Positions 1 to 64,000 of a stretch of 64,000 bases of DNA are shown here, piece after piece (within the stretch, counting starts at the first letter, position 1; the number at the start of each line of letters is the position of its first letter). The notes below the pieces were generated by a model. That model did not search any database and was not told the origin of the DNA. It was given only the letters and a program-made list of their open reading frames with translations. The position numbers were made by a program, and so were the translations under genes. This DNA comes from Rhodospirillaceae bacterium (GTDB lineage Bacteria; Pseudomonadota; Alphaproteobacteria; Dongiales; Dongiaceae), in contig SSEL01000024.1 of NCBI GenBank assembly GCA_008012315.1, positions 1 through 64,000 of the forward strand, written 5' to 3'.

Positions 1-1471
<1,471 letters not shown>

Positions 1472-1478
<7 letters not shown>

Positions 1479-1500
1479 CGGATCGGAGTCCGGCTCGCAA
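1472..1500 (-). promoter_or_regulatory. Possible promoter of tRNA-Ser
   Basis: On the minus strand, TTGCGA and TAGGTT are separated by 17 nt and end about 20 nt before the tRNA 5' end. The spacing is right for a sigma70-type promoter. The match is modest. Confidence 0.35.
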
Positions 1501-1640
1501 GACGTATCTGTCGTGTCTTCGGGAATTGTCGGGGCACTTGCCCTTTTCTTCGAATAATGTAAATAAAAACAAATAATTAGGCTTTCGCCCCGGCAGGCCG
1601 GCCTGGGCCTGCAACTTGCGGGATGAGCGGCGGAATCGAA

Positions 1641-1668
1641 TTGACAGACGGGCGATAGACAGTATATT
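1641..1668 (+). promoter_or_regulatory. Sigma70-type promoter of rplU-rpmA
   Basis: TTGACA at 1641-1646 and TATATT at 1663-1668 with a 16-nt spacer. It is the strongest promoter-like match between tRNA-Ser and rplU and would give a leader of roughly 120 nt. Confidence 0.6.
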
Positions 1669-1698
1669 CCCGGCCCTTGGAATGGGTCGCCTCCGATC

Positions 1699-1736
1699 GG
1701 CGCTGACAGCGCCTGGGCCGGCGGCCCCTGTTTTTT
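1699..1736 (+). terminator. Terminator-like hairpins in the rplU leader (possible attenuator)
   Basis: Two adjacent hairpins lie inside the leader: GGCGCT-gac-AGCGCC at 1699-1713 and GGGCC-ggc-GGCCC at 1715-1727, followed by six T at 1731-1736. An intrinsic terminator between the promoter and the rplU start suggests transcription attenuation of the ribosomal protein genes. This is inference from layout; no ligand or antiterminator structure is established. Confidence 0.5.
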
Positions 1737-1796
1737 GCACCACCCGGAAGGGTTCCGGCCGGTGGCCGGATATAAAGAAGAATAGAGCAGGACATC

Positions 1797-2111
1797 ATGT
1801 TCGCAGTGATCAAGACCGGCGGCAAGCAGTACAAGGTCGCCAAGAACGACGTCATCCTGGTCGAAAAGCTCGACGTTGAGGCCGGTGCCGATGTGTCGCT
1901 GGACCAGGTTCTGATGATCGGTGACGACGCCACCACCAAGCTCGGCGCGCCGATCGTCGCCGGTGCCAGCGTTTCGGCCAAGGTGCTGGACCAGGCCCAG
2001 GCCGACAAGGTACTCGTGTTCAAGAAGAACCGTCGCCACAATTATCGCCGCAAGAATGGTCATCGCCAGAAGCTGACCGTCCTGCGCATCACGGATATCA
2101 AGGTCGCCTGA
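1797..2111 (+). CDS. rplU: 50S ribosomal protein L21
   Basis: Component of the large ribosomal subunit that binds 23S rRNA. The 104-residue product has the normal length and the L21 signature throughout: N-terminal [13 protein letters not shown] and the basic C-terminal region with [16 protein letters not shown]. First gene of an rplU-rpmA pair, 41 nt upstream of rpmA, with a promoter and terminator-like leader upstream. The order rplU-rpmA-obgE is standard in bacteria. Confidence 0.98.
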
Positions 2112-2152
2112 GGCCCCGCCTCGTCGATCTGACGGATTAAGGAGACAGCACA

Positions 2153-2410
2153 ATGGCACATAAGAAAGCAGGCGGTAGCTCCCGCAACGGTCGCGATACC
2201 GCCGGCCGCCGTCTTGGCGTGAAGAAATTCGGCGACGAGGCCGTGATCGCCGGCAACATCATCGTGCGTCAGCGCGGCACCAAGGTTCATGCGGGCAAGA
2301 ATGTCGGCATGGGCCGCGACCACACGCTATTCGCGACTGCCGCCGGCAAGGTGGAGTTCCACCGGACGACCGGTGGCAAGACCTTCGTCTCGGTGGTCCC
2401 GCAGGCCTGA
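2153..2410 (+). CDS. rpmA: 50S ribosomal protein L27
   Basis: Large-subunit protein whose N-terminal tail reaches the peptidyl-transferase centre. At 85 residues it has the usual size, beginning [15 protein letters not shown] with no N-terminal cleavage extension, and containing [18 protein letters not shown] and [17 protein letters not shown] ribosome-binding site (AAGGAGA) lies upstream. It follows rplU in the same transcript, and a rho-independent terminator follows it. Confidence 0.98.
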
Positions 2411-2465
2411 ATGAGCTCCCGCGCCGCCGATTGAGCGGCGCAGCCATTCACGACCGGAAGATTGG

Positions 2466-2500
2466 AAGGGGAATGGCTTCAAGCCATTCCCCTTTCTTAT
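2466..2500 (+). terminator. Rho-independent terminator after rpmA
   Basis: Perfect stem AAGGGGAATGGCT / AGCCATTCCCCTT with a tca loop, followed by a T-rich tract (TTCTTATTT). It separates rplU-rpmA from obgE. Confidence 0.85.
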
Positions 2501-2533
2501 TTCCCAAGTTTCTTAGTTCTCAGGCTCGTTTGA

Positions 2534-3685
<1,152 letters not shown>

Positions 3686-3737
3686 AATACGCCGCTCATG
3701 TGACGGCGACGCGTGACTGATCAAGGGGAGATGAGGC

Positions 3738-4880
3738 ATGAGCGACAAGCGCCGGGGGAGTGCCAAGGATAACAGCCTCGCCAGCGCCAAACGCTTGGTG
3801 GTGAAGATCGGCAGCGCCTTGCTGGTCGATGACGAGAGCGGTGATATCCGTCGCAAATGGCTTGATGCCCTGGCCGATGATGTCGCTGCTTTGCGGGCCC
3901 GGAATATTGAGGTCGTTCTCGTATCCTCGGGTGCAATTGCCGTCGGCCGCCGTCATCTCGGCCTTGCCGGCGGTGCTTTGCGCCTGGAGGAAAAGCAGGC
4001 GGCGGCAGCAACCGGCCAGATCCGCCTTGCCCATGCCTATCAGGAAAGGCTGGCGCGTCACGATATCACCGTCGCTCAAATTCTGCTGACGCTCGACGAT
4101 ACGGAAGAGCGTCGTCGCCATCTCAATGCCCGCTCGACACTCAATGCCTTGTTGAAGATGGCAGCGGTGCCGGTGATCAATGAAAACGACACCGTCGCAA
4201 CCTCGGAAATCCGCTTCGGCGACAATGACCGGCTTGCCGCGCGCGTCGCTGCCATGATCAGCGCCGATACGCTGGTCCTGCTCTCAGATATCGACGGGCT
4301 CTATACGGCGGATCCGCGCAAGGACAAGGATGCCAGGTTCATCGCGGAGGTGACCGAATTGACCGCCGAGATCGAGGCGATGGCCGGCGAAGCGCCGCCG
4401 GGTTATTCCTCCGGTGGCATGGTGACGAAGCTCACGGCGGCTCGCATCGCCATGTCGGCCGGTTGCCGCATGGCGATCGCCAATGGGCGGCGGATGAATC
4501 CGTTGCAGGCCATGCTGGATGGCGGCACCTGCAGCTGGTTCCTGCCATCGGCGACACCCAAGACGGCGCGCAAGCGCTGGATCGCCGGTGCTTTGAAGCC
4601 GAAAGGCAAGATCGCGGTGGATGCCGGCGCCCTGGGCGCGCTGAAGGCCGGTCGCAGCCTGTTGCCGGCCGGCGTCACGCAGGTCGAGGGGCGTTTCGAA
4701 CGCGGCGATGCGGTGATCGTCACCGATGCCGCCGGCAACGAAGTGGGGCGCGGCCTGATTGCCTATAATGCCCGCGACGCCAAGTTCATCATGGGGCATA
4801 AAAGCCGTGAGATCGCCGGCTTGCTCGGCTATCGTGGCCGTGATGAGATGATCCATCGTGACGATCTGGTATTGAGCTGA
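3738..4880 (+). CDS. proB: Glutamate 5-kinase
   Basis: First step of proline synthesis: ATP-dependent phosphorylation of glutamate to gamma-glutamyl phosphate. The amino-acid kinase domain (about residues 15-265) shows [43 protein letters not shown] and [12 protein letters not shown]-terminal PUA domain follows (from about 285: [10 protein letters not shown]...). The 380-residue length is normal. Its stop is two bases before the proA start, so the two are translationally coupled. Confidence 0.97.
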
Positions 4881-4882
4881 TC

Positions 4883-6187
4883 ATGACCGTTCTCAATCGA
4901 CAGGCCGCAACCGACCATGCCGATCACAACCATGCCGAACTCCGGGCGGAGATGACGCGGCTGGGTCAGACGGCGCGCGCCGCGGCGGCGCAATTGGCGC
5001 TGGCCGGCAGCGATGCCAAGAACCAGGCACTCCGGCAGATGGCGGCGGCTTTGCGGGCGGACCGGGCGAAACTGCTTGCCGCCAATGCCGAGGACATGTC
5101 GGCCGCCAGGCAGCGTGGCCTGAGCCCCGCCTTGCTGGATCGCCTGACGCTGGATGAGAAGCGCATTGAGGTGATGGCCAAGGGCCTTGAAGACATCGCC
5201 GACCTGCCGGATCCGGTTGGTCGCGAATTGGCGGCCTGGGACCGGCCGAACGGCTTGCGGATCGCCCGCGTGGCGGTGCCCCTCGGCGTCATCGGCATTA
5301 TCTATGAAAGCCGGCCCAATGTGACGGCGGATGCGGGCGGCCTTTGCCTCAAATCCGGCAATGCGGCGATCCTGCGCGGCGGCTCGGAAAGTGCGAAATC
5401 CTCCGTGGCCATTCTCGACTGCCTGCAGAAAGGCCTGCGTGAGGCGGGGCTGCCGGAAGCGGCGATCCAGCGTCCGCCGACCACGGATCGTGTGGCAGTC
5501 GGCATCATGCTGACGATGACCGACAGCATCGACCTGATCATTCCCCGCGGCGGACGTGGGCTGATCGAGCGGGTGGCGGCGGAAAGCCGGATCCCGGTGC
5601 TGAAGCATCTCGATGGCATCTGCCATACCTATGTCGATGGTGCGGCCGATCCGGAAAAGGCGCGCCGCATTGTGCTCAATGCGAAGATGCGGCGCACGGG
5701 TATCTGCGGGGCGACGGAGACCCTGCTGGTCGACCGGCGCCGTGGCGATCTGCTCCCGCTTCTCGTCGGCGATCTCATCGCCGCCGGCTGCGAGGTGCGC
5801 GGCGATGCCGAAACCCGGCAGGCCGATGCACGTGTGAAGGCGGCAACCGATCTCGATTGGGACACGGAATATCTGGATGCCATCATCTCGGTGCGCGTGG
5901 TGGATGGTGTTCGCGAGGCGATCGCGCATATCAATCGCCATGGCTCGCATCATACCGAGGCGATCATCACCGAGGACCAGGCGGCGGCGGATCTATTTTT
6001 GCGCGAAGTCGATGCCGGTATCGTAATGCACAACAGCTCCACCCAATTCGCCGATGGCGGCGAATTCGGCATGGGCGCGGAAATCGGCATTTCCACCGGC
6101 AAGCTGCATGCCCGGGGCCCGGTCGGCGCCGAGCAGCTCACCAGCTATAAATACATCGTACGCGGCAACGGGCAGACACGGCCTTGA
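4883..6187 (+). CDS. proA: Gamma-glutamyl phosphate reductase
   Basis: Second step of proline synthesis: NADPH-dependent reduction of gamma-glutamyl phosphate to glutamate semialdehyde. It is an aldehyde-dehydrogenase superfamily protein of 434 residues with [13 protein letters not shown], the conserved [24 protein letters not shown], the catalytic cysteine in [10 protein letters not shown], and the C-terminal [22 protein letters not shown]. The start follows proB almost directly. nadD starts 4 nt after its stop. Confidence 0.97.
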
Positions 6188-6191
6188 ACCC

Positions 6192-6803
6192 ATGAAGCGG
6201 CGGCGCAAGATCGGTCTGCTCGGCGGGTCTTTCAACCCCGCCCATGAGGGGCACCGCGACATCAGCCTGGCCGCCTTGGCCTATTTCGGCCTGGATGAGG
6301 TCCGGTGGCTGGTGGCGCCGCAGAACCCCCTGAAGTCGACCGACGGCATGGCGCCCTTTGCGACACGCATCGCTTTGGCTCAAGCGGTAGCGGCCCATCC
6401 GCGAATCCGGGTCACCGATATCGAGATCCGGCTGGGGACGCGGTTTACCGCCGATACCCTTGCCAAACTGGTCGAACTTGACCGGGATTGCCGGTTCCTC
6501 TGGCTGATGGGGGCCGACAACCTGGTCCAGATCGACCATTGGAAGAATTGGCAACAGATATTTCATCTCCTGCCAATTGCGGTTTTTGACCGTCCTACCT
6601 ATACTTATAGGGCATTGGCCGCCAAGGCGGCCCGACGTTTCGCTAAGTTCCGGCTGCGCGAAAGCGCCAGCCTGAAACTGATCGAGGCGTCAACGCCGGC
6701 TTGGATGTTCATGCATCATCGGCTGAACCCGATTTCAGCCACTGCGATCCGTGCCGAGGCCGCCCGGGCAGACGCCAGGCGGGCCGCTGTGAAGCGGCGT
6801 TAG
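6192..6803 (+). CDS. nadD: Nicotinate-mononucleotide adenylyltransferase
   Basis: Adenylates nicotinate mononucleotide to deamido-NAD in NAD synthesis. The nucleotidyltransferase motif GGSFNPAHEGH sits at residues 9-19, followed by WLMGADNLVQIDHWKNW, and NPISATAIR in the place of the usual ISSTxIR. The start at 6192 (MKRRRKIGLLGGSF) is preferred to the upstream in-frame ATG at 6054, which would overlap proA by 134 nt. This gives 203 residues, the family size. The gene lies 4 nt downstream of proA. Confidence 0.95.
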   Translation: MKRRRKIGLLGGSFNPAHEGHRDISLAALAYFGLDEVRWLVAPQNPLKSTDGMAPFATRIALAQAVAAHPRIRVTDIEIRLGTRFTADTLAKLVELDRDCRFLWLMGADNLVQIDHWKNWQQIFHLLPIAVFDRPTYTYRALAAKAARRFAKFRLRESASLKLIEASTPAWMFMHHRLNPISATAIRAEAARADARRAAVKRR

Positions 6804-6887
6804 AAACTCTTGGGACGGTCTGTGGCGGAACCGGGCGTAACGGGAAGCCGGCGCATGCCGATGGCGCCGACAAGGAGGGTAGAGACC

Positions 6888-7283
6888 ATTCCGCGAGCAA
6901 AGAAGGCAGCGGCTCAGCCGGCTGTGACGATGATCGACGATCTCGTGAAGATCGTTGCGACATCCTTGGACGATGATAAGGCCGAAGACATCGTCTCGAT
7001 CGATCTCCGTGGCAAATCCAGCATCGCCGATTATATGGTCATCGCCACCGGGCGCTCCTCGCGCCAATTGGCGGCCATGGCGCAGCACCTTGATGACAAG
7101 CTGACCAAGCTTGGCATTCAGGATGTCGCCATTGAAGGCATGACTCAAGGCGACTGGGTTCTGCTGGATGGCGGTGATGTGGTCGTGCATCTGTTTCGAC
7201 CGGAAGTTCGCGAATTCTACAATCTTGAAAAGATGTGGGGCGCCGACTTGCCGGAACCGGAGCGCGTGACCGCCATCGGATAA
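6888..7283 (+). CDS. rsfS: Ribosomal silencing factor RsfS (Iojap/YbeB), possible ATT start
   Basis: Binds ribosomal protein L14 and blocks subunit joining in slow growth. The RsfS domain runs from about 6930 (MIDDLVKIVATSLDDDKAEDIV) through DYMVIATGRSSRQLAAMA, GDWVLLDGGDVVVHLF and REFYNLEKMWG. The frame is open from 6810, but the only strong Shine-Dalgarno (AAGGAGGG, 6872-6879) lies 8 nt before an in-frame ATT at 6888, which would give a 131-residue protein starting PRAKKAAAQ after the initiator. Alternative ATG starts are 6855, 6861 and 6930. Function is sure; the start is not. Confidence 0.85.
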   Translation: MPRAKKAAAQPAVTMIDDLVKIVATSLDDDKAEDIVSIDLRGKSSIADYMVIATGRSSRQLAAMAQHLDDKLTKLGIQDVAIEGMTQGDWVLLDGGDVVVHLFRPEVREFYNLEKMWGADLPEPERVTAIG

Positions 7284-7341
7284 GCGGAACGGGTTTCATC
7301 CGGCGCGGAGCAGAGCCGCTCCAGAAGAAGATCCGACCGCC

Positions 7342-7542
7342 ATGAATGACGCCCGATCACCGCGCGTGGCCGCGGTGATCAAAGGCAGTCTGTTTGCGGC
7401 CGTCAGGTTGGTGTTATGGGCCGTCGGCATGGTATGCGCAGTCGCGTTTATAGCGATGCCTGGTTTCATGACCCCCTGTGTCGCTTGCCTGCGTCATATC
7501 CGCCGAGATGCGCGGAGCTGCCTTACTTGGGAGCCATCATGA
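7342..7542 (+). CDS. Small hypothetical membrane protein
   Basis: 66-residue frame with one hydrophobic stretch (LFAAVRLVLWAVGMVCAVAFIAM) and three cysteines, two of them in TPCVACL. Its TGA stop overlaps the ATG of the following methyltransferase (ATGA), which suggests coupling, but no family is recognised. It may be a leader peptide or a chance ORF. Confidence 0.35.
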   Translation: MNDARSPRVAAVIKGSLFAAVRLVLWAVGMVCAVAFIAMPGFMTPCVACLRHIRRDARSCLTWEPS

Positions 7543-8378
7543 CATCATCCCCTGTGGATGCCGCCACGCTCGCCGGCCAGACCGGTCTCATCATTCCTTT
7601 CGACCCCCATCGTTTTCGCTCAGCCGCCACACATTACCTGGCCGGCCGACCGCCTTATGCGGAGCGCCTGATCCGGCATGTCGCGCAATTTTGTGCGTTG
7701 AATGACGCCGATCATGTTCTGGATCTTGGCTGCGGCCCGGGGCAACTCGCGCGCGCTTTGGCGCCCTTCGTCCGCCAGGTGACGGCGATCGACCCGGAAC
7801 CGGAGATGCTGGCGACCGCCGGCCGGCTGGCCGAGGCGAGCGGGATATCGAACGTGATTTTCACGCAGGGAAGCTCCCTGGATCTCGGTCCGCATCTCGG
7901 CCATTTCAACCTTGCAAGTATCGGCCGCGCCTTCCATTGGATGGACCGGGTTGACACGCTGCGGCGGTTGGACGGGTTACTTGAACCCGGCGGTGCGGTG
8001 GTTCTGTTCGACGACAAGCATCCGCCCTTGCCGGAGAATGCCTGGCTCGATGATTTCGAAACCCTGCATGAGCGCTATAGCGAACAGGATTCCGGTCGCC
8101 GTATCCGCAAGGGAACCGACTGGTTGCCGCATGAGGCAGTTCTGCTGGGATCGGCCTTTCCGGTGCTGGACCGGGTCTCAGCCCTGGACCGTTATCCGTT
8201 GAGCATCGAGCGGCTGGTCGACCGCGTCCTATCCCGATCCAGCACGACCTCGGCCCGACTTGGCGACAAGGCCGCTGCGATGATTGAAGATATCGGCAAA
8301 CTGGTCGCCCAATGGGGCAAGAGCGGCGTTCTGCAGGAAGTGGTCGAAACCAGGGCTCTTATCGCCCGCCGCGCCTGA
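7539..8378 (+). CDS. Class I SAM-dependent methyltransferase
   Basis: Rossmann-fold methyltransferase of 279 residues. The SAM-binding motif I is VLDLGCGPGQLARAL (about residues 60-75), the acidic ribose-binding residue is in VTAIDPEPEM, and the post-motif region IGRAFHWMDR resembles family members that act on small molecules. The start at 7539 is chosen because it overlaps the upstream stop as ATGA; the frame remains open to 7416. The substrate cannot be told from sequence. It is convergent with the antiporter gene, 19 nt away. Confidence 0.8.
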   Translation: MTSSPVDAATLAGQTGLIIPFDPHRFRSAATHYLAGRPPYAERLIRHVAQFCALNDADHVLDLGCGPGQLARALAPFVRQVTAIDPEPEMLATAGRLAEASGISNVIFTQGSSLDLGPHLGHFNLASIGRAFHWMDRVDTLRRLDGLLEPGGAVVLFDDKHPPLPENAWLDDFETLHERYSEQDSGRRIRKGTDWLPHEAVLLGSAFPVLDRVSALDRYPLSIERLVDRVLSRSSTTSARLGDKAAAMIEDIGKLVAQWGKSGVLQEVVETRALIARRA

Positions 8379-8397
8379 ATCCTGGGACATCCGCGCA

Positions 8398-10140
8398 TCA
8401 GATCGTTGCGGCCGAGGCAACCGTTCCTGTAGTCTCCGGTTCACGCATATTCGCCGCCGTGCCGATGGGGCCGAAAGCCAGTTCCAGCATGCCGCGGGCA
8501 ATCTCTCGCTCGCCCATAATGATGTGATCGGCGCCGCATTTGCGCAGATATTCGACCTCATCATCGGAATGTGCTCGGGCGATGATTTCCAATCCGCTGT
8601 TGATCGCACGGGTCTGTTCGACGATCTGTCCCGCTTCGAAGCCGTTGGGAATGGCGAGGAACAGCCAGCGCGCCCCGGCGAGGTTGGCTGCGGCGAGCGC
8701 CGCGGGATTGGCACCGTTCTCGGCGATAACCTCGATCGATCGCGCCCGTAATTGCTCCACCAGTTCACGGCGATCCTCGATCACCAGCAAGGGACGCTTC
8801 TCCTGCTCCATCCGGGTAATGATCAGGCTGCCGACGCGGCCCGATCCGACCACCACGGCGTGACCGGTCAGTTGCGTCGCGGGGATCTCTTCACTCGTCA
8901 CTTTGCTGGGGGGCGCTGGGTCGCCGTCTTTGCCCTCGCGCCGATCGATCCAGGTTTGTGCCCGGTCGAGCAAGGCAAAAAGCACCGGGTTGGCGAGGAT
9001 CGAGAAAATAGCGCCGGCGAGGATCAGGTCGCGCGCCTCGGTTGACAGCAGCTTCAGGTCAACGCCAAGGGCCGCAAGAATGAAGGAGAATTCGCCGATC
9101 TGCGCGAGGCTGGCGGAAATCATCAGGGCCCTGCTCGACGAATGGCGGAACAGCCGGACCAATACAAAAGCCGCCAGGGATTTGCCGAAGATGATGATCA
9201 GGAACGTGGCGATCAGTGGCAACGGATCGTCCACGATGATGCCCGGATTGAACAGCATGCCGACCGAGACGAAGAACAGCACGGCAAAGGCGTCGCGCAG
9301 GGGGAGCGTTTCCTGCGCCGCCTGATGGCTCAGTTCGGACTCGCTCAGGACCATGCCGGCGAAGAATGCGCCCAGGGCAAATGAAACGCCGAAGAGCACT
9401 GCTGCGCCATAAGCCACGCCGAGCGCAATGGCGAGTACGGCCAGCCGGAACAGCTCGCGCGAGCCGGTATGAGCGATGTAATGCAGAAGCCAGGGGATGA
9501 CACGGCGGCCGACGACCAGCATCAAGGCAATGAAGGCGGCTACCTTGCCAAGGGTGATCCCGAGGATACGAAGGATGTCAACACCACCCAGCGAGGCTGA
9601 CTGGCCGGCATCGTCCAGCAGGCTCGCCAGGGCCGGCAACAGGACCAGAACCAGCACCATGGCCAGGTCTTCGACGATTAGCCAGCCGACGGCGATGCGT
9701 CCACGTTCCGTCTCGATCAGGCGGCGTTCCTGCAAGGCGCGCAACAGGACGACCGTGCTGGCGCAGGACAAAGCGAGGCCGAAAACCAGGCCGGTCGCCA
9801 CCGACCAGCCCATGGCCAAAGAGAGGCCGAGGCCCAGCAGGGTCGCAAGGCCGATCTGCAGGATCGCGCCGGGAACGGCGATATTCTTGACGGCAAAAAG
9901 ATCCTTCAGGGAAAAATGCAGGCCGACACCGAACATCAGGAGGATGACGCCGATCTCCGCCAGTTCCGGCGCCAGGGCTTGGTCTGCGACAAATCCCGGG
10001 GTAAATGGCCCGGCAAGTACGCCCGCCAACAGATAGCCCACCAGGGGAGAAATCCGCAGCCGGTTGGCCAGCGCGCCCAGGATCAAGGCCAGGACCAAGC
10101 TGCCGACAATGGTGGCAATAAGCGGCGTCTGGTGGACCAT
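8398..10140 (-). CDS. ybaL: Monovalent cation:proton antiporter, YbaL/KefB type
   Basis: Inner-membrane CPA2-family antiporter. About 12 membrane segments span residues 1-390 (LISPLVGYLLAG-like region, AEIGVILLMFGVGLHFS, STVVLLRALQERR, LIVEDLAMVLVL, SFALGAFFAGMVLSESELSH). A C-terminal TrkA-N/RCK nucleotide-binding domain follows (VVGSGRVGSLI, about 425-545). It matches E. coli YbaL from memory along its whole length, including the start MVHQTPLIATIVGS, so the start at 10140 is preferred to 10152. Substrate (K+ or Na+) is not certain. Confidence 0.9.
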   Translation of the reverse strand: MVHQTPLIATIVGSLVLALILGALANRLRISPLVGYLLAGVLAGPFTPGFVADQALAPELAEIGVILLMFGVGLHFSLKDLFAVKNIAVPGAILQIGLATLLGLGLSLAMGWSVATGLVFGLALSCASTVVLLRALQERRLIETERGRIAVGWLIVEDLAMVLVLVLLPALASLLDDAGQSASLGGVDILRILGITLGKVAAFIALMLVVGRRVIPWLLHYIAHTGSRELFRLAVLAIALGVAYGAAVLFGVSFALGAFFAGMVLSESELSHQAAQETLPLRDAFAVLFFVSVGMLFNPGIIVDDPLPLIATFLIIIFGKSLAAFVLVRLFRHSSSRALMISASLAQIGEFSFILAALGVDLKLLSTEARDLILAGAIFSILANPVLFALLDRAQTWIDRREGKDGDPAPPSKVTSEEIPATQLTGHAVVVGSGRVGSLIITRMEQEKRPLLVIEDRRELVEQLRARSIEVIAENGANPAALAAANLAGARWLFLAIPNGFEAGQIVEQTRAINSGLEIIARAHSDDEVEYLRKCGADHIIMGEREIARGMLELAFGPIGTAANMREPETTGTVASAATI

Positions 10141-10441
10141 GCGTCGCGGCACCTATTCTTAAAATTGCAGCATTGGGGAATGTCCCGAGCCCCCTCGGGA
10201 TCTCTCTTAGGTGGGGTTTTCGAACTCTCCTGTCAATATTCTAGGGCCGGAATGGACCATGTCATGCACATTTCGAGGATAAGCACTGTCGTTTCAGGCC
10301 TAGCCTCCGGCAATTTACCCGTTTTAGATTGCAAATGAGGGGTTTCCTGGGGTTCGATCTTGCAAGCACGTGCGATGGCACGTGGAATTGGCGCACGCGG
10401 CTTCGTGGGAAAGCTCCGTCTGTTCGACGTGAGACCGATAC
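10141..10441. other. Divergent intergenic region, ybaL / EamA gene
   Basis: About 300 nt between divergent genes. It holds the inverted repeat described separately and a TTGACA-like hexamer on the minus strand near 10236 without a clear -10. No RNA gene or coding frame is recognised. Confidence 0.4.
10367..10384. promoter_or_regulatory. Perfect inverted repeat upstream of EamA gene
   Basis: CACGTGC-gatg-GCACGTG, seven perfect base pairs with a 4-nt centre, 58 nt before the EamA start. It could be an operator or a small hairpin in the leader. No regulator is assigned. Confidence 0.4.
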
Positions 10442-11332
10442 ATGATGATCAATCGGGGCGTGCTTCTGGCCTTTCTGGCCTCGGCCGCCTTCTCCATGAA
10501 GGCCATTTTCGTCAAATTGGCTTACCTTTATGGCGTCGATGCCGTCACATTGCTGGCGCTGCGCATGGCCTTCGCGCTGCCCGTCCTCATGGCGGCGGCT
10601 TGGTGGTCGGGCCGGGCGGCGCCGACGCGGTTGACGCGCAAGGACTGGCTGTCGCTGCTGTTTCTCGGCATCGTCGGCTACTACCTCTCCAGCATTCTCG
10701 ATTTCATGGGCCTGCAATACATCACGGCGGGGCTGGAGCGGCTGATCCTGTTCCTCTATCCGACGGTGGTGGTGATCCTGTCGGTTCTCCTGTTCGGACA
10801 TGCCATCGGAAAGCGGACCTTGATTGCCATGGCGATCTCCTATGTCGGGATCGGCATCGCCTTTCTGCATGATGTGCGTTTCACCGGAAACCAGTCGGAT
10901 ATCGTGATCGGCGGTTCGCTGGTCTTCCTGTGCATGATCACCTATGCTATTTATCTGGTCGCCAACGGGCAACTGGTCGGCCGGCTGGGCGCCATCCGCC
11001 TGGCGGCCTGGGCATCGATCGTCTCGGCCATGGCCTGCCTCATTCACTTTCTGGCGGTCGATCCGGTGGCCAGCGCCTTCCAGCAGCCCTGGCAGGTCTA
11101 TGCCTATGCCGGCGCCATGGCAGGCATTTCCACGGTTCTGCCGGTTTTCCTCACCGCCAAGGCAATCCAACTGGTCGGCGCTTCGAAAGTATCCATCGTC
11201 GGCTCGATCGGGCCGGTCGCAACCATTTTCTTCGGATGGTTGTTCTTGAACGAAACCATTTCCCTGGAACAGATGGTGGGCGCGGCTTTTGTGCTGGGCG
11301 GTGTCATGCTGGTAAGTTCGGCGAAGGCCTGA
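10442..11332 (+). CDS. EamA/DMT-superfamily transporter
   Basis: Ten-helix drug/metabolite transporter of 296 residues with two EamA halves: about 10-145 (ASAAFSMKAIFVKLAY, GLQYITAGLERLILFLYPTVV) and 155-295 (FLTAKAIQLVGASKVSIVGSIGPV, WLFLNETIS). Such proteins usually export amino acids or metabolites. A second ATG three bases in is an equally good start. It precedes prfC by 81 nt on the same strand. The substrate is unknown. Confidence 0.88.
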   Translation: MMINRGVLLAFLASAAFSMKAIFVKLAYLYGVDAVTLLALRMAFALPVLMAAAWWSGRAAPTRLTRKDWLSLLFLGIVGYYLSSILDFMGLQYITAGLERLILFLYPTVVVILSVLLFGHAIGKRTLIAMAISYVGIGIAFLHDVRFTGNQSDIVIGGSLVFLCMITYAIYLVANGQLVGRLGAIRLAAWASIVSAMACLIHFLAVDPVASAFQQPWQVYAYAGAMAGISTVLPVFLTAKAIQLVGASKVSIVGSIGPVATIFFGWLFLNETISLEQMVGAAFVLGGVMLVSSAKA

Positions 11333-11413
11333 TCTGCGGAAAAGCCGGCTTTTTACGCTGGCAAAACCTGGCGAAATGCTTAAATTGCGGGCAATTCTCC
11401 CGAAGTGAGCATT

Positions 11414-13000
11414 ATGGCCGATCTGGAAACCGAAGTTTCCCGGCGACGGACTTTTGCGATTATCGCGCACCCCGACGCCGGCAAGACCACACTGACCGAA
11501 AAGCTGCTGCTGTTCGGAGGTGCCATTCAGCTGGCGGGCGCCGTGAAGGCGCGCGGCGAGCAGCGGCGTGCACGCTCCGACTGGATGAAGGTGGAGCGTG
11601 AGCGCGGCATCTCGGTGACCGCCTCGGTGATGACCTTCGATTATCGCGGCTGTACCTTCAATCTGCTGGATACGCCGGGCCACGAAGATTTCAGCGAGGA
11701 CACCTACCGGACGCTGACGGCGGTGGATTCGGCCGTCATGGTGATCGATGCCGCCAAGGGGATCGAAAGCCAGACGCGCAAGCTTTTCGAAGCCTGCCGC
11801 CTGCGCGACGTGCCCATTGTCACCTTCGTCAACAAGCTCGACCGCGAGGGGCGGGAACCGTTCGACTTGATTTCCGAGATTGAGCAGACCCTGGCACTCG
11901 ATATCACGCCGGCTTCCTGGCCGATCGGCATGGGGAAGACCTTCAAGGGCTGCTACGACCTGTTCAACGACCGGCTGGTCATGTTCGAACGTGGCGGCAC
12001 ACAGGAAGAATCGAGCCTGAAGATCGAAGGCCTCGACGATCCGAAGCTTGCCGCAGCATTGCGCGAAGATGAAGTGCAGCGCCTGCGCGACGATGTCGAG
12101 ATGGCGCGCGGTCTGATGCCGCCATTTGATCTCGACTCCTATCGCGAAGGCCATCTGTCGCCGGTCTATTTCGGATCGGCGGTGAACAATTTTGGCGTCG
12201 GCGAATTGCTTGCCGGGCTTGCCGGAATGGCGCCGCCGCCACGACCGCAGCCGACGACGACACGTGCTGTCGAACCGACGGAAGACAAGCTGACGGGCTT
12301 CGTCTTCAAGATCCAGGCGAATATGGACCCTAAGCACCGCGACCGGATCGCCTTCGTGCGGCTGTGCTCGGGCAAGTTCCGGCGCGGCATGAAGGCGCTG
12401 CATGTGCGCTCGGCGAAGCAGCTCAACCTGCATAACCCGGTCCTCTTCCTGGCGCAGGACCGCGAATTGGCGGAAGAGGCCTATGCCGGCGATATCCTCG
12501 GCGTGCCCAATCATGGCAACCTGCGGATCGGCGATACGTTGACCGAGGGCGAGCAGTTGCAGTTCACCGGCATTCCGTCTTTTGCGCCGGAGCATCTGCA
12601 GAGTGTCCGGGCGGATGATCCGCTGCGCGCCAAGCATCTCGGCAAGGCGCTGGAGCAACTGGCGGAAGAGGGTGCTGCCCGGGTCTTCCGGCCGCTGATC
12701 GGTACCGACTGGATCGTCGGCGTGGTCGGCGCGCTGCAGTTCGAAATCCTGGCCGACCGTATCCGCACGGAATATGGTCTGCCGGTCCGCTTCGAACCGA
12801 CCAGCCTCTATACCGCGCGCTGGGTGGAGGCTGATGAGCCGGCGGAACTGAAGCGCTTCCTGGATGCATCGCGCGCCTCGATCGCCGATGATCACAACGG
12901 CGATCCGGTCTTTCTGGCGCGCAATGCCTGGCACCTCGACCGGGCGGCGGAAGACTATCCCAAGATCCGCTTCCTGAAGACCAAGGAACAGAACCACTAG
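11414..13000 (+). CDS. prfC: Peptide chain release factor 3
   Basis: GTPase that removes RF1/RF2 from the ribosome after peptide release. G-domain motifs: AHPDAGKTTLTEK (P-loop), RGISVTASVM, DTPGHEDFSEDTYR, NKLDREGREP. EF-Tu-like domain 2 follows (GFVFKIQANMDPKHRDRIAFVR), then a C-terminal domain with VVGALQFEIL and a YGLPVRFE strand. Length is 528 residues from the ATG; an in-frame GTG nine bases upstream is possible. The TAG stop is built from the end of the repeat at 12999. Confidence 0.96.
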   Translation: MADLETEVSRRRTFAIIAHPDAGKTTLTEKLLLFGGAIQLAGAVKARGEQRRARSDWMKVERERGISVTASVMTFDYRGCTFNLLDTPGHEDFSEDTYRTLTAVDSAVMVIDAAKGIESQTRKLFEACRLRDVPIVTFVNKLDREGREPFDLISEIEQTLALDITPASWPIGMGKTFKGCYDLFNDRLVMFERGGTQEESSLKIEGLDDPKLAAALREDEVQRLRDDVEMARGLMPPFDLDSYREGHLSPVYFGSAVNNFGVGELLAGLAGMAPPPRPQPTTTRAVEPTEDKLTGFVFKIQANMDPKHRDRIAFVRLCSGKFRRGMKALHVRSAKQLNLHNPVLFLAQDRELAEEAYAGDILGVPNHGNLRIGDTLTEGEQLQFTGIPSFAPEHLQSVRADDPLRAKHLGKALEQLAEEGAARVFRPLIGTDWIVGVVGALQFEILADRIRTEYGLPVRFEPTSLYTARWVEADEPAELKRFLDASRASIADDHNGDPVFLARNAWHLDRAAEDYPKIRFLKTKEQNH

Positions 13001-13132
13001 AGCCGGACCGTTTTAGGCGGAATCGCTTTGCGATTTTGTCTAAAACGTGAATCCGCCTCTCATCCATAAGATAAAGAGCGATTCACGTCTTTGACGGAAG
13101 CATAATGCTTCTATCAAACACGATCGCGCTCT
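12999..13132. repeat. Two-hairpin intergenic repeat, copy A
   Basis: 134-bp element, AGAGCCGGACC...CGATCGCGCTCT, flanked by T and A so that both ends read TAGAG/CTCTA. The left hairpin arms are interrupted (AATCGCTTTGCGATT core); the right hairpin pairs GAAGCATAATGCTTC. It supplies the prfC stop codon and lies between prfC and the convergent histidine kinase gene. Same orientation as the reverse complement of copy D. Confidence 0.85.
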
Positions 13133-13499
13133 AAATGCTGATACGGTGCGGCCGGCATGCCGCGCCGTATCTACCTGCTTACCTCGATGACGCGGCACTC
13201 AGCCGTGCACGTCTTCCATCTGCCAGATCACCATCGCAAGATCGAAGCGCTTGTCGTCTGCAATGGCGAGATGGGGCCGAACGGATTGTCCGCTCGAACT
13301 GACGACAGGCGTGGCGGTGATACCGATCGTGCGCCAGGAAATCGGCGCCGGTTCCTGGTCCCTTGTCAGCAGGTGCCTCGTGGATATAGGCATAAGCAGG
13401 GAAACCGAAACCGGGTGCGAGAAAAAGGGCGATCTCCATAGCTACACGCGGCCTCGTTGGTATTGGTCCTGGCCAAAACCAATACCCCAGAACGACCCG
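13133..13499. other. Gap between repeat A and the histidine kinase gene; possible decayed gene
   Basis: About 370 nt without a convincing intact gene. On the minus strand, 13199-13393 encodes 64 residues ending in a plausible protein-like stretch (LAIADDKRFDLAMVIW). An overlapping frame, 13179-13439, starts MEIALFLAPGFGFPAY. The two could be parts of one frameshifted gene, but no family is recognised. Confidence 0.3.
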
Positions 13500-16199
13500 T
13501 CAGGCATCCGGCCTATCGGCAGTGAGCAAAGACGCCAGCCAGGGCAGGAAGACCGAGACCCGGGTGCCGCGCGACGGTGCGCTGTCGATCTGCAGCGTGC
13601 CTTGCTGCAATTCCGTGAGGTTTTTGACCAAAGGCAGGCCAAGGCCGGTGCCGCGATGCTGGCGCGCCAAGGTGCCGTCGATCTGGCCGAAGGGGTCGAG
13701 TGCTTTGGCGATATCGTCGGGCGCCATGCCGATGCCGGTATCCGTGACGACGATCTCAAAGCCGACGGAGCCGACGGCCTGAATCTGCAGCATGACATAG
13801 CCGCCGGTCGGGGTGAATTTCACGCCATTCGACAACAGATTGATGATGATCTGTTTGATCGCGCGCGCATCGCCATGAATGACGGGGCAGGTGGGATCGA
13901 TATCGATCATCAACCGGACGCCGTTCTCCTTTGCCATCCCGGCAACCAGTTTGCTGCCGGCCTGGGTGATCAACTCGGCATCGAGCGCTTCCACTTTCAG
14001 TTCGAACTTGCCGGCCTCGATCTTGGAGAGATCAAGCACGTCGTTGATCATTTCCAGCAGATGACTGCCGCTCTCGTGGATATACTGAACGTAATCACGA
14101 TATCGGATGGGCGCGATCTCACCGAACATGCCGTGGCGGATGACATCGGCAAAGCCGAGGATGGCATTCAGCGGCGTCCGCAATTCATGGCTCATATGGG
14201 CAAGGAAGCGTGACTTCGCCTGATTGGCGGATTCTGCTGCCTGCCGCGCCACCCTTAACTGTTCCGCGAACTGCGTCAGATGCTGCGTCTGCTGTTGCAA
14301 TTTCTGTTGCGCTTCCTGCAGTTCATCCTGGCGCAGCTTCAATTCCGTCACGTCGGTGATGATGCTGACCATGCCGCCATCGGCTACCGGCGAGCGGCTG
14401 ATCATGATCCAGCGGCCATCCGCCAATTCCCGCTCCACGACATGGGGTATCGTTCGGCGGATGTGCTGGAACTCTCTCTGCAGCCAAGCTTCGGGATCGT
14501 TCCCGTTATCTACAAATTCGCCATGCGCCATGCCGTAGCGATAGATCTCCTCCAGCGTAGCGCCGGGCCTCATGACGGGAGCCGTTTTTGGATAGAGCGC
14601 CTTGAAGCGATCGTTGCAGAGGATCAACCTCTCGTTCCTGTCATAGAAGACGAAACCCTCATTGAAGGCGGCAATGGCTGAGCGCAGCCGGATCTCCGCT
14701 TCCTTCAAAGGCGTGATGTCGCTCCAGATCGCAACCCAGCCGCCGTCGCTGGTGCGTCGTTCCGAGACGCGGAGCCATCGGCCGTTCTGAATCGCGACCT
14801 CGAGCGGTTCGGGCGGCGGATTGCGATGCTGCTGCAAACGGCGTTGGAGCCATCCCTCAGGATCGTCTTTCGCCTCTATCGACGCATTGGGCGCGTAGGC
14901 AATGCTGCGGGCAAGCTCCTCAAAGGTCTTGCCGATCGGATCGATCATTGTGGGAGATATCGCCAGCTCGATATATCGCTTGTTGCAAAGGATCACCCGG
15001 TCTTCGTTGTCATAGAGGGCGAAGGCATCGGGAATGCTGTCAATGGCAAGCCTCAGGCGCTGTTCGCTGGCCTGCAGCTCGCGTTCCATCTGGTAGCGCC
15101 CGGTGACATCCCGTCCGATGGCCTGGATTTCGGCGATATTGCCTTCGGCGTCGAAGATCGCCACATCCGACCAGCTATACCAGGAACCTTTTTCACCGCC
15201 TTGCGCCTTCCGGACTTCGCTGTGGGAAATCGCCATGCCGTGGGCCAATTGGTCGATGATGCCCTGGATCTCTCGAATTTCTTCATCGGGCAGGAATTCA
15301 GTGAGGGAATGGCCCACCATGTCGCTGGGCTTCAGGCCATAGAGACGGGCATAGGCGGCGTTGCAGAAAACGATGACGAAGTTCGGCCGGTACCGGCAAA
15401 TCAATTCGACCTGGTTTTCGACGATCGTCCGGTAGAGGGTTTCCGCGGTTTTCGCTTTTACCTCCGCCGCCCGTCGGGTGGTGATGTCCTGGGTGATCCC
15501 GTCGATCCGAAAGGCTTGCCCCTGGGCATCGCGGACCAGTTCACCATGATCACGCACCCAGACGACCCGTCCGTCGGGGTGGACCATTCGATATTCGATA
15601 TCGAATGGAGCGCCCTTCGTCGCCTCATCCCAGGCCTTTTCGACCGTATCGAAATCCGCCGGATGAATATATCGGTTCCAGGCCAAAGGAATCGTCAGCA
15701 GTTCCTGGGGATCGATCCCCAGCAAGGTTTCCACTGAGGGGCTCACATAATCGAAGGTGGCCGTATCGACCATGACCGACCAGATGATGTCCTTGACGTT
15801 TATCAGCACGTCATCCAGGTGCCGGATGGCTTCGCTGGCGGTGGTATCCGTGCAGACGACGACAATATGATTCGGCCCGGCGCCGTCGCCGGCTCGCGGC
15901 ATCAGGACCATGTGGTGACGACGCGCGCCCTTCGGCGTGGCGAGGCTGATCACCCCATCGGCCGGATGACCGGTGATCAGCACTTTCTGGATGAGGTCAA
16001 GCAGGGCATTGCAACCCGGCCCGAAAGAGGCCGGCAATGTCTGGCCGGTCAGGCTCAAACGATCGAACCCCGTTTCGTTCAGGAAGGCGTCATTGGCGGC
16101 GGCAATCGTGAAGCCCTCGCCGGGGCCGGCGGCGATCATCAGGGCAGAGCCGGTAAACTCTGCCAGCCTGTCATGCGGATGGTTGGGTGGACCCTTCAT
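13500..16199 (-). CDS. Five-PAS hybrid-less sensor histidine kinase
   Basis: 899-residue sensor kinase with no membrane segment, so probably cytoplasmic. There is a degenerate PAS region (about 15-125), then PAS domains at about 130-245 (VSPSVETLLGID...YRMVHPDGRVVWVRDHG), 255-370, 375-500 and 505-625; the last two are PAS_7-like repeats (LYDNEDRVILCNKRY and FYDRNERLILCNDRF). A coiled coil leads to HisKA (AHMSHELRTPLNAILGF, phosphorylated His) and HATPase_c (LLSNGVKFTP, DTGIGMAP, GTGLGLPLVK). No response regulator is adjacent, so it is an orphan kinase here. The signal is unknown. Confidence 0.9.
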   Translation of the reverse strand: MKGPPNHPHDRLAEFTGSALMIAAGPGEGFTIAAANDAFLNETGFDRLSLTGQTLPASFGPGCNALLDLIQKVLITGHPADGVISLATPKGARRHHMVLMPRAGDGAGPNHIVVVCTDTTASEAIRHLDDVLINVKDIIWSVMVDTATFDYVSPSVETLLGIDPQELLTIPLAWNRYIHPADFDTVEKAWDEATKGAPFDIEYRMVHPDGRVVWVRDHGELVRDAQGQAFRIDGITQDITTRRAAEVKAKTAETLYRTIVENQVELICRYRPNFVIVFCNAAYARLYGLKPSDMVGHSLTEFLPDEEIREIQGIIDQLAHGMAISHSEVRKAQGGEKGSWYSWSDVAIFDAEGNIAEIQAIGRDVTGRYQMERELQASEQRLRLAIDSIPDAFALYDNEDRVILCNKRYIELAISPTMIDPIGKTFEELARSIAYAPNASIEAKDDPEGWLQRRLQQHRNPPPEPLEVAIQNGRWLRVSERRTSDGGWVAIWSDITPLKEAEIRLRSAIAAFNEGFVFYDRNERLILCNDRFKALYPKTAPVMRPGATLEEIYRYGMAHGEFVDNGNDPEAWLQREFQHIRRTIPHVVERELADGRWIMISRSPVADGGMVSIITDVTELKLRQDELQEAQQKLQQQTQHLTQFAEQLRVARQAAESANQAKSRFLAHMSHELRTPLNAILGFADVIRHGMFGEIAPIRYRDYVQYIHESGSHLLEMINDVLDLSKIEAGKFELKVEALDAELITQAGSKLVAGMAKENGVRLMIDIDPTCPVIHGDARAIKQIIINLLSNGVKFTPTGGYVMLQIQAVGSVGFEIVVTDTGIGMAPDDIAKALDPFGQIDGTLARQHRGTGLGLPLVKNLTELQQGTLQIDSAPSRGTRVSVFLPWLASLLTADRPDA

Positions 16200-16388
16200 T
16201 CCAATTGCACCACTGTTTCGGTCCCTGGCCGCTCACGATGCTCATGCCGATAGTGTCGGGTTCTGAGCATTGTCCTATCGGCAGGATTAACAAAATCCGA
16301 ATATGTCCCTGACCCAAGCCGACAAAGGAGCTGACCCTTTCGGAGCGATTTGTTAGGGTTCGCCGCGATCAGCAGCAGGAGATTAGGA

Positions 16389-17747
16389 ATGAAGGCGCAA
16401 AGTCGGCCAAAAAGCAACTCTTTGGCCGCCCGTCTGACCGCCGCGATTCGCAGCCAGCAAAGCCGGATCGGGGTCATCGGTCTGGGATATGTCGGCCTTC
16501 CTCTGGCCTGCCTGTTTGCCGAACGCGGCTTTGCCGTCACCGGCTTCGATATCGACCCGGTCAAGATCCGCCAGCTTGCCGCCGGTAAATCCTATATCAA
16601 GCATATCGGCAACCGGCGGATCGCTCCGCTGGTGAAAGCCGGCACATTGGCGGCCAGCGACGATTTTTCCGGCCTGGCGGCGATGGATGTCGTCATCATC
16701 TGCGTGCCGACGCCCTTGACCAGGCATCGCGAGCCGGACCTTCAATTCATCGTCAAGACCGGCGAAACCGTCGCCCGGCAGCTCAAACGCGGGCAACTGG
16801 TGGTTCTCGAATCCAGCACCTATCCAGGCACCACCCGGGACGTTCTGAAGCCGATCCTGGAGCAGACCGGCCTGAGATCGGGCCGGGACTTCTTCCTCGC
16901 TTATTCGCCGGAACGGGAAGACCCCGGCAACACCGTCTTCGGTACGGCAGCAATCCCCAAGGTGGTCGGCGGCGACGGTGCAGCGGCCTTGAAACTGGCG
17001 ACGCTGCTGTATGATCGCATCGTCGTTCGCACCGTGCCGGTCAGCAGCCCCGAAGCGGCTGAAACTATCAAGCTGACGGAAAACATCTTCCGCGCCGTCA
17101 ATATCGCCTTGGCCAACGAGCTCAAGGTCATCTGCATGGCGATGGGCGTCGATGTCTGGGAAGTAATCGACGGCGCCAAGAGCAAGCCCTTCGGTTTCAT
17201 GCCCTTCTATCCGGGGCCTGGTTTGGGCGGCCATTGCATTCCGATCGATCCGTTCTATCTGACCTGGAAGGCGCGGGAATACGGCATTAATACGCGCTTC
17301 ATCGAGCTCGCCGGCGAAATCAATACCGCCATGCCGCATTTCGTCATCGAGAAGCTGACCGATGCGCTCAGTGCGCAGCGCGGCAAAGCCTTGAAAGGCG
17401 CCCGCATTCTCGTCCTCGGTGTTGCCTATAAGAAGAATGTCGATGATCAGCGGGAAAGCCCGTCGCTGCATATCATCGAGGAGTTGGAGCGGCGCGGCGC
17501 GCGGGTCGCCTATCACGACCCGCTGATTCCGAAAATCACACCGACCCGGGAATATCCCAGTTTGACGGGCCGCCGGTCGACAGCGCTGACGGCACGCAAT
17601 CTCGCCGCCATGGATACCGTCTTGATCGTGACGGATCACGAGGCGGTGGATTACGCGCTGGTCGGCCAGAAAGCCAAACTGATCGTCGACACGCGCAATG
17701 TAATGGCGAAAGCCGGCATCAAATCCGCCAAGGTGGTGAAAGCCTAA
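16389..17747 (+). CDS. Nucleotide-sugar (UDP-GlcNAc-type) dehydrogenase
   Basis: Oxidises a UDP-sugar at C6 to the uronic acid for surface polysaccharide. The N-terminal NAD-binding motif is GVIGLGYVGLPLACLFAERGF. The conserved CVPTPL, ESSTYPGTT and SPEREDPGN regions follow, then GLGGHCIPIDPFYL with the catalytic cysteine, and the C-terminal GVAYKKNVDDQRESPS. Closest in feel to WbpA/WecC, UDP-N-acetylglucosamine 6-dehydrogenase. The ATG at 16389 has GGAG 7 nt upstream and gives 452 residues. No polysaccharide genes are adjacent, and the gene overlaps the convergent VOC gene by 4 nt. Confidence 0.88.
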   Translation: MKAQSRPKSNSLAARLTAAIRSQQSRIGVIGLGYVGLPLACLFAERGFAVTGFDIDPVKIRQLAAGKSYIKHIGNRRIAPLVKAGTLAASDDFSGLAAMDVVIICVPTPLTRHREPDLQFIVKTGETVARQLKRGQLVVLESSTYPGTTRDVLKPILEQTGLRSGRDFFLAYSPEREDPGNTVFGTAAIPKVVGGDGAAALKLATLLYDRIVVRTVPVSSPEAAETIKLTENIFRAVNIALANELKVICMAMGVDVWEVIDGAKSKPFGFMPFYPGPGLGGHCIPIDPFYLTWKAREYGINTRFIELAGEINTAMPHFVIEKLTDALSAQRGKALKGARILVLGVAYKKNVDDQRESPSLHIIEELERRGARVAYHDPLIPKITPTREYPSLTGRRSTALTARNLAAMDTVLIVTDHEAVDYALVGQKAKLIVDTRNVMAKAGIKSAKVVKA

Positions 17748-18226
17748 TCGGCGGCCGGCTTGTGCAGGCTCGGCACCCAGCAATAGCCATCGGGGTCCTG
17801 GATATAGGCTTCGCGCAGGCCGTGGGGCTTGTCGGCGGCCGGGGACAGGACATGATGATGATGCGCCTTTGCCTGGGCTACGGCGCGGTCGGGATCGCAG
17901 CGATAGAGGCGGATTTCGACGCCGGCCCCGCGGATCGGCATATCCGATAACAGGCCGAGCAGGGGATTGCTGTGATAGGTGCCGTCGGCATGCAGCATCC
18001 ATTCTGCGCGGTGATCGCCCTCGCCATGCCGCAGGACGGCGAAATCCTTGTCGCTATAGACGATCTCGGCTGCCAATACATCGCGGGCAAAGAGCGTCGA
18101 GCGGGCGATATCGCGCACCAGCAGATTGATCCCCATGCCCTTCAGGCTGCGGCCATAGGCATCGGCCGACATGAAGCTTTCTACAGCTTTCGGCTTGTCT
18201 TCCGGGTTCATCTCTTGCGGGTTCAT
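17744..18226 (-). CDS. VOC-family (glyoxalase/bleomycin-resistance fold) protein
   Basis: 160 residues with the paired beta-alpha-beta-beta-beta modules of the VOC superfamily: GINLLVRDIARSTLFARDVL near residue 32 and YIQDPDGYCWVPS at the C-terminus. Members bind a metal and act as dioxygenases, lyases or binding proteins. The substrate is not predictable. It overlaps the 3' end of the dehydrogenase gene on the other strand. Confidence 0.75.
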   Translation of the reverse strand: MNPQEMNPEDKPKAVESFMSADAYGRSLKGMGINLLVRDIARSTLFARDVLAAEIVYSDKDFAVLRHGEGDHRAEWMLHADGTYHSNPLLGLLSDMPIRGAGVEIRLYRCDPDRAVAQAKAHHHHVLSPAADKPHGLREAYIQDPDGYCWVPSLHKPAAD

Positions 18227-18287
18227 CGCGCTTTCTCCCCAAAATTCCCAAGGTTTTTGCTTGAATCCAGCTTAGCAGCTTGGCCTC

Positions 18288-18336
18288 GGCCTGCTAAGGC
18301 ATTGGCCTGCCAGGGTATTGGCCTGCTAAACTGGGG
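18288..18336. repeat. Tandem 16-bp repeat before mutL
   Basis: Three near-copies of a 16-nt unit: GGCCTGCTAAGGCATT, GGCCTGCCAGGGTATT and a partial GGCCTGCTAAACTGGG. They end 3 nt before the mutL start codon, so the array makes up the mutL leader. Confidence 0.75.
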
Positions 18337-18338
18337 CC

Positions 18339-20213
18339 ATGTCGATTCGTCTTCTGCCCTCCAATCTCATCAATCAGATCGCTGCCGGCGAGGTGGTGGA
18401 ACGGCCCGCTTCCGTGGTTAAGGAACTGGTCGAAAATGCCGTCGATGCCGGGGCCACCCGTATCGATGTCACCCTGCGGGAAGGCGGCCGCAGCCTGATT
18501 TTAGTCGGGGACGATGGCTGCGGCATGGGTCCGCAGGAATTGCTGCTGGCGGTGGAGCGGCACGCAACCTCTAAACTGCCGGATGACGATCTTGTTCACA
18601 TTCATCATTTCGGCTTCCGGGGCGAGGCGCTGCCGGCCATCGGTGCGGTCGGCCGGCTGACGATCACCAGCCGGGCCAGGAAAGCCGACGGAGCTGGCGG
18701 CGATCAGGCCTGGTCCCTGATCGTCGATGGCGGGGCAAAGGGAACCCCGCAGCCCGCTGCCCTGTCCGCCGGCACGCGGGTCGAATTACGCGATCTCTTT
18801 TATGCCGTGCCGGCCCGCCTCAAATTCCTGAAAACCCCGCGCAGCGAAGCCAACGCCGTGGAGGAGATCGTTTCACGCCTCGCCATGGCCCATCCGGCCA
18901 TCGGCTTTACCCTGCGGGACGAGGACCGTGTGATCCTACGGCTGCCGGCGATTAGCGACGATCTGCTGGCGGATGCCGCCGCCGCCCAATTGCAGCGCCT
19001 CAGCGCCATCATGGGCCGGGATTTCGGCGACAACGCCCTGGCGATCGATGCGACGCGCGAGACTGTTCGGCTCCATGGCTATGCCGGCCTGCCGACCCTG
19101 AACCGGGCGAATGCTTCGCATCAATATCTCTTCGTCAATGGCCGGCCAGTGAAGGACCGTCTGGTGATCGGCGCGATCCGCGGCGCCTACCAGGATTTCC
19201 TGGCGCGCGACCGGCACCCGTTGGTGGCGCTGTTCGTCGACCTGCCGCCGGAAGAGGTCGATGTGAACGTGCATCCCGCCAAGGCCGAGGTGCGTTTCCG
19301 CGATGCGGCCTTGGTGCGCGGCCTGATCGTCAGCGCCATTCGCCACAGCCTCGCGGCTGCGGGACATCGGGCGGCGACGACCGTGGCAACGCAGACGCTG
19401 GATGCGTTCCAGGCGCCGCAGATGCAACTCAGCAGCGCTGAAGCGCCCGCCTGGCAAGGTGTCGCGCCGCAATCCGGTTGGAGCGGCTACGGTCATCATG
19501 GCGGCAGCAGCGTCAATAGCAGCTTGGTCAATCGGGCACTGGCCGGCTTCGCGCCTCTGGCGGCGGAGCTGGAGCGGCCCAGCGCCCGGATGGAAGCGGC
19601 CGATGCCATGTCGGCGCAGTCGCCGCAAACCAGCTATCCGCTGGGCGTTGCCCGGGCGCAATTGCATGAGAACTATATCATCGCCCAGACGGCGGATGGT
19701 TTGGTCATCGTCGATCAGCATGCGGCGCACGAGCGGCTGGTTTATGAACGCATGAAGGAGGCTTTGGCAGCGCAAGGTGTGGCGCGCCAGGCTCTGCTCA
19801 TTCCCGAAGTGGTCGAGCTGGATGGCGCTTCCGCCCAGCGCTTGCTGGCGCGGAGCGAAGAATTGGCAGAGCTTGGCCTCGTCATCGAATCCTTCGGTCC
19901 GGGTACTGTCGTGGTGCGCGAAGTGCCGGCTTTGTTGGGCCAATCGGATATCCAGGGACTGGTACGCGATATGGCGGATGAGCTGGCGGAGCTCGGCGCG
20001 GCCCACAGCCTGAAGGAAAGGCTGGAGGAGATCTGCGGCACCATGGCCTGCCACGGCGCCGTGCGCTCGGGACGGCGGCTCAGCGCTACGGAGATGGATG
20101 CGCTGCTGCGCCAGATGGAGGCGACACCGCATTCCGGCCAGTGCAATCACGGCCGCCCCACTTATGTGGAGCTCAAGCTGGCCGATATCGAACGCTTGTT
20201 CGGCCGTCGCTAG
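18339..20213 (+). CDS. mutL: DNA mismatch repair protein MutL (endonuclease type)
   Basis: Mismatch-repair ATPase that couples MutS recognition to strand nicking. The N-terminal GHKL ATPase has [30 protein letters not shown] and [15 protein letters not shown] Ser/Gln-rich linker spans about residues 350-430. The C-terminal dimerisation and endonuclease domain carries [12 protein letters not shown] (the metal-binding DQHA(X)2E(X)4E motif), ACHGAVRSG and QCNHGRPT. The endonuclease motif is expected where MutH is absent. The TAG stop is formed by repeat copy B. Confidence 0.96.
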
Positions 20214-20310
20214 AGCCGGATGATCACAAGTGGAATCGCTGGAGCGATTGCTCGTATGATCTGAATCTGCCTCTTTTCAAGAAGCGGGTGCGCGATGAAC
20301 ATCGCGCTCT
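20212..20310. repeat. Two-hairpin intergenic repeat, copy B (shortened)
   Basis: 99-bp copy, AGAGCCGGATGATC...ATCGCGCTCT, flanked by T and A. The left hairpin is present but degenerate; the right hairpin is reduced to GCGCGATGaaCATCGCGC. Its left end supplies the mutL stop and its right end supplies the rsmD stop on the other strand. Confidence 0.85.
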
Positions 20311-20869
20311 AGTTTTTTCGCAGCATGAGAATGCGCGCCTTGCCGTAGCTGCGATCCGTTTCGAGATCGTAGCCGGCCGGCAAATCGAAAGAATCGCGGC
20401 GATCCAGTTCCACAACGACGACCGCACCGGACGCGATCCAGCGGGCCTTATCCAAAGCCGTCAGCGCCGCCGGCACCATTTCCTTGCCATAAGGGGGATC
20501 GAGGAAGACCAGCGTGGCCGGAGCCGCAGCGCCGAAACCGGTGGCGGGCGGCGGCCGCAACGCATCGGCCTGGCGAATGGTCGTGCGGCTTTCCTCGCGG
20601 CAACCGGCGACATTCGCGCGGATCGCCGCCAAGGCTTGCGGATCGGTATCGAAGGCAACCAGGCTGGCCGCGCCACGCGACAGGGCTTCAAGCCCCAAGG
20701 CGGCCGAGCCGGCGAAAGCGTCGAGCACGGTGGCATCGCGCACGGCATCCACGCCATGTACCAGCATGTTGAAGATCGCCTGGCGCGCGCGGTCACCGGT
20801 CGGCCGCACATCGCGACCTTCCGGCACCACGAGCTTCTTGCCTTTATGAGCGCCGGAATCGATTCGCAT
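20309..20869 (-). CDS. rsmD: 16S rRNA (guanine966-N2)-methyltransferase
   Basis: Methylates G966 of 16S rRNA. 186 residues with MRIDSGAHKGKKL and RPTGDRARQAIFNML at the start, motif I VLDAFAGSAALGLEAL, and the catalytic DPPY motif in VFLDPPYGKEM. The start at 20869 overlaps the end of the rluB gene by 26 nt; 20926 is an alternative start with a non-conserved extension. It is the last gene of a minus-strand group C26 amidotransferase-rluB-rsmD. Confidence 0.93.
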   Translation of the reverse strand: MRIDSGAHKGKKLVVPEGRDVRPTGDRARQAIFNMLVHGVDAVRDATVLDAFAGSAALGLEALSRGAASLVAFDTDPQALAAIRANVAGCREESRTTIRQADALRPPPATGFGAAAPATLVFLDPPYGKEMVPAALTALDKARWIASGAVVVVELDRRDSFDLPAGYDLETDRSYGKARILMLRKN

Positions 20870-22016
20870 CGGGTTTTCCGGACGTGCGACGATCGCTGGG
20901 GGAATTGCGGCCGGGCTGTTTCGCACTATTCCACTTCATATCCGAGCGCGGCTGACGTTCATGTTTGACGTCATAGGTCCTGGCATCATCGGCTTCCGCC
21001 GCGCGTTGCCGCTCGGCACGCCGTTCATGCGAAAGCTGCTTGCGCTTGGGGTCGCCGGCAGGCGCTTGTGGCCGCGCCGATGCCTGTGGCCCTGCCGATG
21101 TTTGTGACCGTGCCGATGACTGAGCTTCGCGCCGCTTTTCGGCGTTCCGGTCGTCCCATTTCCTGTCGCCGTGCTCGCGCTTCTGCGTCGGTTTAGGCGG
21201 GCGGGCCTTGCCGCCGCTGGCCTGATGCGGACGCAAGGGCTGGGCACTGCCGGGTGAACCAAGCTGGTCGCGCAGGACCTTGCCCGGCACTTCCTCGGCC
21301 TCGCCCTTGCCGAGATGGCCGAGCTGGAACGGGCCGTAGGACAAGCGGATCAGGCGGCTGACGGTCCAGCCGAAATGCGCGCAGACTTTGCGGATTTCCC
21401 GGTTTTTGCCTTCGGTGAGGCTCATCGTCAGCCAGGCATTCTCGCCCTGCTGGCGGTCGAGCACCGCTTCGATGGCGCCGTATCGCACGCCCTCGATCTC
21501 GATGCCGCCGGCCAGTTTCGTCAGGACTGCCGGATCTACCTTGCCATTGACGCGTACGCGGTACCGGCGCACCCAGCCGGTCGCCGGCAATTCGAGGCGC
21601 CGTGCCAGCTCACCATCATTGGTGAGCAGCAGGAGGCCTTCGGAATTCAAATCCAGCCGGCCGACGGAAATCAGGCGGGGCAGGCCGGAAGGCAGGTTCT
21701 CGAAGACAGTCGGGCGGCCTTCGGGGTCCTTGGCGGTGGTGACCAGGCCGCGCGGCTTATGATAGCGGAACAGGCGCGTCTTCTCGGCCTCGGGTAAAGG
21801 CTTGCCATCGACCCGCACGACATCCGCCGGGCCGATATTGACGGCGGGTGATGACAGCTTCTTGCCGTTGACGGAAACACGGCCGGCAGTAATCCAGGCT
21901 TCTGCATCTCGGCGTGAGCATAGGCCAGCGCGGGCCATGACCTTGGCGATGCGTTCGCCCTCATGCACCTTGTTGCCGGTGTCTTTCCTGCTGGTGGTCT
22001 TGCGATCCTCGCCCAT
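20844..22016 (-). CDS. rluB: 23S rRNA pseudouridine synthase (RluB family)
   Basis: Makes pseudouridine in 23S rRNA. S4 RNA-binding domain at about 15-70 (IAKVMARAGLCSRRDAEAWI), then a RsuA/RluB catalytic domain with the active-site aspartate in GRLDLNSEGLLLLTNDG and EGKNREIRKVCAHFGW. About 140 C-terminal residues form a basic, low-complexity tail rich in Lys, Arg, Gln, Ser and Pro. Start 22016 is chosen because its ATG overlaps the upstream stop (TGATG). 390 residues. Confidence 0.93.
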   Translation of the reverse strand: MGEDRKTTSRKDTGNKVHEGERIAKVMARAGLCSRRDAEAWITAGRVSVNGKKLSSPAVNIGPADVVRVDGKPLPEAEKTRLFRYHKPRGLVTTAKDPEGRPTVFENLPSGLPRLISVGRLDLNSEGLLLLTNDGELARRLELPATGWVRRYRVRVNGKVDPAVLTKLAGGIEIEGVRYGAIEAVLDRQQGENAWLTMSLTEGKNREIRKVCAHFGWTVSRLIRLSYGPFQLGHLGKGEAEEVPGKVLRDQLGSPGSAQPLRPHQASGGKARPPKPTQKREHGDRKWDDRNAEKRREAQSSARSQTSAGPQASARPQAPAGDPKRKQLSHERRAERQRAAEADDARTYDVKHERQPRSDMKWNSAKQPGRNSPSDRRTSGKPDANRFRRS

Positions 22017-22732
22017 CAGCGTGCCGCCGTGACAAACGCATCGATGATCCTGGCATCGCCCGGCCCGACGATGAACTCCGGATGCCACTGCACACCGAGA
22101 CAGAATTTCTTGCGCGGGTCTTCGATGCCTTCGATGACACCGTCTTCGGCCACGGCATTGACGAGGATCCCCGGTCCGGCCGCGCGCACCGCCTGGTGAT
22201 GGGCGCTGTTCACCATGAGCCGATCCGTACCGGAAATCCGGTGTAACAGGCTACCTGGCGTCACCTTTACCGCATGGCCGGCCGTGTTGCGCGGATTGGG
22301 CTGCTCGTGCAGCACGCTGCCCTGGACGGCATCCTCGATATGCTGGATCAGGCTGCCACCCAGCATGACATTCAGCAACTGCTCACCGCCACAAATGCCG
22401 AGGACCGGCTTGTCGCGGTCGAGCATCGCCTTGGTGATGGCCCATTCGAATGTCGTGCGGCCTTCCTTGGTCGCCACGGTGGCATGACGGGAAGTATCGC
22501 CATAGAGGCTGGGGTCGATATCGAAGGCGCCGCCCGTGACCACCAGGCCGTCCAACCGGTCGGCAAGAGCGTCCAGCGCGTCGATGCCGTGGGGCAGGCA
22601 GACGGGCAGGCCGCCGGCACCAGCAACCGATCCGCAATAATTCTCGCGGATGCTGTAACGGGCGAATTTCGACAAGCCGCTCGGCGCGTCGGCGTCGAGG
22701 GTCAGTCCGATCAAGGGTGCGGTCGTTTTCAT
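22016..22732 (-). CDS. Peptidase C26 class I glutamine amidotransferase (PuuD-like)
   Basis: 238 residues with the class I amidotransferase triad: nucleophile Cys in GICGGEQLLNVMLGGSL, His in GVQWHPEF and the following Glu. PuuD-type members hydrolyse gamma-glutamyl-GABA in putrescine breakdown. A PuuB-like oxidase lies 0.7 kb away on the same strand beyond tadA, which supports that role weakly. It is translationally coupled to rluB (TGATG). Confidence 0.85.
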   Translation of the reverse strand: MKTTAPLIGLTLDADAPSGLSKFARYSIRENYCGSVAGAGGLPVCLPHGIDALDALADRLDGLVVTGGAFDIDPSLYGDTSRHATVATKEGRTTFEWAITKAMLDRDKPVLGICGGEQLLNVMLGGSLIQHIEDAVQGSVLHEQPNPRNTAGHAVKVTPGSLLHRISGTDRLMVNSAHHQAVRAAGPGILVNAVAEDGVIEGIEDPRKKFCLGVQWHPEFIVGPGDARIIDAFVTAAR

Positions 22733-22830
22733 AACGCCAAGCTAAACCATAACTGGCCGGGAAGCACAACGGGAAGGCATGCGGGAAAAGCAGGCTTGAC
22801 CGGGCCGGGCCGCCTGCGCTCAATGCCGCT

Positions 22831-23307
22831 ATGACGGAACAGAGCAAGACAGAACAAAACGAACGGGATTTCATGGCCCTGGCTTTTCGGCAGGCGGAGG
22901 CGGCCGCAGCCCGGGACGAGGTGCCGATCGGCGCGGTCCTGGTCGACAGTGCGACCGGCGCGATCCTGGCCGCCGACCATAACCGGGTCGAGGAATGGCA
23001 GGATCCGACCGCCCATGCGGAATTGCTGGTGATCCGGCGCGCCGCCATGGCCAGGGGCGAGAAACGCCTCCCGCTGGTCGATCTCTATGTCACGCTCGAA
23101 CCTTGCCCGATGTGCGCGACCGCCATCGTTTTCGCCCGTCTGCGGCGGGTGATCTATGCCGCCAGCGACCCGAAGGGCGGCGGCATCGAGCACGGCCCCC
23201 GGATCTTCACCCAGCCCACCTGCCATCACCGGCCGCAGGTTTTCGGCGGGCTGGATGAAGGACGCAGCGCGGAAATGCTGCGCAGTTTTTTCCGCGCCAA
23301 GCGCTAG
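22831..23307 (+). CDS. tadA: tRNA adenosine(34) deaminase
   Basis: Zinc-dependent deaminase converting A34 to inosine in tRNA-Arg(ACG). The motif HAELLVIRRA provides the zinc ligand His and the catalytic Glu; PCPMCATAIVFARLRRVIYAA provides the two Cys ligands. 158 residues, the normal size. It sits alone on the plus strand between minus-strand genes. Its TAG stop comes from the left end of repeat copy C. A general nucleoside deaminase is the alternative. Confidence 0.9.
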   Translation: MTEQSKTEQNERDFMALAFRQAEAAAARDEVPIGAVLVDSATGAILAADHNRVEEWQDPTAHAELLVIRRAAMARGEKRLPLVDLYVTLEPCPMCATAIVFARLRRVIYAASDPKGGGIEHGPRIFTQPTCHHRPQVFGGLDEGRSAEMLRSFFRAKR

Positions 23308-23438
23308 AGTCGGATGCCCACAAGTGGAATTGCTGAAGCGATTCCACTTGTGGGCTTAATCCGCCTCTCTTCAACAAGATAGAGCGCGATGGTTTCAAGT
23401 TGAAGCAAAGCTGCTTCAACTTGAAACCATCGCGCTCT
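23306..23438. repeat. Two-hairpin intergenic repeat, copy C
   Basis: 133-bp copy flanked by T and A. Left hairpin: CCCACAAGTGGAATTGC / GCGATTCCACTTGTGGG around a tgaa loop. Right hairpin: AGAGCGCGATGGTTTCAAGT / ACTTGAAACCATCGCGCTCT with GAAGCaaaGCTTC-like top. Both stems are almost perfect. It lies between tadA and the convergent oxidase gene and forms the tadA stop. Confidence 0.9.
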
Positions 23439-23444
23439 AATCGG

Positions 23445-24740
23445 TCAGATCGGCAGGCTGTCCAGGAAGCGGTACCACATGACCGACGGCGCCAGGAACC
23501 AGGGATCGCCGATATAAAGCGGCCGGGTCTGGAAGGGGACATTGTCGAGCGCCGTCTTGCCCTCGGCCGTACCCAGCACTTTCTGCCCCAGGCGCATGCC
23601 GAAATAAGTCGCCAGCGACACGCCCGATCCGCAATAGCCCATGCAGTAATGCAGTCCGTCCTGGGTGCCGATATGCGGCAGGGTGTCGAAGGTGTAAGCG
23701 ACGAAGCCCATCCAGGAATGGCTGATCTTGCTTTGCTTGAGCTGCGGGAAGATACCGCTCATCCAATGGTGCAGGCGCGGTGCGCTCACCTGCGGATCGG
23801 TTTCCGAAAACGCGACGCGGCCGCCGAACAGCATGCGCTGCTTGTCCGGTGACAGCCGGTAATAGAACACCACGCGGCGACTGTCGCTCATGACCCGGTT
23901 TGTCGGCGCGACATCCTGGGCAATCTTCGGATCAAGCGGTTCGGTGGCGATGATATAGCTGCCGATCGGAATGACGCGCCGCCGCTGCCAGGGTGACAGG
24001 GGGCCGGTATAGCCGTTGGTGGCGATCACCACGTCACGGGCACGGACCAGGCCATGGGCCGTGGCGACGCGGAAGCCGGAGCTCTGGCGTTCGATGGCGC
24101 GCGCGGCGCAATGGCTGATCACCTGCACGCCCGCCTGGCGGGCAAGGCGCAGCAATTCGAGATGATACTTGCCCGGATGCAACGCGGCATGCTTCGGATA
24201 GACGAGGCCGCCGTGATAATAGTCGCTGCCGATTTCGCGGCGCTGCTCCGCGCGGGTGACGACTTCGACCGGCACTTCCAGGCCTTTGGCCTGGTTCTCG
24301 GCGACCCGCGCCAGAGCGGCGAACTGCTTTTCATTATGCGCCGCATGGAACCGGCCGACCTGTTCCCAATCGCAATCCAGCTTCTCGTCGCGGATCATGT
24401 CGCCGATAAAATCGAGCGCCTGGATGCCTTCCCGGCGGATGGCGAAGGCGGTTTCTTCATTGTGGCGGCCCGAGAGTCCGCTGAAGCTCGGCTTGATGCT
24501 GGTGGAAACTTGTCCGCCATTCCGGCTGGAACAGCCCCAGCCGGCAGCTTCGGCATCGATGATCAAGGTCGATCGCCCGCCGCGCGCTGTCTGGATGCCG
24601 GCCATCAGGCCGGTATAGCCGGCACCGATGATCAGCACATCGACATCGGTCGGCAATGATTGCGTACCGGCCGCCGGTCGCGGCGCGGCTTCCCACCAAT
24701 ATGGCTGGTTTTTGTAATCGGCAGTGAACAAGGACGTCAC
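23445..24740 (-). CDS. FAD-dependent oxidoreductase (DAO family, PuuB-like)
   Basis: 431-residue flavoprotein. The FAD-binding Rossmann motif VLIIGAGYTGLMAGIQTARGG is at about 35-55, followed by SSRNGGQVSTSIKPS, the PuuB/OrdL-type HAALHPGKYHLELLRLA, IATNGYTGPL, and a C-terminal YCGSGVSLATYFGMRLG. Relatives oxidise gamma-glutamylputrescine or other N-substituted amines. Together with the nearby C26 amidotransferase it hints at putrescine use. Exact substrate unproven. Confidence 0.85.
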   Translation of the reverse strand: MTSLFTADYKNQPYWWEAAPRPAAGTQSLPTDVDVLIIGAGYTGLMAGIQTARGGRSTLIIDAEAAGWGCSSRNGGQVSTSIKPSFSGLSGRHNEETAFAIRREGIQALDFIGDMIRDEKLDCDWEQVGRFHAAHNEKQFAALARVAENQAKGLEVPVEVVTRAEQRREIGSDYYHGGLVYPKHAALHPGKYHLELLRLARQAGVQVISHCAARAIERQSSGFRVATAHGLVRARDVVIATNGYTGPLSPWQRRRVIPIGSYIIATEPLDPKIAQDVAPTNRVMSDSRRVVFYYRLSPDKQRMLFGGRVAFSETDPQVSAPRLHHWMSGIFPQLKQSKISHSWMGFVAYTFDTLPHIGTQDGLHYCMGYCGSGVSLATYFGMRLGQKVLGTAEGKTALDNVPFQTRPLYIGDPWFLAPSVMWYRFLDSLPI

Positions 24741-24798
24741 GAAGCTGTCTCCCCTTTGGCAGCGGAATCGCGATGGATATCGGATGAGGCTGGTCGAC

Positions 24799-24975
24799 TC
24801 AGTCGTCTAATTTCTTGTCGTCGATCTCCCGCCGGCGTCGCTCTTCGGCACGGCGGTCGTTTTCCTTCTCGGTTTTGGTGCGGCCGAATTTGACCCGATT
24901 CGCGTCGGCCTGGCGTGTCTCTTCCTGGCGCTTCTGTGCCTTGCGGAAACGGTTCAGATTGACGATCTCTGCCAT
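24799..24975 (-). CDS. DUF4169 family protein
   Basis: Small, highly charged 58-residue protein (MAEIVNLNRFRKAQKR...RREIDDKKLDD), predicted fully helical. It resembles the DUF4169 family common in alphaproteobacteria; the function is unknown. The start is the ATG at 24975; the longer open frame upstream has no conserved sequence. It lies 58 nt upstream of the oxidase gene on the same strand. Confidence 0.7.
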   Translation of the reverse strand: MAEIVNLNRFRKAQKRQEETRQADANRVKFGRTKTEKENDRRAEERRRREIDDKKLDD

Positions 24976-25155
24976 CGGCTGCTCGTAAAATTCGCCCCGT
25001 TGTGACGCATGACATCTTGCAGTGGTGTCGTGCCGTTGTCGATAATAGCCGCGCAAAGGGGTCTTTGGAACCGGGTCGCACGCCGAGTCGTTTCCCACAT
25101 GAGACTCGCTCCGGAAACGGAGAACTGGGTAAATGCGTTGGGAAAGAGGGGTGTT

Positions 25156-28100
25156 ATGAACAAAGGCGTTAAAATTGCTGCAGCGGTGATTGGCGGTCTC
25201 GTGGTGATCGCGCTGGTCGCGCCGATGTTCGTGAACCTCAATAACTATAAAGGCCTGATCGCGCAGAAGGCGAAGGAAGCCACGGGGCGCGATCTCACCA
25301 TTACCGGCGATATCTCGCTCTCGCTGCTGCCGATGCCCGCGGTCTCGATCGAAGGCGTGAAGTTCGGCAATGCGCCCGGGGCCAGCCAGCCCGACATGGT
25401 GACCCTGGAACAAGCCAAGGTGAAAGTAGCGCTGTTTCCGCTGATTTCCGGCGATGTGCAGGTCAAGGAAGTGGTGCTGAGCAAGCCGGTCATCCTGCTG
25501 GAGAAGCTGCGCGACGGCAGCGCCAATTGGCAGATCAAGCCGGCAGGCGAGCCGGCTGCCACGCCGACCGAGACTAAGGAAGCCGCCGGCGAGGCGACCA
25601 AGGAAACGGCGGCATCCGCCGGCATGAACATCGCCGTCGACAGCGCCTCGATCGAAGACGGTACGCTGATCTATCGTGACGATGCGAGCGGATCGGAGCA
25701 GAAGGTCGAGAACATCAATGTCGATCTCTCGATGGAAAGCCTGGAAGGGCCATTCGAGGCGAAAGGCGGGGTGACCGCGCTCGGTGCGCCGCTCGGCTTC
25801 ACCGTCAAGCTCGGCAAGATGAATACCGGTAAGCCGATGCCGGTCGATGTCTCTCTCGCCGTGAGCGAGGCCGCGGCGACCCTCGGTTTCGTCGGTCAGG
25901 CGGATCTGGCGGCGGCATCCGACCCGCAGAAGCCGATCGTGACGGGCAAGCTCAGCGGCAAGGGCGACAGCGTGGCCAAGCTGCTGGCGGCATTGCCCGG
26001 CGGCGATAAATCGGCCGCGCAGCCGCCTTTGCTGACCCAGCCTTTCTCACTGGATGGCGATGTGACGGCGGGCAGCGCCTCGGCGACGGTGCCGTCTTTG
26101 ACTTTCCATTTGGGCGACCTGACCGCCAAGGCGGCGATTGCCGCCAATTATGCCAAGGATGTCGCCCTCCAGGCCAATGTCGCGGTCGGCCGGGTCGATC
26201 TCGACAAGCTGCTGCCGGCAGGTGGCAGTGACAAGAAAGCGGAAGCGACGAAGCCCACGACCGGCACGGCGGGGCAGAACGGTCAGGCGGCGGCCGGCGG
26301 TGGTTTCGGCCTGCCGAACGGCATCACCGCCGGTGCCGATGTCACGGTGCAGCAGATTGTCTATCAGGGCCAATCGATCGACAACACCAAGCTCTCGGCG
26401 CAACTGGCCAATGGCCAAGTGACTTTGAAGAGCCTGACGGCCCAGCTTCCGGGCGCGTCCGGCCTGGCTGCAAGCGGTGTTCTTTATGCCGATCAGGGCC
26501 AACCGGCCTTCACCGGCGGCATCAAGGTCAATGCCGGCAATCTGCGCGCCCTGATTGATGCCTTCGCCAAGGGCGCCGTCGATACGGTGCCGGGCGACCG
26601 GCTGCGCAGCTTCTCCTTGTCCAGCAAGATCGGTTTCAAGAGCCAGCAACTCGACCTGACCGAGCTGTCGGCAAAGCTGGACCAATCGACGATCCAGGGC
26701 GGCGCGAGCATCGCTTTGCCGGACGGCAAGCAACGCCAGCAGATGGGATTCGGTGTGGGCTTGTCGATCGACAAGCTCAATCTCGACGGCTATCTGCCGA
26801 AAGGCGGTGAAAAGGCGACTGCTGCGACGCAAACCTCCACGGCCCAGACGGCCGCCAAGCCGGCTGGTGCCGACAATCCGCTGAAGGCGCTGGCGCCCTT
26901 GGCCGATCTCAATGCCAATCTCGAGGCGCGGGTCGGCGCCCTCACCCTGAACCAGCAGCAGATCAACGGGTTGCATGCCTTGATCGCTATCGGTGGCGGC
27001 GCCATCAATATCAAGGATATCAGTGTCGCCGATTTCCTCGGCGGCAAGGGCGCGATCACCGGCAAGGTGACCGATCTCAAGGGCGATCCGCGTTTCGATA
27101 CCAATTTTGACATCACCGCCAAGGATGCCGGCAATGTCTTCCAGATGGCGGGTGCCGGCGCGCAGCAATCCGGCAAATTCGGTGCGCTGACCTTGACCGG
27201 CAAGGCCGGCGGCAATGCCAATGATGTGAGCTATGATGTCAATCTCGGCATGGCCGGGATCGGTGCCCAGGGCAGCGCCAAAGGCGGTATCTCTGGCCTG
27301 CTGGCCGGCGGCATTCCGAAGATCAACAGCAATTTCGATCTCAAGGCGCGGGATATCTCCGCTCTGGCGGCACTGGCCGGCATGCCGGCGGATGCGGCGC
27401 AAGATCTGGGTGCCGTGGCTTTGAGCGGCACGGCGCAAAGCGGCAAGGACGATCTCACCTATGATGTTGCTTTGTCGGCCAGCGGTGTCGGCGCCAGCGG
27501 CAAGCTGGGCGGCAAGCTGACAGGTATCTCCGGCGATAATCCGCAGGTCGATACCAAGCTCGATCTCAATGCGCAAAAGCCGGGGCCGTTGCTTCGTCTG
27601 GCTGGCCTCGGCGGACCGAAGGCCAATGCGGCGGGTGCGCTCGGCATCGGCGGCACGCTCAAGGGCGGCGCCGACAAGATGGCGTTGGATCTGAAGCTGC
27701 AGGGACTTGGCGGCAATGCCGCCCTCGTGGGAACGGTGCAGGCGAAAGCCAAGCCGATCGCCTTCGATATCAGCCTGACCGCCAATCACCCGCAATTCTC
27801 GGATCTGCTGCGTCTGGCCGATCTGCCGAGTTCGGGGGTGCAGGCCGGCCCGCTGAAGATGTCGGCCAAGGCTGCGGGAACGACGGATAAGGCACAGCTC
27901 AGCGCGCTGAGCGCCGCCTGGGGTGACAGTTCGTTGAACGGGACAGCCAGCTACGATGCAACCGGGGCGCGGCCACAAATCGCCGCCAATATCACCGGCG
28001 GCACGGTCAATCTGATCCCCTTCATGGGCAATAGCCAAGGTGGTGCGGCAGCCGGCAAGAGCCAGAGTAAAGCGAGCTCGGGCGGTGCGCCGGCTGGCGC

Positions 28101-29247
28101 CTGGTCGGAGGATAAGCTCGATCTTTCCATCCTCGACAAGCAGGATGCGAACGTCGATTTCCAGGCGAAATCGCTGATCCTGCCGGATCAGCAGATCGAT
28201 GACCTGGTAGCCAAGATCACGCTCAAGGACGGGTTGCTGACAATGCAGACCCTGAACGGCAAGATCTATGGCGGCGGCTTCGATCTGTCCGGTACTACGG
28301 TCAATGGCCGCGGCACGCCGAAGGTTGATGCCAAGGTCGCGGTCGACAAGATCCAGATCGGCCAGGTGATGGGTGGCGGCATTGCCGGCAGCCAGGTGAA
28401 GGGGCCGATCTCCCTCAATCTCGATCTGCTTGGCAGCGGTGACAGCCAGGCGGCGCTGATGCGTTCGCTGACCGGCAAGGGCAATCTCGACGGCACCATG
28501 ATGATCATCGGCAAGGTCGAGCAGAAAGTCGGTTCGGTCCTGCTGGATGTGCTGGGCAAGAAGGTGAAGCAGGTGCAGAGTCTGACCGACACCGTCAATG
28601 GTATTCTCGGCAACTTCACCGGCGTCGATAACGCCTTGAAAGGCAGCTTCAACATCGCCAAGGGCGTGCTTGACACGCAGGATTTCGCCTTCACCAACCC
28701 GAAGGCGCATGGCACGGCGAAAGGCCAGATCGACATCGCGACCATGGCCTTCTCGAAAATGCTGGTCGATCTCTTCGGCGCCAATGCCGACAAGGCCTTC
28801 ATGAGCATCAATCTCGACGGGCCGCTGAGCAATCCGCGGCCGAGCTTTGCCAGCAATGGCGCGGCCGGCGCCGGCGGCCTCATGGGCATTGACAGCAGTG
28901 GCAAGGTGCAGCCGGATGCGATCGAAAAGCTGCCGGGCGGCGACAAGCTGCTGAAGAAGCTGGGCGTCCAGCCGAACAGCTCGACACCTACCGACGGTAG
29001 CGCGCCACAAAACGGTACGTCATCCGGCAAGCCGGCTGTCGAGGTGCCCGGCCTTGGCACCATCGAACTGCCTTTCGGTAAAAAGAAGAAGAAAAAGGAC
29101 AAGCAGCCGGAGCCGGCGCCGCAATCGGCCCCCACGGAAACACCCAGCACGGAGACGCCAGCGCCCAGCGAACCGGCGGCGCCCAGCGAGCCGGCTCCCG
29201 CTGAACCGGCCCCTGCTGAACCGGCACCCGACCAGCCGTCTCAATGA
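25156..29247 (+). CDS. Giant AsmA-family protein
   Basis: 1363 residues, a large AsmA/TamB-like envelope protein. An N-terminal signal-anchor (VKIAAAVIGGLVVIALVAPMFV) is followed by the AsmA start NLNNYKGLIAQKAKEATGRDL and TGDISLSLLPMPAVSIEGV. The middle (about 640-960) holds several diverged ~75-residue beta-rich repeats (YDVNLGMAGIGAQGS, YDVALSASGVGASGK, ...). The AsmA C-terminal region has LDGTMMIIGKVEQKVGS and TQDFAFTNPKAHGTAKGQID. The tail is a Lys cluster plus a Pro/Glu/Ala/Ser repeat. Such proteins span the periplasm and have been linked to lipid transport. The start at 25156 has a good ribosome-binding site (AAAGAGG). Confidence 0.88.
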   Translation: MNKGVKIAAAVIGGLVVIALVAPMFVNLNNYKGLIAQKAKEATGRDLTITGDISLSLLPMPAVSIEGVKFGNAPGASQPDMVTLEQAKVKVALFPLISGDVQVKEVVLSKPVILLEKLRDGSANWQIKPAGEPAATPTETKEAAGEATKETAASAGMNIAVDSASIEDGTLIYRDDASGSEQKVENINVDLSMESLEGPFEAKGGVTALGAPLGFTVKLGKMNTGKPMPVDVSLAVSEAAATLGFVGQADLAAASDPQKPIVTGKLSGKGDSVAKLLAALPGGDKSAAQPPLLTQPFSLDGDVTAGSASATVPSLTFHLGDLTAKAAIAANYAKDVALQANVAVGRVDLDKLLPAGGSDKKAEATKPTTGTAGQNGQAAAGGGFGLPNGITAGADVTVQQIVYQGQSIDNTKLSAQLANGQVTLKSLTAQLPGASGLAASGVLYADQGQPAFTGGIKVNAGNLRALIDAFAKGAVDTVPGDRLRSFSLSSKIGFKSQQLDLTELSAKLDQSTIQGGASIALPDGKQRQQMGFGVGLSIDKLNLDGYLPKGGEKATAATQTSTAQTAAKPAGADNPLKALAPLADLNANLEARVGALTLNQQQINGLHALIAIGGGAINIKDISVADFLGGKGAITGKVTDLKGDPRFDTNFDITAKDAGNVFQMAGAGAQQSGKFGALTLTGKAGGNANDVSYDVNLGMAGIGAQGSAKGGISGLLAGGIPKINSNFDLKARDISALAALAGMPADAAQDLGAVALSGTAQSGKDDLTYDVALSASGVGASGKLGGKLTGISGDNPQVDTKLDLNAQKPGPLLRLAGLGGPKANAAGALGIGGTLKGGADKMALDLKLQGLGGNAALVGTVQAKAKPIAFDISLTANHPQFSDLLRLADLPSSGVQAGPLKMSAKAAGTTDKAQLSALSAAWGDSSLNGTASYDATGARPQIAANITGGTVNLIPFMGNSQGGAAAGKSQSKASSGGAPAGAWSEDKLDLSILDKQDANVDFQAKSLILPDQQIDDLVAKITLKDGLLTMQTLNGKIYGGGFDLSGTTVNGRGTPKVDAKVAVDKIQIGQVMGGGIAGSQVKGPISLNLDLLGSGDSQAALMRSLTGKGNLDGTMMIIGKVEQKVGSVLLDVLGKKVKQVQSLTDTVNGILGNFTGVDNALKGSFNIAKGVLDTQDFAFTNPKAHGTAKGQIDIATMAFSKMLVDLFGANADKAFMSINLDGPLSNPRPSFASNGAAGAGGLMGIDSSGKVQPDAIEKLPGGDKLLKKLGVQPNSSTPTDGSAPQNGTSSGKPAVEVPGLGTIELPFGKKKKKKDKQPEPAPQSAPTETPSTETPAPSEPAAPSEPAPAEPAPAEPAPDQPSQ

Positions 29248-29274
29248 GATGGTGTCAGGGGCCTGGGAGGCGAG

Positions 29275-29859
29275 CTACCAGGGCATGCCCATCAGATCGA
29301 TGAGGCCGTGAGCCGGCCAGGTGTCGATCGGTGCCTTTGCCGGTAGAACCATGGCGGCGGCGTCATCGATCTGCCACAGCCGCTTATCCGGGTCGAAGCT
29401 GCGCACCTGCTGGCCGATCCGGCTGAAACCGGCTTTGGCATAGAAGCCCACCACTGCATCGCGGCATTGCAGGAAGCCGAAATCGACCGGCAGATCTCGG
29501 CAAAGACACTGCCGCAGGTCGCGCAGCAACTGGCGGCCGACCTGCTGGCCCTGCAGATCCGGCAGGACGGCCACGGCGCCGATCCCGGCGATCAGGACTG
29601 CCTCCTCGCCGACCTTGATCAACCGCCGGGCGAAGCCGAGATGCGCCGCCAGGCGGCCGGTCCGCTCCAGCAGCAGCAAACGATATTCTGCCGGCCCGCC
29701 CCAGAAATCCTGCTGCGTCCAAAGATGTTCGTATTGCGGATAGGCGGCGATCAGCAGGCTGCGGATATTCCGCCGGTCATGCGCGGTCAGGTCGTTTTCG
29801 GCGATCAGGCGCGCAACCAGTGGCAAGCTGGTCGGCAGCAGGTCAAGGCTCGTTGCCAT
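29275..29859 (-). CDS. GNAT-family acetyltransferase (NodA/AAC(2')-like)
   Basis: 194-residue N-acetyltransferase. The acetyl-CoA-binding region is IGAVAVLPDLQGQQVGRQLLRDL; upstream is HDRRNIRSLLIAAYPQYEHLW, and downstream CRDAVVGFYAKAGFSRIGQQV. The shape recalls AAC(2')-I and NodA-like GNATs. The start at 29859 (MATSLDLLPTSL) overlaps the end of the RHH gene by 17 nt. The long upstream extension of the open frame is a shadow of that gene. Substrate unknown. Confidence 0.75.
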   Translation of the reverse strand: MATSLDLLPTSLPLVARLIAENDLTAHDRRNIRSLLIAAYPQYEHLWTQQDFWGGPAEYRLLLLERTGRLAAHLGFARRLIKVGEEAVLIAGIGAVAVLPDLQGQQVGRQLLRDLRQCLCRDLPVDFGFLQCRDAVVGFYAKAGFSRIGQQVRSFDPDKRLWQIDDAAAMVLPAKAPIDTWPAHGLIDLMGMPW

Positions 29860-30112
29860 GCTGCTGGCCTGTTTCATGAAGCTGCTGCAGGACGAAAACC
29901 CGAAGGGCGCTGGAGAGATTGGGGGGCGTCCCGGACTCGACGACGCCCCGCAGCTGGTCGACCCTGGCGACCAGCTGCGCGACAGAGCGGCCGCGCTGCG
30001 CGGCGATGTTCTTGAGGGCATCCCAGAAGGCCGCTTCCAGGGTGAAACTCGTCTTGTGACCGGCAATGGTCACCGAATGCTTCTCCATCCTGGTGGGCGG
30101 CCGTTCTGTCAT
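29843..30112 (-). CDS. Ribbon-helix-helix domain protein
   Basis: 89 residues matching the RHH_4 type domain seen in alphaproteobacteria: KHSVTIAGHKTSFTLEAAFWDALKNIAAQRGRSVAQLVARVDQL. The beta strand followed by two helices suggests a DNA-binding dimer. It starts 21 nt after fumC and overlaps the GNAT gene, so the three may be one transcript. An internal ATG at 30088 is an alternative start. Confidence 0.75.
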   Translation of the reverse strand: MTERPPTRMEKHSVTIAGHKTSFTLEAAFWDALKNIAAQRGRSVAQLVARVDQLRGVVESGTPPNLSSALRVFVLQQLHETGQQHGNEP

Positions 30113-30133
30113 CTGCGCATCGTTGGGTTGGCC

Positions 30134-31543
30134 TTATTTCGGACCCAGCATATCAGCCGGGCGGACCCATTTATCGAACTGCTCCGCCGTCAGCAAGCCG
30201 AGCGCGATGCCGGCTTCCTTCAGGCTGCTGCCCTCCTTATGGGCTTTCTTGGCGATCTTCGCCGCATTGTCATAGCCGATATGGGTATTGAGCGCCGTCA
30301 CCAGCATCAGCGACTGTTCCAGCGACTGCTTGATCCTCGGCAGGTTAGGTGTGATGCCGACGACGCAATTGTCAGTGAAGCTCATCGCCGCATCGGCGAG
30401 CAACCGGCCCGATTGCAGCACATTATAGACGATGACCGGCTTGAAGACATTTAGTTCCAGATGGCCGGTTGCACCACTTACCGTCACGGTGACGTGATTG
30501 CCCATGACCTGGGCGCAAACCATGGTCATGGCTTCGCACTGGGTCGGATTGACCTTGCCCGGCATGATCGAGGAGCCGGGCTCGTTCTCCGGCAGGTTGA
30601 GTTCGGCGAGGCCGGAACGCGGGCCGGAGCCCAGCAGCCGGACGTCATTGGCAATTTTCATCAGCGAGGCGGCGAGCACATTATAGGCGCCGGAGATTTC
30701 CACCATCGCGTCATGCGCCGCCAGCGCCTCGAACTTGTTGGCGGCCGGAGTGAAGGGCAGGCCGGTCAGTTTCTTCAATTCGGCGCAAAAGGCCTTGTCG
30801 AAACCCTTTGCCGAATTGAGACCGGTGCCGACCGCAGTACCGCCCTGGGCCAGCGCATAGAGGCGGGGCAGGGTCGCCTTGACCCGGTCGATGCCCAGCT
30901 TCACCTGCATGGCATAGCCGGAGAATTCCTGGCCGAGGGTGACCGGCGTTGCATCCTGCAGATGGGTCCGGCCGATCTTGATGATCTTGGCGAATTCTTT
31001 CGCCTTCTTGTCGAGCGCCTTCTGCAGATGGGTAAGGGCAGGCAGGACGGTTTCCTGGACCTGCTGCACGGCGGCGATATGCATGGCCGTCGGGAAGCTG
31101 TCATTGGATGACTGGCCGTAATTCACCTGGTCATTGGGATGGACCGGTTTCTTGTCGCCGCGCTTGCCGCCCAGCAACTCATTGGCACGGTTGGCGATCA
31201 CTTCGTTCGCGTTCATGTTGGTCTGGGTGCCCGAGCCGGTCTGCCAGACGACCAGCGGGAAATGCCCGTCCAGGTCGCCGGCGGCGACTTCCGCCGAGGC
31301 CCGGGAAATGGCTTTGCCGGTTTTCTTGTCGAGCTTGCCGGCCTTCATATTGGCTTCCGCCGCTGCCTGCTTCAGCAGGCCATAAGCGCGGATCAGTGGC
31401 ACCGGCATGCGTTCGCCGCCGATCTTGAAATTCTGCAACGAACGCTGTGTCTGTGCTCCCCACAGCATATCGGCCGGCACCTCGATCGGGCCGAAGGAAT
31501 CACTTTCGAGGCGCGTCGCGGCCTTCTGCTTGGCGCTAGCCAT
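30134..31543 (-). CDS. fumC: Class II fumarate hydratase
   Basis: Interconverts fumarate and malate in the TCA cycle; iron-independent. 469 residues with the fumarase signature [17 protein letters not shown] and supporting [35 protein letters not shown] and [21 protein letters not shown]. The first codons ([22 protein letters not shown]) match the family start. Minus-strand order is ssrA, sspB, fumC, RHH, GNAT. Confidence 0.97.
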
Positions 31544-31690
31544 GTCCTGATCTCCTTGAAACGGACGATGATGGCGCCGTTTTTACCGGGATTCGGCAGG
31601 CTTTGAAAGGGCGGCGAGACAGCTATTCCGAGTTTGTCTTATCGGTGACGATCCGTATGATCTCGGCTCGCCTTCGGTAAGCGTCGATCG

Positions 31691-32260
31691 TTATTTCTTG
31701 CGGAAGGCGTCCAGCGTCACGACCTCGGCGGTCTTCGGCTGATCGGTCTTGTCGTCGCTGTCGGATTTATCGGTGTCGGCGGATTTCGGCAGATCGTTGA
31801 GATCCTTCGCCTTGGCGAGCGAAGTGCCGGTCTTGCCGGGAACCTGGTCGGGATCGTCATCCAGCGACAGGTCTTCCATCTCGCCTTCGACACCCTCGGC
31901 TTCCAGGGTGTTTTCGAACTGCAGGCCGAACTTGACCGAGGGATCGGCGAAACTGATGACCGATTGGAAGGGGATGATGAGCTTTTCGTGCTTGCCGCCG
32001 AAACTGAGCGTGACGGTGAACCAGTCTTCCATCACCTCCAGCGCCCAGAATTGATGCTGCAGGACAATGGTCATTTCCTTGGGATACTGCGCGCGCAGCG
32101 CCGGCGAAATGGAGACCCCAGGTTCCTGCGTGTGGAACGTCAAATAAAAATGATGGTCGCCGGGCAGGCCATTGGCCGCCACTTCCTGCAATGCACGTCG
32201 CACGACACTGCGCAGGGCATCTTCCACCAAACGATCGTAACGCAACCAGTCTTTGGCCAT
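31691..32260 (-). CDS. sspB: SspB-family ClpXP adaptor
   Basis: Alphaproteobacterial SspB delivers tmRNA-tagged proteins to ClpXP. The tag-binding domain fills about residues 1-125 (DWLRYDRLVEDALRSVVRRAL, HHFYLTFHTQEPGVSI, YPKEMTIVLQHQFWALEV, VTLSFGGKHEKLIIPF). An acidic flexible linker follows, then a C-terminal segment (AEVVTLDAFRKK) that could be the ClpX-binding tail. 189 residues. It is transcribed in the same direction as ssrA, about 260 nt downstream of it, linking tag source and tag reader. Confidence 0.93.
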   Translation of the reverse strand: MAKDWLRYDRLVEDALRSVVRRALQEVAANGLPGDHHFYLTFHTQEPGVSISPALRAQYPKEMTIVLQHQFWALEVMEDWFTVTLSFGGKHEKLIIPFQSVISFADPSVKFGLQFENTLEAEGVEGEMEDLSLDDDPDQVPGKTGTSLAKAKDLNDLPKSADTDKSDSDDKTDQPKTAEVVTLDAFRKK

Positions 32261-32423
32261 CGGCCGAAACCTATCTCCCCGGAACCTTATTCAGGTTCAA
32301 CCACATTTTAGCCACCGGAGTCCACCGTGCCGTCCTCCTGAAGCCGATCGGCTCAGGACATCTCCTTGACTTGCTGGACAACGGGCATGGCGAAAATCGC
32401 CAATAAGCTTGATTGATAGAGCC

Positions 32424-32454
32424 AGTATAGCCCGAGTCTTAACCGGAAAATCAA
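32424..32454 (-). promoter_or_regulatory. Possible sspB promoter
   Basis: On the minus strand a good -10 (TATACT, 32424-32429) follows TTGATT (32449-32454) at 19 nt, longer than ideal. It would give a leader of about 160 nt. Confidence 0.4.
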
Positions 32455-32519
32455 GTCGAGGCCAGCCATTGGGCGAGCTAAACTTTGAATCGGCTGATCA
32501 AGCGTCCTGGAGCCAACAT

Positions 32520-32886
32520 ATCGTACGGCGAAAGTAACGTACCGGCATCGTCCGAATGGCTGCTGAGTGGAGGGGCTTCTGTTGCCCGGTGCCCCTCCGA
32601 ACCGCGTTCTACGTGAGCGACTTATAGCCCGTTAAGGCTATTAGGCCGCCATACGAAGATCAGACGCAACGTTATCGTTGGCATCTATAGGAATGGCCCG
32701 ATAACGGCGGAACCATGCCGAACAGCAGGATGGCCTTTACCACGCACGTCGATCCTGTTTCGCCCCCGCAATGTCGGTGCCAAGCTGGCTTCCGACGGAG
32801 ATTTGGTGGAGGCGCGGGAGTACTGCCCTCCCGGTCCGCAACGTCTATTCCGCACAACCGTCTACTGTCATAGCTGCCGAAGCAGC
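32520..32886 (-). ncRNA. ssrA: Permuted two-piece tmRNA
   Basis: Rescues stalled ribosomes and tags the nascent peptide. The gene order is circularly permuted, as in other alphaproteobacteria. First comes the acceptor piece, ending T arm GGGAG-GGCAGTA-CTCCC, then CGCCTCC-ACCA (CCA at 32804-32806). An intervening segment of ~36 nt (32768-32803) follows. Then comes the coding piece, starting GGGGGCGAAACAGGATCGAC at 32767. GGGGGCG and CGCCTCC form a 7-bp acceptor stem with the G3-U70 alanine identity pair. The tag frame (32641-32682) reads ANDNVASDLRMAA then TAA. A hairpin GGAGGGGC/GCCCCTCC lies in the 3' half. Outer ends are approximate; the 5' end is set by the promoter, the 3' end is a guess. 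Confidence 0.93.
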
Positions 32887-32892
32887 ATCCTT

Positions 32893-32921
32893 AACATAAG
32901 GCGCCACCGGCGGCCGATCAA
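32893..32921 (-). promoter_or_regulatory. ssrA: ssrA promoter
   Basis: TTGATC (32916-32921) and TATGTT (32893-32898) on the minus strand, spaced 17 nt. The predicted start near 32886 coincides with the stable hairpin GCTGC-TTCG-GCAGC that would open the precursor. Confidence 0.6.
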
Positions 32922-33094
32922 GGGCGCCATTCATCCTGAAAATGATCTATGGCTCAAGCCCTTAGGCGGCAGCGTTCGGCACCCGTCCGCAAGCCTATGC
33001 ATCCGGTCTGGAATCGGGCATAAACTCGCCGTTGGAGCGTCGCGAGAGAGATTCGCGGCGGACTCAGAATAAGCATGGTTAGGATGGGCATGGC

Positions 33095-34033
33095 ATGGCG
33101 CTGACGACCGAGCAGCAACACGAAATCGACCAATTGCGGGCCAATATGCAGCCGACTCGGCGCGCCGTCGTCCCGGCATTGGAAGAAGTGCTGTATCAGG
33201 CGATCCCTGTGCTGGATCACGGTTTCGTCCGGGTGATCGACTATATGGGGGATGATTCCGCCGTGGTGCAGGCGGCACGGGTTTCCTATGGCCGCGGTAC
33301 CAAAAAAGTGACCGAGGATCGTGGCCTCATCCACTATCTCATGCGCCATCGCCATTCGACGCCCTTCGAAATGTGCGAGATCAAATTTCATGTCAAATTG
33401 CCGATTTTCGTCGCACGGCAATGGATCCGGCATCGCACAGCCAATGTGAACGAATATTCGGCGCGGTACTCCATTCTGGACCGTGAATTCTATATTCCAC
33501 AGCCGGCGCAACTGGCGGCGCAATCGGTGAGCAACCGTCAGGGGCGGGGTGATGTATTGCAGGGCGCCGAGGCCGCCCGGGTTCTCGATCTTCTCAAGGC
33601 GGATTCGACGCAGGCATACGACCATTACATCGAAATGCTGAACGAGGCCGAGGACGGCTCGCCGATCGATGCCGACCGGCAAGGGCTGGCGCGCGAATTG
33701 GCGCGCATGAATCTCAGCCTGAACTTCTATACCCAGTGGTATTGGAAGGTCGACCTCCAGAACTTCATGCATTTCCTCAGCCTGCGCGCCGATGCGCATG
33801 CGCAATATGAAATCCGGATTTTTGCCGAAGCGATGCTCGATATCCTGCGCCGCTGGGTGCCGTTGAGCTTCGACGCTTTCGAACAGCATCGGCTGCACGC
33901 CGTCAGCCTGTCGAAAAATGCGATTGAGGCGGTTCGCCGCATGTTGCAGGGCGAGGCGGTCACGGAAGCCAGCAGCGGGCTCGGCAAACGGGAATGGGCC
34001 GAGCTTCAGCATGTCCTGAAAGGCCATGACTGA
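33095..34033 (+). CDS. thyX: Flavin-dependent thymidylate synthase
   Basis: Makes dTMP from dUMP using FAD and methylene-tetrahydrofolate. The ThyX motif appears as [16 protein letters not shown] (RHRxxS), with [40 protein letters not shown] and [10 protein letters not shown] also conserved. 312 residues, as usual in alphaproteobacteria. Divergent from ssrA; its last 8 nt overlap the next gene. Confidence 0.97.
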
Positions 34034-34646
34034 CACGATTTGCCAGACCGAGACGGTTGGGCAGGTCGGCGGGATCTGCCCGACCGACGCGGCATGCGAA
34101 CCGGCGGGACAGCTCGCCGGTCATCGCTGGTATCGGCAAAGGCGGCGTATATTTTTACTGCTTGGCATCGTTCTGGCGGGGTCCCCGGTCTTTCTGCAGT
34201 TTCTTTATGGTCCGCTGGTGGCGCTGGCAATCGGTTCGGTCGACCGCATTCTGGTCGATAAAAGTGCCCGCACACTTAGCTTGATGCATGACGGCAAGGC
34301 GGTTTACACGGCGTCGATTTCGCTTGGCAAAAATCCGGTCGGGCAGAAGCAGCGCGAAGGCGACGGCCGCACACCGGAAGGCACCTATCGTCTGAGCTGG
34401 CGCGATCCGTCATCGGATTATCACCGCGCTATCCTGATTTCCTATCCGACCATGGCGCAAGCCAGCCGGGCCGAAGCGGCGGGCCTGGCGCCGGGTGGCG
34501 AAATCATGGTCCATGGCCAGAAATATCCCTGGCGCTGGTTCAGCCGGTCGCCGCTGACCAATGGCTGTGTCGGCTTGTCGAATACCGCAATGGATGTCGT
34601 GTGGTATGCGACCGCCGGCGGCATGCCGATCACCATACGGCCATAG
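34026..34646 (+). CDS. L,D-transpeptidase (YkuD fold)
   Basis: Envelope enzyme that makes 3-3 peptidoglycan cross-links or anchors lipoproteins. 206 residues: an N-terminal membrane segment ([28 protein letters not shown]), then the YkuD domain with [43 protein letters not shown] and the catalytic [12 protein letters not shown] (His plus Cys). The start overlaps the thyX stop. Exact cross-linking role unknown. Confidence 0.9.
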
Positions 34647-34654
34647 GCCCGTCA

Positions 34655-35737
34655 ATGTCGGGCCTCGCCAGATTGCTGGGGGAAATTGCCGCCTTGGCGC
34701 CGGAAATTCCCCCGGAAATTCCCGATGGCGAAGCATTGTTCCGGCAATTCGATGGCATGGTCTCGAAACGAGCGGTGGGTCTCGGCAATCATTTACCCAT
34801 GGCGCTTCTCGCTTTGGATCGTCTCGGTGCCGCGCCGCAGCAGCTTGGCGAATTCGCCGCTGCCTATCGCCGGCGGCTCGTGCCGCTGGCCGACATGACC
34901 ATGCCAGTCGTTACCGATCCGCTCGAATTGCGCGGCGAGATCGACGCCTTTCCCCGGCTCGACCTATTCTTCAGATCCGCCCTGGCACGTGACGAGCATC
35001 GGGTCGTCCTGCAACGCCATCTGCCGCCCTTGCTGCCGGGGATTGCCGGTGCAGCTTTGCACCCGCTGATCCGCCTCGCTTATGGTCTGCTTGGAGATAC
35101 CGGCAGTGAAATCGCCGCCGGTCTTGCGCATGCGACGATCCGCTATCGGACATTGCCTGCAAGCCAGGTGGCGCCATCACCCATGGAAGCCGATCCGCGC
35201 GCGCTGTTTCGGCGGCTGCGCGGCGATGCCGGATTCGATTACAAACCCCAGGCCGAGGCTTTGATCGATACGGCGATCTTTGCCGCCAGCGATCGGCCGC
35301 GTTTCGCCCCCGTGGTGGATGATTTCGTCCTGGCCGACGATCCGTGGCGGCAATTGGCACCTGTGGTGGCGGCTTTCCATGTCGTGCGGGACGATCCGGT
35401 CAGCCTGTATGCCGTTACCGGGGTTCACGCCGCACGGGTGATCGCACGAGAGCTCGCGTGGTCCGCCGCCAGGGAACTCTGGCGTCAGGTCTGGCGGGCT
35501 GTGGCGGCCTTGTATCTGGCGGCCGGTAAACCGGAACTGCCAAGCGCCGGCTATCTGGCGCAGTTGCGCGAGCAGGTGGGCCGACCGGATGACGCGCCGG
35601 ATTGGCCAAGTATCCTGGGGCGGGCGGCGGAAACGCGCGATGCGCTTGCCGCCATTTTCACCTTCACTTGTTTGGAGGAGGGCAGGCGCTCGGGCGACCG
35701 CCTCTATCGCTGGCTGGCCTGGCGTGCCATCACCTGA
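34655..35737 (+). CDS. Questin-oxidase-like (DUF4243) protein
   Basis: 360 residues, mostly helical, with scattered histidines: LGNHLPMALLALDRLG near the N-terminus, HPLIRLAYGLLGDTGSEIAAGLAHATIRY in the middle and AFHVVRDDPVSLYAVTGVHAARVI. The pattern resembles the questin oxidase/DUF4243 family, whose fungal members oxidise aromatic polyketides. The bacterial function is not known. Start 34655 chosen as it follows the L,D-transpeptidase stop by 8 nt; the frame stays open upstream. Confidence 0.65.
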   Translation: MSGLARLLGEIAALAPEIPPEIPDGEALFRQFDGMVSKRAVGLGNHLPMALLALDRLGAAPQQLGEFAAAYRRRLVPLADMTMPVVTDPLELRGEIDAFPRLDLFFRSALARDEHRVVLQRHLPPLLPGIAGAALHPLIRLAYGLLGDTGSEIAAGLAHATIRYRTLPASQVAPSPMEADPRALFRRLRGDAGFDYKPQAEALIDTAIFAASDRPRFAPVVDDFVLADDPWRQLAPVVAAFHVVRDDPVSLYAVTGVHAARVIARELAWSAARELWRQVWRAVAALYLAAGKPELPSAGYLAQLREQVGRPDDAPDWPSILGRAAETRDALAAIFTFTCLEEGRRSGDRLYRWLAWRAIT

Positions 35738-35755
35738 CCTTGCCGGAGCACGAGC

Positions 35756-36883
35756 CTACTGGATGACGATACGCGGCGCCGCCCGGCCGGTTCCGCCTTG
35801 CAGCTTGTCCCAGACCCGCTGGGCGATGTCACGATAGGCTGCGGCATGGGGCGATTGTGGGTCGCTGACGACGATCGGACGGCCGCCATCGGAGGTTTCG
35901 CGGATGGCGATATCCAGCGGGATCTCGCCGAGAAAGTCGACCCCGCCGCGCTCGGCTTCGCGCTGCGCGCCGCCATGAGCGAAGATCTCGCTGCGATGGC
36001 CGCAATTCGGGCAGCAGAAATAGCTCATGTTCTCGATGATGCCCAGGACCGGCACGTCCACCTTGCGGAACATGTTCAGGCCCTTCTTGGCATCGATCAG
36101 CGCGATATCCTGCGGTGTCGACACGATCACGGCGCCGGAAAGCGGAACGTTCTGCGCCATGGTGAGCTGGGCGTCGCCGGTTCCCGGGGGCAGGTCGCAG
36201 ACCAGGACATCGAGCGGCGCCCAATTGACATCGCGCAGCAATTGCGTAAGGGCGCCCATCACCATCGGCCCGCGCCAGATCATCGGCGTGTCCTCGGGCA
36301 CCATGAAGCCGATCGACATCACTTTGATGCCGTGGTTTTCCATCGGATTCAGGCGCTTGCCGTCTGGGCTTTGCGGCTTGCCGCTGATTCCCATCAGCCG
36401 AGGCTGCGATGGGCCATAGATATCGGCATCCAGCAGGCCGACCTTATGGCCCAAAGCGGCGAGCCCCAGCGCAAGGTTGACAGCCGTGGTCGATTTGCCG
36501 ACACCACCCTTGCCGCTGGCAACCGCGATGATATGGGTCACGCCGGGCAGGCCTTGTTTGCCGCCGGCTGCCGCCTGGCCTGGCGCGTGCGCGTGGCGAT
36601 GCTGTTGTTGCGGCGGCTGCGCGGCGGCGCCCGGTTTGCGGTGGGCGGTCAGGGCGGCTGTCACGCTGAGGACGCCGGGCAATTGTTCCACGGCTTTTTC
36701 CGCGGCCTTGCGGAGCGGCTCCATCTGCGGGCCGTCCTGAGGGGCTACTTCGATCAGAAAACTGACATGGCCCTCACGGACGGCCAGGCCGGAAATCATC
36801 TGCCGGCTGACGAGATCGCCCCCGCCGGGTGCGGCGATGCGCTGCAGGGCAGCCAAAACTTGTTCCTGATTGATCGCGGTCAT
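35756..36883 (-). CDS. apbC: Iron-sulfur cluster carrier ATPase (Mrp/ApbC)
   Basis: P-loop scaffold that transfers Fe-S clusters to apo-proteins. An N-terminal MIP18-like domain covers about residues 5-85. A Pro/Gln/His linker follows, then the deviant Walker A AVASGKGGVGKSTTAVNLALGLA, LLDADIYGPSQPRLMG, DLPPGTGDAQLT and a cysteine pair in SYFCCPNCG. 375 residues from ATG 36883; the longer frame to 37045 lacks conserved sequence. Convergent with the preceding gene, 18 nt apart. Confidence 0.95.
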   Translation of the reverse strand: MTAINQEQVLAALQRIAAPGGGDLVSRQMISGLAVREGHVSFLIEVAPQDGPQMEPLRKAAEKAVEQLPGVLSVTAALTAHRKPGAAAQPPQQQHRHAHAPGQAAAGGKQGLPGVTHIIAVASGKGGVGKSTTAVNLALGLAALGHKVGLLDADIYGPSQPRLMGISGKPQSPDGKRLNPMENHGIKVMSIGFMVPEDTPMIWRGPMVMGALTQLLRDVNWAPLDVLVCDLPPGTGDAQLTMAQNVPLSGAVIVSTPQDIALIDAKKGLNMFRKVDVPVLGIIENMSYFCCPNCGHRSEIFAHGGAQREAERGGVDFLGEIPLDIAIRETSDGGRPIVVSDPQSPHAAAYRDIAQRVWDKLQGGTGRAAPRIVIQ

Positions 36884-37114
36884 GCTTGAAAAACCTAGGC
36901 TTTGTACCGATATAGCGTGCTGCATACCTTCGCTGTCGGCCAAATCCGGGTGAAGGTGCGTTGCGAGGCCGCTGTCCCTGTCATATAAGGCCAGGACGGC
37001 GGTTTGCATAGTAGGGCTTGCCGTCGATGCCCAGCCAGATCCCATTGGCCCGCCCGCCGGGCATGCCGCGGGGATGGGTCATTGCGGTAGACAGCAAAAA
37101 ATTTGGGGTAGTCG

Positions 37115-38335
37115 ATGGCGTGGAACAATCAAGGCGGACCCTGGGGCGGCGGCGGTAGCGGCGGCGGCTCAGGCGGTGGTGGCGGGCAGAGCCCCTGGGG
37201 ACGCGGTCCTTCGAATGGCGGGCGGCAATCGCCGGATTTCGACGAATTGCTGCGGCGCGGCCAGGACCGGATGCGCAATATTTTTCCCGGTGGCATCGGT
37301 GCTCCCCGCAGCCTCGCGATCATCGTGCTGGCTGCCATCGTGCTCTGGTTGCTGAGCGGCCTCTATCGGGTCAATCCGGGCGAGGTCGGCGTCAATATGG
37401 TGTTCGGCCGCTATGTCAGCCAAACCCAGCCGGGTCTCAATTGGAACTGGCCGGCGCCGGTCGGGTCGGTTGCCACACCCGATGTCGCTACCCGCAACCG
37501 GGTCGAGATCGGCTTCCGCGCCAGCCCCGGCACCGGCGGCGACATCGATGTTGCCGAAGAGAGCCTGATGCTGACGGGCGATGAGAATATCGTCGATATC
37601 CAGGCGGTCGTCCTCTGGCGGATCGATGATGTCGAAAAGTATCTCTTTGATATCCGCGACCCGGAGAGCTCGCTGAACGATAGCGGCGCCTCGGTCAAGA
37701 ATGCGACGGTGAAGAACGCCGTCGAAGCGGCGGTCCGCGAGATCATCGGCCAGTCGACCTTCGAATACGCCATTACCGAAGGCCGCAGCCAGATCGAAGC
37801 CAAGGCCGAGGAACTGGCCCAGGGCATTCTCGATTCCTATAATTCTGGCATTCATATCGAGCAGCTCTCGATGCAGAAATCGGACGCGCCCCAGGAAGTG
37901 GTCGATGCGTTCCGCGACGTTCAGAAAGCCAAGGCCGATAAGGTCAGCCTGGTGAACGAAGCGCAGGCCTATTTCAACCAGATCACCCAGGATGCGGAAG
38001 GCCAGGCGACGCAGATCATCCGCCAGTCGGAAGGTTACAAGCAGGAAAAGGTTGCCGGCGCCCAGGGCGATACGCAGCGCTTCCTGTCGATCTATCAGCA
38101 ATACCAGGCCAATCCGAATGTCACCGAACGGCGGATGTATCTGGAGGCGCTGGAACGGATCATGGCGAATATGAACAAGGTGCTGGTGTCCGATGACGGC
38201 AAGAGCGGTACCGTTCCCTACCTGCCGCTGGATCAGCTCCTGAAGTCCCGCGCCAAACCGACGCAAACCAATGCGGCGCCTGCTACCGGTAATAACAGCC
38301 AGCAGAGTGTGGTTCAGCAGGGGAGCCAGCCATGA
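37115..38335 (+). CDS. hflK: FtsH modulator HflK
   Basis: Membrane SPFH/Band 7 protein that forms, with HflC, a cage around FtsH. The N-terminus is cytoplasmic and strongly glycine-rich (residues 4-28). A transmembrane helix follows at about 67-87 (SLAIIVLAAIVLWLLSGLY), then the SPFH domain (VNPGEVGVNMVFGRYV, RWDDVEKYLFDIRDPE-like) and a coiled coil with AQAYFNQITQDAEGQATQII. The tail is Thr/Asn/Gln-rich. 406 residues; its stop overlaps the hflC start (ATGA). Confidence 0.96.
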   Translation: MAWNNQGGPWGGGGSGGGSGGGGGQSPWGRGPSNGGRQSPDFDELLRRGQDRMRNIFPGGIGAPRSLAIIVLAAIVLWLLSGLYRVNPGEVGVNMVFGRYVSQTQPGLNWNWPAPVGSVATPDVATRNRVEIGFRASPGTGGDIDVAEESLMLTGDENIVDIQAVVLWRIDDVEKYLFDIRDPESSLNDSGASVKNATVKNAVEAAVREIIGQSTFEYAITEGRSQIEAKAEELAQGILDSYNSGIHIEQLSMQKSDAPQEVVDAFRDVQKAKADKVSLVNEAQAYFNQITQDAEGQATQIIRQSEGYKQEKVAGAQGDTQRFLSIYQQYQANPNVTERRMYLEALERIMANMNKVLVSDDGKSGTVPYLPLDQLLKSRAKPTQTNAAPATGNNSQQSVVQQGSQP

Positions 38336-39213
38336 AGCGCAATTCGACGCTTGTTGCCGCGATTGTCGCTGGTGTCGTCATCCTTGCCGGTCTCCTGTCG
38401 GTTTTTCAGGTCCCGCAATGGCAGGATGCGATCGTCCTGCAACTTGGTAAGCCGGTCCGTGTGATCGTCAAGCAGCCGGGGTTGCATTGGCGTATCCCCT
38501 TCATCGAAAACGTTCATTACGTCGATAAGCGGGTGCTGAATTTCGATGCACCGGCACAGGAATTGTTGACGCTGGATCAGAAGCGCATCGTGATTTCGGC
38601 CTATGTCCGTTATCAGATCGAAGACCCGCTGCGTTTCTACCAGGTTGGCCGCACGGAAAGCCGGGCGGAAGGACAGATCGGCAGCGTGCTGGTTTCTGCC
38701 TTGCGCGCGGTGATCGGCAATGTGTCGATGACCAATATCCTGACGCCGCAGCGCGCTGAGTTGATGAAGGATATCACTGGCCTGCTGACGGAATCGGCGA
38801 AGCCCTACGGCATCCGGATCGTCGATGTGCGTTTCAAGCGTGTCGACTTGCCGGCCGCCAATAGCGATGCAGTCTACAACCGCATGCGGACCCAGCGCGC
38901 CCAGGAAGCACGGAAGATCCGGGCCGAAGGCGAACGGGAAGCGCGCGAGTTGCGGGCCGAAGCCGACAAGCAGAAAGTGGTCACTTTAGCGGAAGCCCGC
39001 AAACAGGGCGAAATCCTGCGCGGCGAAGGCGATGGCGAAGCAACCCGGATCTATAACGATGCTTTCGGCAAGGATCCGAAGTTCTTCGATTTCTATCGTT
39101 CGTTGCAGGCAATGGAGACGGGCCTCGACGGCAACAATACGACCTTTGTCGGTTCGCCCACCGGGGACTTTTTCCGCTATTTCCAGACCGAACCCGGCAA
39201 GCCGGCGCAATAA
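38332..39213 (+). CDS. hflC: FtsH modulator HflC
   Basis: Partner of HflK. 293 residues: signal-anchor TLVAAIVAGVVILAGLLSVFQV, Band 7 domain with GKPVRVIVKQPGLHWRIPFIENVHYVDKRVLNFDAP, and an alanine/glutamate coiled coil (RAEGEREARELRAEADKQ). Coupled to hflK by ATGA. The usual order hflK-hflC-DegP is kept, with about 200 nt before the protease gene. Confidence 0.96.
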   Translation: MKRNSTLVAAIVAGVVILAGLLSVFQVPQWQDAIVLQLGKPVRVIVKQPGLHWRIPFIENVHYVDKRVLNFDAPAQELLTLDQKRIVISAYVRYQIEDPLRFYQVGRTESRAEGQIGSVLVSALRAVIGNVSMTNILTPQRAELMKDITGLLTESAKPYGIRIVDVRFKRVDLPAANSDAVYNRMRTQRAQEARKIRAEGEREARELRAEADKQKVVTLAEARKQGEILRGEGDGEATRIYNDAFGKDPKFFDFYRSLQAMETGLDGNNTTFVGSPTGDFFRYFQTEPGKPAQ

Positions 39214-39417
39214 CGGCTTGTCGGCGCATGGCTTCCGGGTCGGCCGGTAATGAGGCTGGCCCGAAGCGGCGGAACTGTCTAGCATGGCGCAGTTATGCCC
39301 AGGCCGATGATGGCATCGAGCGACGGTATCTCCTGTCATCGGTCAGGCGGCATATCCATTGATGATGGCGGATCCAGCCTTGGATCCCGGTGACTTGCAA
39401 CGGAGCCTGATCTGACG
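39214..39417 (+). other. Gap between hflC and the DegP gene
   Basis: 204 nt with no convincing gene. A DUF2065-type small membrane protein, often found here in related genomes, was looked for and not seen. Confidence 0.4.
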
Positions 39418-40947
39418 ATGACCATAGCCCGATCTTTATCCGCCGGCGATTGGACGCCGCGTTACGGCCACTTCATCGCGGCGCCACGGCGAGCGATGAC
39501 GCAATATGCGATGAAACTGGGCTTTCTCGCCGTTGCGGTGGCCACGCTGCTGTCTTTGACACCGACTCTCGCCGAAGCGAGATCGGCGCCCGAGAGCTTC
39601 GCTGATCTGGCGGAAAGGTCGCTGCCATCGGTGGTGAATATCGCCACCACGCAGACGATCAGCGCCGATAGCCAGATGCAGGATCTCGACGAGATGTTCC
39701 GCGAGTTCCTGGATCGCCGCCAGGGCGCCAAGCCGCGTCCCCGCAAGGCGACATCGCTCGGCTCCGGCTTCATCATCGACCCCACCGGCTATATCGTCAC
39801 CAACAATCACGTGATCGAAAATGCCGACGAGATCATGGTTGTGATGCATGACGATACCGAATTGAAGGCCAAGTTGATCGGCCGTGACACAAAGACCGAC
39901 CTGGCGTTGTTGAAGGTCGAGGCGAAGAAACCCTTGCCGGCGGTGAAATGGGGCGATTCCACGGCCTTGCGCATCGGCGACTGGGTGTTGGCGATCGGCA
40001 ATCCCTTCGGCCTCGGCGGCTCGGTGACCGCGGGCATCGTCTCGGCGCATCAACGTGATATCAATGCCGGCCCCTATGACGATTTCATTCAGACCGATGC
40101 CTCGATCAATCGCGGCAATTCCGGCGGGCCGATGTTCAACATGGACGGCGAGGTCGTCGGCATCAATTCGGCGATCTTCTCGCCTTCGGGTGGTTCGGTG
40201 GGCATCGGCTTTGCAATCCCCGCCAATCTGGCAAAGCCCGTCATCGACCAGATCCGCCAATTCGGCCATCCGCGGCGTGGCTGGCTGGGTGTGCGCATCC
40301 AATCGATCAGCGAGGACCTTGCCGAAGGCTTGAAGCTGCCGTCGGTCAAGGGTGCCCTGGTCGCGGGTGTCACGCCGAGCGGTCCCGCGGATAAGGCCGG
40401 GATCAAGCAGGGCGACGTCGTGCTCCGGTTTGACGGCAAGGATGTGACGCAGATGCGCGGTCTGCCGCGCATGGTGGCGGAGACCCCCGTTAGCAAGAAG
40501 GTGGATGTCGTTGTCTGGCGCAAAGGCCAGGAGACGACCCTGTCGGTCACACTCGGCGAACTAGATGAAAACGCCGAAGAGGCGGCGGTGAGCGAAAATG
40601 AAGAAGACTCGCAGCAGCAGGAGAAGCCGGACCAGTCATCCAGCAAGATCAGTGCACTGGGGTTGGAACTGGCGCCGATCGGTGATAAGCAGCGACAGGA
40701 CTTCGACCTTGGCGAAGATGTCAGCGGCGTGGTGATCGTCGATGTCGATCCGGACGGCCCGGCGGCGGAGAAGGACCTGCGGCCCGGCGATGTGATCATC
40801 GAGGTCGACCAGAAGGCGGTGGAAACGCCGAAGGAGGTCGCCGCGCGCATCAAAACGGCGCAGGATAATGGCTATCGCGTGGTGACCCTGCTGGTTGACC
40901 GTCAGGGTGAATCGCAATGGATCGCAGTGAATATCAAAAAGAACTGA
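39418..40947 (+). CDS. degP: Periplasmic DegP/MucD-type serine protease
   Basis: Trypsin-like quality-control protease of the periplasm. A signal peptide (MKLGFLAVAVATLLSLTPTLAEA) lies after a long N-terminal extension, so the true start may be 39496 or 39511. The catalytic triad is visible: His in NNHVIENADE, Asp in TKTDLALLKV, Ser in NRGNSGGPMF. Two PDZ domains follow (about 280-375 and 410-500) with an acidic Gln/Glu linker between. 509 residues from the first ATG. Downstream is an intrinsic terminator and repeat copy D. Confidence 0.93.
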   Translation: MTIARSLSAGDWTPRYGHFIAAPRRAMTQYAMKLGFLAVAVATLLSLTPTLAEARSAPESFADLAERSLPSVVNIATTQTISADSQMQDLDEMFREFLDRRQGAKPRPRKATSLGSGFIIDPTGYIVTNNHVIENADEIMVVMHDDTELKAKLIGRDTKTDLALLKVEAKKPLPAVKWGDSTALRIGDWVLAIGNPFGLGGSVTAGIVSAHQRDINAGPYDDFIQTDASINRGNSGGPMFNMDGEVVGINSAIFSPSGGSVGIGFAIPANLAKPVIDQIRQFGHPRRGWLGVRIQSISEDLAEGLKLPSVKGALVAGVTPSGPADKAGIKQGDVVLRFDGKDVTQMRGLPRMVAETPVSKKVDVVVWRKGQETTLSVTLGELDENAEEAAVSENEEDSQQQEKPDQSSSKISALGLELAPIGDKQRQDFDLGEDVSGVVIVDVDPDGPAAEKDLRPGDVIIEVDQKAVETPKEVAARIKTAQDNGYRVVTLLVDRQGESQWIAVNIKKN

Positions 40948-40983
40948 TCCAAGCTGACGCCCAATCCGAGGTTATCAACACAG

Positions 40984-41015
40984 AGCCCGGCAGGTCCATC
41001 CTGCCGGGCTTTTTT
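40984..41015 (+). terminator. Rho-independent terminator after degP
   Basis: Perfect 11-bp stem AGCCCGGCAGG / CCTGCCGGGCT with a tccat loop followed by a run of six T. Confidence 0.95.
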
Positions 41016-41046
41016 GTTCGGTGGCGGTAATCGATATACCCGTGTT

Positions 41047-41177
41047 AGAGCGCGATCGTCTGTGATGGAAGCGTTTTGCTTCCATCACAGACGTGAATCG
41101 CCCTCTACCCTATTGATAAGAGCCGGATCGTTTTAGACAAAATCGCGAAGCGATTCCGTCCAAAACGATCCGGCTCT
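41047..41177. repeat. Two-hairpin intergenic repeat, copy D
   Basis: 131-bp copy flanked by T and A, in the opposite orientation to copy A. Its first hairpin is AGAGCGCGATCGTCTGTGAT.../...ATCACAGACG with GGAAGCgttttGCTTCC. Its second pairs GAGCCGGATCGTTTTAGAC / GTCCAAAACGATCCGGCTC around AATCGCgaaGCGATT. The right end supplies the stop of the LysE gene on the minus strand. Confidence 0.9.
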
Positions 41178-41808
41178 AGGCACTGGTTGCGGCGATGGCG
41201 GCGCCGAAAGCGCTGATGATGCCGCCAGCCAGCCGGTCAATCCAGCGGCTGAGACCTTGATAGGCTCGGCGCAATGCCGGCCTCGCGAACAGACAGGCCA
41301 GCAGGCAATGCCATGAAAGCGATAGACAGGCGATAACGGCGACGACGGCCAGCGACAGTTCGTGTGTCGGATTGGCGGGAAAAACGATGGCGAAAATGCT
41401 CAGGAAGGCCATCATCGTTTTGGGATTGGAAAGATCGATCAGCAGACCACGGCGAAAAGCATGGCCAAGGCGTATTGTGCTTTGACCGCCGATCGGCACC
41501 TCGCCGTGCTTTTTGCTGAGTATGAGGCGCAAGCCGAGATAGACGAGGTAAGCGCCACCGAGCAGCTTGATTGCCGCCAGCAACGGAGCGGCTTCGCGGA
41601 TCACCGCAGCGAGGCCGAAAGCGGCGGCCGTCGCGTAAAGCGAATTGCCCAAGGCGACACCGGCGGCAGTGGCTAGGCCACGGCGGGTGCCGGTGGTAAG
41701 GCTTGCGCGCATCACCGCAATCGAACTGGGGCCAGGCACCACCAAGGCGGCGAAAACACTGGCCGCAATGGCGGCGAGAACGGCGATCTGCGCATGATCC
41801 ATCATCAT
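41176..41808 (-). CDS. LysE/RhtB-family amino-acid exporter
   Basis: About 210 residues with six hydrophobic segments typical of LysE/RhtB translocators: AALVVPGPSSIAVMRASLTTGTRRG (conserved GP region), GVALGNSLYATAAAFGLAAVI, GGAYLVYLGLRLIL, RRGLLIDLSNPKTMMAFLSIF. The ATG at 41808 is preferred to an in-frame TTG at 41826. Divergent from an Lrp/AsnC regulator, a common exporter-regulator pairing. The TAG stop is made by repeat copy D. Substrate unknown. Confidence 0.9.
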   Translation of the reverse strand: MMMDHAQIAVLAAIAASVFAALVVPGPSSIAVMRASLTTGTRRGLATAAGVALGNSLYATAAAFGLAAVIREAAPLLAAIKLLGGAYLVYLGLRLILSKKHGEVPIGGQSTIRLGHAFRRGLLIDLSNPKTMMAFLSIFAIVFPANPTHELSLAVVAVIACLSLSWHCLLACLFARPALRRAYQGLSRWIDRLAGGIISAFGAAIAATSA

Positions 41809-41966
41809 CAACCCAAGAGCGCTCAAGGATAGGCGGTTTGTCAGCGACCGCCGGAACCGAAGAATAGGTCGTCAAGCCGGGAAGAGGTTGCCTTTCTTTA
41901 CCGTTGTGCGGACCATTTAAGGTATGATCTGCCTCAGTTTCGTCTTTTTGAGAAAGAATCCTCCTC

Positions 41967-42494
41967 ATGCTGGAACTCGACGATCAGGACATCAGGATCC
42001 TCGCGGCGCTGCAGGCCGATGGCCGATTGACCAATAACGATCTTGCAGAGCGCGTCGGCTTGTCGCCCTCACCCTGTTGGCGCCGGGTCAAGCGGCTGGA
42101 AGAGGAGGGGATCATCCGCGGTTATCAAGCGATGTTCGACCAGCGGCGGCTTGGCCTCGGCGTGACGGTCTTCGTCAATGTGTCGATCCACAGCCAGGAC
42201 ACCAAGGCGCATCAGGCTTTCGAGAAGGCGGTGATCAACCTGCCGGAAGTGGTCGGTTGCCATATCCTCGCCGGGCAGCACGATTTCCTGCTGCAGGTGG
42301 TTGCCGAAGACCTCGATGCCTATGGCGAATTCGCCCTGCAGGTGCTAGGCAAGCTGCCTGGCGTGCGCGAGATACACAGCAGCTTTGCCTTGAAGGAAGT
42401 GAAGCCGCCGCTGCAATTGCCGCTGCGCCGTCGGGGTGAAAAGCGCGAGAGGAGCCAGCCGGCGAAGCGATCGCGCCGCGACGCCGGCCGCTGA
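41967..42494 (+). CDS. Lrp/AsnC-family transcriptional regulator
   Basis: 175 residues. The N-terminal winged helix-turn-helix (DDQDIRILAALQADGRLTNNDLAERVGLSPSPCWRRVKRLEE) matches the Lrp family. The RAM ligand-binding domain is at about 70-145 (VGCHILAGQHDFLLQVVAEDLDAYGEF). A basic Arg/Lys-rich tail of ~25 residues follows. Its divergent neighbour is a LysE-type exporter, which it may control in response to an amino acid. Confidence 0.92.
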   Translation: MLELDDQDIRILAALQADGRLTNNDLAERVGLSPSPCWRRVKRLEEEGIIRGYQAMFDQRRLGLGVTVFVNVSIHSQDTKAHQAFEKAVINLPEVVGCHILAGQHDFLLQVVAEDLDAYGEFALQVLGKLPGVREIHSSFALKEVKPPLQLPLRRRGEKRERSQPAKRSRRDAGR

Positions 42495-42504
42495 GGTCGA
42501 TCTG

Positions 42505-43413
42505 TCAGGCGTAATTGCCTGTCACGAAATCCGTCTGCCGATACCCCTGGAAATAGAGCAGGGTGGTAAGGTCGGTGTGATTGACCTGGCAGCCGATCGC
42601 CTGGCGGACGATCGGTTTGCCGCGATAGGCGACACCTAAACCGGCTGCCCGCAACATCGGAATATCGTTTGAGCCATCGCCCACGGTCACGGCATCGGCC
42701 GGCGTCAGGCCATGTTCGTCGCTGAGGCGGATCAGGGCGCTCAGCTTGGCATCGGGGTCGAGGATCGGGCCCTGCAATCGTCCGGTCAGGCGACCATCGG
42801 AAATTTCCAGGTCATTGGCGAGATCGAGATCGAAGCCGACCGTGGCGGCGACACGTTTGGTGAAATATTTGAAACCGCCCGAGACCAATGCCGTATAGGC
42901 GCCATGCTTGCGCATGGTCGCCACCATCGTCGCGCCGCCCGCCGAATAGCCGATCCGGTCGAAAGCCTTGGCCAGCGCCGTTTCCGACAGCTCGGCCAGC
43001 ATGGCGATGCGTTCGATCAGCGCCTGGGTGAAGTCCAGCTCACCCGCCATAGCCCGGGCGGTGATGGCCGCAATCTCGTCCTTGAGACCGGCGATATCGG
43101 CGATGTCGTCCAGCGTCTCATTTGTCAGGATGGTAGAATCCATGTCGGATAGCAGCAATTTCTTGCGGCGATTAGCAGTTGGCTGGACATGGAAATCGAT
43201 CGGCAGTTCGGTTAGCGTCGCGGCTACAAGTTGCTGCGCTTGATCGACAGGCAGGTTATCAAAGGGAATATCGCAGGCGATTCCTTCCAGCAGCCAGGCG
43301 ATGTCGCCCGTCGTCGCGCCGACCTGATGCAAACGCTGCAGGAGGACGGTGGTGACGGCATCGGAAAGCGGCTGACGATCAGGCGGCGCGACCAGGGTCA
43401 AAACGGATTTCAT
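42505..43413 (-). CDS. serB: Phosphoserine phosphatase
   Basis: Last step of serine synthesis. HAD-superfamily phosphatase of 302 residues: an N-terminal ACT-like region (1-80), then motif I SDMDSTILTNE with the nucleophile Asp, ALVSGGFKYFTKRVA (motif II) and VGDGSNDIPML (motif III). The ATG at 43413 or 43416 fits the family start. Its 5' end touches the miaA start on the other strand. Confidence 0.95.
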   Translation of the reverse strand: MKSVLTLVAPPDRQPLSDAVTTVLLQRLHQVGATTGDIAWLLEGIACDIPFDNLPVDQAQQLVAATLTELPIDFHVQPTANRRKKLLLSDMDSTILTNETLDDIADIAGLKDEIAAITARAMAGELDFTQALIERIAMLAELSETALAKAFDRIGYSAGGATMVATMRKHGAYTALVSGGFKYFTKRVAATVGFDLDLANDLEISDGRLTGRLQGPILDPDAKLSALIRLSDEHGLTPADAVTVGDGSNDIPMLRAAGLGVAYRGKPIVRQAIGCQVNHTDLTTLLYFQGYRQTDFVTGNYA

Positions 43414-43414
43414 C

Positions 43415-44419
43415 ATGCAGTCGGATATATCGGAGGCGGCGACGTCAGACAAGGAGAGTGCGACGCGACCCGTCATTGTCATCGGCGGACCGACGGCGAG
43501 CGGCAAATCCGCGCTGGCGATGCGCGTGGCGCAGGCTTTTTCCGGCACCGTCATCAATGCCGATTCGATGCAGGTCTATGGCGAGCTGCCGATCCTGACG
43601 GCGCAGCCCGATGCTGCCGATCTCGCTGCGGCTCCGCATCGCCTCTATGGCTTCCTTCGGTTGGACGAGACCTGTTCGGCGGCGCGTTGGGCCGAGCTGG
43701 CATTGGCGGAAATCAGGGCCGCGCAGGCCCAGGGCCGGTTGCCGATCCTGGTCGGCGGTACCGGGCTTTATTTGCGGTCATTGATGCAGGGCCTGTCGCC
43801 GATACCGGACATATCGCCGGCTTATCGCGAAGCGGCGATGAAGCTGCTGGATGAGCTTGGCATCGTCGGGCTGCACGGCCACCTGGCGGCGGAAGATCCG
43901 GTCATGGGGCAGCGCCTCCATCCCAATGACACGCAGCGCGTGGTACGGGCCTGGGAGGTATTGCAGGGCACCGGCCAGTCTTTGGCAGCCTGGCAGCAAT
44001 TGCCGCCCGTGCCGCCCGAGGGCCTGCGCTTTCAGTGCTGGGTCGTCCTGCCGCCGCGCGATCTCCTTTATGCCGCCTGTGATCGGCGCTTCGGGGCCAT
44101 GATGGCGCGCGGTGCGCTGACGGAAGTGGCGGATGCTCTGACGGCCTATGGCCAGACGATCCTGTCAGCGCCCGGCGCCAAATCGCTCGGGTTTCGCGAA
44201 CTGGCCGCGGTCGTGCAGGGGCGACAGGAGGCCGAAACAGCTATTGCCGCAGCGCAACAAGCGACCCGAAACTATGCCAAACGGCAAACGACCTGGTTTC
44301 GTCACCAAATGGATTTTGGTAATTTTATATCTCAAAATGATTCATTAATGAAATTTTCGGAAAGTTCATTTCAAAAAATCTTTCGGAATATTCGCGATTT
44401 TATATTGACCCCAGCCTGA
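43415..44419 (+). CDS. miaA: tRNA dimethylallyltransferase
   Basis: Adds the dimethylallyl group to A37 of tRNAs reading UNN codons. 334 residues: P-loop VIGGPTASGKSALAMRVAQ, NADSMQVYGELPILTAQP, LVGGTGLYLRSLMQGL, and the C-terminal motif ATRNYAKRQTTWFRHQ. The last ~40 residues are AT-rich and Phe/Asn/Ser-rich, unlike the rest. The start codon overlaps the divergent serB start region. Confidence 0.95.
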   Translation: MQSDISEAATSDKESATRPVIVIGGPTASGKSALAMRVAQAFSGTVINADSMQVYGELPILTAQPDAADLAAAPHRLYGFLRLDETCSAARWAELALAEIRAAQAQGRLPILVGGTGLYLRSLMQGLSPIPDISPAYREAAMKLLDELGIVGLHGHLAAEDPVMGQRLHPNDTQRVVRAWEVLQGTGQSLAAWQQLPPVPPEGLRFQCWVVLPPRDLLYAACDRRFGAMMARGALTEVADALTAYGQTILSAPGAKSLGFRELAAVVQGRQEAETAIAAAQQATRNYAKRQTTWFRHQMDFGNFISQNDSLMKFSESSFQKIFRNIRDFILTPA

Positions 44420-44530
44420 TCAGTCTCTAGGGTCCAGCCAATCCCGGTCCGGCAGGCTCGGGAAGGGTAATATTTTGTCTCGACGCGGCGCCTTCGCGCC
44501 CGCAGCAGACCGCAGAATGAGGACGACGAT

Positions 44531-46291
44531 ATGGCCAGCGAACCAATCCTGGGCGCGGAGATCATTGTCAAAGCGCTGATTGATCAAGGGGTTGAGGTAA
44601 TTTTCGGCTATCCGGGCGGAGCCGTCCTGCCGCTTTATGACGCCCTGTTCAAGCAGAACCAGATCAAGCACATCCTGGTTCGTCATGAACAGGCCGCGGT
44701 TCATGCGGCGGAAGGCTATGCGCGCTCGACGGGCAAGGTTGGCGTCGTTCTCGTAACCTCCGGCCCCGGTGCAACCAATGCCGTCACCGGCCTGACCGAT
44801 GCGCTGATGGATTCGATTCCGATCGTCTGCCTGACCGGCCAGGTGCCGACGCATCTGATCGGCAATGACGCTTTCCAGGAAGCCGACACGACCGGCATTA
44901 CCCGTCCCTGCACCAAGCACAACTACCTGGTGAAATCGGTCGACGATCTGTCGCGCACGATCCACGAGGCATTCCATGTGACGCGCAGCGGTCGTCCCGG
45001 TCCGGTCGTGGTCGATCTGCCGAAGGACGTCCAGCAGACGTCGGGGACCTACACCAATCACGCCGGTGAGCGTCATCGCAGCTACAACCCGCCGGTGAAG
45101 CCGGATCGCCAGCAGGTTGAAGCGGCGATCGCCTTGATGGCGGGCGCGAAGAAGCCGCTGTTTTATATCGGCGGCGGCGTGGTGAATTCAGGACCGGCGG
45201 CGACGCAGTTGCTGGTCGACTTCATCCGCCTGACGGGCTTCCCCTGCACCCAGACATTGATGGGGCTCGGTGCGTTCCCCGGTTCGGATCCGCTGTCGCT
45301 CGGCATGCTCGGCATGCATGGCATGTACGAAGCCAATTGGGCGATGCATGATTGCGACGTGATGATCAATATCGGCGCGCGGTTCGACGATCGTGTGACC
45401 GGCAAGGTCTCGGCCTTCGCGCCGAACTCGAAAAAGATTCACGTCGATATCGATCCCAGCTCGATCAACAAGAACGTCCGCGTCGATGTGCCGGTGGTCG
45501 GCGATGTCGGCCATGTCGTCGAAGAGATGATGCGCATCTGGAAGGCACGCCAGATCCGTCCCGATGCCAAAGCGCTCTCCGCCTGGTGGGAACAGATCAA
45601 CAAATGGCGCGGCCGCGACTGCCTGAAGTACAAACAGGATGGTGAGATCATCAAGCCGCAATATGCGCTGGAACGTCTCTATGCGGCGATGAAGGATCGC
45701 GACTACTACATCACGACGGAAGTCGGGCAGCACCAGATGTGGGCGGCGCAGTTTCTGAAGTTCGAGAAGCCGCAGCATTGGATGACCTCGGGTGGCCTGG
45801 GCACGATGGGCTATGGCCTGCCGGCCGCGACCGGTGTCCAGGTGGCGCATCCCGACTCCCTGGTGATCGATGTGGCCGGCGAAGCGTCGATCATGATGAA
45901 CATCCAGGAGCTCTCGACCCTGGTGCAGTATCGCCTGCCGGTGAAGGTCTTCATCCTCAACAACCGTTGGATGGGCATGGTGCGCCAGTGGCAGGAATTG
46001 CTGCATGGCGGCCGTTATTCCGAAAGCTACAGCGATGCCCTGCCGGATTTCGTGAAGCTGGCAGACGCCTTCGGCGCGCATGGCCTGCGCGCAACCAAGA
46101 CCTCGGAACTCGATGGCATCATCAAGCAGATGATCGACATCAAGGGGCCGGTGATCGTCGATGTGGCGGTCGACGAGAAGGAAAATTGTTTCCCGATGAT
46201 CCCCTCGGGCGCAGCGCATAACGAAATGCTGTTGGGCCCGGAAGATCAGTCGGCGAAGCCGATTTCGGAAGAAGGTATGGTGCTGGTCTGA
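44531..46291 (+). CDS. ilvB: Acetolactate synthase, large (catalytic) subunit
   Basis: ThDP-dependent first step of branched-chain amino-acid synthesis. 586 residues with FGYPGGAVLPLYDAL, the catalytic Glu in RHEQAAVHAAEGYAR, SGPGATNAVTGLTDA, ARFDDRVTGK (FAD region), and the ThDP/Mg motif GEASIMMNIQEL...NNRWMGMVRQWQ. Followed by ilvH and ilvC on the same strand. Confidence 0.97.
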   Translation: MASEPILGAEIIVKALIDQGVEVIFGYPGGAVLPLYDALFKQNQIKHILVRHEQAAVHAAEGYARSTGKVGVVLVTSGPGATNAVTGLTDALMDSIPIVCLTGQVPTHLIGNDAFQEADTTGITRPCTKHNYLVKSVDDLSRTIHEAFHVTRSGRPGPVVVDLPKDVQQTSGTYTNHAGERHRSYNPPVKPDRQQVEAAIALMAGAKKPLFYIGGGVVNSGPAATQLLVDFIRLTGFPCTQTLMGLGAFPGSDPLSLGMLGMHGMYEANWAMHDCDVMINIGARFDDRVTGKVSAFAPNSKKIHVDIDPSSINKNVRVDVPVVGDVGHVVEEMMRIWKARQIRPDAKALSAWWEQINKWRGRDCLKYKQDGEIIKPQYALERLYAAMKDRDYYITTEVGQHQMWAAQFLKFEKPQHWMTSGGLGTMGYGLPAATGVQVAHPDSLVIDVAGEASIMMNIQELSTLVQYRLPVKVFILNNRWMGMVRQWQELLHGGRYSESYSDALPDFVKLADAFGAHGLRATKTSELDGIIKQMIDIKGPVIVDVAVDEKENCFPMIPSGAAHNEMLLGPEDQSAKPISEEGMVLV

Positions 46292-46333
46292 TCGACCGGC
46301 ACCAAACGACGATCAAAGAAGGAGTTTGGGGGC

Positions 46334-46843
46334 GTGGAGCAAGGTAAGGTGCAGCGGCACACGATTTCCGTCCTTGTCGATAACGAGGCGGGCGTGCTCG
46401 CGCGGGTGATCGGATTGTTTTCCGGGCGCGGCTACAATATCGAAAGCCTGACCGTAGCCGAGGTTGATAACCAGGCGCATTTCTCGCGCATAACGGTGGT
46501 CACCAGCGGCACGCCGATGATCATCGAGCAGATCAAGAACCAGTTGCGGCGGCTTGTCCCGGTCCATCGGGTCACCGACCTGACGCTGGACGGCCCGTCG
46601 CTGGAACGCGAACTGGTCCTGGTCAAGGTGCATGGCAGCGGTGAAAAGCGGGTGGAAAGCCTGCGTATCGCCGATATTTTCCGGGCCCGCGTGGTCGATT
46701 CCACGATCGAATCCTTCGTTTTCGAAATGACAGGATCGACTGAGAAACTGAACGCCTTCATCAATCTCATGCAGCCTTTGGGGCTGGTCGAGGTTTCGCG
46801 CACCGGCGTCGTCGCCATTGCGCGTGGGGCGGAGGCGATCTAA
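46334..46843 (+). CDS. ilvH: Acetolactate synthase, small (regulatory) subunit
   Basis: Activates IlvB and confers valine feedback inhibition. 169 residues: ACT domain HTISVLVDNEAGVLARVIGLFSGRGYNIESLTV and a C-terminal regulatory domain. The GTG start is supported by AAGGAG 9 nt upstream. It lies 42 nt after ilvB. Confidence 0.96.
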   Translation: MEQGKVQRHTISVLVDNEAGVLARVIGLFSGRGYNIESLTVAEVDNQAHFSRITVVTSGTPMIIEQIKNQLRRLVPVHRVTDLTLDGPSLERELVLVKVHGSGEKRVESLRIADIFRARVVDSTIESFVFEMTGSTEKLNAFINLMQPLGLVEVSRTGVVAIARGAEAI

Positions 46844-46928
46844 AAAGCCACCTGACCGCTCCAATAATCACATGCCCGGCAGCTACACGCTTAGCCGGGG
46901 CCACTGCATACCACTGACGATTTCATGA

Positions 46929-47963
<1,035 letters not shown>

Positions 47964-48000
47964 GCGATCATCGCGGGGGAATCATATCCCGCTATGCAAC

Positions 48001-48030
48001 AAGGCGGCCGGGGCGATCCGGCCGCCTTTT
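48001..48030 (+). terminator. ilvC: Rho-independent terminator after ilvC
   Basis: Stem AAGGCGGCCGG / CCGGCCGCCTT with a short GC loop and TTTT after it. Ends the ilvBHC transcript. Confidence 0.9.
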
Positions 48031-49421
<1,391 letters not shown>

Positions 49422-49566
49422 CTTTAATCGGGTATCCTACGGACCGAGCAAATATGCAGGGATTCCGTTAGGATAATCGTTGCACCTGAGCTCAACCTGT
49501 GGGATCATGCGATAACCACCGGGAATCATTAGCGGTTGCTATGCCCTTGGGTGCGGAGGTAGGGAT

Positions 49567-50613
49567 TTGAAGCAGCGAACGAGCACAATCGGCGCAGCAT
49601 CTCCATTAAAAATCTGGCTTCAGCGTTTTGCTTTTGTTCTGCTGCTGAGCATCGCCTTCATGACATTGCTGGTCGGCAAGGCGGATACGGTCGTCGTATC
49701 CCGTGCCCGCATGGCCATGATCGATCTGCTGGCGCCAGTGCTGGAAGCCGTCTCGACGCCGATCCAGACGGTGCAGCGCGTCGCCTCGGACGTCACCGAT
49801 TATGTGCGGCTGGCGGATGAGAACCGGGCGCTGAAACAGCAGAATGAAACCCTGCTGGAATGGCAGCGCGTCGCGCGCGAATTGCAGGTCCAGAACGACT
49901 CCCTGCGGAATTTGCTCCATTTCGTCCCGCAGCCGAAGGCTACTTATATCTCCGCCCCGATCATCGCCGATAGTTCGTCAGGCTTCATCCGTTCAGTGGT
50001 CATTCTGGCCGGGATGCGTGACGGCGTCACCAAAGGACAGGCGGCCATGACCGGCAAGGGATTGGCAGGGCGAGTGCTGGAGGTTGGCTATCGCGCGTCA
50101 CGCGTGCTGCTGCTGACGGATATCAATGCCCGTATCCCCGTCATCATCGACCGCACGCGGGATCAGGCCGTGCTGGCTGGCGATAATTCGCCGCGGCCGG
50201 AACTGCATTACCTGCCGCGCGATGTCGATATCAAGATCGGCGATCAGGTGGTGACTTCGGGCGCCGGCGGCACCTTCCCGGCAGGCCTGCCGGTTGGCTC
50301 GGTGGAAGCGATCGTCGACGGGCATATCCGCGTGCGGCCTTTCGCCGATCTCGCGCGGCTCGAATATTTGCGGCTGGTCAATTACGCCTTGCCGGGCATC
50401 CTGTCGGACGATCTCGGTATTGATCCGGCCGGATATGATCCCACCCGGTTCAGCGCGATTGACGGGATTCTGAGCCCGACAACGACACCCGCTCCCAAAG
50501 AGACGCAGCCCGCGCCCAAGGCGACCAAGCCGGCTAAAAAGGCGGCCGAGGGGACGAGCACCAAGGCCAAGGCCCAGAAAAAATCCACCCAGGGAACGGC
50601 CAACTCCGAGTGA
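49567..50613 (+). CDS. mreC: Rod shape-determining protein MreC
   Basis: Periplasmic scaffold linking MreB to PBP2. 348 residues: one N-terminal membrane helix (RFAFVLLLSIAFMTLLVGKA), coiled coil (ADENRALKQQNETLLEW), beta-rich MreC domain (VVILAGMRDGVTKGQAAMTGKGLAGRVLEVG, GDQVVTSGAGGTFPAGLPVG) and a Lys/Pro/Ala/Thr tail. The TTG start is supported by GGAGG 7 nt upstream. It overlaps mreD (ATG-type overlap of 4 nt). Confidence 0.95.
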   Translation: MKQRTSTIGAASPLKIWLQRFAFVLLLSIAFMTLLVGKADTVVVSRARMAMIDLLAPVLEAVSTPIQTVQRVASDVTDYVRLADENRALKQQNETLLEWQRVARELQVQNDSLRNLLHFVPQPKATYISAPIIADSSSGFIRSVVILAGMRDGVTKGQAAMTGKGLAGRVLEVGYRASRVLLLTDINARIPVIIDRTRDQAVLAGDNSPRPELHYLPRDVDIKIGDQVVTSGAGGTFPAGLPVGSVEAIVDGHIRVRPFADLARLEYLRLVNYALPGILSDDLGIDPAGYDPTRFSAIDGILSPTTTPAPKETQPAPKATKPAKKAAEGTSTKAKAQKKSTQGTANSE

Positions 50614-51128
50614 TCAGATCCCCTTTTTGGCAGCGCGTCGACAAATGGTCGCGCGGCGCGACGCCGGTCGGCCTGACGCTGCTATTGCTGCTGATCGGCC
50701 TGTTGCCCTGGCATCTGCCCGAACTGGGCACGATCGGCATCAGCCTGGTGATCATCTCCGTCTTTTATTGGGGGCTGAAGACTCCTCATCTAATGACGCC
50801 CTGGTCGGTTCTCGCGATCGGTCTGGTCAGTGATCTTCTGGCTGTGACGCCGATGGGGGTAGGGACCGTCTCGCTGCTCTGTCTTTACGGCCTGACGCGG
50901 TCACAGGCCCGCACCTTGCACAACATGCCGTTCTTCGTCATCTGGCCTGTCTTCATGCTGTTCGCCGCCATCATCATTTTGTTGACCTGGCTGCTGACGG
51001 CCATGATCGATTCCGGCTTTCCGGATTTGCGACCCGTCATCTTCCTGTATCTCTTCGATATTGTCTGTTACCCCTTGCTATCGTATGTGTTCGGCCATCT
51101 CCAACGCAGCTTGCTGCCCGAGAAATGA
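50610..51128 (+). CDS. mreD: Rod shape-determining protein MreD
   Basis: Small polytopic partner of MreC. 172 residues with about five membrane segments (LTLLLLLIGLLPWHL, IGISLVIISVFYWGL, LAIGLVSDLLAVTPMGV, FVIWPVFMLFAAIIILLTWLL, PVIFLYLFDIVCYPLLSYVF). Overlaps both mreC and mrdA by 4 nt, so the operon is tightly coupled. Confidence 0.93.
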   Translation: MIRSPFWQRVDKWSRGATPVGLTLLLLLIGLLPWHLPELGTIGISLVIISVFYWGLKTPHLMTPWSVLAIGLVSDLLAVTPMGVGTVSLLCLYGLTRSQARTLHNMPFFVIWPVFMLFAAIIILLTWLLTAMIDSGFPDLRPVIFLYLFDIVCYPLLSYVFGHLQRSLLPEK

Positions 51129-53008
51129 ATAAGCAGCAATCACAGACCATTCAGCGCGTCTTTTCCCGCCGGGTCGTCCTGCTCGGCGGCGGGCAGGTTC
51201 TGCTGCTCTCGGCGCTGTTCGGCCGCATGTACTATCTGCAGGTTCTCGAATCCGACAAATACAAGGTGCTGGCGGAAGAGAACCGCATCAATCGTCGATT
51301 GCTGCCGCCCTCGCGCGGCTTGATCCTCGACCGTTTCGGCGTGCCGCTAGCCAACAATTTTCCCAATTATCGGGCCATGCTGATCGCCGAGCAAACGCCC
51401 GATCTGGAAGAAACCTTGCGCGACTTCGCGCAGCTCGTGCCGATGTCAGAACGTGAACGGACCAAGGTGCTGCGCGAACGGGCGCGCAGCCGGGCCTTCA
51501 TGCCGATCACCGTCAAAGAGGATCTGACCTGGGAGCAGGTGGCGCAGGTCGAGATCAATCTGCCGGATCTGCCGGGCATCAGCATCGATGTCGATCAGAA
51601 ACGTCATTATCCTTACGGCGGTATCACCTCGCATATCCTGGGCTATGTCGCCTCCGTCTCTGAAAGCGACCTTGCCAGGGATCCCGACCCGCTGCTGCAA
51701 TTGCCGGGCTTTCATATCGGCAAGAATGGCCTGGAGAAGCAGTATGAGACGCTTCTGCGCGGCAAGGCAGGCGAGAGCCAGTTCGAAGTCAATTCGGTCG
51801 GCCGCACGATCCGCGAGTTGACGCGGCAGGAAGGCCAGCCGGGCGAGGATATGGTGACTACGCTGGATATCGGCCTGCAGCAATTCACGCATCAGCGACT
51901 GGCCAGCGAGCTGGCCGGCGCGGCGGTCGTGATGGATATTTTTTCCGGCGATGTGCTCGCACTGGCATCGACACCATCTTACGATCCGGCGGCTTTCAGC
52001 CGCGGCCTGACATCGCTGGAATGGCAGGCGCTGGTCAGCGACATCTATGGGCCGCTGACGAATAAAGCGATCGCGGGGCAATATCCGCCGGGCTCGACGT
52101 TCAAGCTGATGACCTCGCTGGCCGCCCTGAAATCCGGGATCAATCCCAGTGCCACCGTCTTCTGCTCCGGTGTCACCGCTTTGGGCAACGCCCGGTTCCA
52201 TTGCTGGCGCAAGGAAGGGCACGGCACGCAGAACATGACCGATGCCCTGAAGAATTCCTGCGACGTGTATTTCTACGAAATGGCACGTCGCATCGGCATC
52301 GATGCGATTGCCGAGATGGCGCGCCAGTTCGGTTTGGGGCAAGCGGAAGGGCTGGACCTGCCGGGGGAGAAAAATGGTCTCATTCCCGATCGCGCCTGGA
52401 AACGCGCAACGATGGGCGAGCCGTGGCATCAGGGCGAAACCCTGGTCAATGCCATCGGCCAGGGCTTCGTGCAGACGACCCCGCTGCAGCTTTGCGTGAT
52501 GGTCTCGCGCGTCGCCAATGGCGGCTATGCCGTGCGGCCGCATCTGATGCGGGCAGCGGGCGATGCCAACCAGGTCAAGGCGGACGGCCCCAGCACATTT
52601 CCCTCGATGGGAATCGACACCGACTGGCTGACGATTGTCCGGACCGGCATGGACCGTGTCTCCAACGAACTGCGCGGCACGGCCTATCGTTCGCGAATCA
52701 CCATTCCGGGGATGGAGCTGGCTGGAAAAACCGGCAGCAGCCAGGTGCGCCGGATCACCATGGCGGAGCGCAGCAGGGGTGTCCGCAAGAACGAGAATCT
52801 ACCCTGGAACCAGCGCGACCACGCCCTGTTCGTCGCCTTCGCGCCGGTACATGCACCACGCTATGCCTGTTGTGTGGTGGTGGAGCATGGTGGCGGTGGT
52901 TCCACCGTGGCGGCGCCGATCGCCCGTGATATCCTGATCGAATGCCAGCGCCGCGATCCGTCGCGCCGCAATCCCAATATCGAGGGCGGGCGCAATGAGA
53001 TGCCTTGA
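51125..53008 (+). CDS. mrdA: Penicillin-binding protein 2
   Basis: Monofunctional transpeptidase of the elongasome. 627 residues: N-terminal membrane anchor (VVLLGGGQVLLLSALFGRMYYLQV), PBP dimerisation domain (ENRINRRLLPPSRGLILDR), transpeptidase motifs PPGSTFKLMT (SxxK), SCDVYF region (SxN), and AGKTGSSQ (KTG). Catalytic Ser is in GSTFK. Fourth gene of the mre operon. Confidence 0.97.
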   Translation: MNKQQSQTIQRVFSRRVVLLGGGQVLLLSALFGRMYYLQVLESDKYKVLAEENRINRRLLPPSRGLILDRFGVPLANNFPNYRAMLIAEQTPDLEETLRDFAQLVPMSERERTKVLRERARSRAFMPITVKEDLTWEQVAQVEINLPDLPGISIDVDQKRHYPYGGITSHILGYVASVSESDLARDPDPLLQLPGFHIGKNGLEKQYETLLRGKAGESQFEVNSVGRTIRELTRQEGQPGEDMVTTLDIGLQQFTHQRLASELAGAAVVMDIFSGDVLALASTPSYDPAAFSRGLTSLEWQALVSDIYGPLTNKAIAGQYPPGSTFKLMTSLAALKSGINPSATVFCSGVTALGNARFHCWRKEGHGTQNMTDALKNSCDVYFYEMARRIGIDAIAEMARQFGLGQAEGLDLPGEKNGLIPDRAWKRATMGEPWHQGETLVNAIGQGFVQTTPLQLCVMVSRVANGGYAVRPHLMRAAGDANQVKADGPSTFPSMGIDTDWLTIVRTGMDRVSNELRGTAYRSRITIPGMELAGKTGSSQVRRITMAERSRGVRKNENLPWNQRDHALFVAFAPVHAPRYACCVVVEHGGGGSTVAAPIARDILIECQRRDPSRRNPNIEGGRNEMP

Positions 53009-53068
53009 CCTGGATATGTCGATCGCTTCCCGTTTGCCGGCGTGCCGTTCCGTGGCATGGAGGCCTTA

Positions 53069-54229
53069 ATGGTTTTGCAACTGCATACCGCGCGCGGCCC
53101 GCGCAAGATGACCATCGGCACAAAGCTGAGGAACGTCACCTGGAGCATGGTGCTGGTGATTTGCGCGGTCGCCTCGATCGGCTTCGCCATGCTCTATTCC
53201 GCCGCCCATGGCAGTTACGATCCCTGGATGGATCGGCAGATGGCGCGTTTCGGCATCGGCCTCGTCATGATGCTGGCGATCGCCATGGTGGATTTGCGAA
53301 GCCTCATGAAGATCGCCTATCCGCTCTATGCGATTGCCTTCGTTCTGCTGATCTATGTCGATGTCGCCGGCGAAATCGGCATGGGTGCGCAACGCTGGAT
53401 CGATTTGAAGGTCATCCAGCTGCAGCCGTCGGAGATCATGAAGATCGCGCTGGTGCTGGCCCTGGCGCGGTATTTCCATGGCTTCACCTATGAGGACATG
53501 AAACGTCCGATGGTGCTGATCATCCCGACCTTGATGGCCTTGCTGCCGACCGGCCTGGTGCTGAAGCAGCCGGATCTCGGCACCGCTTTGATGCTGACGA
53601 TGGTGGGTGGGGCGATCTTCTTTGTCGCCGGTGTCCGCTGGTGGAAATTCGCCGTGGTCTTTGCGATCGCGATCGCGGGCGCCTATTTCGCCTGGAATTC
53701 CGACCTGCTGCATGATTACCAGAAGAAGCGGGTGCTGACCTTCCTCGACCCTAGCCAGGATGCCCTGGGTGCGGGCTATCACATCACGCAGTCGAAGATC
53801 GCGCTCGGGTCCGGCGGCGTCTTCGGCAAGGGCTTCCTGCAGGGCTCGCAGAGCCATCTCGACTTCCTGCCGGAGCGCCAGACCGATTTCATCTTCACTA
53901 TGTTCGCCGAGGAATTCGGCATGGTCGGCGGCGTGGTCCTGGTGGGCCTCTACAGCCTGCTGGTGCTCTATGGCATCGTCATCGCGCTGCGATCGCGCAG
54001 CCATTTCGGGCGGTTGCTGGCCTATGGCCTCTCGGCCAATCTCTTCCTGTACTTCTTCATCAACACCGCCATGGTGATGGGATTGATCCCCGTCGTCGGC
54101 ATTCCTTTGCCGCTGATTTCCTATGGCGGCACCGCGATGATGACGGTGATGATCGGTTTCGGCCTGATCATCTCGGTTTACGTGCACCGTGACATGCGGC
54201 TGGGCCGCCGCAACGGCGACGATGAATGA
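53069..54229 (+). CDS. rodA: Rod shape-determining protein RodA (peptidoglycan glycosyltransferase)
   Basis: SEDS-family polymerase working with PBP2. About ten membrane segments. SEDS motifs: GAQRWIDLKVIQLQPSEIMKIALVLALARYF, LKQPDLGTALML, FLPERQTDFIFTMFAEEFG, and GIPLPLISYGGTAMM. The ATG at 53069 is preferred to 53042 because GGAGG lies 5 nt before it, giving 386 residues. Last gene of the mre operon. Confidence 0.96.
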   Translation: MVLQLHTARGPRKMTIGTKLRNVTWSMVLVICAVASIGFAMLYSAAHGSYDPWMDRQMARFGIGLVMMLAIAMVDLRSLMKIAYPLYAIAFVLLIYVDVAGEIGMGAQRWIDLKVIQLQPSEIMKIALVLALARYFHGFTYEDMKRPMVLIIPTLMALLPTGLVLKQPDLGTALMLTMVGGAIFFVAGVRWWKFAVVFAIAIAGAYFAWNSDLLHDYQKKRVLTFLDPSQDALGAGYHITQSKIALGSGGVFGKGFLQGSQSHLDFLPERQTDFIFTMFAEEFGMVGGVVLVGLYSLLVLYGIVIALRSRSHFGRLLAYGLSANLFLYFFINTAMVMGLIPVVGIPLPLISYGGTAMMTVMIGFGLIISVYVHRDMRLGRRNGDDE

Positions 54230-54295
54230 GCCGGCTGGGCCAGGCTCCCAACTATCTTTTTGATCGGCAAAGAGAAAAATCTTCATAATTAGCTA

Positions 54296-54325
54296 TCGAC
54301 AAAGCTGTCACGGTTCTGCTATACG
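54296..54325 (+). promoter_or_regulatory. Promoter of tRNA-Lys
   Basis: TCGACA at 54296-54301 and TATACG at 54320-54325 with an 18-nt spacer, about 60 nt before the tRNA. Confidence 0.45.
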
Positions 54326-54386
54326 GCGGGCCGGATTGACGATGAGGCCGGGCGAACACCGGTCGAGCCGGCTGATCCAGACCGGG

Positions 54387-54519
<133 letters not shown>

Positions 54520-55614
54520 TTACGCCTTCGGTTTTACAGTCGTGCCCAAAGCGGCGTCGAGATGCGCGACCGTGATCTGCGCGCGTCGGCGCTGATCCGA
54601 ATATTTTTTTGCCATCTGCATCGTCGCGTGGCCGGTGATATCGGCGACCGCTTCCCATGCGATCCGGTCTGGATAATTGAGGCTCTTGTAGATCTCGTAA
54701 ACGCGCGTGGCGGCGGTATAGCGAAGGCCGTGAGTGGTGAAGTCCTTCGGTAGGTCGGCTTCTTCATAGGCCTCGCGCATCATATGTCGGAAGTAATCTT
54801 CTTTCATGGCGCCACCGCTGGGCGTGGTGAGCAGCGGGCCGACGCGATCCATCAGATGTGCAATCGCCACCTTGAGGTCCGCCGGCATCGGGATCCAGAC
54901 GCGGGTGCCGGTCTTCTCCTGCACGATGCGGATCTCATTATCGCGGATGTCGTTACGACGCATCGCGAAGACATCCTGGCCACGCTGACCGGTATTCAGC
55001 GCGAGCTCGAAAGCCGTCCGCTTGAGATCGCCGATCCGATGGCGCTTGCGAAATTGCACGATTTCATCTTCCTCGGCCGGGCGATGGCCTTCGCCCGTCT
55101 TTAGTTTCTTGATCTTGTCGCTGTTGTGCCAGGTGACGAGCAGATTGCAGAAGGTGACAAGGCCGTTTGCGGCGGACGGGCGATAGTGAGGCGTGCCAGG
55201 CTCGCCTGCAAACTCGCTGCGCAGCTTCTTGATTACCTTCGGTGTGAGACTGGCCATTGGAAGATCGCCGAGCGAGGGAACGCGCCTGATGATCTTGTCG
55301 CCTTCCTTGATCACCTCGCCTTCGCCGAGCACGCTGATATAGCGCAGATAGCCCTTCCGAGTTTTGGGCTTGAGGGAAAGATAATCGTCGCTGCGCTTAT
55401 ACTCGCGCAGGGCATCTGCAATCGAGCCCGGCGCCGGTTCTCCTTTTGGCTGTTCACCGTCAAATGAAGCATGGATGCGGTCATAATTGCGCTTCCATTC
55501 CGTGCTGGCGAACTCACCCTCGATCTTTAGGCTTTGGCCGTCCCGGCGATAGTAGCAGTAGAGCCGCCCCTTCGACTTCACCGCTTGCACATATGGGTAG
55601 TCGACTTTGACCAT
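54520..55614 (-). CDS. int: Tyrosine integrase of the tRNA-Lys element
   Basis: Site-specific recombinase. N-terminal arm-binding and core-binding regions (about 1-170), then a catalytic domain with the Arg of NTGQRGQDVFAMR, HGLRYTAATR (His and second Arg), GHATMQMAKKYSDQ (His, and nucleophile Tyr). Start at 55614 (MVKVDYPYV) preferred, giving 364 residues; the upstream frame is a shadow of the next gene. Last gene of the element before tRNA-Lys. Confidence 0.93.
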   Translation of the reverse strand: MVKVDYPYVQAVKSKGRLYCYYRRDGQSLKIEGEFASTEWKRNYDRIHASFDGEQPKGEPAPGSIADALREYKRSDDYLSLKPKTRKGYLRYISVLGEGEVIKEGDKIIRRVPSLGDLPMASLTPKVIKKLRSEFAGEPGTPHYRPSAANGLVTFCNLLVTWHNSDKIKKLKTGEGHRPAEEDEIVQFRKRHRIGDLKRTAFELALNTGQRGQDVFAMRRNDIRDNEIRIVQEKTGTRVWIPMPADLKVAIAHLMDRVGPLLTTPSGGAMKEDYFRHMMREAYEEADLPKDFTTHGLRYTAATRVYEIYKSLNYPDRIAWEAVADITGHATMQMAKKYSDQRRRAQITVAHLDAALGTTVKPKA

Positions 55615-55615
55615 G

Positions 55616-55894
55616 CTATTTTCCGAACCGGCCGAGGGCTTCTGCCTCGGCATCCGCGACCGCGATCCCTGCTATTCTACCTGAGCCCCGATCGCTCGCG
55701 TCGTCAAGCAACAGCCGATCCCAGGTGAGGCGCGTCCCGGTCTTGCCGCGCTTTTCCGGCCTCGGCCATTTGCCCATCTCGACCTCTTCCAGGAATAGGT
55801 TCACCGAAACGCCGACATAGGCAGCGGCCTGCTCTGACGAAAGCCAGCGAGGCCAGTACGGCAAGTCTTTGATGTCATGAAGCTTTGCGGTCAT
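55616..55894 (-). CDS. Helix-turn-helix protein, likely excisionase
   Basis: 92 residues with an AlpA/MerR-like helix-turn-helix: WLSSEQAAAYVGVSVNLFLEEVEMGKWPRPEKRGKTGTRLTWDRLLLD. Position directly upstream of the integrase suggests a recombination directionality factor. It overlaps the preceding gene as ATGA. Confidence 0.75.
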   Translation of the reverse strand: MTAKLHDIKDLPYWPRWLSSEQAAAYVGVSVNLFLEEVEMGKWPRPEKRGKTGTRLTWDRLLLDDASDRGSGRIAGIAVADAEAEALGRFGK

Positions 55895-56418
55895 CGTGCT
55901 GCCGTCATTGCCCTTTCGACACGCGCGGGCGGCATCGCCACGCCGGCGTCTGCCTTGGCCTGCTGCCGCTTGCGGAAGTGATCGGCCGGGAGGGCCTCGA
56001 TCCTGGCCAGTTCGCGCGCGATCACGACCGGCAGCGAAATGCCCGCTGCCGCCGCATAAGCGATCAGGGTGACGCCGATACCGGCCGTCTCCTGGACCGG
56101 GTCGCCTATTGGCTTGCTGTAGACGTGCCGCACCAGGGCGGTCGCCTGAGGCTGTGGCAGGTCTTCGGCCTGGGCCAGCTCGATCGCCTCCTCGAGCACA
56201 CGGGCGGCGCGCTCCTGCCGGCTCTCGAAGGCTTCACGGCCTACGCTGGTCAAGACCCATGACCGGATCCTTGTCGCCCATTGCTGCCAGACCAGCCCCG
56301 GCCGTCGATTCTGCTCGGCGGCCTGCAGGCGGTCGACCATCCACAACACGTCATCATTCATCTGCGGCGGGCAGGTCGACATGATGCGGGCGATGCGCGC
56401 CCGGTCAGCTTTGGTCAT
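55891..56418 (-). CDS. MazG-like nucleotide pyrophosphohydrolase domain protein
   Basis: 175 residues. The segment RVLEEAIELAQAEDLP followed by DPVQETAGIGVTLIAYAAAAGI has the EExxE / ExxD-like helical pattern of MazG-type phage proteins, which hydrolyse NTPs or alarmones. Start at 56418 (MTKADRARIARIM). The longer open frame upstream is a shadow. Assignment by pattern only. Confidence 0.6.
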   Translation of the reverse strand: MTKADRARIARIMSTCPPQMNDDVLWMVDRLQAAEQNRRPGLVWQQWATRIRSWVLTSVGREAFESRQERAARVLEEAIELAQAEDLPQPQATALVRHVYSKPIGDPVQETAGIGVTLIAYAAAAGISLPVVIARELARIEALPADHFRKRQQAKADAGVAMPPARVERAMTAAR

Positions 56419-56632
56419 GTTTTGCTTCCTTGGCGGGCGTGGCGGGATTAAGCGCGTCGTATAGATCAAGCCAGCGCCGGTTTGAGATATATTGATTTCC
56501 GGTAGAGCCGCGAAATTGGCGGGCCTTCGCCCTGAGGTCCGCGAGATATTCCGGATCATGATTCGGCATGACCGTGCGCGCCGCCTTCTCGATCCGCTTA
56601 AGGCGGCGATATTCTTTGATGTCGATCAACAT
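56405..56632 (-). CDS. Small hypothetical element protein
   Basis: 75 residues, basic, starting MLIDIKEYRRLKRIEKAARTV. No family recognised. Overlaps its neighbours by 14 and 7 nt, which supports translation in the chain. Confidence 0.55.
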   Translation of the reverse strand: MLIDIKEYRRLKRIEKAARTVMPNHDPEYLADLRAKARQFRGSTGNQYISNRRWLDLYDALNPATPAKEAKHDQS

Positions 56633-56808
56633 ACCGGCGTCTTCTCCCAAATCACCCGGACGCCCGCGTGGTCCGGACATTCGACCCTGAGCGTCCCTGG
56701 ATTGCATTCTGCATGGTCCCGGATCATTTGTTCTTCGCTCATGTCCGCCGGTATCTCGAGGTCGAGCATGTAGAAGCCGCCGCCGCGATGAAACACATAT
56801 GTCTTCAT
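56626..56808 (-). CDS. Small hypothetical element protein
   Basis: 60 residues starting MKTYVFHRGGGFYMLDLEIP; contains two Cys. No family recognised. ATGA overlap with the upstream gene and 7-nt overlap with the next. Confidence 0.55.
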   Translation of the reverse strand: MKTYVFHRGGGFYMLDLEIPADMSEEQMIRDHAECNPGTLRVECPDHAGVRVIWEKTPVC

Positions 56809-57584
56809 GCCCCACCCTTCGGCGCGAGACACTCAGGCGCGGGCACCATGACTTCGAATGGCCCTTTGCTTTCGCTCCATGCGCGCTGTCTGCCGCCGTC
56901 TTTGCAGATAGCTGACGCCTCTTCGAAGCTATAGCGACCGGCATGTGAAATGATGCCGCGATACCCGGAGCTATCCGGCCCCCACCATGCGCGATGCTCG
57001 TTCGACCAGATCAGCCATTTGTCCGGCCGCGAAGTCGCTCCACTCGGCTGCATATCGCGCATAGCGAAATCGCGATCGGACTGCTTGTCGAGATCGAGAG
57101 CCGTCATCAGCCATTGCGGTTCGGTGTGATACTGGGTCGATCCGTGCCAAATGGCTTTCGGGATGACGCGGCGCTCGGCGACTTCGCCGCGATAGTTCCG
57201 ATAGGCGAATGTCAGCGGCTCGACACCCTTTATGCGCCCGGTGCCTTCGCAGTCGCCGCACTCGAATTCATAGCCGTTTCCCTGTTCATCCTTGCCGTCA
57301 TAGACGCCGTGGCCTTCGCATCGCTTGCAGTCGATGGGGGACACGGCGTCTTTTGGCAGCTGAAGGTAAAAGTTTTCGAGCACAGCGATTTGAATCTTCA
57401 GCCTTATGATGTGCGCCGCTTGCGCATCCAGCATGAAGGTCTGCCAAGCGGGGCTGCCCATTTCGACGTTGGCCGCTTTGGCATCTGGGAACTCGGCCAC
57501 GCAGGCGTTCCAGGTCGCCTCAAACTTTTGCCGATCGAGCGTGTCTTTTTGGACGGCTTCGGTTTTCAGATCGTTTGACATCAT
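56805..57584 (-). CDS. Element protein with DnaJ-type zinc finger
   Basis: 259 residues. A cysteine-rich module, CKRCEGHGVYDG...ECGDCEGTGRIK, has two CxxCxGxG units as in DnaJ zinc fingers. After it comes LTFAYRNYRGEVAERRVIPKAIWHGSTQYHTEPQWLMTALD, a WYL-like stretch common in phage proteins of unknown role. Start overlaps the upstream stop as ATGA. Confidence 0.65.
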   Translation of the reverse strand: MMSNDLKTEAVQKDTLDRQKFEATWNACVAEFPDAKAANVEMGSPAWQTFMLDAQAAHIIRLKIQIAVLENFYLQLPKDAVSPIDCKRCEGHGVYDGKDEQGNGYEFECGDCEGTGRIKGVEPLTFAYRNYRGEVAERRVIPKAIWHGSTQYHTEPQWLMTALDLDKQSDRDFAMRDMQPSGATSRPDKWLIWSNEHRAWWGPDSSGYRGIISHAGRYSFEEASAICKDGGRQRAWSESKGPFEVMVPAPECLAPKGGA

Positions 57585-58411
57585 GGCTCGACCCCATGAG
57601 GTAAGCGGAAGCCGGCGGCATGCTTGTGGCCACCACCGTCATATCGCTTTGCGATCTCCGAGACGTCGATGCCATCCTCTGCTGACCGGAGGCTGAATTC
57701 GCGGCCGTCGGGCTTGTCATAGTAGCAGGCTGAAAAGAGCTCGCCCTGAGCCATCTGATGGCCAGCATCCGACGAAAAGATGTAAGGCAGGTTGGCCACC
57801 GGCACGTCGTAGCCGCCAATCGTCATGCGATGTTGCATGACTTTCAACAGTTCGGCGATATCCTTGTGATGCTTGCGCTCGATCGCTCGGCCGGCTTCGA
57901 GGAACATCACCAATCCGCCGTCGTCCTCAGCTTCGGCCGCCAAGCGATCCCAGGTGCTGAAGTCATAGGCGTATGAAAACAGATTGGCGGCGAAGTCACG
58001 CGAGCGGCCAATTTCGAAGCGCCAGAGATCGCGGTCCTGGACATAGTGCACGAGGCGCGGGATATCCTTTTCAGGATGGAAATATTGCCAAGCCATCATG
58101 GCTCCAGACCGATCAAGATCAAAATGCGCTTTGACGTTCGGCCGGCCCTTAATCGCCTGCAGATCTTCGGCAGCGGTCTTATGATGATCCAGGATCACGA
58201 CCGATGCAGCGATGTCCGCCATTTTTTCCAACACAGGCAGCTTGTAGCTGAAATCGACCAGGAACACGTGGCGGCCTCGAACATCGGGCGGCGGACTTTG
58301 ATATACGCCGGCATGATAGTCGGCGGTGACGCCGTACTTTCTCCAAACCGCCCACGCTGCGGTGAAGCCATCGGCGCAATTGCCGTGATAGATGCAAATT
58401 GTCTTATTCAT
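57581..58411 (-). CDS. DHH-family phosphoesterase
   Basis: 276 residues. Metal-binding motifs of the DHH superfamily: HGNCADGFTAAWAVW, VDFS, ILDHHKTA, FDLDRSGAMMAWQYF, and the DHHA1-type GGGHKHAAGF at the C-terminus. Family members are nanoRNases, pAp phosphatases or cyclic-dinucleotide phosphodiesterases. Start MNKTICIYHG at 58411; the long upstream extension is a shadow. The substrate in this element is unknown. Confidence 0.85.
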   Translation of the reverse strand: MNKTICIYHGNCADGFTAAWAVWRKYGVTADYHAGVYQSPPPDVRGRHVFLVDFSYKLPVLEKMADIAASVVILDHHKTAAEDLQAIKGRPNVKAHFDLDRSGAMMAWQYFHPEKDIPRLVHYVQDRDLWRFEIGRSRDFAANLFSYAYDFSTWDRLAAEAEDDGGLVMFLEAGRAIERKHHKDIAELLKVMQHRMTIGGYDVPVANLPYIFSSDAGHQMAQGELFSACYYDKPDGREFSLRSAEDGIDVSEIAKRYDGGGHKHAAGFRLPHGVEP

Positions 58412-58422
58412 TGTCGCTCCTT

Positions 58423-58731
58423 TCAGCCGATGCCGGCTGCCTTCTCGATCGCTTCTTTTTTGCACCGCTCCCAGATCGCATTGTTCAATGCTTGGCAGCG
58501 ATCCCATCGCCGCATGGTCAGTACGTGCACGCCGCCATGCACTTCCAGCTCCCGCTGTGCCCGAGCATCGACCCGGTTCCAGAGCTTTTGCACCCTGCGG
58601 CGTCTGGCTTTGGTCGCCCGGCTGATCAACCGCCAGCACTTCCCGCAAATGATCTCGCTGTCGGGGAACTTCTCCCGGCTGGCGGTCCGGCGGCAGAAGG
58701 GGACGAGGCAGGGAACGCGGCCGGGTTTCAT
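58423..58731 (-). CDS. Small basic cysteine-containing element protein
   Basis: 102 residues, rich in Arg and Cys (CLVPFC, ICGKCWRLI), possibly a zinc-binding phage protein. No function assigned. Overlaps the upstream gene by ATGA. Confidence 0.6.
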   Translation of the reverse strand: MKPGRVPCLVPFCRRTASREKFPDSEIICGKCWRLISRATKARRRRVQKLWNRVDARAQRELEVHGGVHVLTMRRWDRCQALNNAIWERCKKEAIEKAAGIG

Positions 58732-59609
58732 TCCCGGTCGCTCCGCTCGTATGCCAATTGGATGTCGGCAGAGAGCTGAGTGTCCTCGACGGATGCGAAG
58801 AGACGGTCATAATTCCAGGACGTGTCTCGGAATGTCCGGCCGTCGCCATCCCAGCTATTCAGACAGCCGACGATATCGTTGGCGATCTCCTTGTCCTGAT
58901 CCGTCACGATCTTGAAGCGGTCGAGAGCCACGCTGACAGGGCCGGGGCCATCGGACCAGTCGCCCCGCACCCGACGCATCGCGACGGCGAGGTCGAGCCG
59001 CTGGTCCTTGGTGCGGAGCGCATCGAGGATGTCCTGCCAATCACTATCTGGATCGAGGTCGTAACGGAGGATAATGGCAGCCAGCTCCAGGTTGGCCCGG
59101 CGTTCCGCTTTCCGCCGCTCTTCCGCTTGCTGGCGTGCCGATTGGGCCTGCTGGTCTTCCAGTTTCCCGGCCTCGGCATAGGCGTCATAATCGCGCTTCA
59201 GCCGCTCATAGGTTGAGGTGGCATAGTCGAAGCCATCGTCAGTGGGCACATGCTTTCTGAGATCGTTGAGATATCCGGCCTCCATCGTGATGGAACGCGG
59301 ATATCGCGCGCGGGATTTGGTGTCGCGCTCTGACCACTTCGCCGGCATGCCGACCTCGGCCATGAGACTTTCAATCCGCAGCCGGATGACTTTATTGATC
59401 TCCATGGCCGGCCGGTTCTTTTCATGAGCCTCGACGTCTTTGCGGCGCGCGGTTTCCAGTTGCTCAAGCGCATATTTCGCGATTTGCGATTTTGTCTTGT
59501 CGCCGTGCGTGCGCATATAACTTGCGTAGCTTGCCGGCGATGTCATGCATCGGCTGACCGCGCCGCACTTTTCAACTGGCTGGATTTTGGTCGTGTCGAT
59601 ATCGGCCAT
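58728..59609 (-). CDS. Hypothetical element protein
   Basis: 293 residues, helical, with a Glu/Arg/Gln coiled coil (QQAQSARQQAEERRKAERR) near residues 150-170. No family recognised. It lies 4 nt after the ATPase gene. Confidence 0.6.
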   Translation of the reverse strand: MADIDTTKIQPVEKCGAVSRCMTSPASYASYMRTHGDKTKSQIAKYALEQLETARRKDVEAHEKNRPAMEINKVIRLRIESLMAEVGMPAKWSERDTKSRARYPRSITMEAGYLNDLRKHVPTDDGFDYATSTYERLKRDYDAYAEAGKLEDQQAQSARQQAEERRKAERRANLELAAIILRYDLDPDSDWQDILDALRTKDQRLDLAVAMRRVRGDWSDGPGPVSVALDRFKIVTDQDKEIANDIVGCLNSWDGDGRTFRDTSWNYDRLFASVEDTQLSADIQLAYERSDRE

Positions 59610-59613
59610 TACG

Positions 59614-61341
59614 TCACCCTTCGATAAAAAGGACGGAGAGCGCGACCACCATGCCGGCCGACGGGTAGTCGATGAAGCCCAGCGACCGGAGAGACCCGAG
59701 ATTGTTGGCGTACCCGCTCGACGTGGCGGACTGGCCGGATTGCTCCGCCAGGTCCGCCTTGGAAAGATGAACGGGATAGGCGCCGATCAGGGCCTCGAGA
59801 ATTCGCCATTTGGCTGGCGGTAGCTGCCGCTGCAGTGTGGCGTGAAGGTCGGCAGATGTTGCCGGTCGTTCCGGCTCATTGGACTTGCGCCGTCCAGCAT
59901 CGGTCAAGGCCACCTTACCACTGGCGGGGTATTCGATCAGCCCGGCCGATCGCAGCGCCCCGAGGTTGTTAGCATAGCCGGAGCTGGTTGGGCTTTGATC
60001 CGCCAGGAGCGCAAGTTGGGTCTTGTTGGCCTGCTCAATACGAACGGTCTCCAACCAGCGTAGGGCATCGACAATGCGCTGCTTTGCTGGGGGAAGCCCG
60101 GTGATGTGTGTCGATAGAGGGTTGGAGCGGACGACGGGGGTCGAACCCGCGACACTCGGCTTGGAAGGCCGATGCTCTACCGGCTGAGCTACGTCCGCGA
60201 TTGGTTGAGGGTTTGGCGCTCCTTGCACGCCGATCGGCGGGTTGACGGCATCATGAATGTGCTGCGTCTGGAGCAGGATCTCATTGATGCAGCGGGCCAC
60301 CTTGCCGCTGGTCTCCATCATGACGCGACGCTGAGAGGCGACGCCGGCGGCATAGCCCCGCTCGTAGCCGTCGGCGCCGGCCTTCTCGACCTCGGCATGG
60401 TTCTGCGTGCCCTTGGCGGCCTTCTCCAGCTCCACAATCCTCCGCCGGAGGGCCACAGGATCGTTTGCCGCCACTTCGGCCTCCACGGTGGCCAGCTGGG
60501 CCCTTATGGCCGTGAGATCGGTGCTGGCGCGCTTTGCCGGACCTTTGATCGTCTCGCCGCGCTTCGGCGTTCTGGAGCTATCGAAGGTCCGGATCCGGGG
60601 GAACTTGTGTTCGACCAGGATCCCATGGCCTGGCGCCCAGACGATGCCGGCACCGACCTGCAGCTTCGGCAGGCCGGCGATGATCCGCTTTTCGTCCGCC
60701 TTGTCGGCCTGGCCGTCAATCCAGGCCTGCAGGGCGTTCCGATCCTGGCTCGAGGTCAGCTTCATGGCGATCAGGACATCGAGCTGGGACAGGACATCCT
60801 TGTGGATCACGGCCGGCCGCTGGGTGATCAGCCAGGGCACGAAGCCGCGAACACGGCCGCGCCGCACGATCTCGTCAATCCGGGAGCCGAGGATCTGGGC
60901 AGCGGGCTCGATCGGCTTCTGCGGCGCCCAGAGGTCGGCTTCATCGAGGATAAGATGCAACGGCTGCCGGTTCTTCGCATAGATCGCCTCGGCGAAGTCG
61001 CGCATGAAACGGCGTCGGGATCCTTGGCCGGAAAGCTCCGACAGGTCCACGATGCAGGAAAAATCGCCAGCCGCGACCAACTCGGCCAGCGCGGTACCGG
61101 CTTGCTCAGTCAGGGGCACATCCGCGTGCCGTCCGCCGAAACCGACCACTGGATAGCCGGGCCCGTCGCCGGATGCGTTCGAACGCAGCCCGAACCACAC
61201 TCCCAATGGGTCCACCACGCAAAGCCTGACGCCCATATCGAGCAGCCGTTCGGCCTGTGTCTTCGCGGCATAGGTCTTGCCGGAGCCCGACGTGCCGACA
61301 ATGGCAACCCGGTCGTCGAGGATTGCATCCAGGTTCTTCAT
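59614..61341 (-). CDS. HerA-like (DUF87) ATPase with tandem winged helices and an internal tRNA
   Basis: 575 residues. Residues 1-230 form a HerA/FtsK-like ATPase: Walker A GTSGSGKTYAAK, Walker B LHLILDEADLWAPQ, then RRGRVRGFVPWLITQRP. A coiled coil follows (about 285-330). Residues about 382-407 are encoded by an intact tRNA-Gly. The C-terminus is two tandem winged-helix repeats (PAKQRIVDALRWLE... and PAKWRILEALIGAYP..., each with SGYANNLG.LRS.G.I.YP). Start 61341 overlaps the upstream stop as ATGA. Likely DNA-handling protein of the element. Confidence 0.75.
   Translation of the reverse strand: MKNLDAILDDRVAIVGTSGSGKTYAAKTQAERLLDMGVRLCVVDPLGVWFGLRSNASGDGPGYPVVGFGGRHADVPLTEQAGTALAELVAAGDFSCIVDLSELSGQGSRRRFMRDFAEAIYAKNRQPLHLILDEADLWAPQKPIEPAAQILGSRIDEIVRRGRVRGFVPWLITQRPAVIHKDVLSQLDVLIAMKLTSSQDRNALQAWIDGQADKADEKRIIAGLPKLQVGAGIVWAPGHGILVEHKFPRIRTFDSSRTPKRGETIKGPAKRASTDLTAIRAQLATVEAEVAANDPVALRRRIVELEKAAKGTQNHAEVEKAGADGYERGYAAGVASQRRVMMETSGKVARCINEILLQTQHIHDAVNPPIGVQGAPNPQPIADVAQPVEHRPSKPSVAGSTPVVRSNPLSTHITGLPPAKQRIVDALRWLETVRIEQANKTQLALLADQSPTSSGYANNLGALRSAGLIEYPASGKVALTDAGRRKSNEPERPATSADLHATLQRQLPPAKWRILEALIGAYPVHLSKADLAEQSGQSATSSGYANNLGSLRSLGFIDYPSAGMVVALSVLFIEG
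60123..60198 (-). tRNA. tRNA-Gly(TCC) inside the ATPase reading frame
   Basis: Complete 76-nt cloverleaf with encoded CCA: acceptor GCGGACG/CGTCCGC, U73, D arm GCTC-AGCCGGTA-GAGC, anticodon stem TCGGC/GCCGA with loop CTTCCAA (anticodon TCC), T arm GCGGG-TTCGACC-CCCGT. It is on the same strand and in frame with the surrounding ORF, which it does not interrupt. Confidence 0.95.
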
Positions 61342-61862
61342 GTCTGGCTCCAAATAACGAGTTCCTGATTGTCAGGTATGCGATGACGGCCGCGTGCCAT
61401 CGGATGTCTGGGCGATCCGTCGGCATTGGTGCCCCAGCACCAAAAATGCTCGTGCTTGCCTTTGATGTCCTCGAGGAGGTCGATCGCGAACTCGACGTCC
61501 TGACAAATGGCGCCAAAGCAGACGATGATCTTGGACGCCAACTGAGCCTGATCTCGGATCGCAACCCTGTTTGCTTGCAGCCAGACATCAGCCGCCTTCG
61601 TTTTCGCCCATTCCCAGGCATCGCGAGGGACGGGCGATACCAAAGGAATGATGTTCATGAGGATGAAGCGGCCAAATCCGCCGGCTTTCGTGAGGGTGAT
61701 CATCCGAAGGATAGATGGATCATCCATGAAGCCATTGCCGAAACTCGGATTGTGGCCGATCAGGAGCGCGCAGGGCAGATCAGCGTCCCATTCACGGGTC
61801 AGCGAAGACCGCATGTTGTGGCTGAAATAGGATGCGTCGCGTTTCAGGAAAAGCTCGCTCAT
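61338..61862 (-). CDS. DUF1643-family protein
   Basis: 174 residues resembling DUF1643: ALLIGHNPSFGNGFMDDPSILRMI, RFILMNIIPLVSP, IVCFGAICQDVE and a C-terminal HPMARGRHRIPDNQELV. Function unknown; common in phages and islands. Start MSELFLKRDA at 61862, ATGA overlap on both sides. Confidence 0.75.
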   Translation of the reverse strand: MSELFLKRDASYFSHNMRSSLTREWDADLPCALLIGHNPSFGNGFMDDPSILRMITLTKAGGFGRFILMNIIPLVSPVPRDAWEWAKTKAADVWLQANRVAIRDQAQLASKIIVCFGAICQDVEFAIDLLEDIKGKHEHFWCWGTNADGSPRHPMARGRHRIPDNQELVIWSQT

Positions 61863-62197
61863 GCTGCCTTCTTCTCTCGGTTGCAGATCTCGACCACCCG
61901 CCAGCATTGCGCCTCGGTCAGGCGGTCGACGTGGCAGTCGGTCAGGGCGATGTTGAGTTCCTTGGCGATGCGCCGGCGGGCGGCCTTCAAGCGGATGGGC
62001 AGCCGGGCAATCGCCATATGGGCTGCGGCGCGGGCCCGGCGTAGGTCGGCGTTAGCAAGCGTGCCGATCGGGCGGCCGTGCTTGTCGGCGCCGCAATACG
62101 CGTCACACGTCGGTTCCCCGGTGCACACCCAGGCTCCCGCCGGATGCTCGCCGATCAGCTCTGCCGCCGAGCTGCAATATGGGCAGGTAACCTTCAT
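61859..62197 (-). CDS. Zinc-ribbon protein (DUF3268-like)
   Basis: 112 residues with an N-terminal zinc ribbon, CPYCSS...WVCTGEPTCDAYCGAD, then a helical region RRARAAAHMAIARLPIRLKAARRRIAKEL. Resembles DUF3268 phage proteins. Start at 62197 overlaps the upstream stop. Confidence 0.7.
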   Translation of the reverse strand: MKVTCPYCSSAAELIGEHPAGAWVCTGEPTCDAYCGADKHGRPIGTLANADLRRARAAAHMAIARLPIRLKAARRRIAKELNIALTDCHVDRLTEAQCWRVVEICNREKKAA

Positions 62198-62730
62198 GCC
62201 GCACCCAGCCATTTGATGTCCCGATCCGTGGCTTTGATGATCGCCAGCTTTAGGTGGCCGACGGCGCCTGACGCAGACGCGCCGGCGAATTCCTTCGTGG
62301 CGGCTTCGTTGAGCAGCTGAGCGATCAGCTTGAACTGGAAGACCTGTCGAATCCGCAGCGTGCCGTTGGCCTGCTGGCGCTTCAGGCTGGGGCAATGGCG
62401 CAGCGCTTCCGCGCCACAATGCCGGTGCACCATCGGCTCGACCGCAAGCGGGAAGAAGCCCAGGCCGGGGACCTCGCGCGGCGATTCCTGGCTCATGGAT
62501 ACGAGGGTGTGAGCATGCAGGGTCCGGCCGCAGATGTCGCATAAGCGGTGAAACATCGCCTTGCGCTGCCGGCAGGAGTGAGGTTTCGCAAACAGCGGCC
62601 GGCCGTCGCCGGGCCTTTCCGGCTGGCAGAGGGCGGGACGGCCCGCGGCATAGGGGCAGGGAGCGATGAAAAAGCTGTCCTCGCCGGACCAGCTGACGGT
62701 CCAGGGAATGGTTGCTTGGCCGTATTTCAC
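62194..62730 (-). CDS. Hypothetical cysteine-rich element protein
   Basis: 178 residues with CDICGRTLH and several other Cys/His pairs (CQPERPGD, HRHCGAEALRHC). No family recognised. The GTG start at 62730 overlaps the upstream TGA as GTGA; the open frame to 63162 is a shadow. Confidence 0.6.
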   Translation of the reverse strand: MKYGQATIPWTVSWSGEDSFFIAPCPYAAGRPALCQPERPGDGRPLFAKPHSCRQRKAMFHRLCDICGRTLHAHTLVSMSQESPREVPGLGFFPLAVEPMVHRHCGAEALRHCPSLKRQQANGTLRIRQVFQFKLIAQLLNEAATKEFAGASASGAVGHLKLAIIKATDRDIKWLGAA

Positions 62731-63062
62731 CGGAGCCACCCCGCATAGATCCCCAGCCAGACGGCCTTGCAGCCGACGTGTAGCATCTGATCCTGACCAT
62801 ACGTGATCTTGCCCGAACACTTGGCGCGGTCGATGACGCAATGCGCGACAGCTTCCAGGATGCACAGCAACGGTGAGCCGGTGGCCGCGAGCACAGCGCC
62901 CCCGTGGATCAGCCCGTGAGCAGGCAGGGCCCAGAAGGCCAGCTCTCGGCCAATTTCCATGCGGTGGTTTTTCGCCTTTGCCAGGAAGTCGCCCTGCAGC
63001 GGATAGTCGGCGAGGCAGTGACCGATCAGCATCCACAGAAAGATGGAGTGTAAGTCTTGCAT
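62727..63062 (-). CDS. DUF3307-family membrane protein
   Basis: 111 residues: HSIFLWMLIGHCLADYPLQGDFLAKAKN at the N-terminus and two hydrophobic segments (AFWALPAHGLIHGGAVLAATG, LLCILEAVAHCVIDRAKC). Matches the DUF3307 pattern seen in phages. Function unknown. Confidence 0.75.
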   Translation of the reverse strand: MQDLHSIFLWMLIGHCLADYPLQGDFLAKAKNHRMEIGRELAFWALPAHGLIHGGAVLAATGSPLLCILEAVAHCVIDRAKCSGKITYGQDQMLHVGCKAVWLGIYAGWLR

Positions 63063-63599
63063 TTAAGCGACCTCCTTTTCTTCGGCGTTCGCGGCCTTCT
63101 CGCGCGGCTTCGGCGCGGCGTCGGCCATGATGGCGGCGACACACGCCTTGCGTCGGCGCCAAGGGCCACGTTTTTGAAGCGGCTCACTGAATGCCTTCTC
63201 CGGTGGCCAGCCCGCTCTGAGCCGCTTGGTCACAGTGTCGTGCGGCAATCCCGTGATCTCGCACCATTCCGCTATTGTCCTGCGGACGCCGTCGATCTCG
63301 ATCCAATGATTGCTGCGTCGGTTTCGGTCGTTGATCTTCCGGAGCACCCAGCGGCAGTTGCCCGGCTCATACGGTCCGTTCACGTCAAGCCTGCCGAGCT
63401 CATGCTTAGGTGACGGCTTCGGCCCTATGTCCGCCAGGAAAGCTGCCGGTGATGTCAGCCAGCGGGCGCAGACCGTAATGCCCCGGCCGCCGTAATCCGG
63501 GTAGGCCTGATTTTTCGGGTTGAGACACCGCAGGCGCATCGTCTGCCAGGCTCGATATTCCGGATCGTACGAGAGGCCGTGTTTTGGTTTGCCGCTCAT
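63063..63599 (-). CDS. HNH-like/AP2-associated phage protein
   Basis: 178 residues. YRAWQTMRLRCLNPKNQAYPDYGGRGITVC and LGRLDVNGPYEPGNCRWV match the common phage HNH-associated or AP2-like domain. A helix-turn-helix-like stretch (RTIAEWCEITGLPHDTVTKRL) and a basic C-terminus follow. Exact activity unproven. Confidence 0.65.
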   Translation of the reverse strand: MSGKPKHGLSYDPEYRAWQTMRLRCLNPKNQAYPDYGGRGITVCARWLTSPAAFLADIGPKPSPKHELGRLDVNGPYEPGNCRWVLRKINDRNRRSNHWIEIDGVRRTIAEWCEITGLPHDTVTKRLRAGWPPEKAFSEPLQKRGPWRRRKACVAAIMADAAPKPREKAANAEEKEVA

Positions 63600-64000
63600 G
63601 CCACTTCCATCCCCTCGCTATCCGTGGCGACACCGCCCCACTGGTCAGCCATAGCCTCGGCGATGCCGGTATAGAAGCGGCTGCGCTCGCGGGCACGATG
63701 AGGTGAAGCCGGCATACGGTGGATTCGCGACCAAGCTTTGTGCTCAGGCGTGCCAAATGCTGGCGGGGTCAGAACTTGGGTCGGGATCAGTGCCGGCAAA
63801 TTTCGCAGATAGAGGCCGCACCGCTTGAATATCTGATGGCCGAACTGCCAGGGTTGGATGAACTGGGCAGGCCTCTGATAGCCGATGATCCGTTCGCGTG
63901 CATGGCGGTGCATGATCGGGTTTTCAACGCAGACACGCTCAATCGGGGCGTTCCAGCAGGCCGAGAACAGCGCCGCCGCCTGGTCGAGATCCCGCCACAT
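63596..64000 (-). CDS. DNA cytosine methyltransferase-like protein, partial
   Basis: The last 134 residues of a gene that begins beyond the window. VENPIMHRHARERIIGYQRPAQFIQPWQFGHQIFKRCGLYLRNLPALIPT matches the C-terminal target region of phage cytosine methyltransferase-like proteins. The catalytic part is outside the window, so activity cannot be judged. Confidence 0.65.
   Translation of the reverse strand: MWRDLDQAAALFSACWNAPIERVCVENPIMHRHARERIIGYQRPAQFIQPWQFGHQIFKRCGLYLRNLPALIPTQVLTPPAFGTPEHKAWSRIHRMPASPHRARERSRFYTGIAEAMADQWGGVATDSEGMEVA

Follow-up and report, generated by a model that had tools for sequence, protein, structure and literature searches.

In the integration-dependent immunity of mycobacteriophages, the attP core lies inside the repressor ORF (PMC9934374, citing Broussard et al. 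2013), and in the suicidal integrases of archaeal elements (SSV1, pTN3 and pT26-2), a tRNA-derived att site is translated inside the protein (PMC8371274). Elements related to the latter use many different tRNAs, and their N- and C-terminal protein halves have been proposed to be swapped at the att site (PMC8371274). In tRNA-dependent lysogeny, integration destroys a host tRNA and the phage brings a tRNA of that same isotype (PMC10865867), and AntiFam records spurious translations of tRNAs as false ORFs (PMC9710616, PMC5897793). We found no description of tRNA genes nested in ORFs in the open-access literature. To our knowledge, the other settings in which protein genes contain tRNA sequence are att sites, annotation artefacts and the compact genomes of organelles.

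The gene described here belongs to a prophage in a 64,000-nucleotide stretch of a Rhodospirillaceae bacterium contig (SSEL01000024.1; hereafter the window) and encodes a HerA-like ATPase whose reading frame passes through a whole tRNA, as do the genes of several viral relatives (the carriers). It shares with integration-dependent immunity an in-frame, tRNA-related sequence in a phage gene that serves as both codons and nucleic acid; however, the immunity systems feature an att core of roughly 40 bp and a gene that is truncated by integration, whereas the window displays a complete tRNA with CCA and an intact ATPase, and in four carriers, unlike those systems, the integrase adjoins a tRNA other than the embedded one. 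The carriers recall the suicidal integrases in the diversity of tRNAs used and in the exchange of protein halves, but in those systems it is the integrase gene that contains the tRNA piece, and this piece is the integration target, whereas the HerA-like ATPase gene contains a tRNA that does not serve as one. As in tRNA-dependent lysogeny, a temperate phage here combines a tyrosine integrase with its own tRNA; unlike in that system, isotypes or anticodons differ and the tRNA lies inside an ORF, and the attachment tRNA-Lys of the window is intact. The protein shares with AntiFam entries the pattern VAQ..E...GS.P...RS, which is the translated sense strand of a tRNA; unlike such entries, the segments on both sides of the embedded tRNA form one conserved protein in tRNA-free homologues.

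The ATPase ORF (59614–61353, minus strand) comprises 579 codons from a TTG. On the same strand, it encodes a HerA/FtsK-type ATPase domain (about residues 14–250; 60604–61314; Pfam DUF87/HerA_C, PDB HerA and AlphaFold), a coiled-coil region (residues 281–369; 60247–60513; AlphaFold secondary structure), a disordered linker that holds the tRNA (residues 371–417; 60103–60243; AlphaFold pLDDT below 50) and two winged helices (residues 422–490 and 500–575; 59884–60090 and 59629–59856; AlphaFold). The AlphaFold model, based on a 23-sequence alignment, has a mean pLDDT of 86.5. The ATPase domain scores 28.9 bits against the Pfam HerA_C model (cut-off 22), displays the Walker A motif GTSGSGKT and matches PDB HerA in sequence and in fold. 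The NCBIfam equivalogs for the HerA DNA-repair helicase and the defense HerA were rejected as assignments (38 bits versus a cut-off of 800), as was the packaging terminase suggested by the phrog_2666 label of the ATPase, since the prophage has a separate terminase (L036:17767–19395, phrog_2). The neighbors of the ATPase gene in the prophage are a DHH-family phosphoesterase (phrog_4771; 57581–58849, minus strand) and a DUF1643 protein (61338–61907, minus strand). Within one protein, both winged helices have the same putative recognition stretch (in the window, SPTSSGYANNLGALR and SATSSGYANNLGSLR), which varies between phages. There is no in-frame ATG or GTG from the tRNA to the first winged helix and the first TTG is already inside the latter, so the C-terminal half is without an obvious start of its own.

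The linker encloses an intact tRNA-Gly(TCC) of 76 nt with an encoded CCA (60123–60198, minus strand), which occupies residues 386–411 and begins with its first base on a codon boundary, on the strand of the ATPase ORF. It scores 70.5 bits in Rfam (gathering score 29) and 85.6 bits with a tRNA model made from the host's own tRNAs; in the ATPase frame it reads ADVAQPVEHRPSKPSVAGSTPVVRSN, with zero stops. Its stems are fully paired without a mismatch, T8, A14, G18, G19, TTC at 54–56 and A58 are all present and the copy has the cloverleaf of a canonical bacterial tRNA gene; also present are C35, C36, U73 and the first pairs, which we take to be glycine identity elements. The preliminary description had placed a complete tRNA-Gly(TCC) with CCA, on the same strand and in frame, between the ATPase/coiled-coil half and the tandem winged helices of a 575-codon ORF. 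ARAGORN, Rfam and stem pairing agree on that tRNA, its codon count holds from the ATG at codon 5 (61341) and AlphaFold puts the tRNA-coded residues where it had located them, in a 47-residue segment of pLDDT <50 between the end of the coiled coil (residue 369) and the winged helices. One frame of the tRNA has the usual TAG at positions 8–10 and the other two are open, so that adding no stop is by itself a two-in-three event; it is the recurrence in relatives, rather than the open frame, that goes beyond chance.

The host genome has 44 tRNA matches, including tRNA-Gly with the anticodons TCC, GCC and CCC outside the ATPase gene, so the embedded copy is unneeded for glycine codons. GGA and GGG usage in the prophage is 0.106 and 0.151, versus 0.069 and 0.091 in the flanking host genes. 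The window also contains a two-piece (permuted) tmRNA gene (32566–32925, minus strand) of alphaproteobacterial type, which is ordinary for the class. The best bacterial match of the embedded tRNA is at 88% (an alphaproteobacterial tRNA-Gly(CCC) on a Rhodobacter megaplasmid) and its best phage match at 80–82%, versus 93–94% to the embedded copy in the relative L124. These values speak against a recent capture from a known host and are suggestive of one shared embedded lineage for the tRNAs of the window and L124.

Iterated searches of viral contigs yielded, among the matches listed and with one truncated duplicate discounted, 237 distinct ATPase ORFs including that of the window; this set rests on the best 80 per scan of about 400 relatives in viral contigs. 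ARAGORN detects a tRNA at the linker in eight of the 237 listed ORFs, the window among them: Gly(TCC) in three (the window, L124 and L127), Arg(CCG) in three (L064, L071 and L054, the last with the same ATPase as L083), Gln(TTG) in one (L130) and an Ile-like (TAT) tRNA without CCA in one (L119). In these carriers, the tRNA lies at 63–80% of the stop-to-stop ORF, with the coil on one side and the winged helices on the other, and scores 69 to 86 bits with the covariance model made from the host's tRNAs. All eight have it on the coding strand with an uninterrupted frame (frame 0 in six, and frames 1 and 2 in one each), which, we argue, indicates selection for one continuous protein. A further linker, in L046, scores 19.4 bits with the same model and is probably a ninth case, a relic of an embedded tRNA that would illustrate its decay. 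The remaining linkers of the listed relatives occupy the same location and are mostly Pro/Ala-rich and weakly conserved. L124 was initially picked up by a scan for the letters of the tRNA and proved to encode the ATPase, at 34% identity. In a FastTree tree of the ATPase half, the carriers are scattered, each separate, and need eight changes (L127 is outside that tree). Because four kinds of tRNA occur at the same joint in distantly related phages, we consider the arrangement recurrent rather than a single accident.

Besides the window's own, no ATPase relative was found in the host's order (17 genomes, including that of the window) or in 385 genomes of its class; a search of genome contigs gave one, from Bradyrhizobium (L040), with a tRNA-free ORF. 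In six of the seven carrier virus contigs (40–64 kb), the embedded tRNA is the sole tRNA. Scans of 2.9 million viral contigs with Gly- and Arg-type patterns, which are biased in being built from the same sequences, recovered ATPase-embedded copies only. In L307, ARAGORN calls a tRNA-Gln(ttg) (5660–5730) one base past the end of the ATPase ORF (3911–5659), followed by a tRNA-Glu call (5808–5881).

The flanking DNA of the relatives (1.63 Mb) holds 20 tRNA calls, none of which splits an ATPase ORF; these outside tRNAs sit in shorter frames (the longest 313 aa, most below 200). At the flanking tRNA density, 237 linkers of about 250 bp would be expected to hold about 0.73 tRNAs, versus eight observed. 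The corresponding Poisson probability is about 1e-6 for eight carriers, with all flanking DNA as the baseline although the linker is insertion-tolerant, and about 1e-4 if just six carriers are counted as independent, again assuming a 250-bp linker. The linker density is about 0.13 tRNAs per kb, and by our estimate, placing all 20 outside tRNAs in the roughly 8% of phage DNA that is non-coding gives a similar density; insertion tolerance thus accounts for some of the enrichment. Measured per kilobase against insertion-tolerant DNA, linkers are only modestly enriched, with an excess over non-coding DNA that we estimate at perhaps about five-fold once the in-frame, no-stop filter is counted.

Comparison of the two halves of the protein shows the linker to be a module-exchange joint, at which ATPase and winged-helix halves have been re-paired extensively. 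Among 42 pairs with ATPase halves at least 80% identical, C-terminal similarity is absent in 17 and below 40% in 13 (30/42 in total); conversely, among 78 pairs whose C-terminal halves are at least 60% identical, ATPase identity falls below 45% in 35. The ATPase halves of L070, which has no tRNA, and L071 are 91% identical while their other halves are unrelated; swapping of the tandem winged-helix module wholesale between near-identical ATPases is also seen in L131/L144 and L136/L142, as it is in L070/L071. The tRNA marks some of the edges: between L124 and L127, homology resumes exactly at tRNA nucleotide 1, the alignment of L071 with L110, which lacks a tRNA, begins at the final two tRNA nucleotides, and the window and L124 have only the tRNA plus 6 nt in common (93.9%), with unalignable flanks. 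The left block edges lie mostly at the start of the coil, 200–280 bp upstream of the tRNA. Most module exchanges in the ATPase family proceed without a tRNA, which is therefore not required for them. The preliminary description had considered invasion of the linker by a tRNA cassette, and the tRNA-free state of most homologues, the scatter of the carriers and the two block edges at tRNA ends all support it. It had also named linkers without tRNA structure in homologues as evidence against its reading: such linkers are found in the 229 of 237 listed homologues in which ARAGORN detects no tRNA at the joint, but seven others carry tRNAs there.

Within the block shared by L124 and L127, synonymous differences affect 1 of 19 tRNA codons versus 61 of 146 winged-helix codons (Fisher p = 0.002), and fourfold sites are changed at 0 of 14 versus 41 of 90 (p = 0.0007), with the amino acids of the tRNA segment differing at 6 of 25 positions. 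In this one pair, the tRNA appears to be conserved as nucleic acid and not as protein, or else to have been recently homogenised. The window and L124 tRNAs have four differences, all non-synonymous, of which three are at the normally variable loop positions 16, 59 and 60. Several copies deviate from a standard tRNA: two stem pairs are broken in L127, one non-standard pair is found in each of L064, L071 and L130, and the core is unusual in L124 (C8) and L054 (U56). With such defects in these six, strict tRNA function is not conserved everywhere. The L127 ATPase (L127:2051–3200 in IMGVR_UViG_3300028024_000010) is additionally interrupted in frame at the Walker B motif by about 1 kb of inserted sequence, with the edges EEAHEF/CLSEDTEILTKSG and VTGN/CPKERAG, versus EEAHEFAPKERAG in L124. 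The insert resembles an intein, and the gene would then hold both an intein-like insert and a tRNA; Pfam showed no intein match.

The precedents for tRNA-derived sequence inside ORFs, in integration-dependent immunity and the suicidal integrases, suggest that the embedded tRNA might be, or have been, an attP core whose use would split the ATPase gene, or else a replacement for a host tRNA destroyed by integration. A tyrosine integrase 1–6 kb from the ATPase in most carriers and the single phage tRNA, as in tRNA-dependent lysogeny, would fit. However, the window prophage is integrated and its ATPase is intact. Its integrase (54520–55653, minus strand; Pfam PF00589; phrog_1) abuts a tRNA-Lys(CTT) (54387–54462, plus strand), which is distinct from the embedded tRNA and likely the attachment tRNA; no exact attR copy is present in the assembly, just a fragment with two mismatches on another contig. 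Likewise, the integrase of L071 (embedded Arg(CCG)) adjoins an intact tRNA-Arg(CCT), that of L127 (embedded Gly(TCC)) a 40-nt piece from the start of a tRNA-Pro(TGG), at 97.5%, and that of L083 (embedded Arg) a 3′ piece of a tRNA-Thr(GGT), at 89%. These two pieces, at L278 1335–1374 (L127 phage) and L280 80–126 (L083 phage), are likely att cores. The embedded anticodon is never matched, which contradicts an attP/attB role in these four carriers. Replacement of a destroyed tRNA is at odds with the differing isotypes in the window (Gly/Lys), L127 (Gly/Pro) and L083 (Arg/Thr), and in L071, where both are Arg, with the CCG and CCT anticodons and the intact att tRNA. We thus regard an attachment-site origin or role as very improbable.

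We posit as the most likely explanation, with a probability of about 0.5, that a tRNA cassette lodged at a domain-exchange joint and has been partly preserved as nucleic acid. Recombination in the coil/linker region repeatedly re-pairs the ATPase half with the DNA-binding half and its two winged helices; this joint would have captured tRNA genes several times (Gly, Arg, Gln and Ile-like), and these would persist there, as a disordered linker tolerates any open frame. The tRNA sequence would outlast the surrounding synonymous sites if tRNA is made from some transcripts or if it is re-used as homology for exchange. Under this explanation, the full-length ATPase is presumably made, the tRNA and the full-length protein would arise from different transcript copies and the tRNA would have taken part in module exchange. 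A selected dual-function RNA, in which a transcript serves either for translation of the full-length ATPase or, once cleaved by RNase P and 3′ processing, as the source of a working tRNA, ranks second and is a possible but doubtful alternative. Ribosomes moving across the linker would prevent the tRNA from folding, and under weak translation, cutting would prevail. The phage's sole tRNA would thereby be coupled to how much of the C-terminal DNA-binding half is made. The preliminary description's point that one RNA cannot yield both tRNA and full-length protein follows from the gene layout, and its proposed RNase P switch may set the level of the C-terminal half. The absence of any further tRNA from six of the seven virus contigs with an embedded copy, the mismatch-free window tRNA with its standard residues and presumed glycine identity elements, the synonymous constraint over the L124/L127 tRNA, the lack of an in-frame ATG or GTG before the first winged helix and the prophage's higher use of GGA and GGG than in flanking host genes would all fit such an RNA, but the joint is tRNA-free in 229 of 237 listed homologues, stems are damaged or core residues unusual in several carriers and the host already owns tRNA-Gly TCC, GCC and CCC. 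Phage recombination often has tRNA genes as donors, and a 76-nt open-frame insert is harmless in few coding places, among them a disordered linker; a neutral capture, harmless in the linker and functionless as both RNA and protein, would accord with the damaged copies and the L046 relic, the weak conservation of the linker across all homologues and the modest enrichment per kb of tolerant DNA. We rank it third and deem it unlikely, as synonymous-site conservation in the L124/L127 tRNA greatly exceeds that in the neighboring module of the same block and eight intact or nearly intact copies stand against one recognisable relic. Compared with all these, the cassette at the exchange joint remains our preferred reading.

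Where an annotation pipeline masks ORFs over tRNAs, a real gene could be disrupted in this case. That a single phage gene is both an mRNA and a tRNA precursor, with a full-length motor protein and the phage's only tRNA competing for one transcript, and that this arose repeatedly with different isotypes at an exchange joint, we consider somewhat unlikely. A recurrent, in-frame, full-length tRNA at a single joint of one phage protein family, with an att role contradicted in four carriers, would mean either a new kind of competition between RNA and protein or that tRNA genes may serve as joints for the swapping of DNA-binding domains in these phages.
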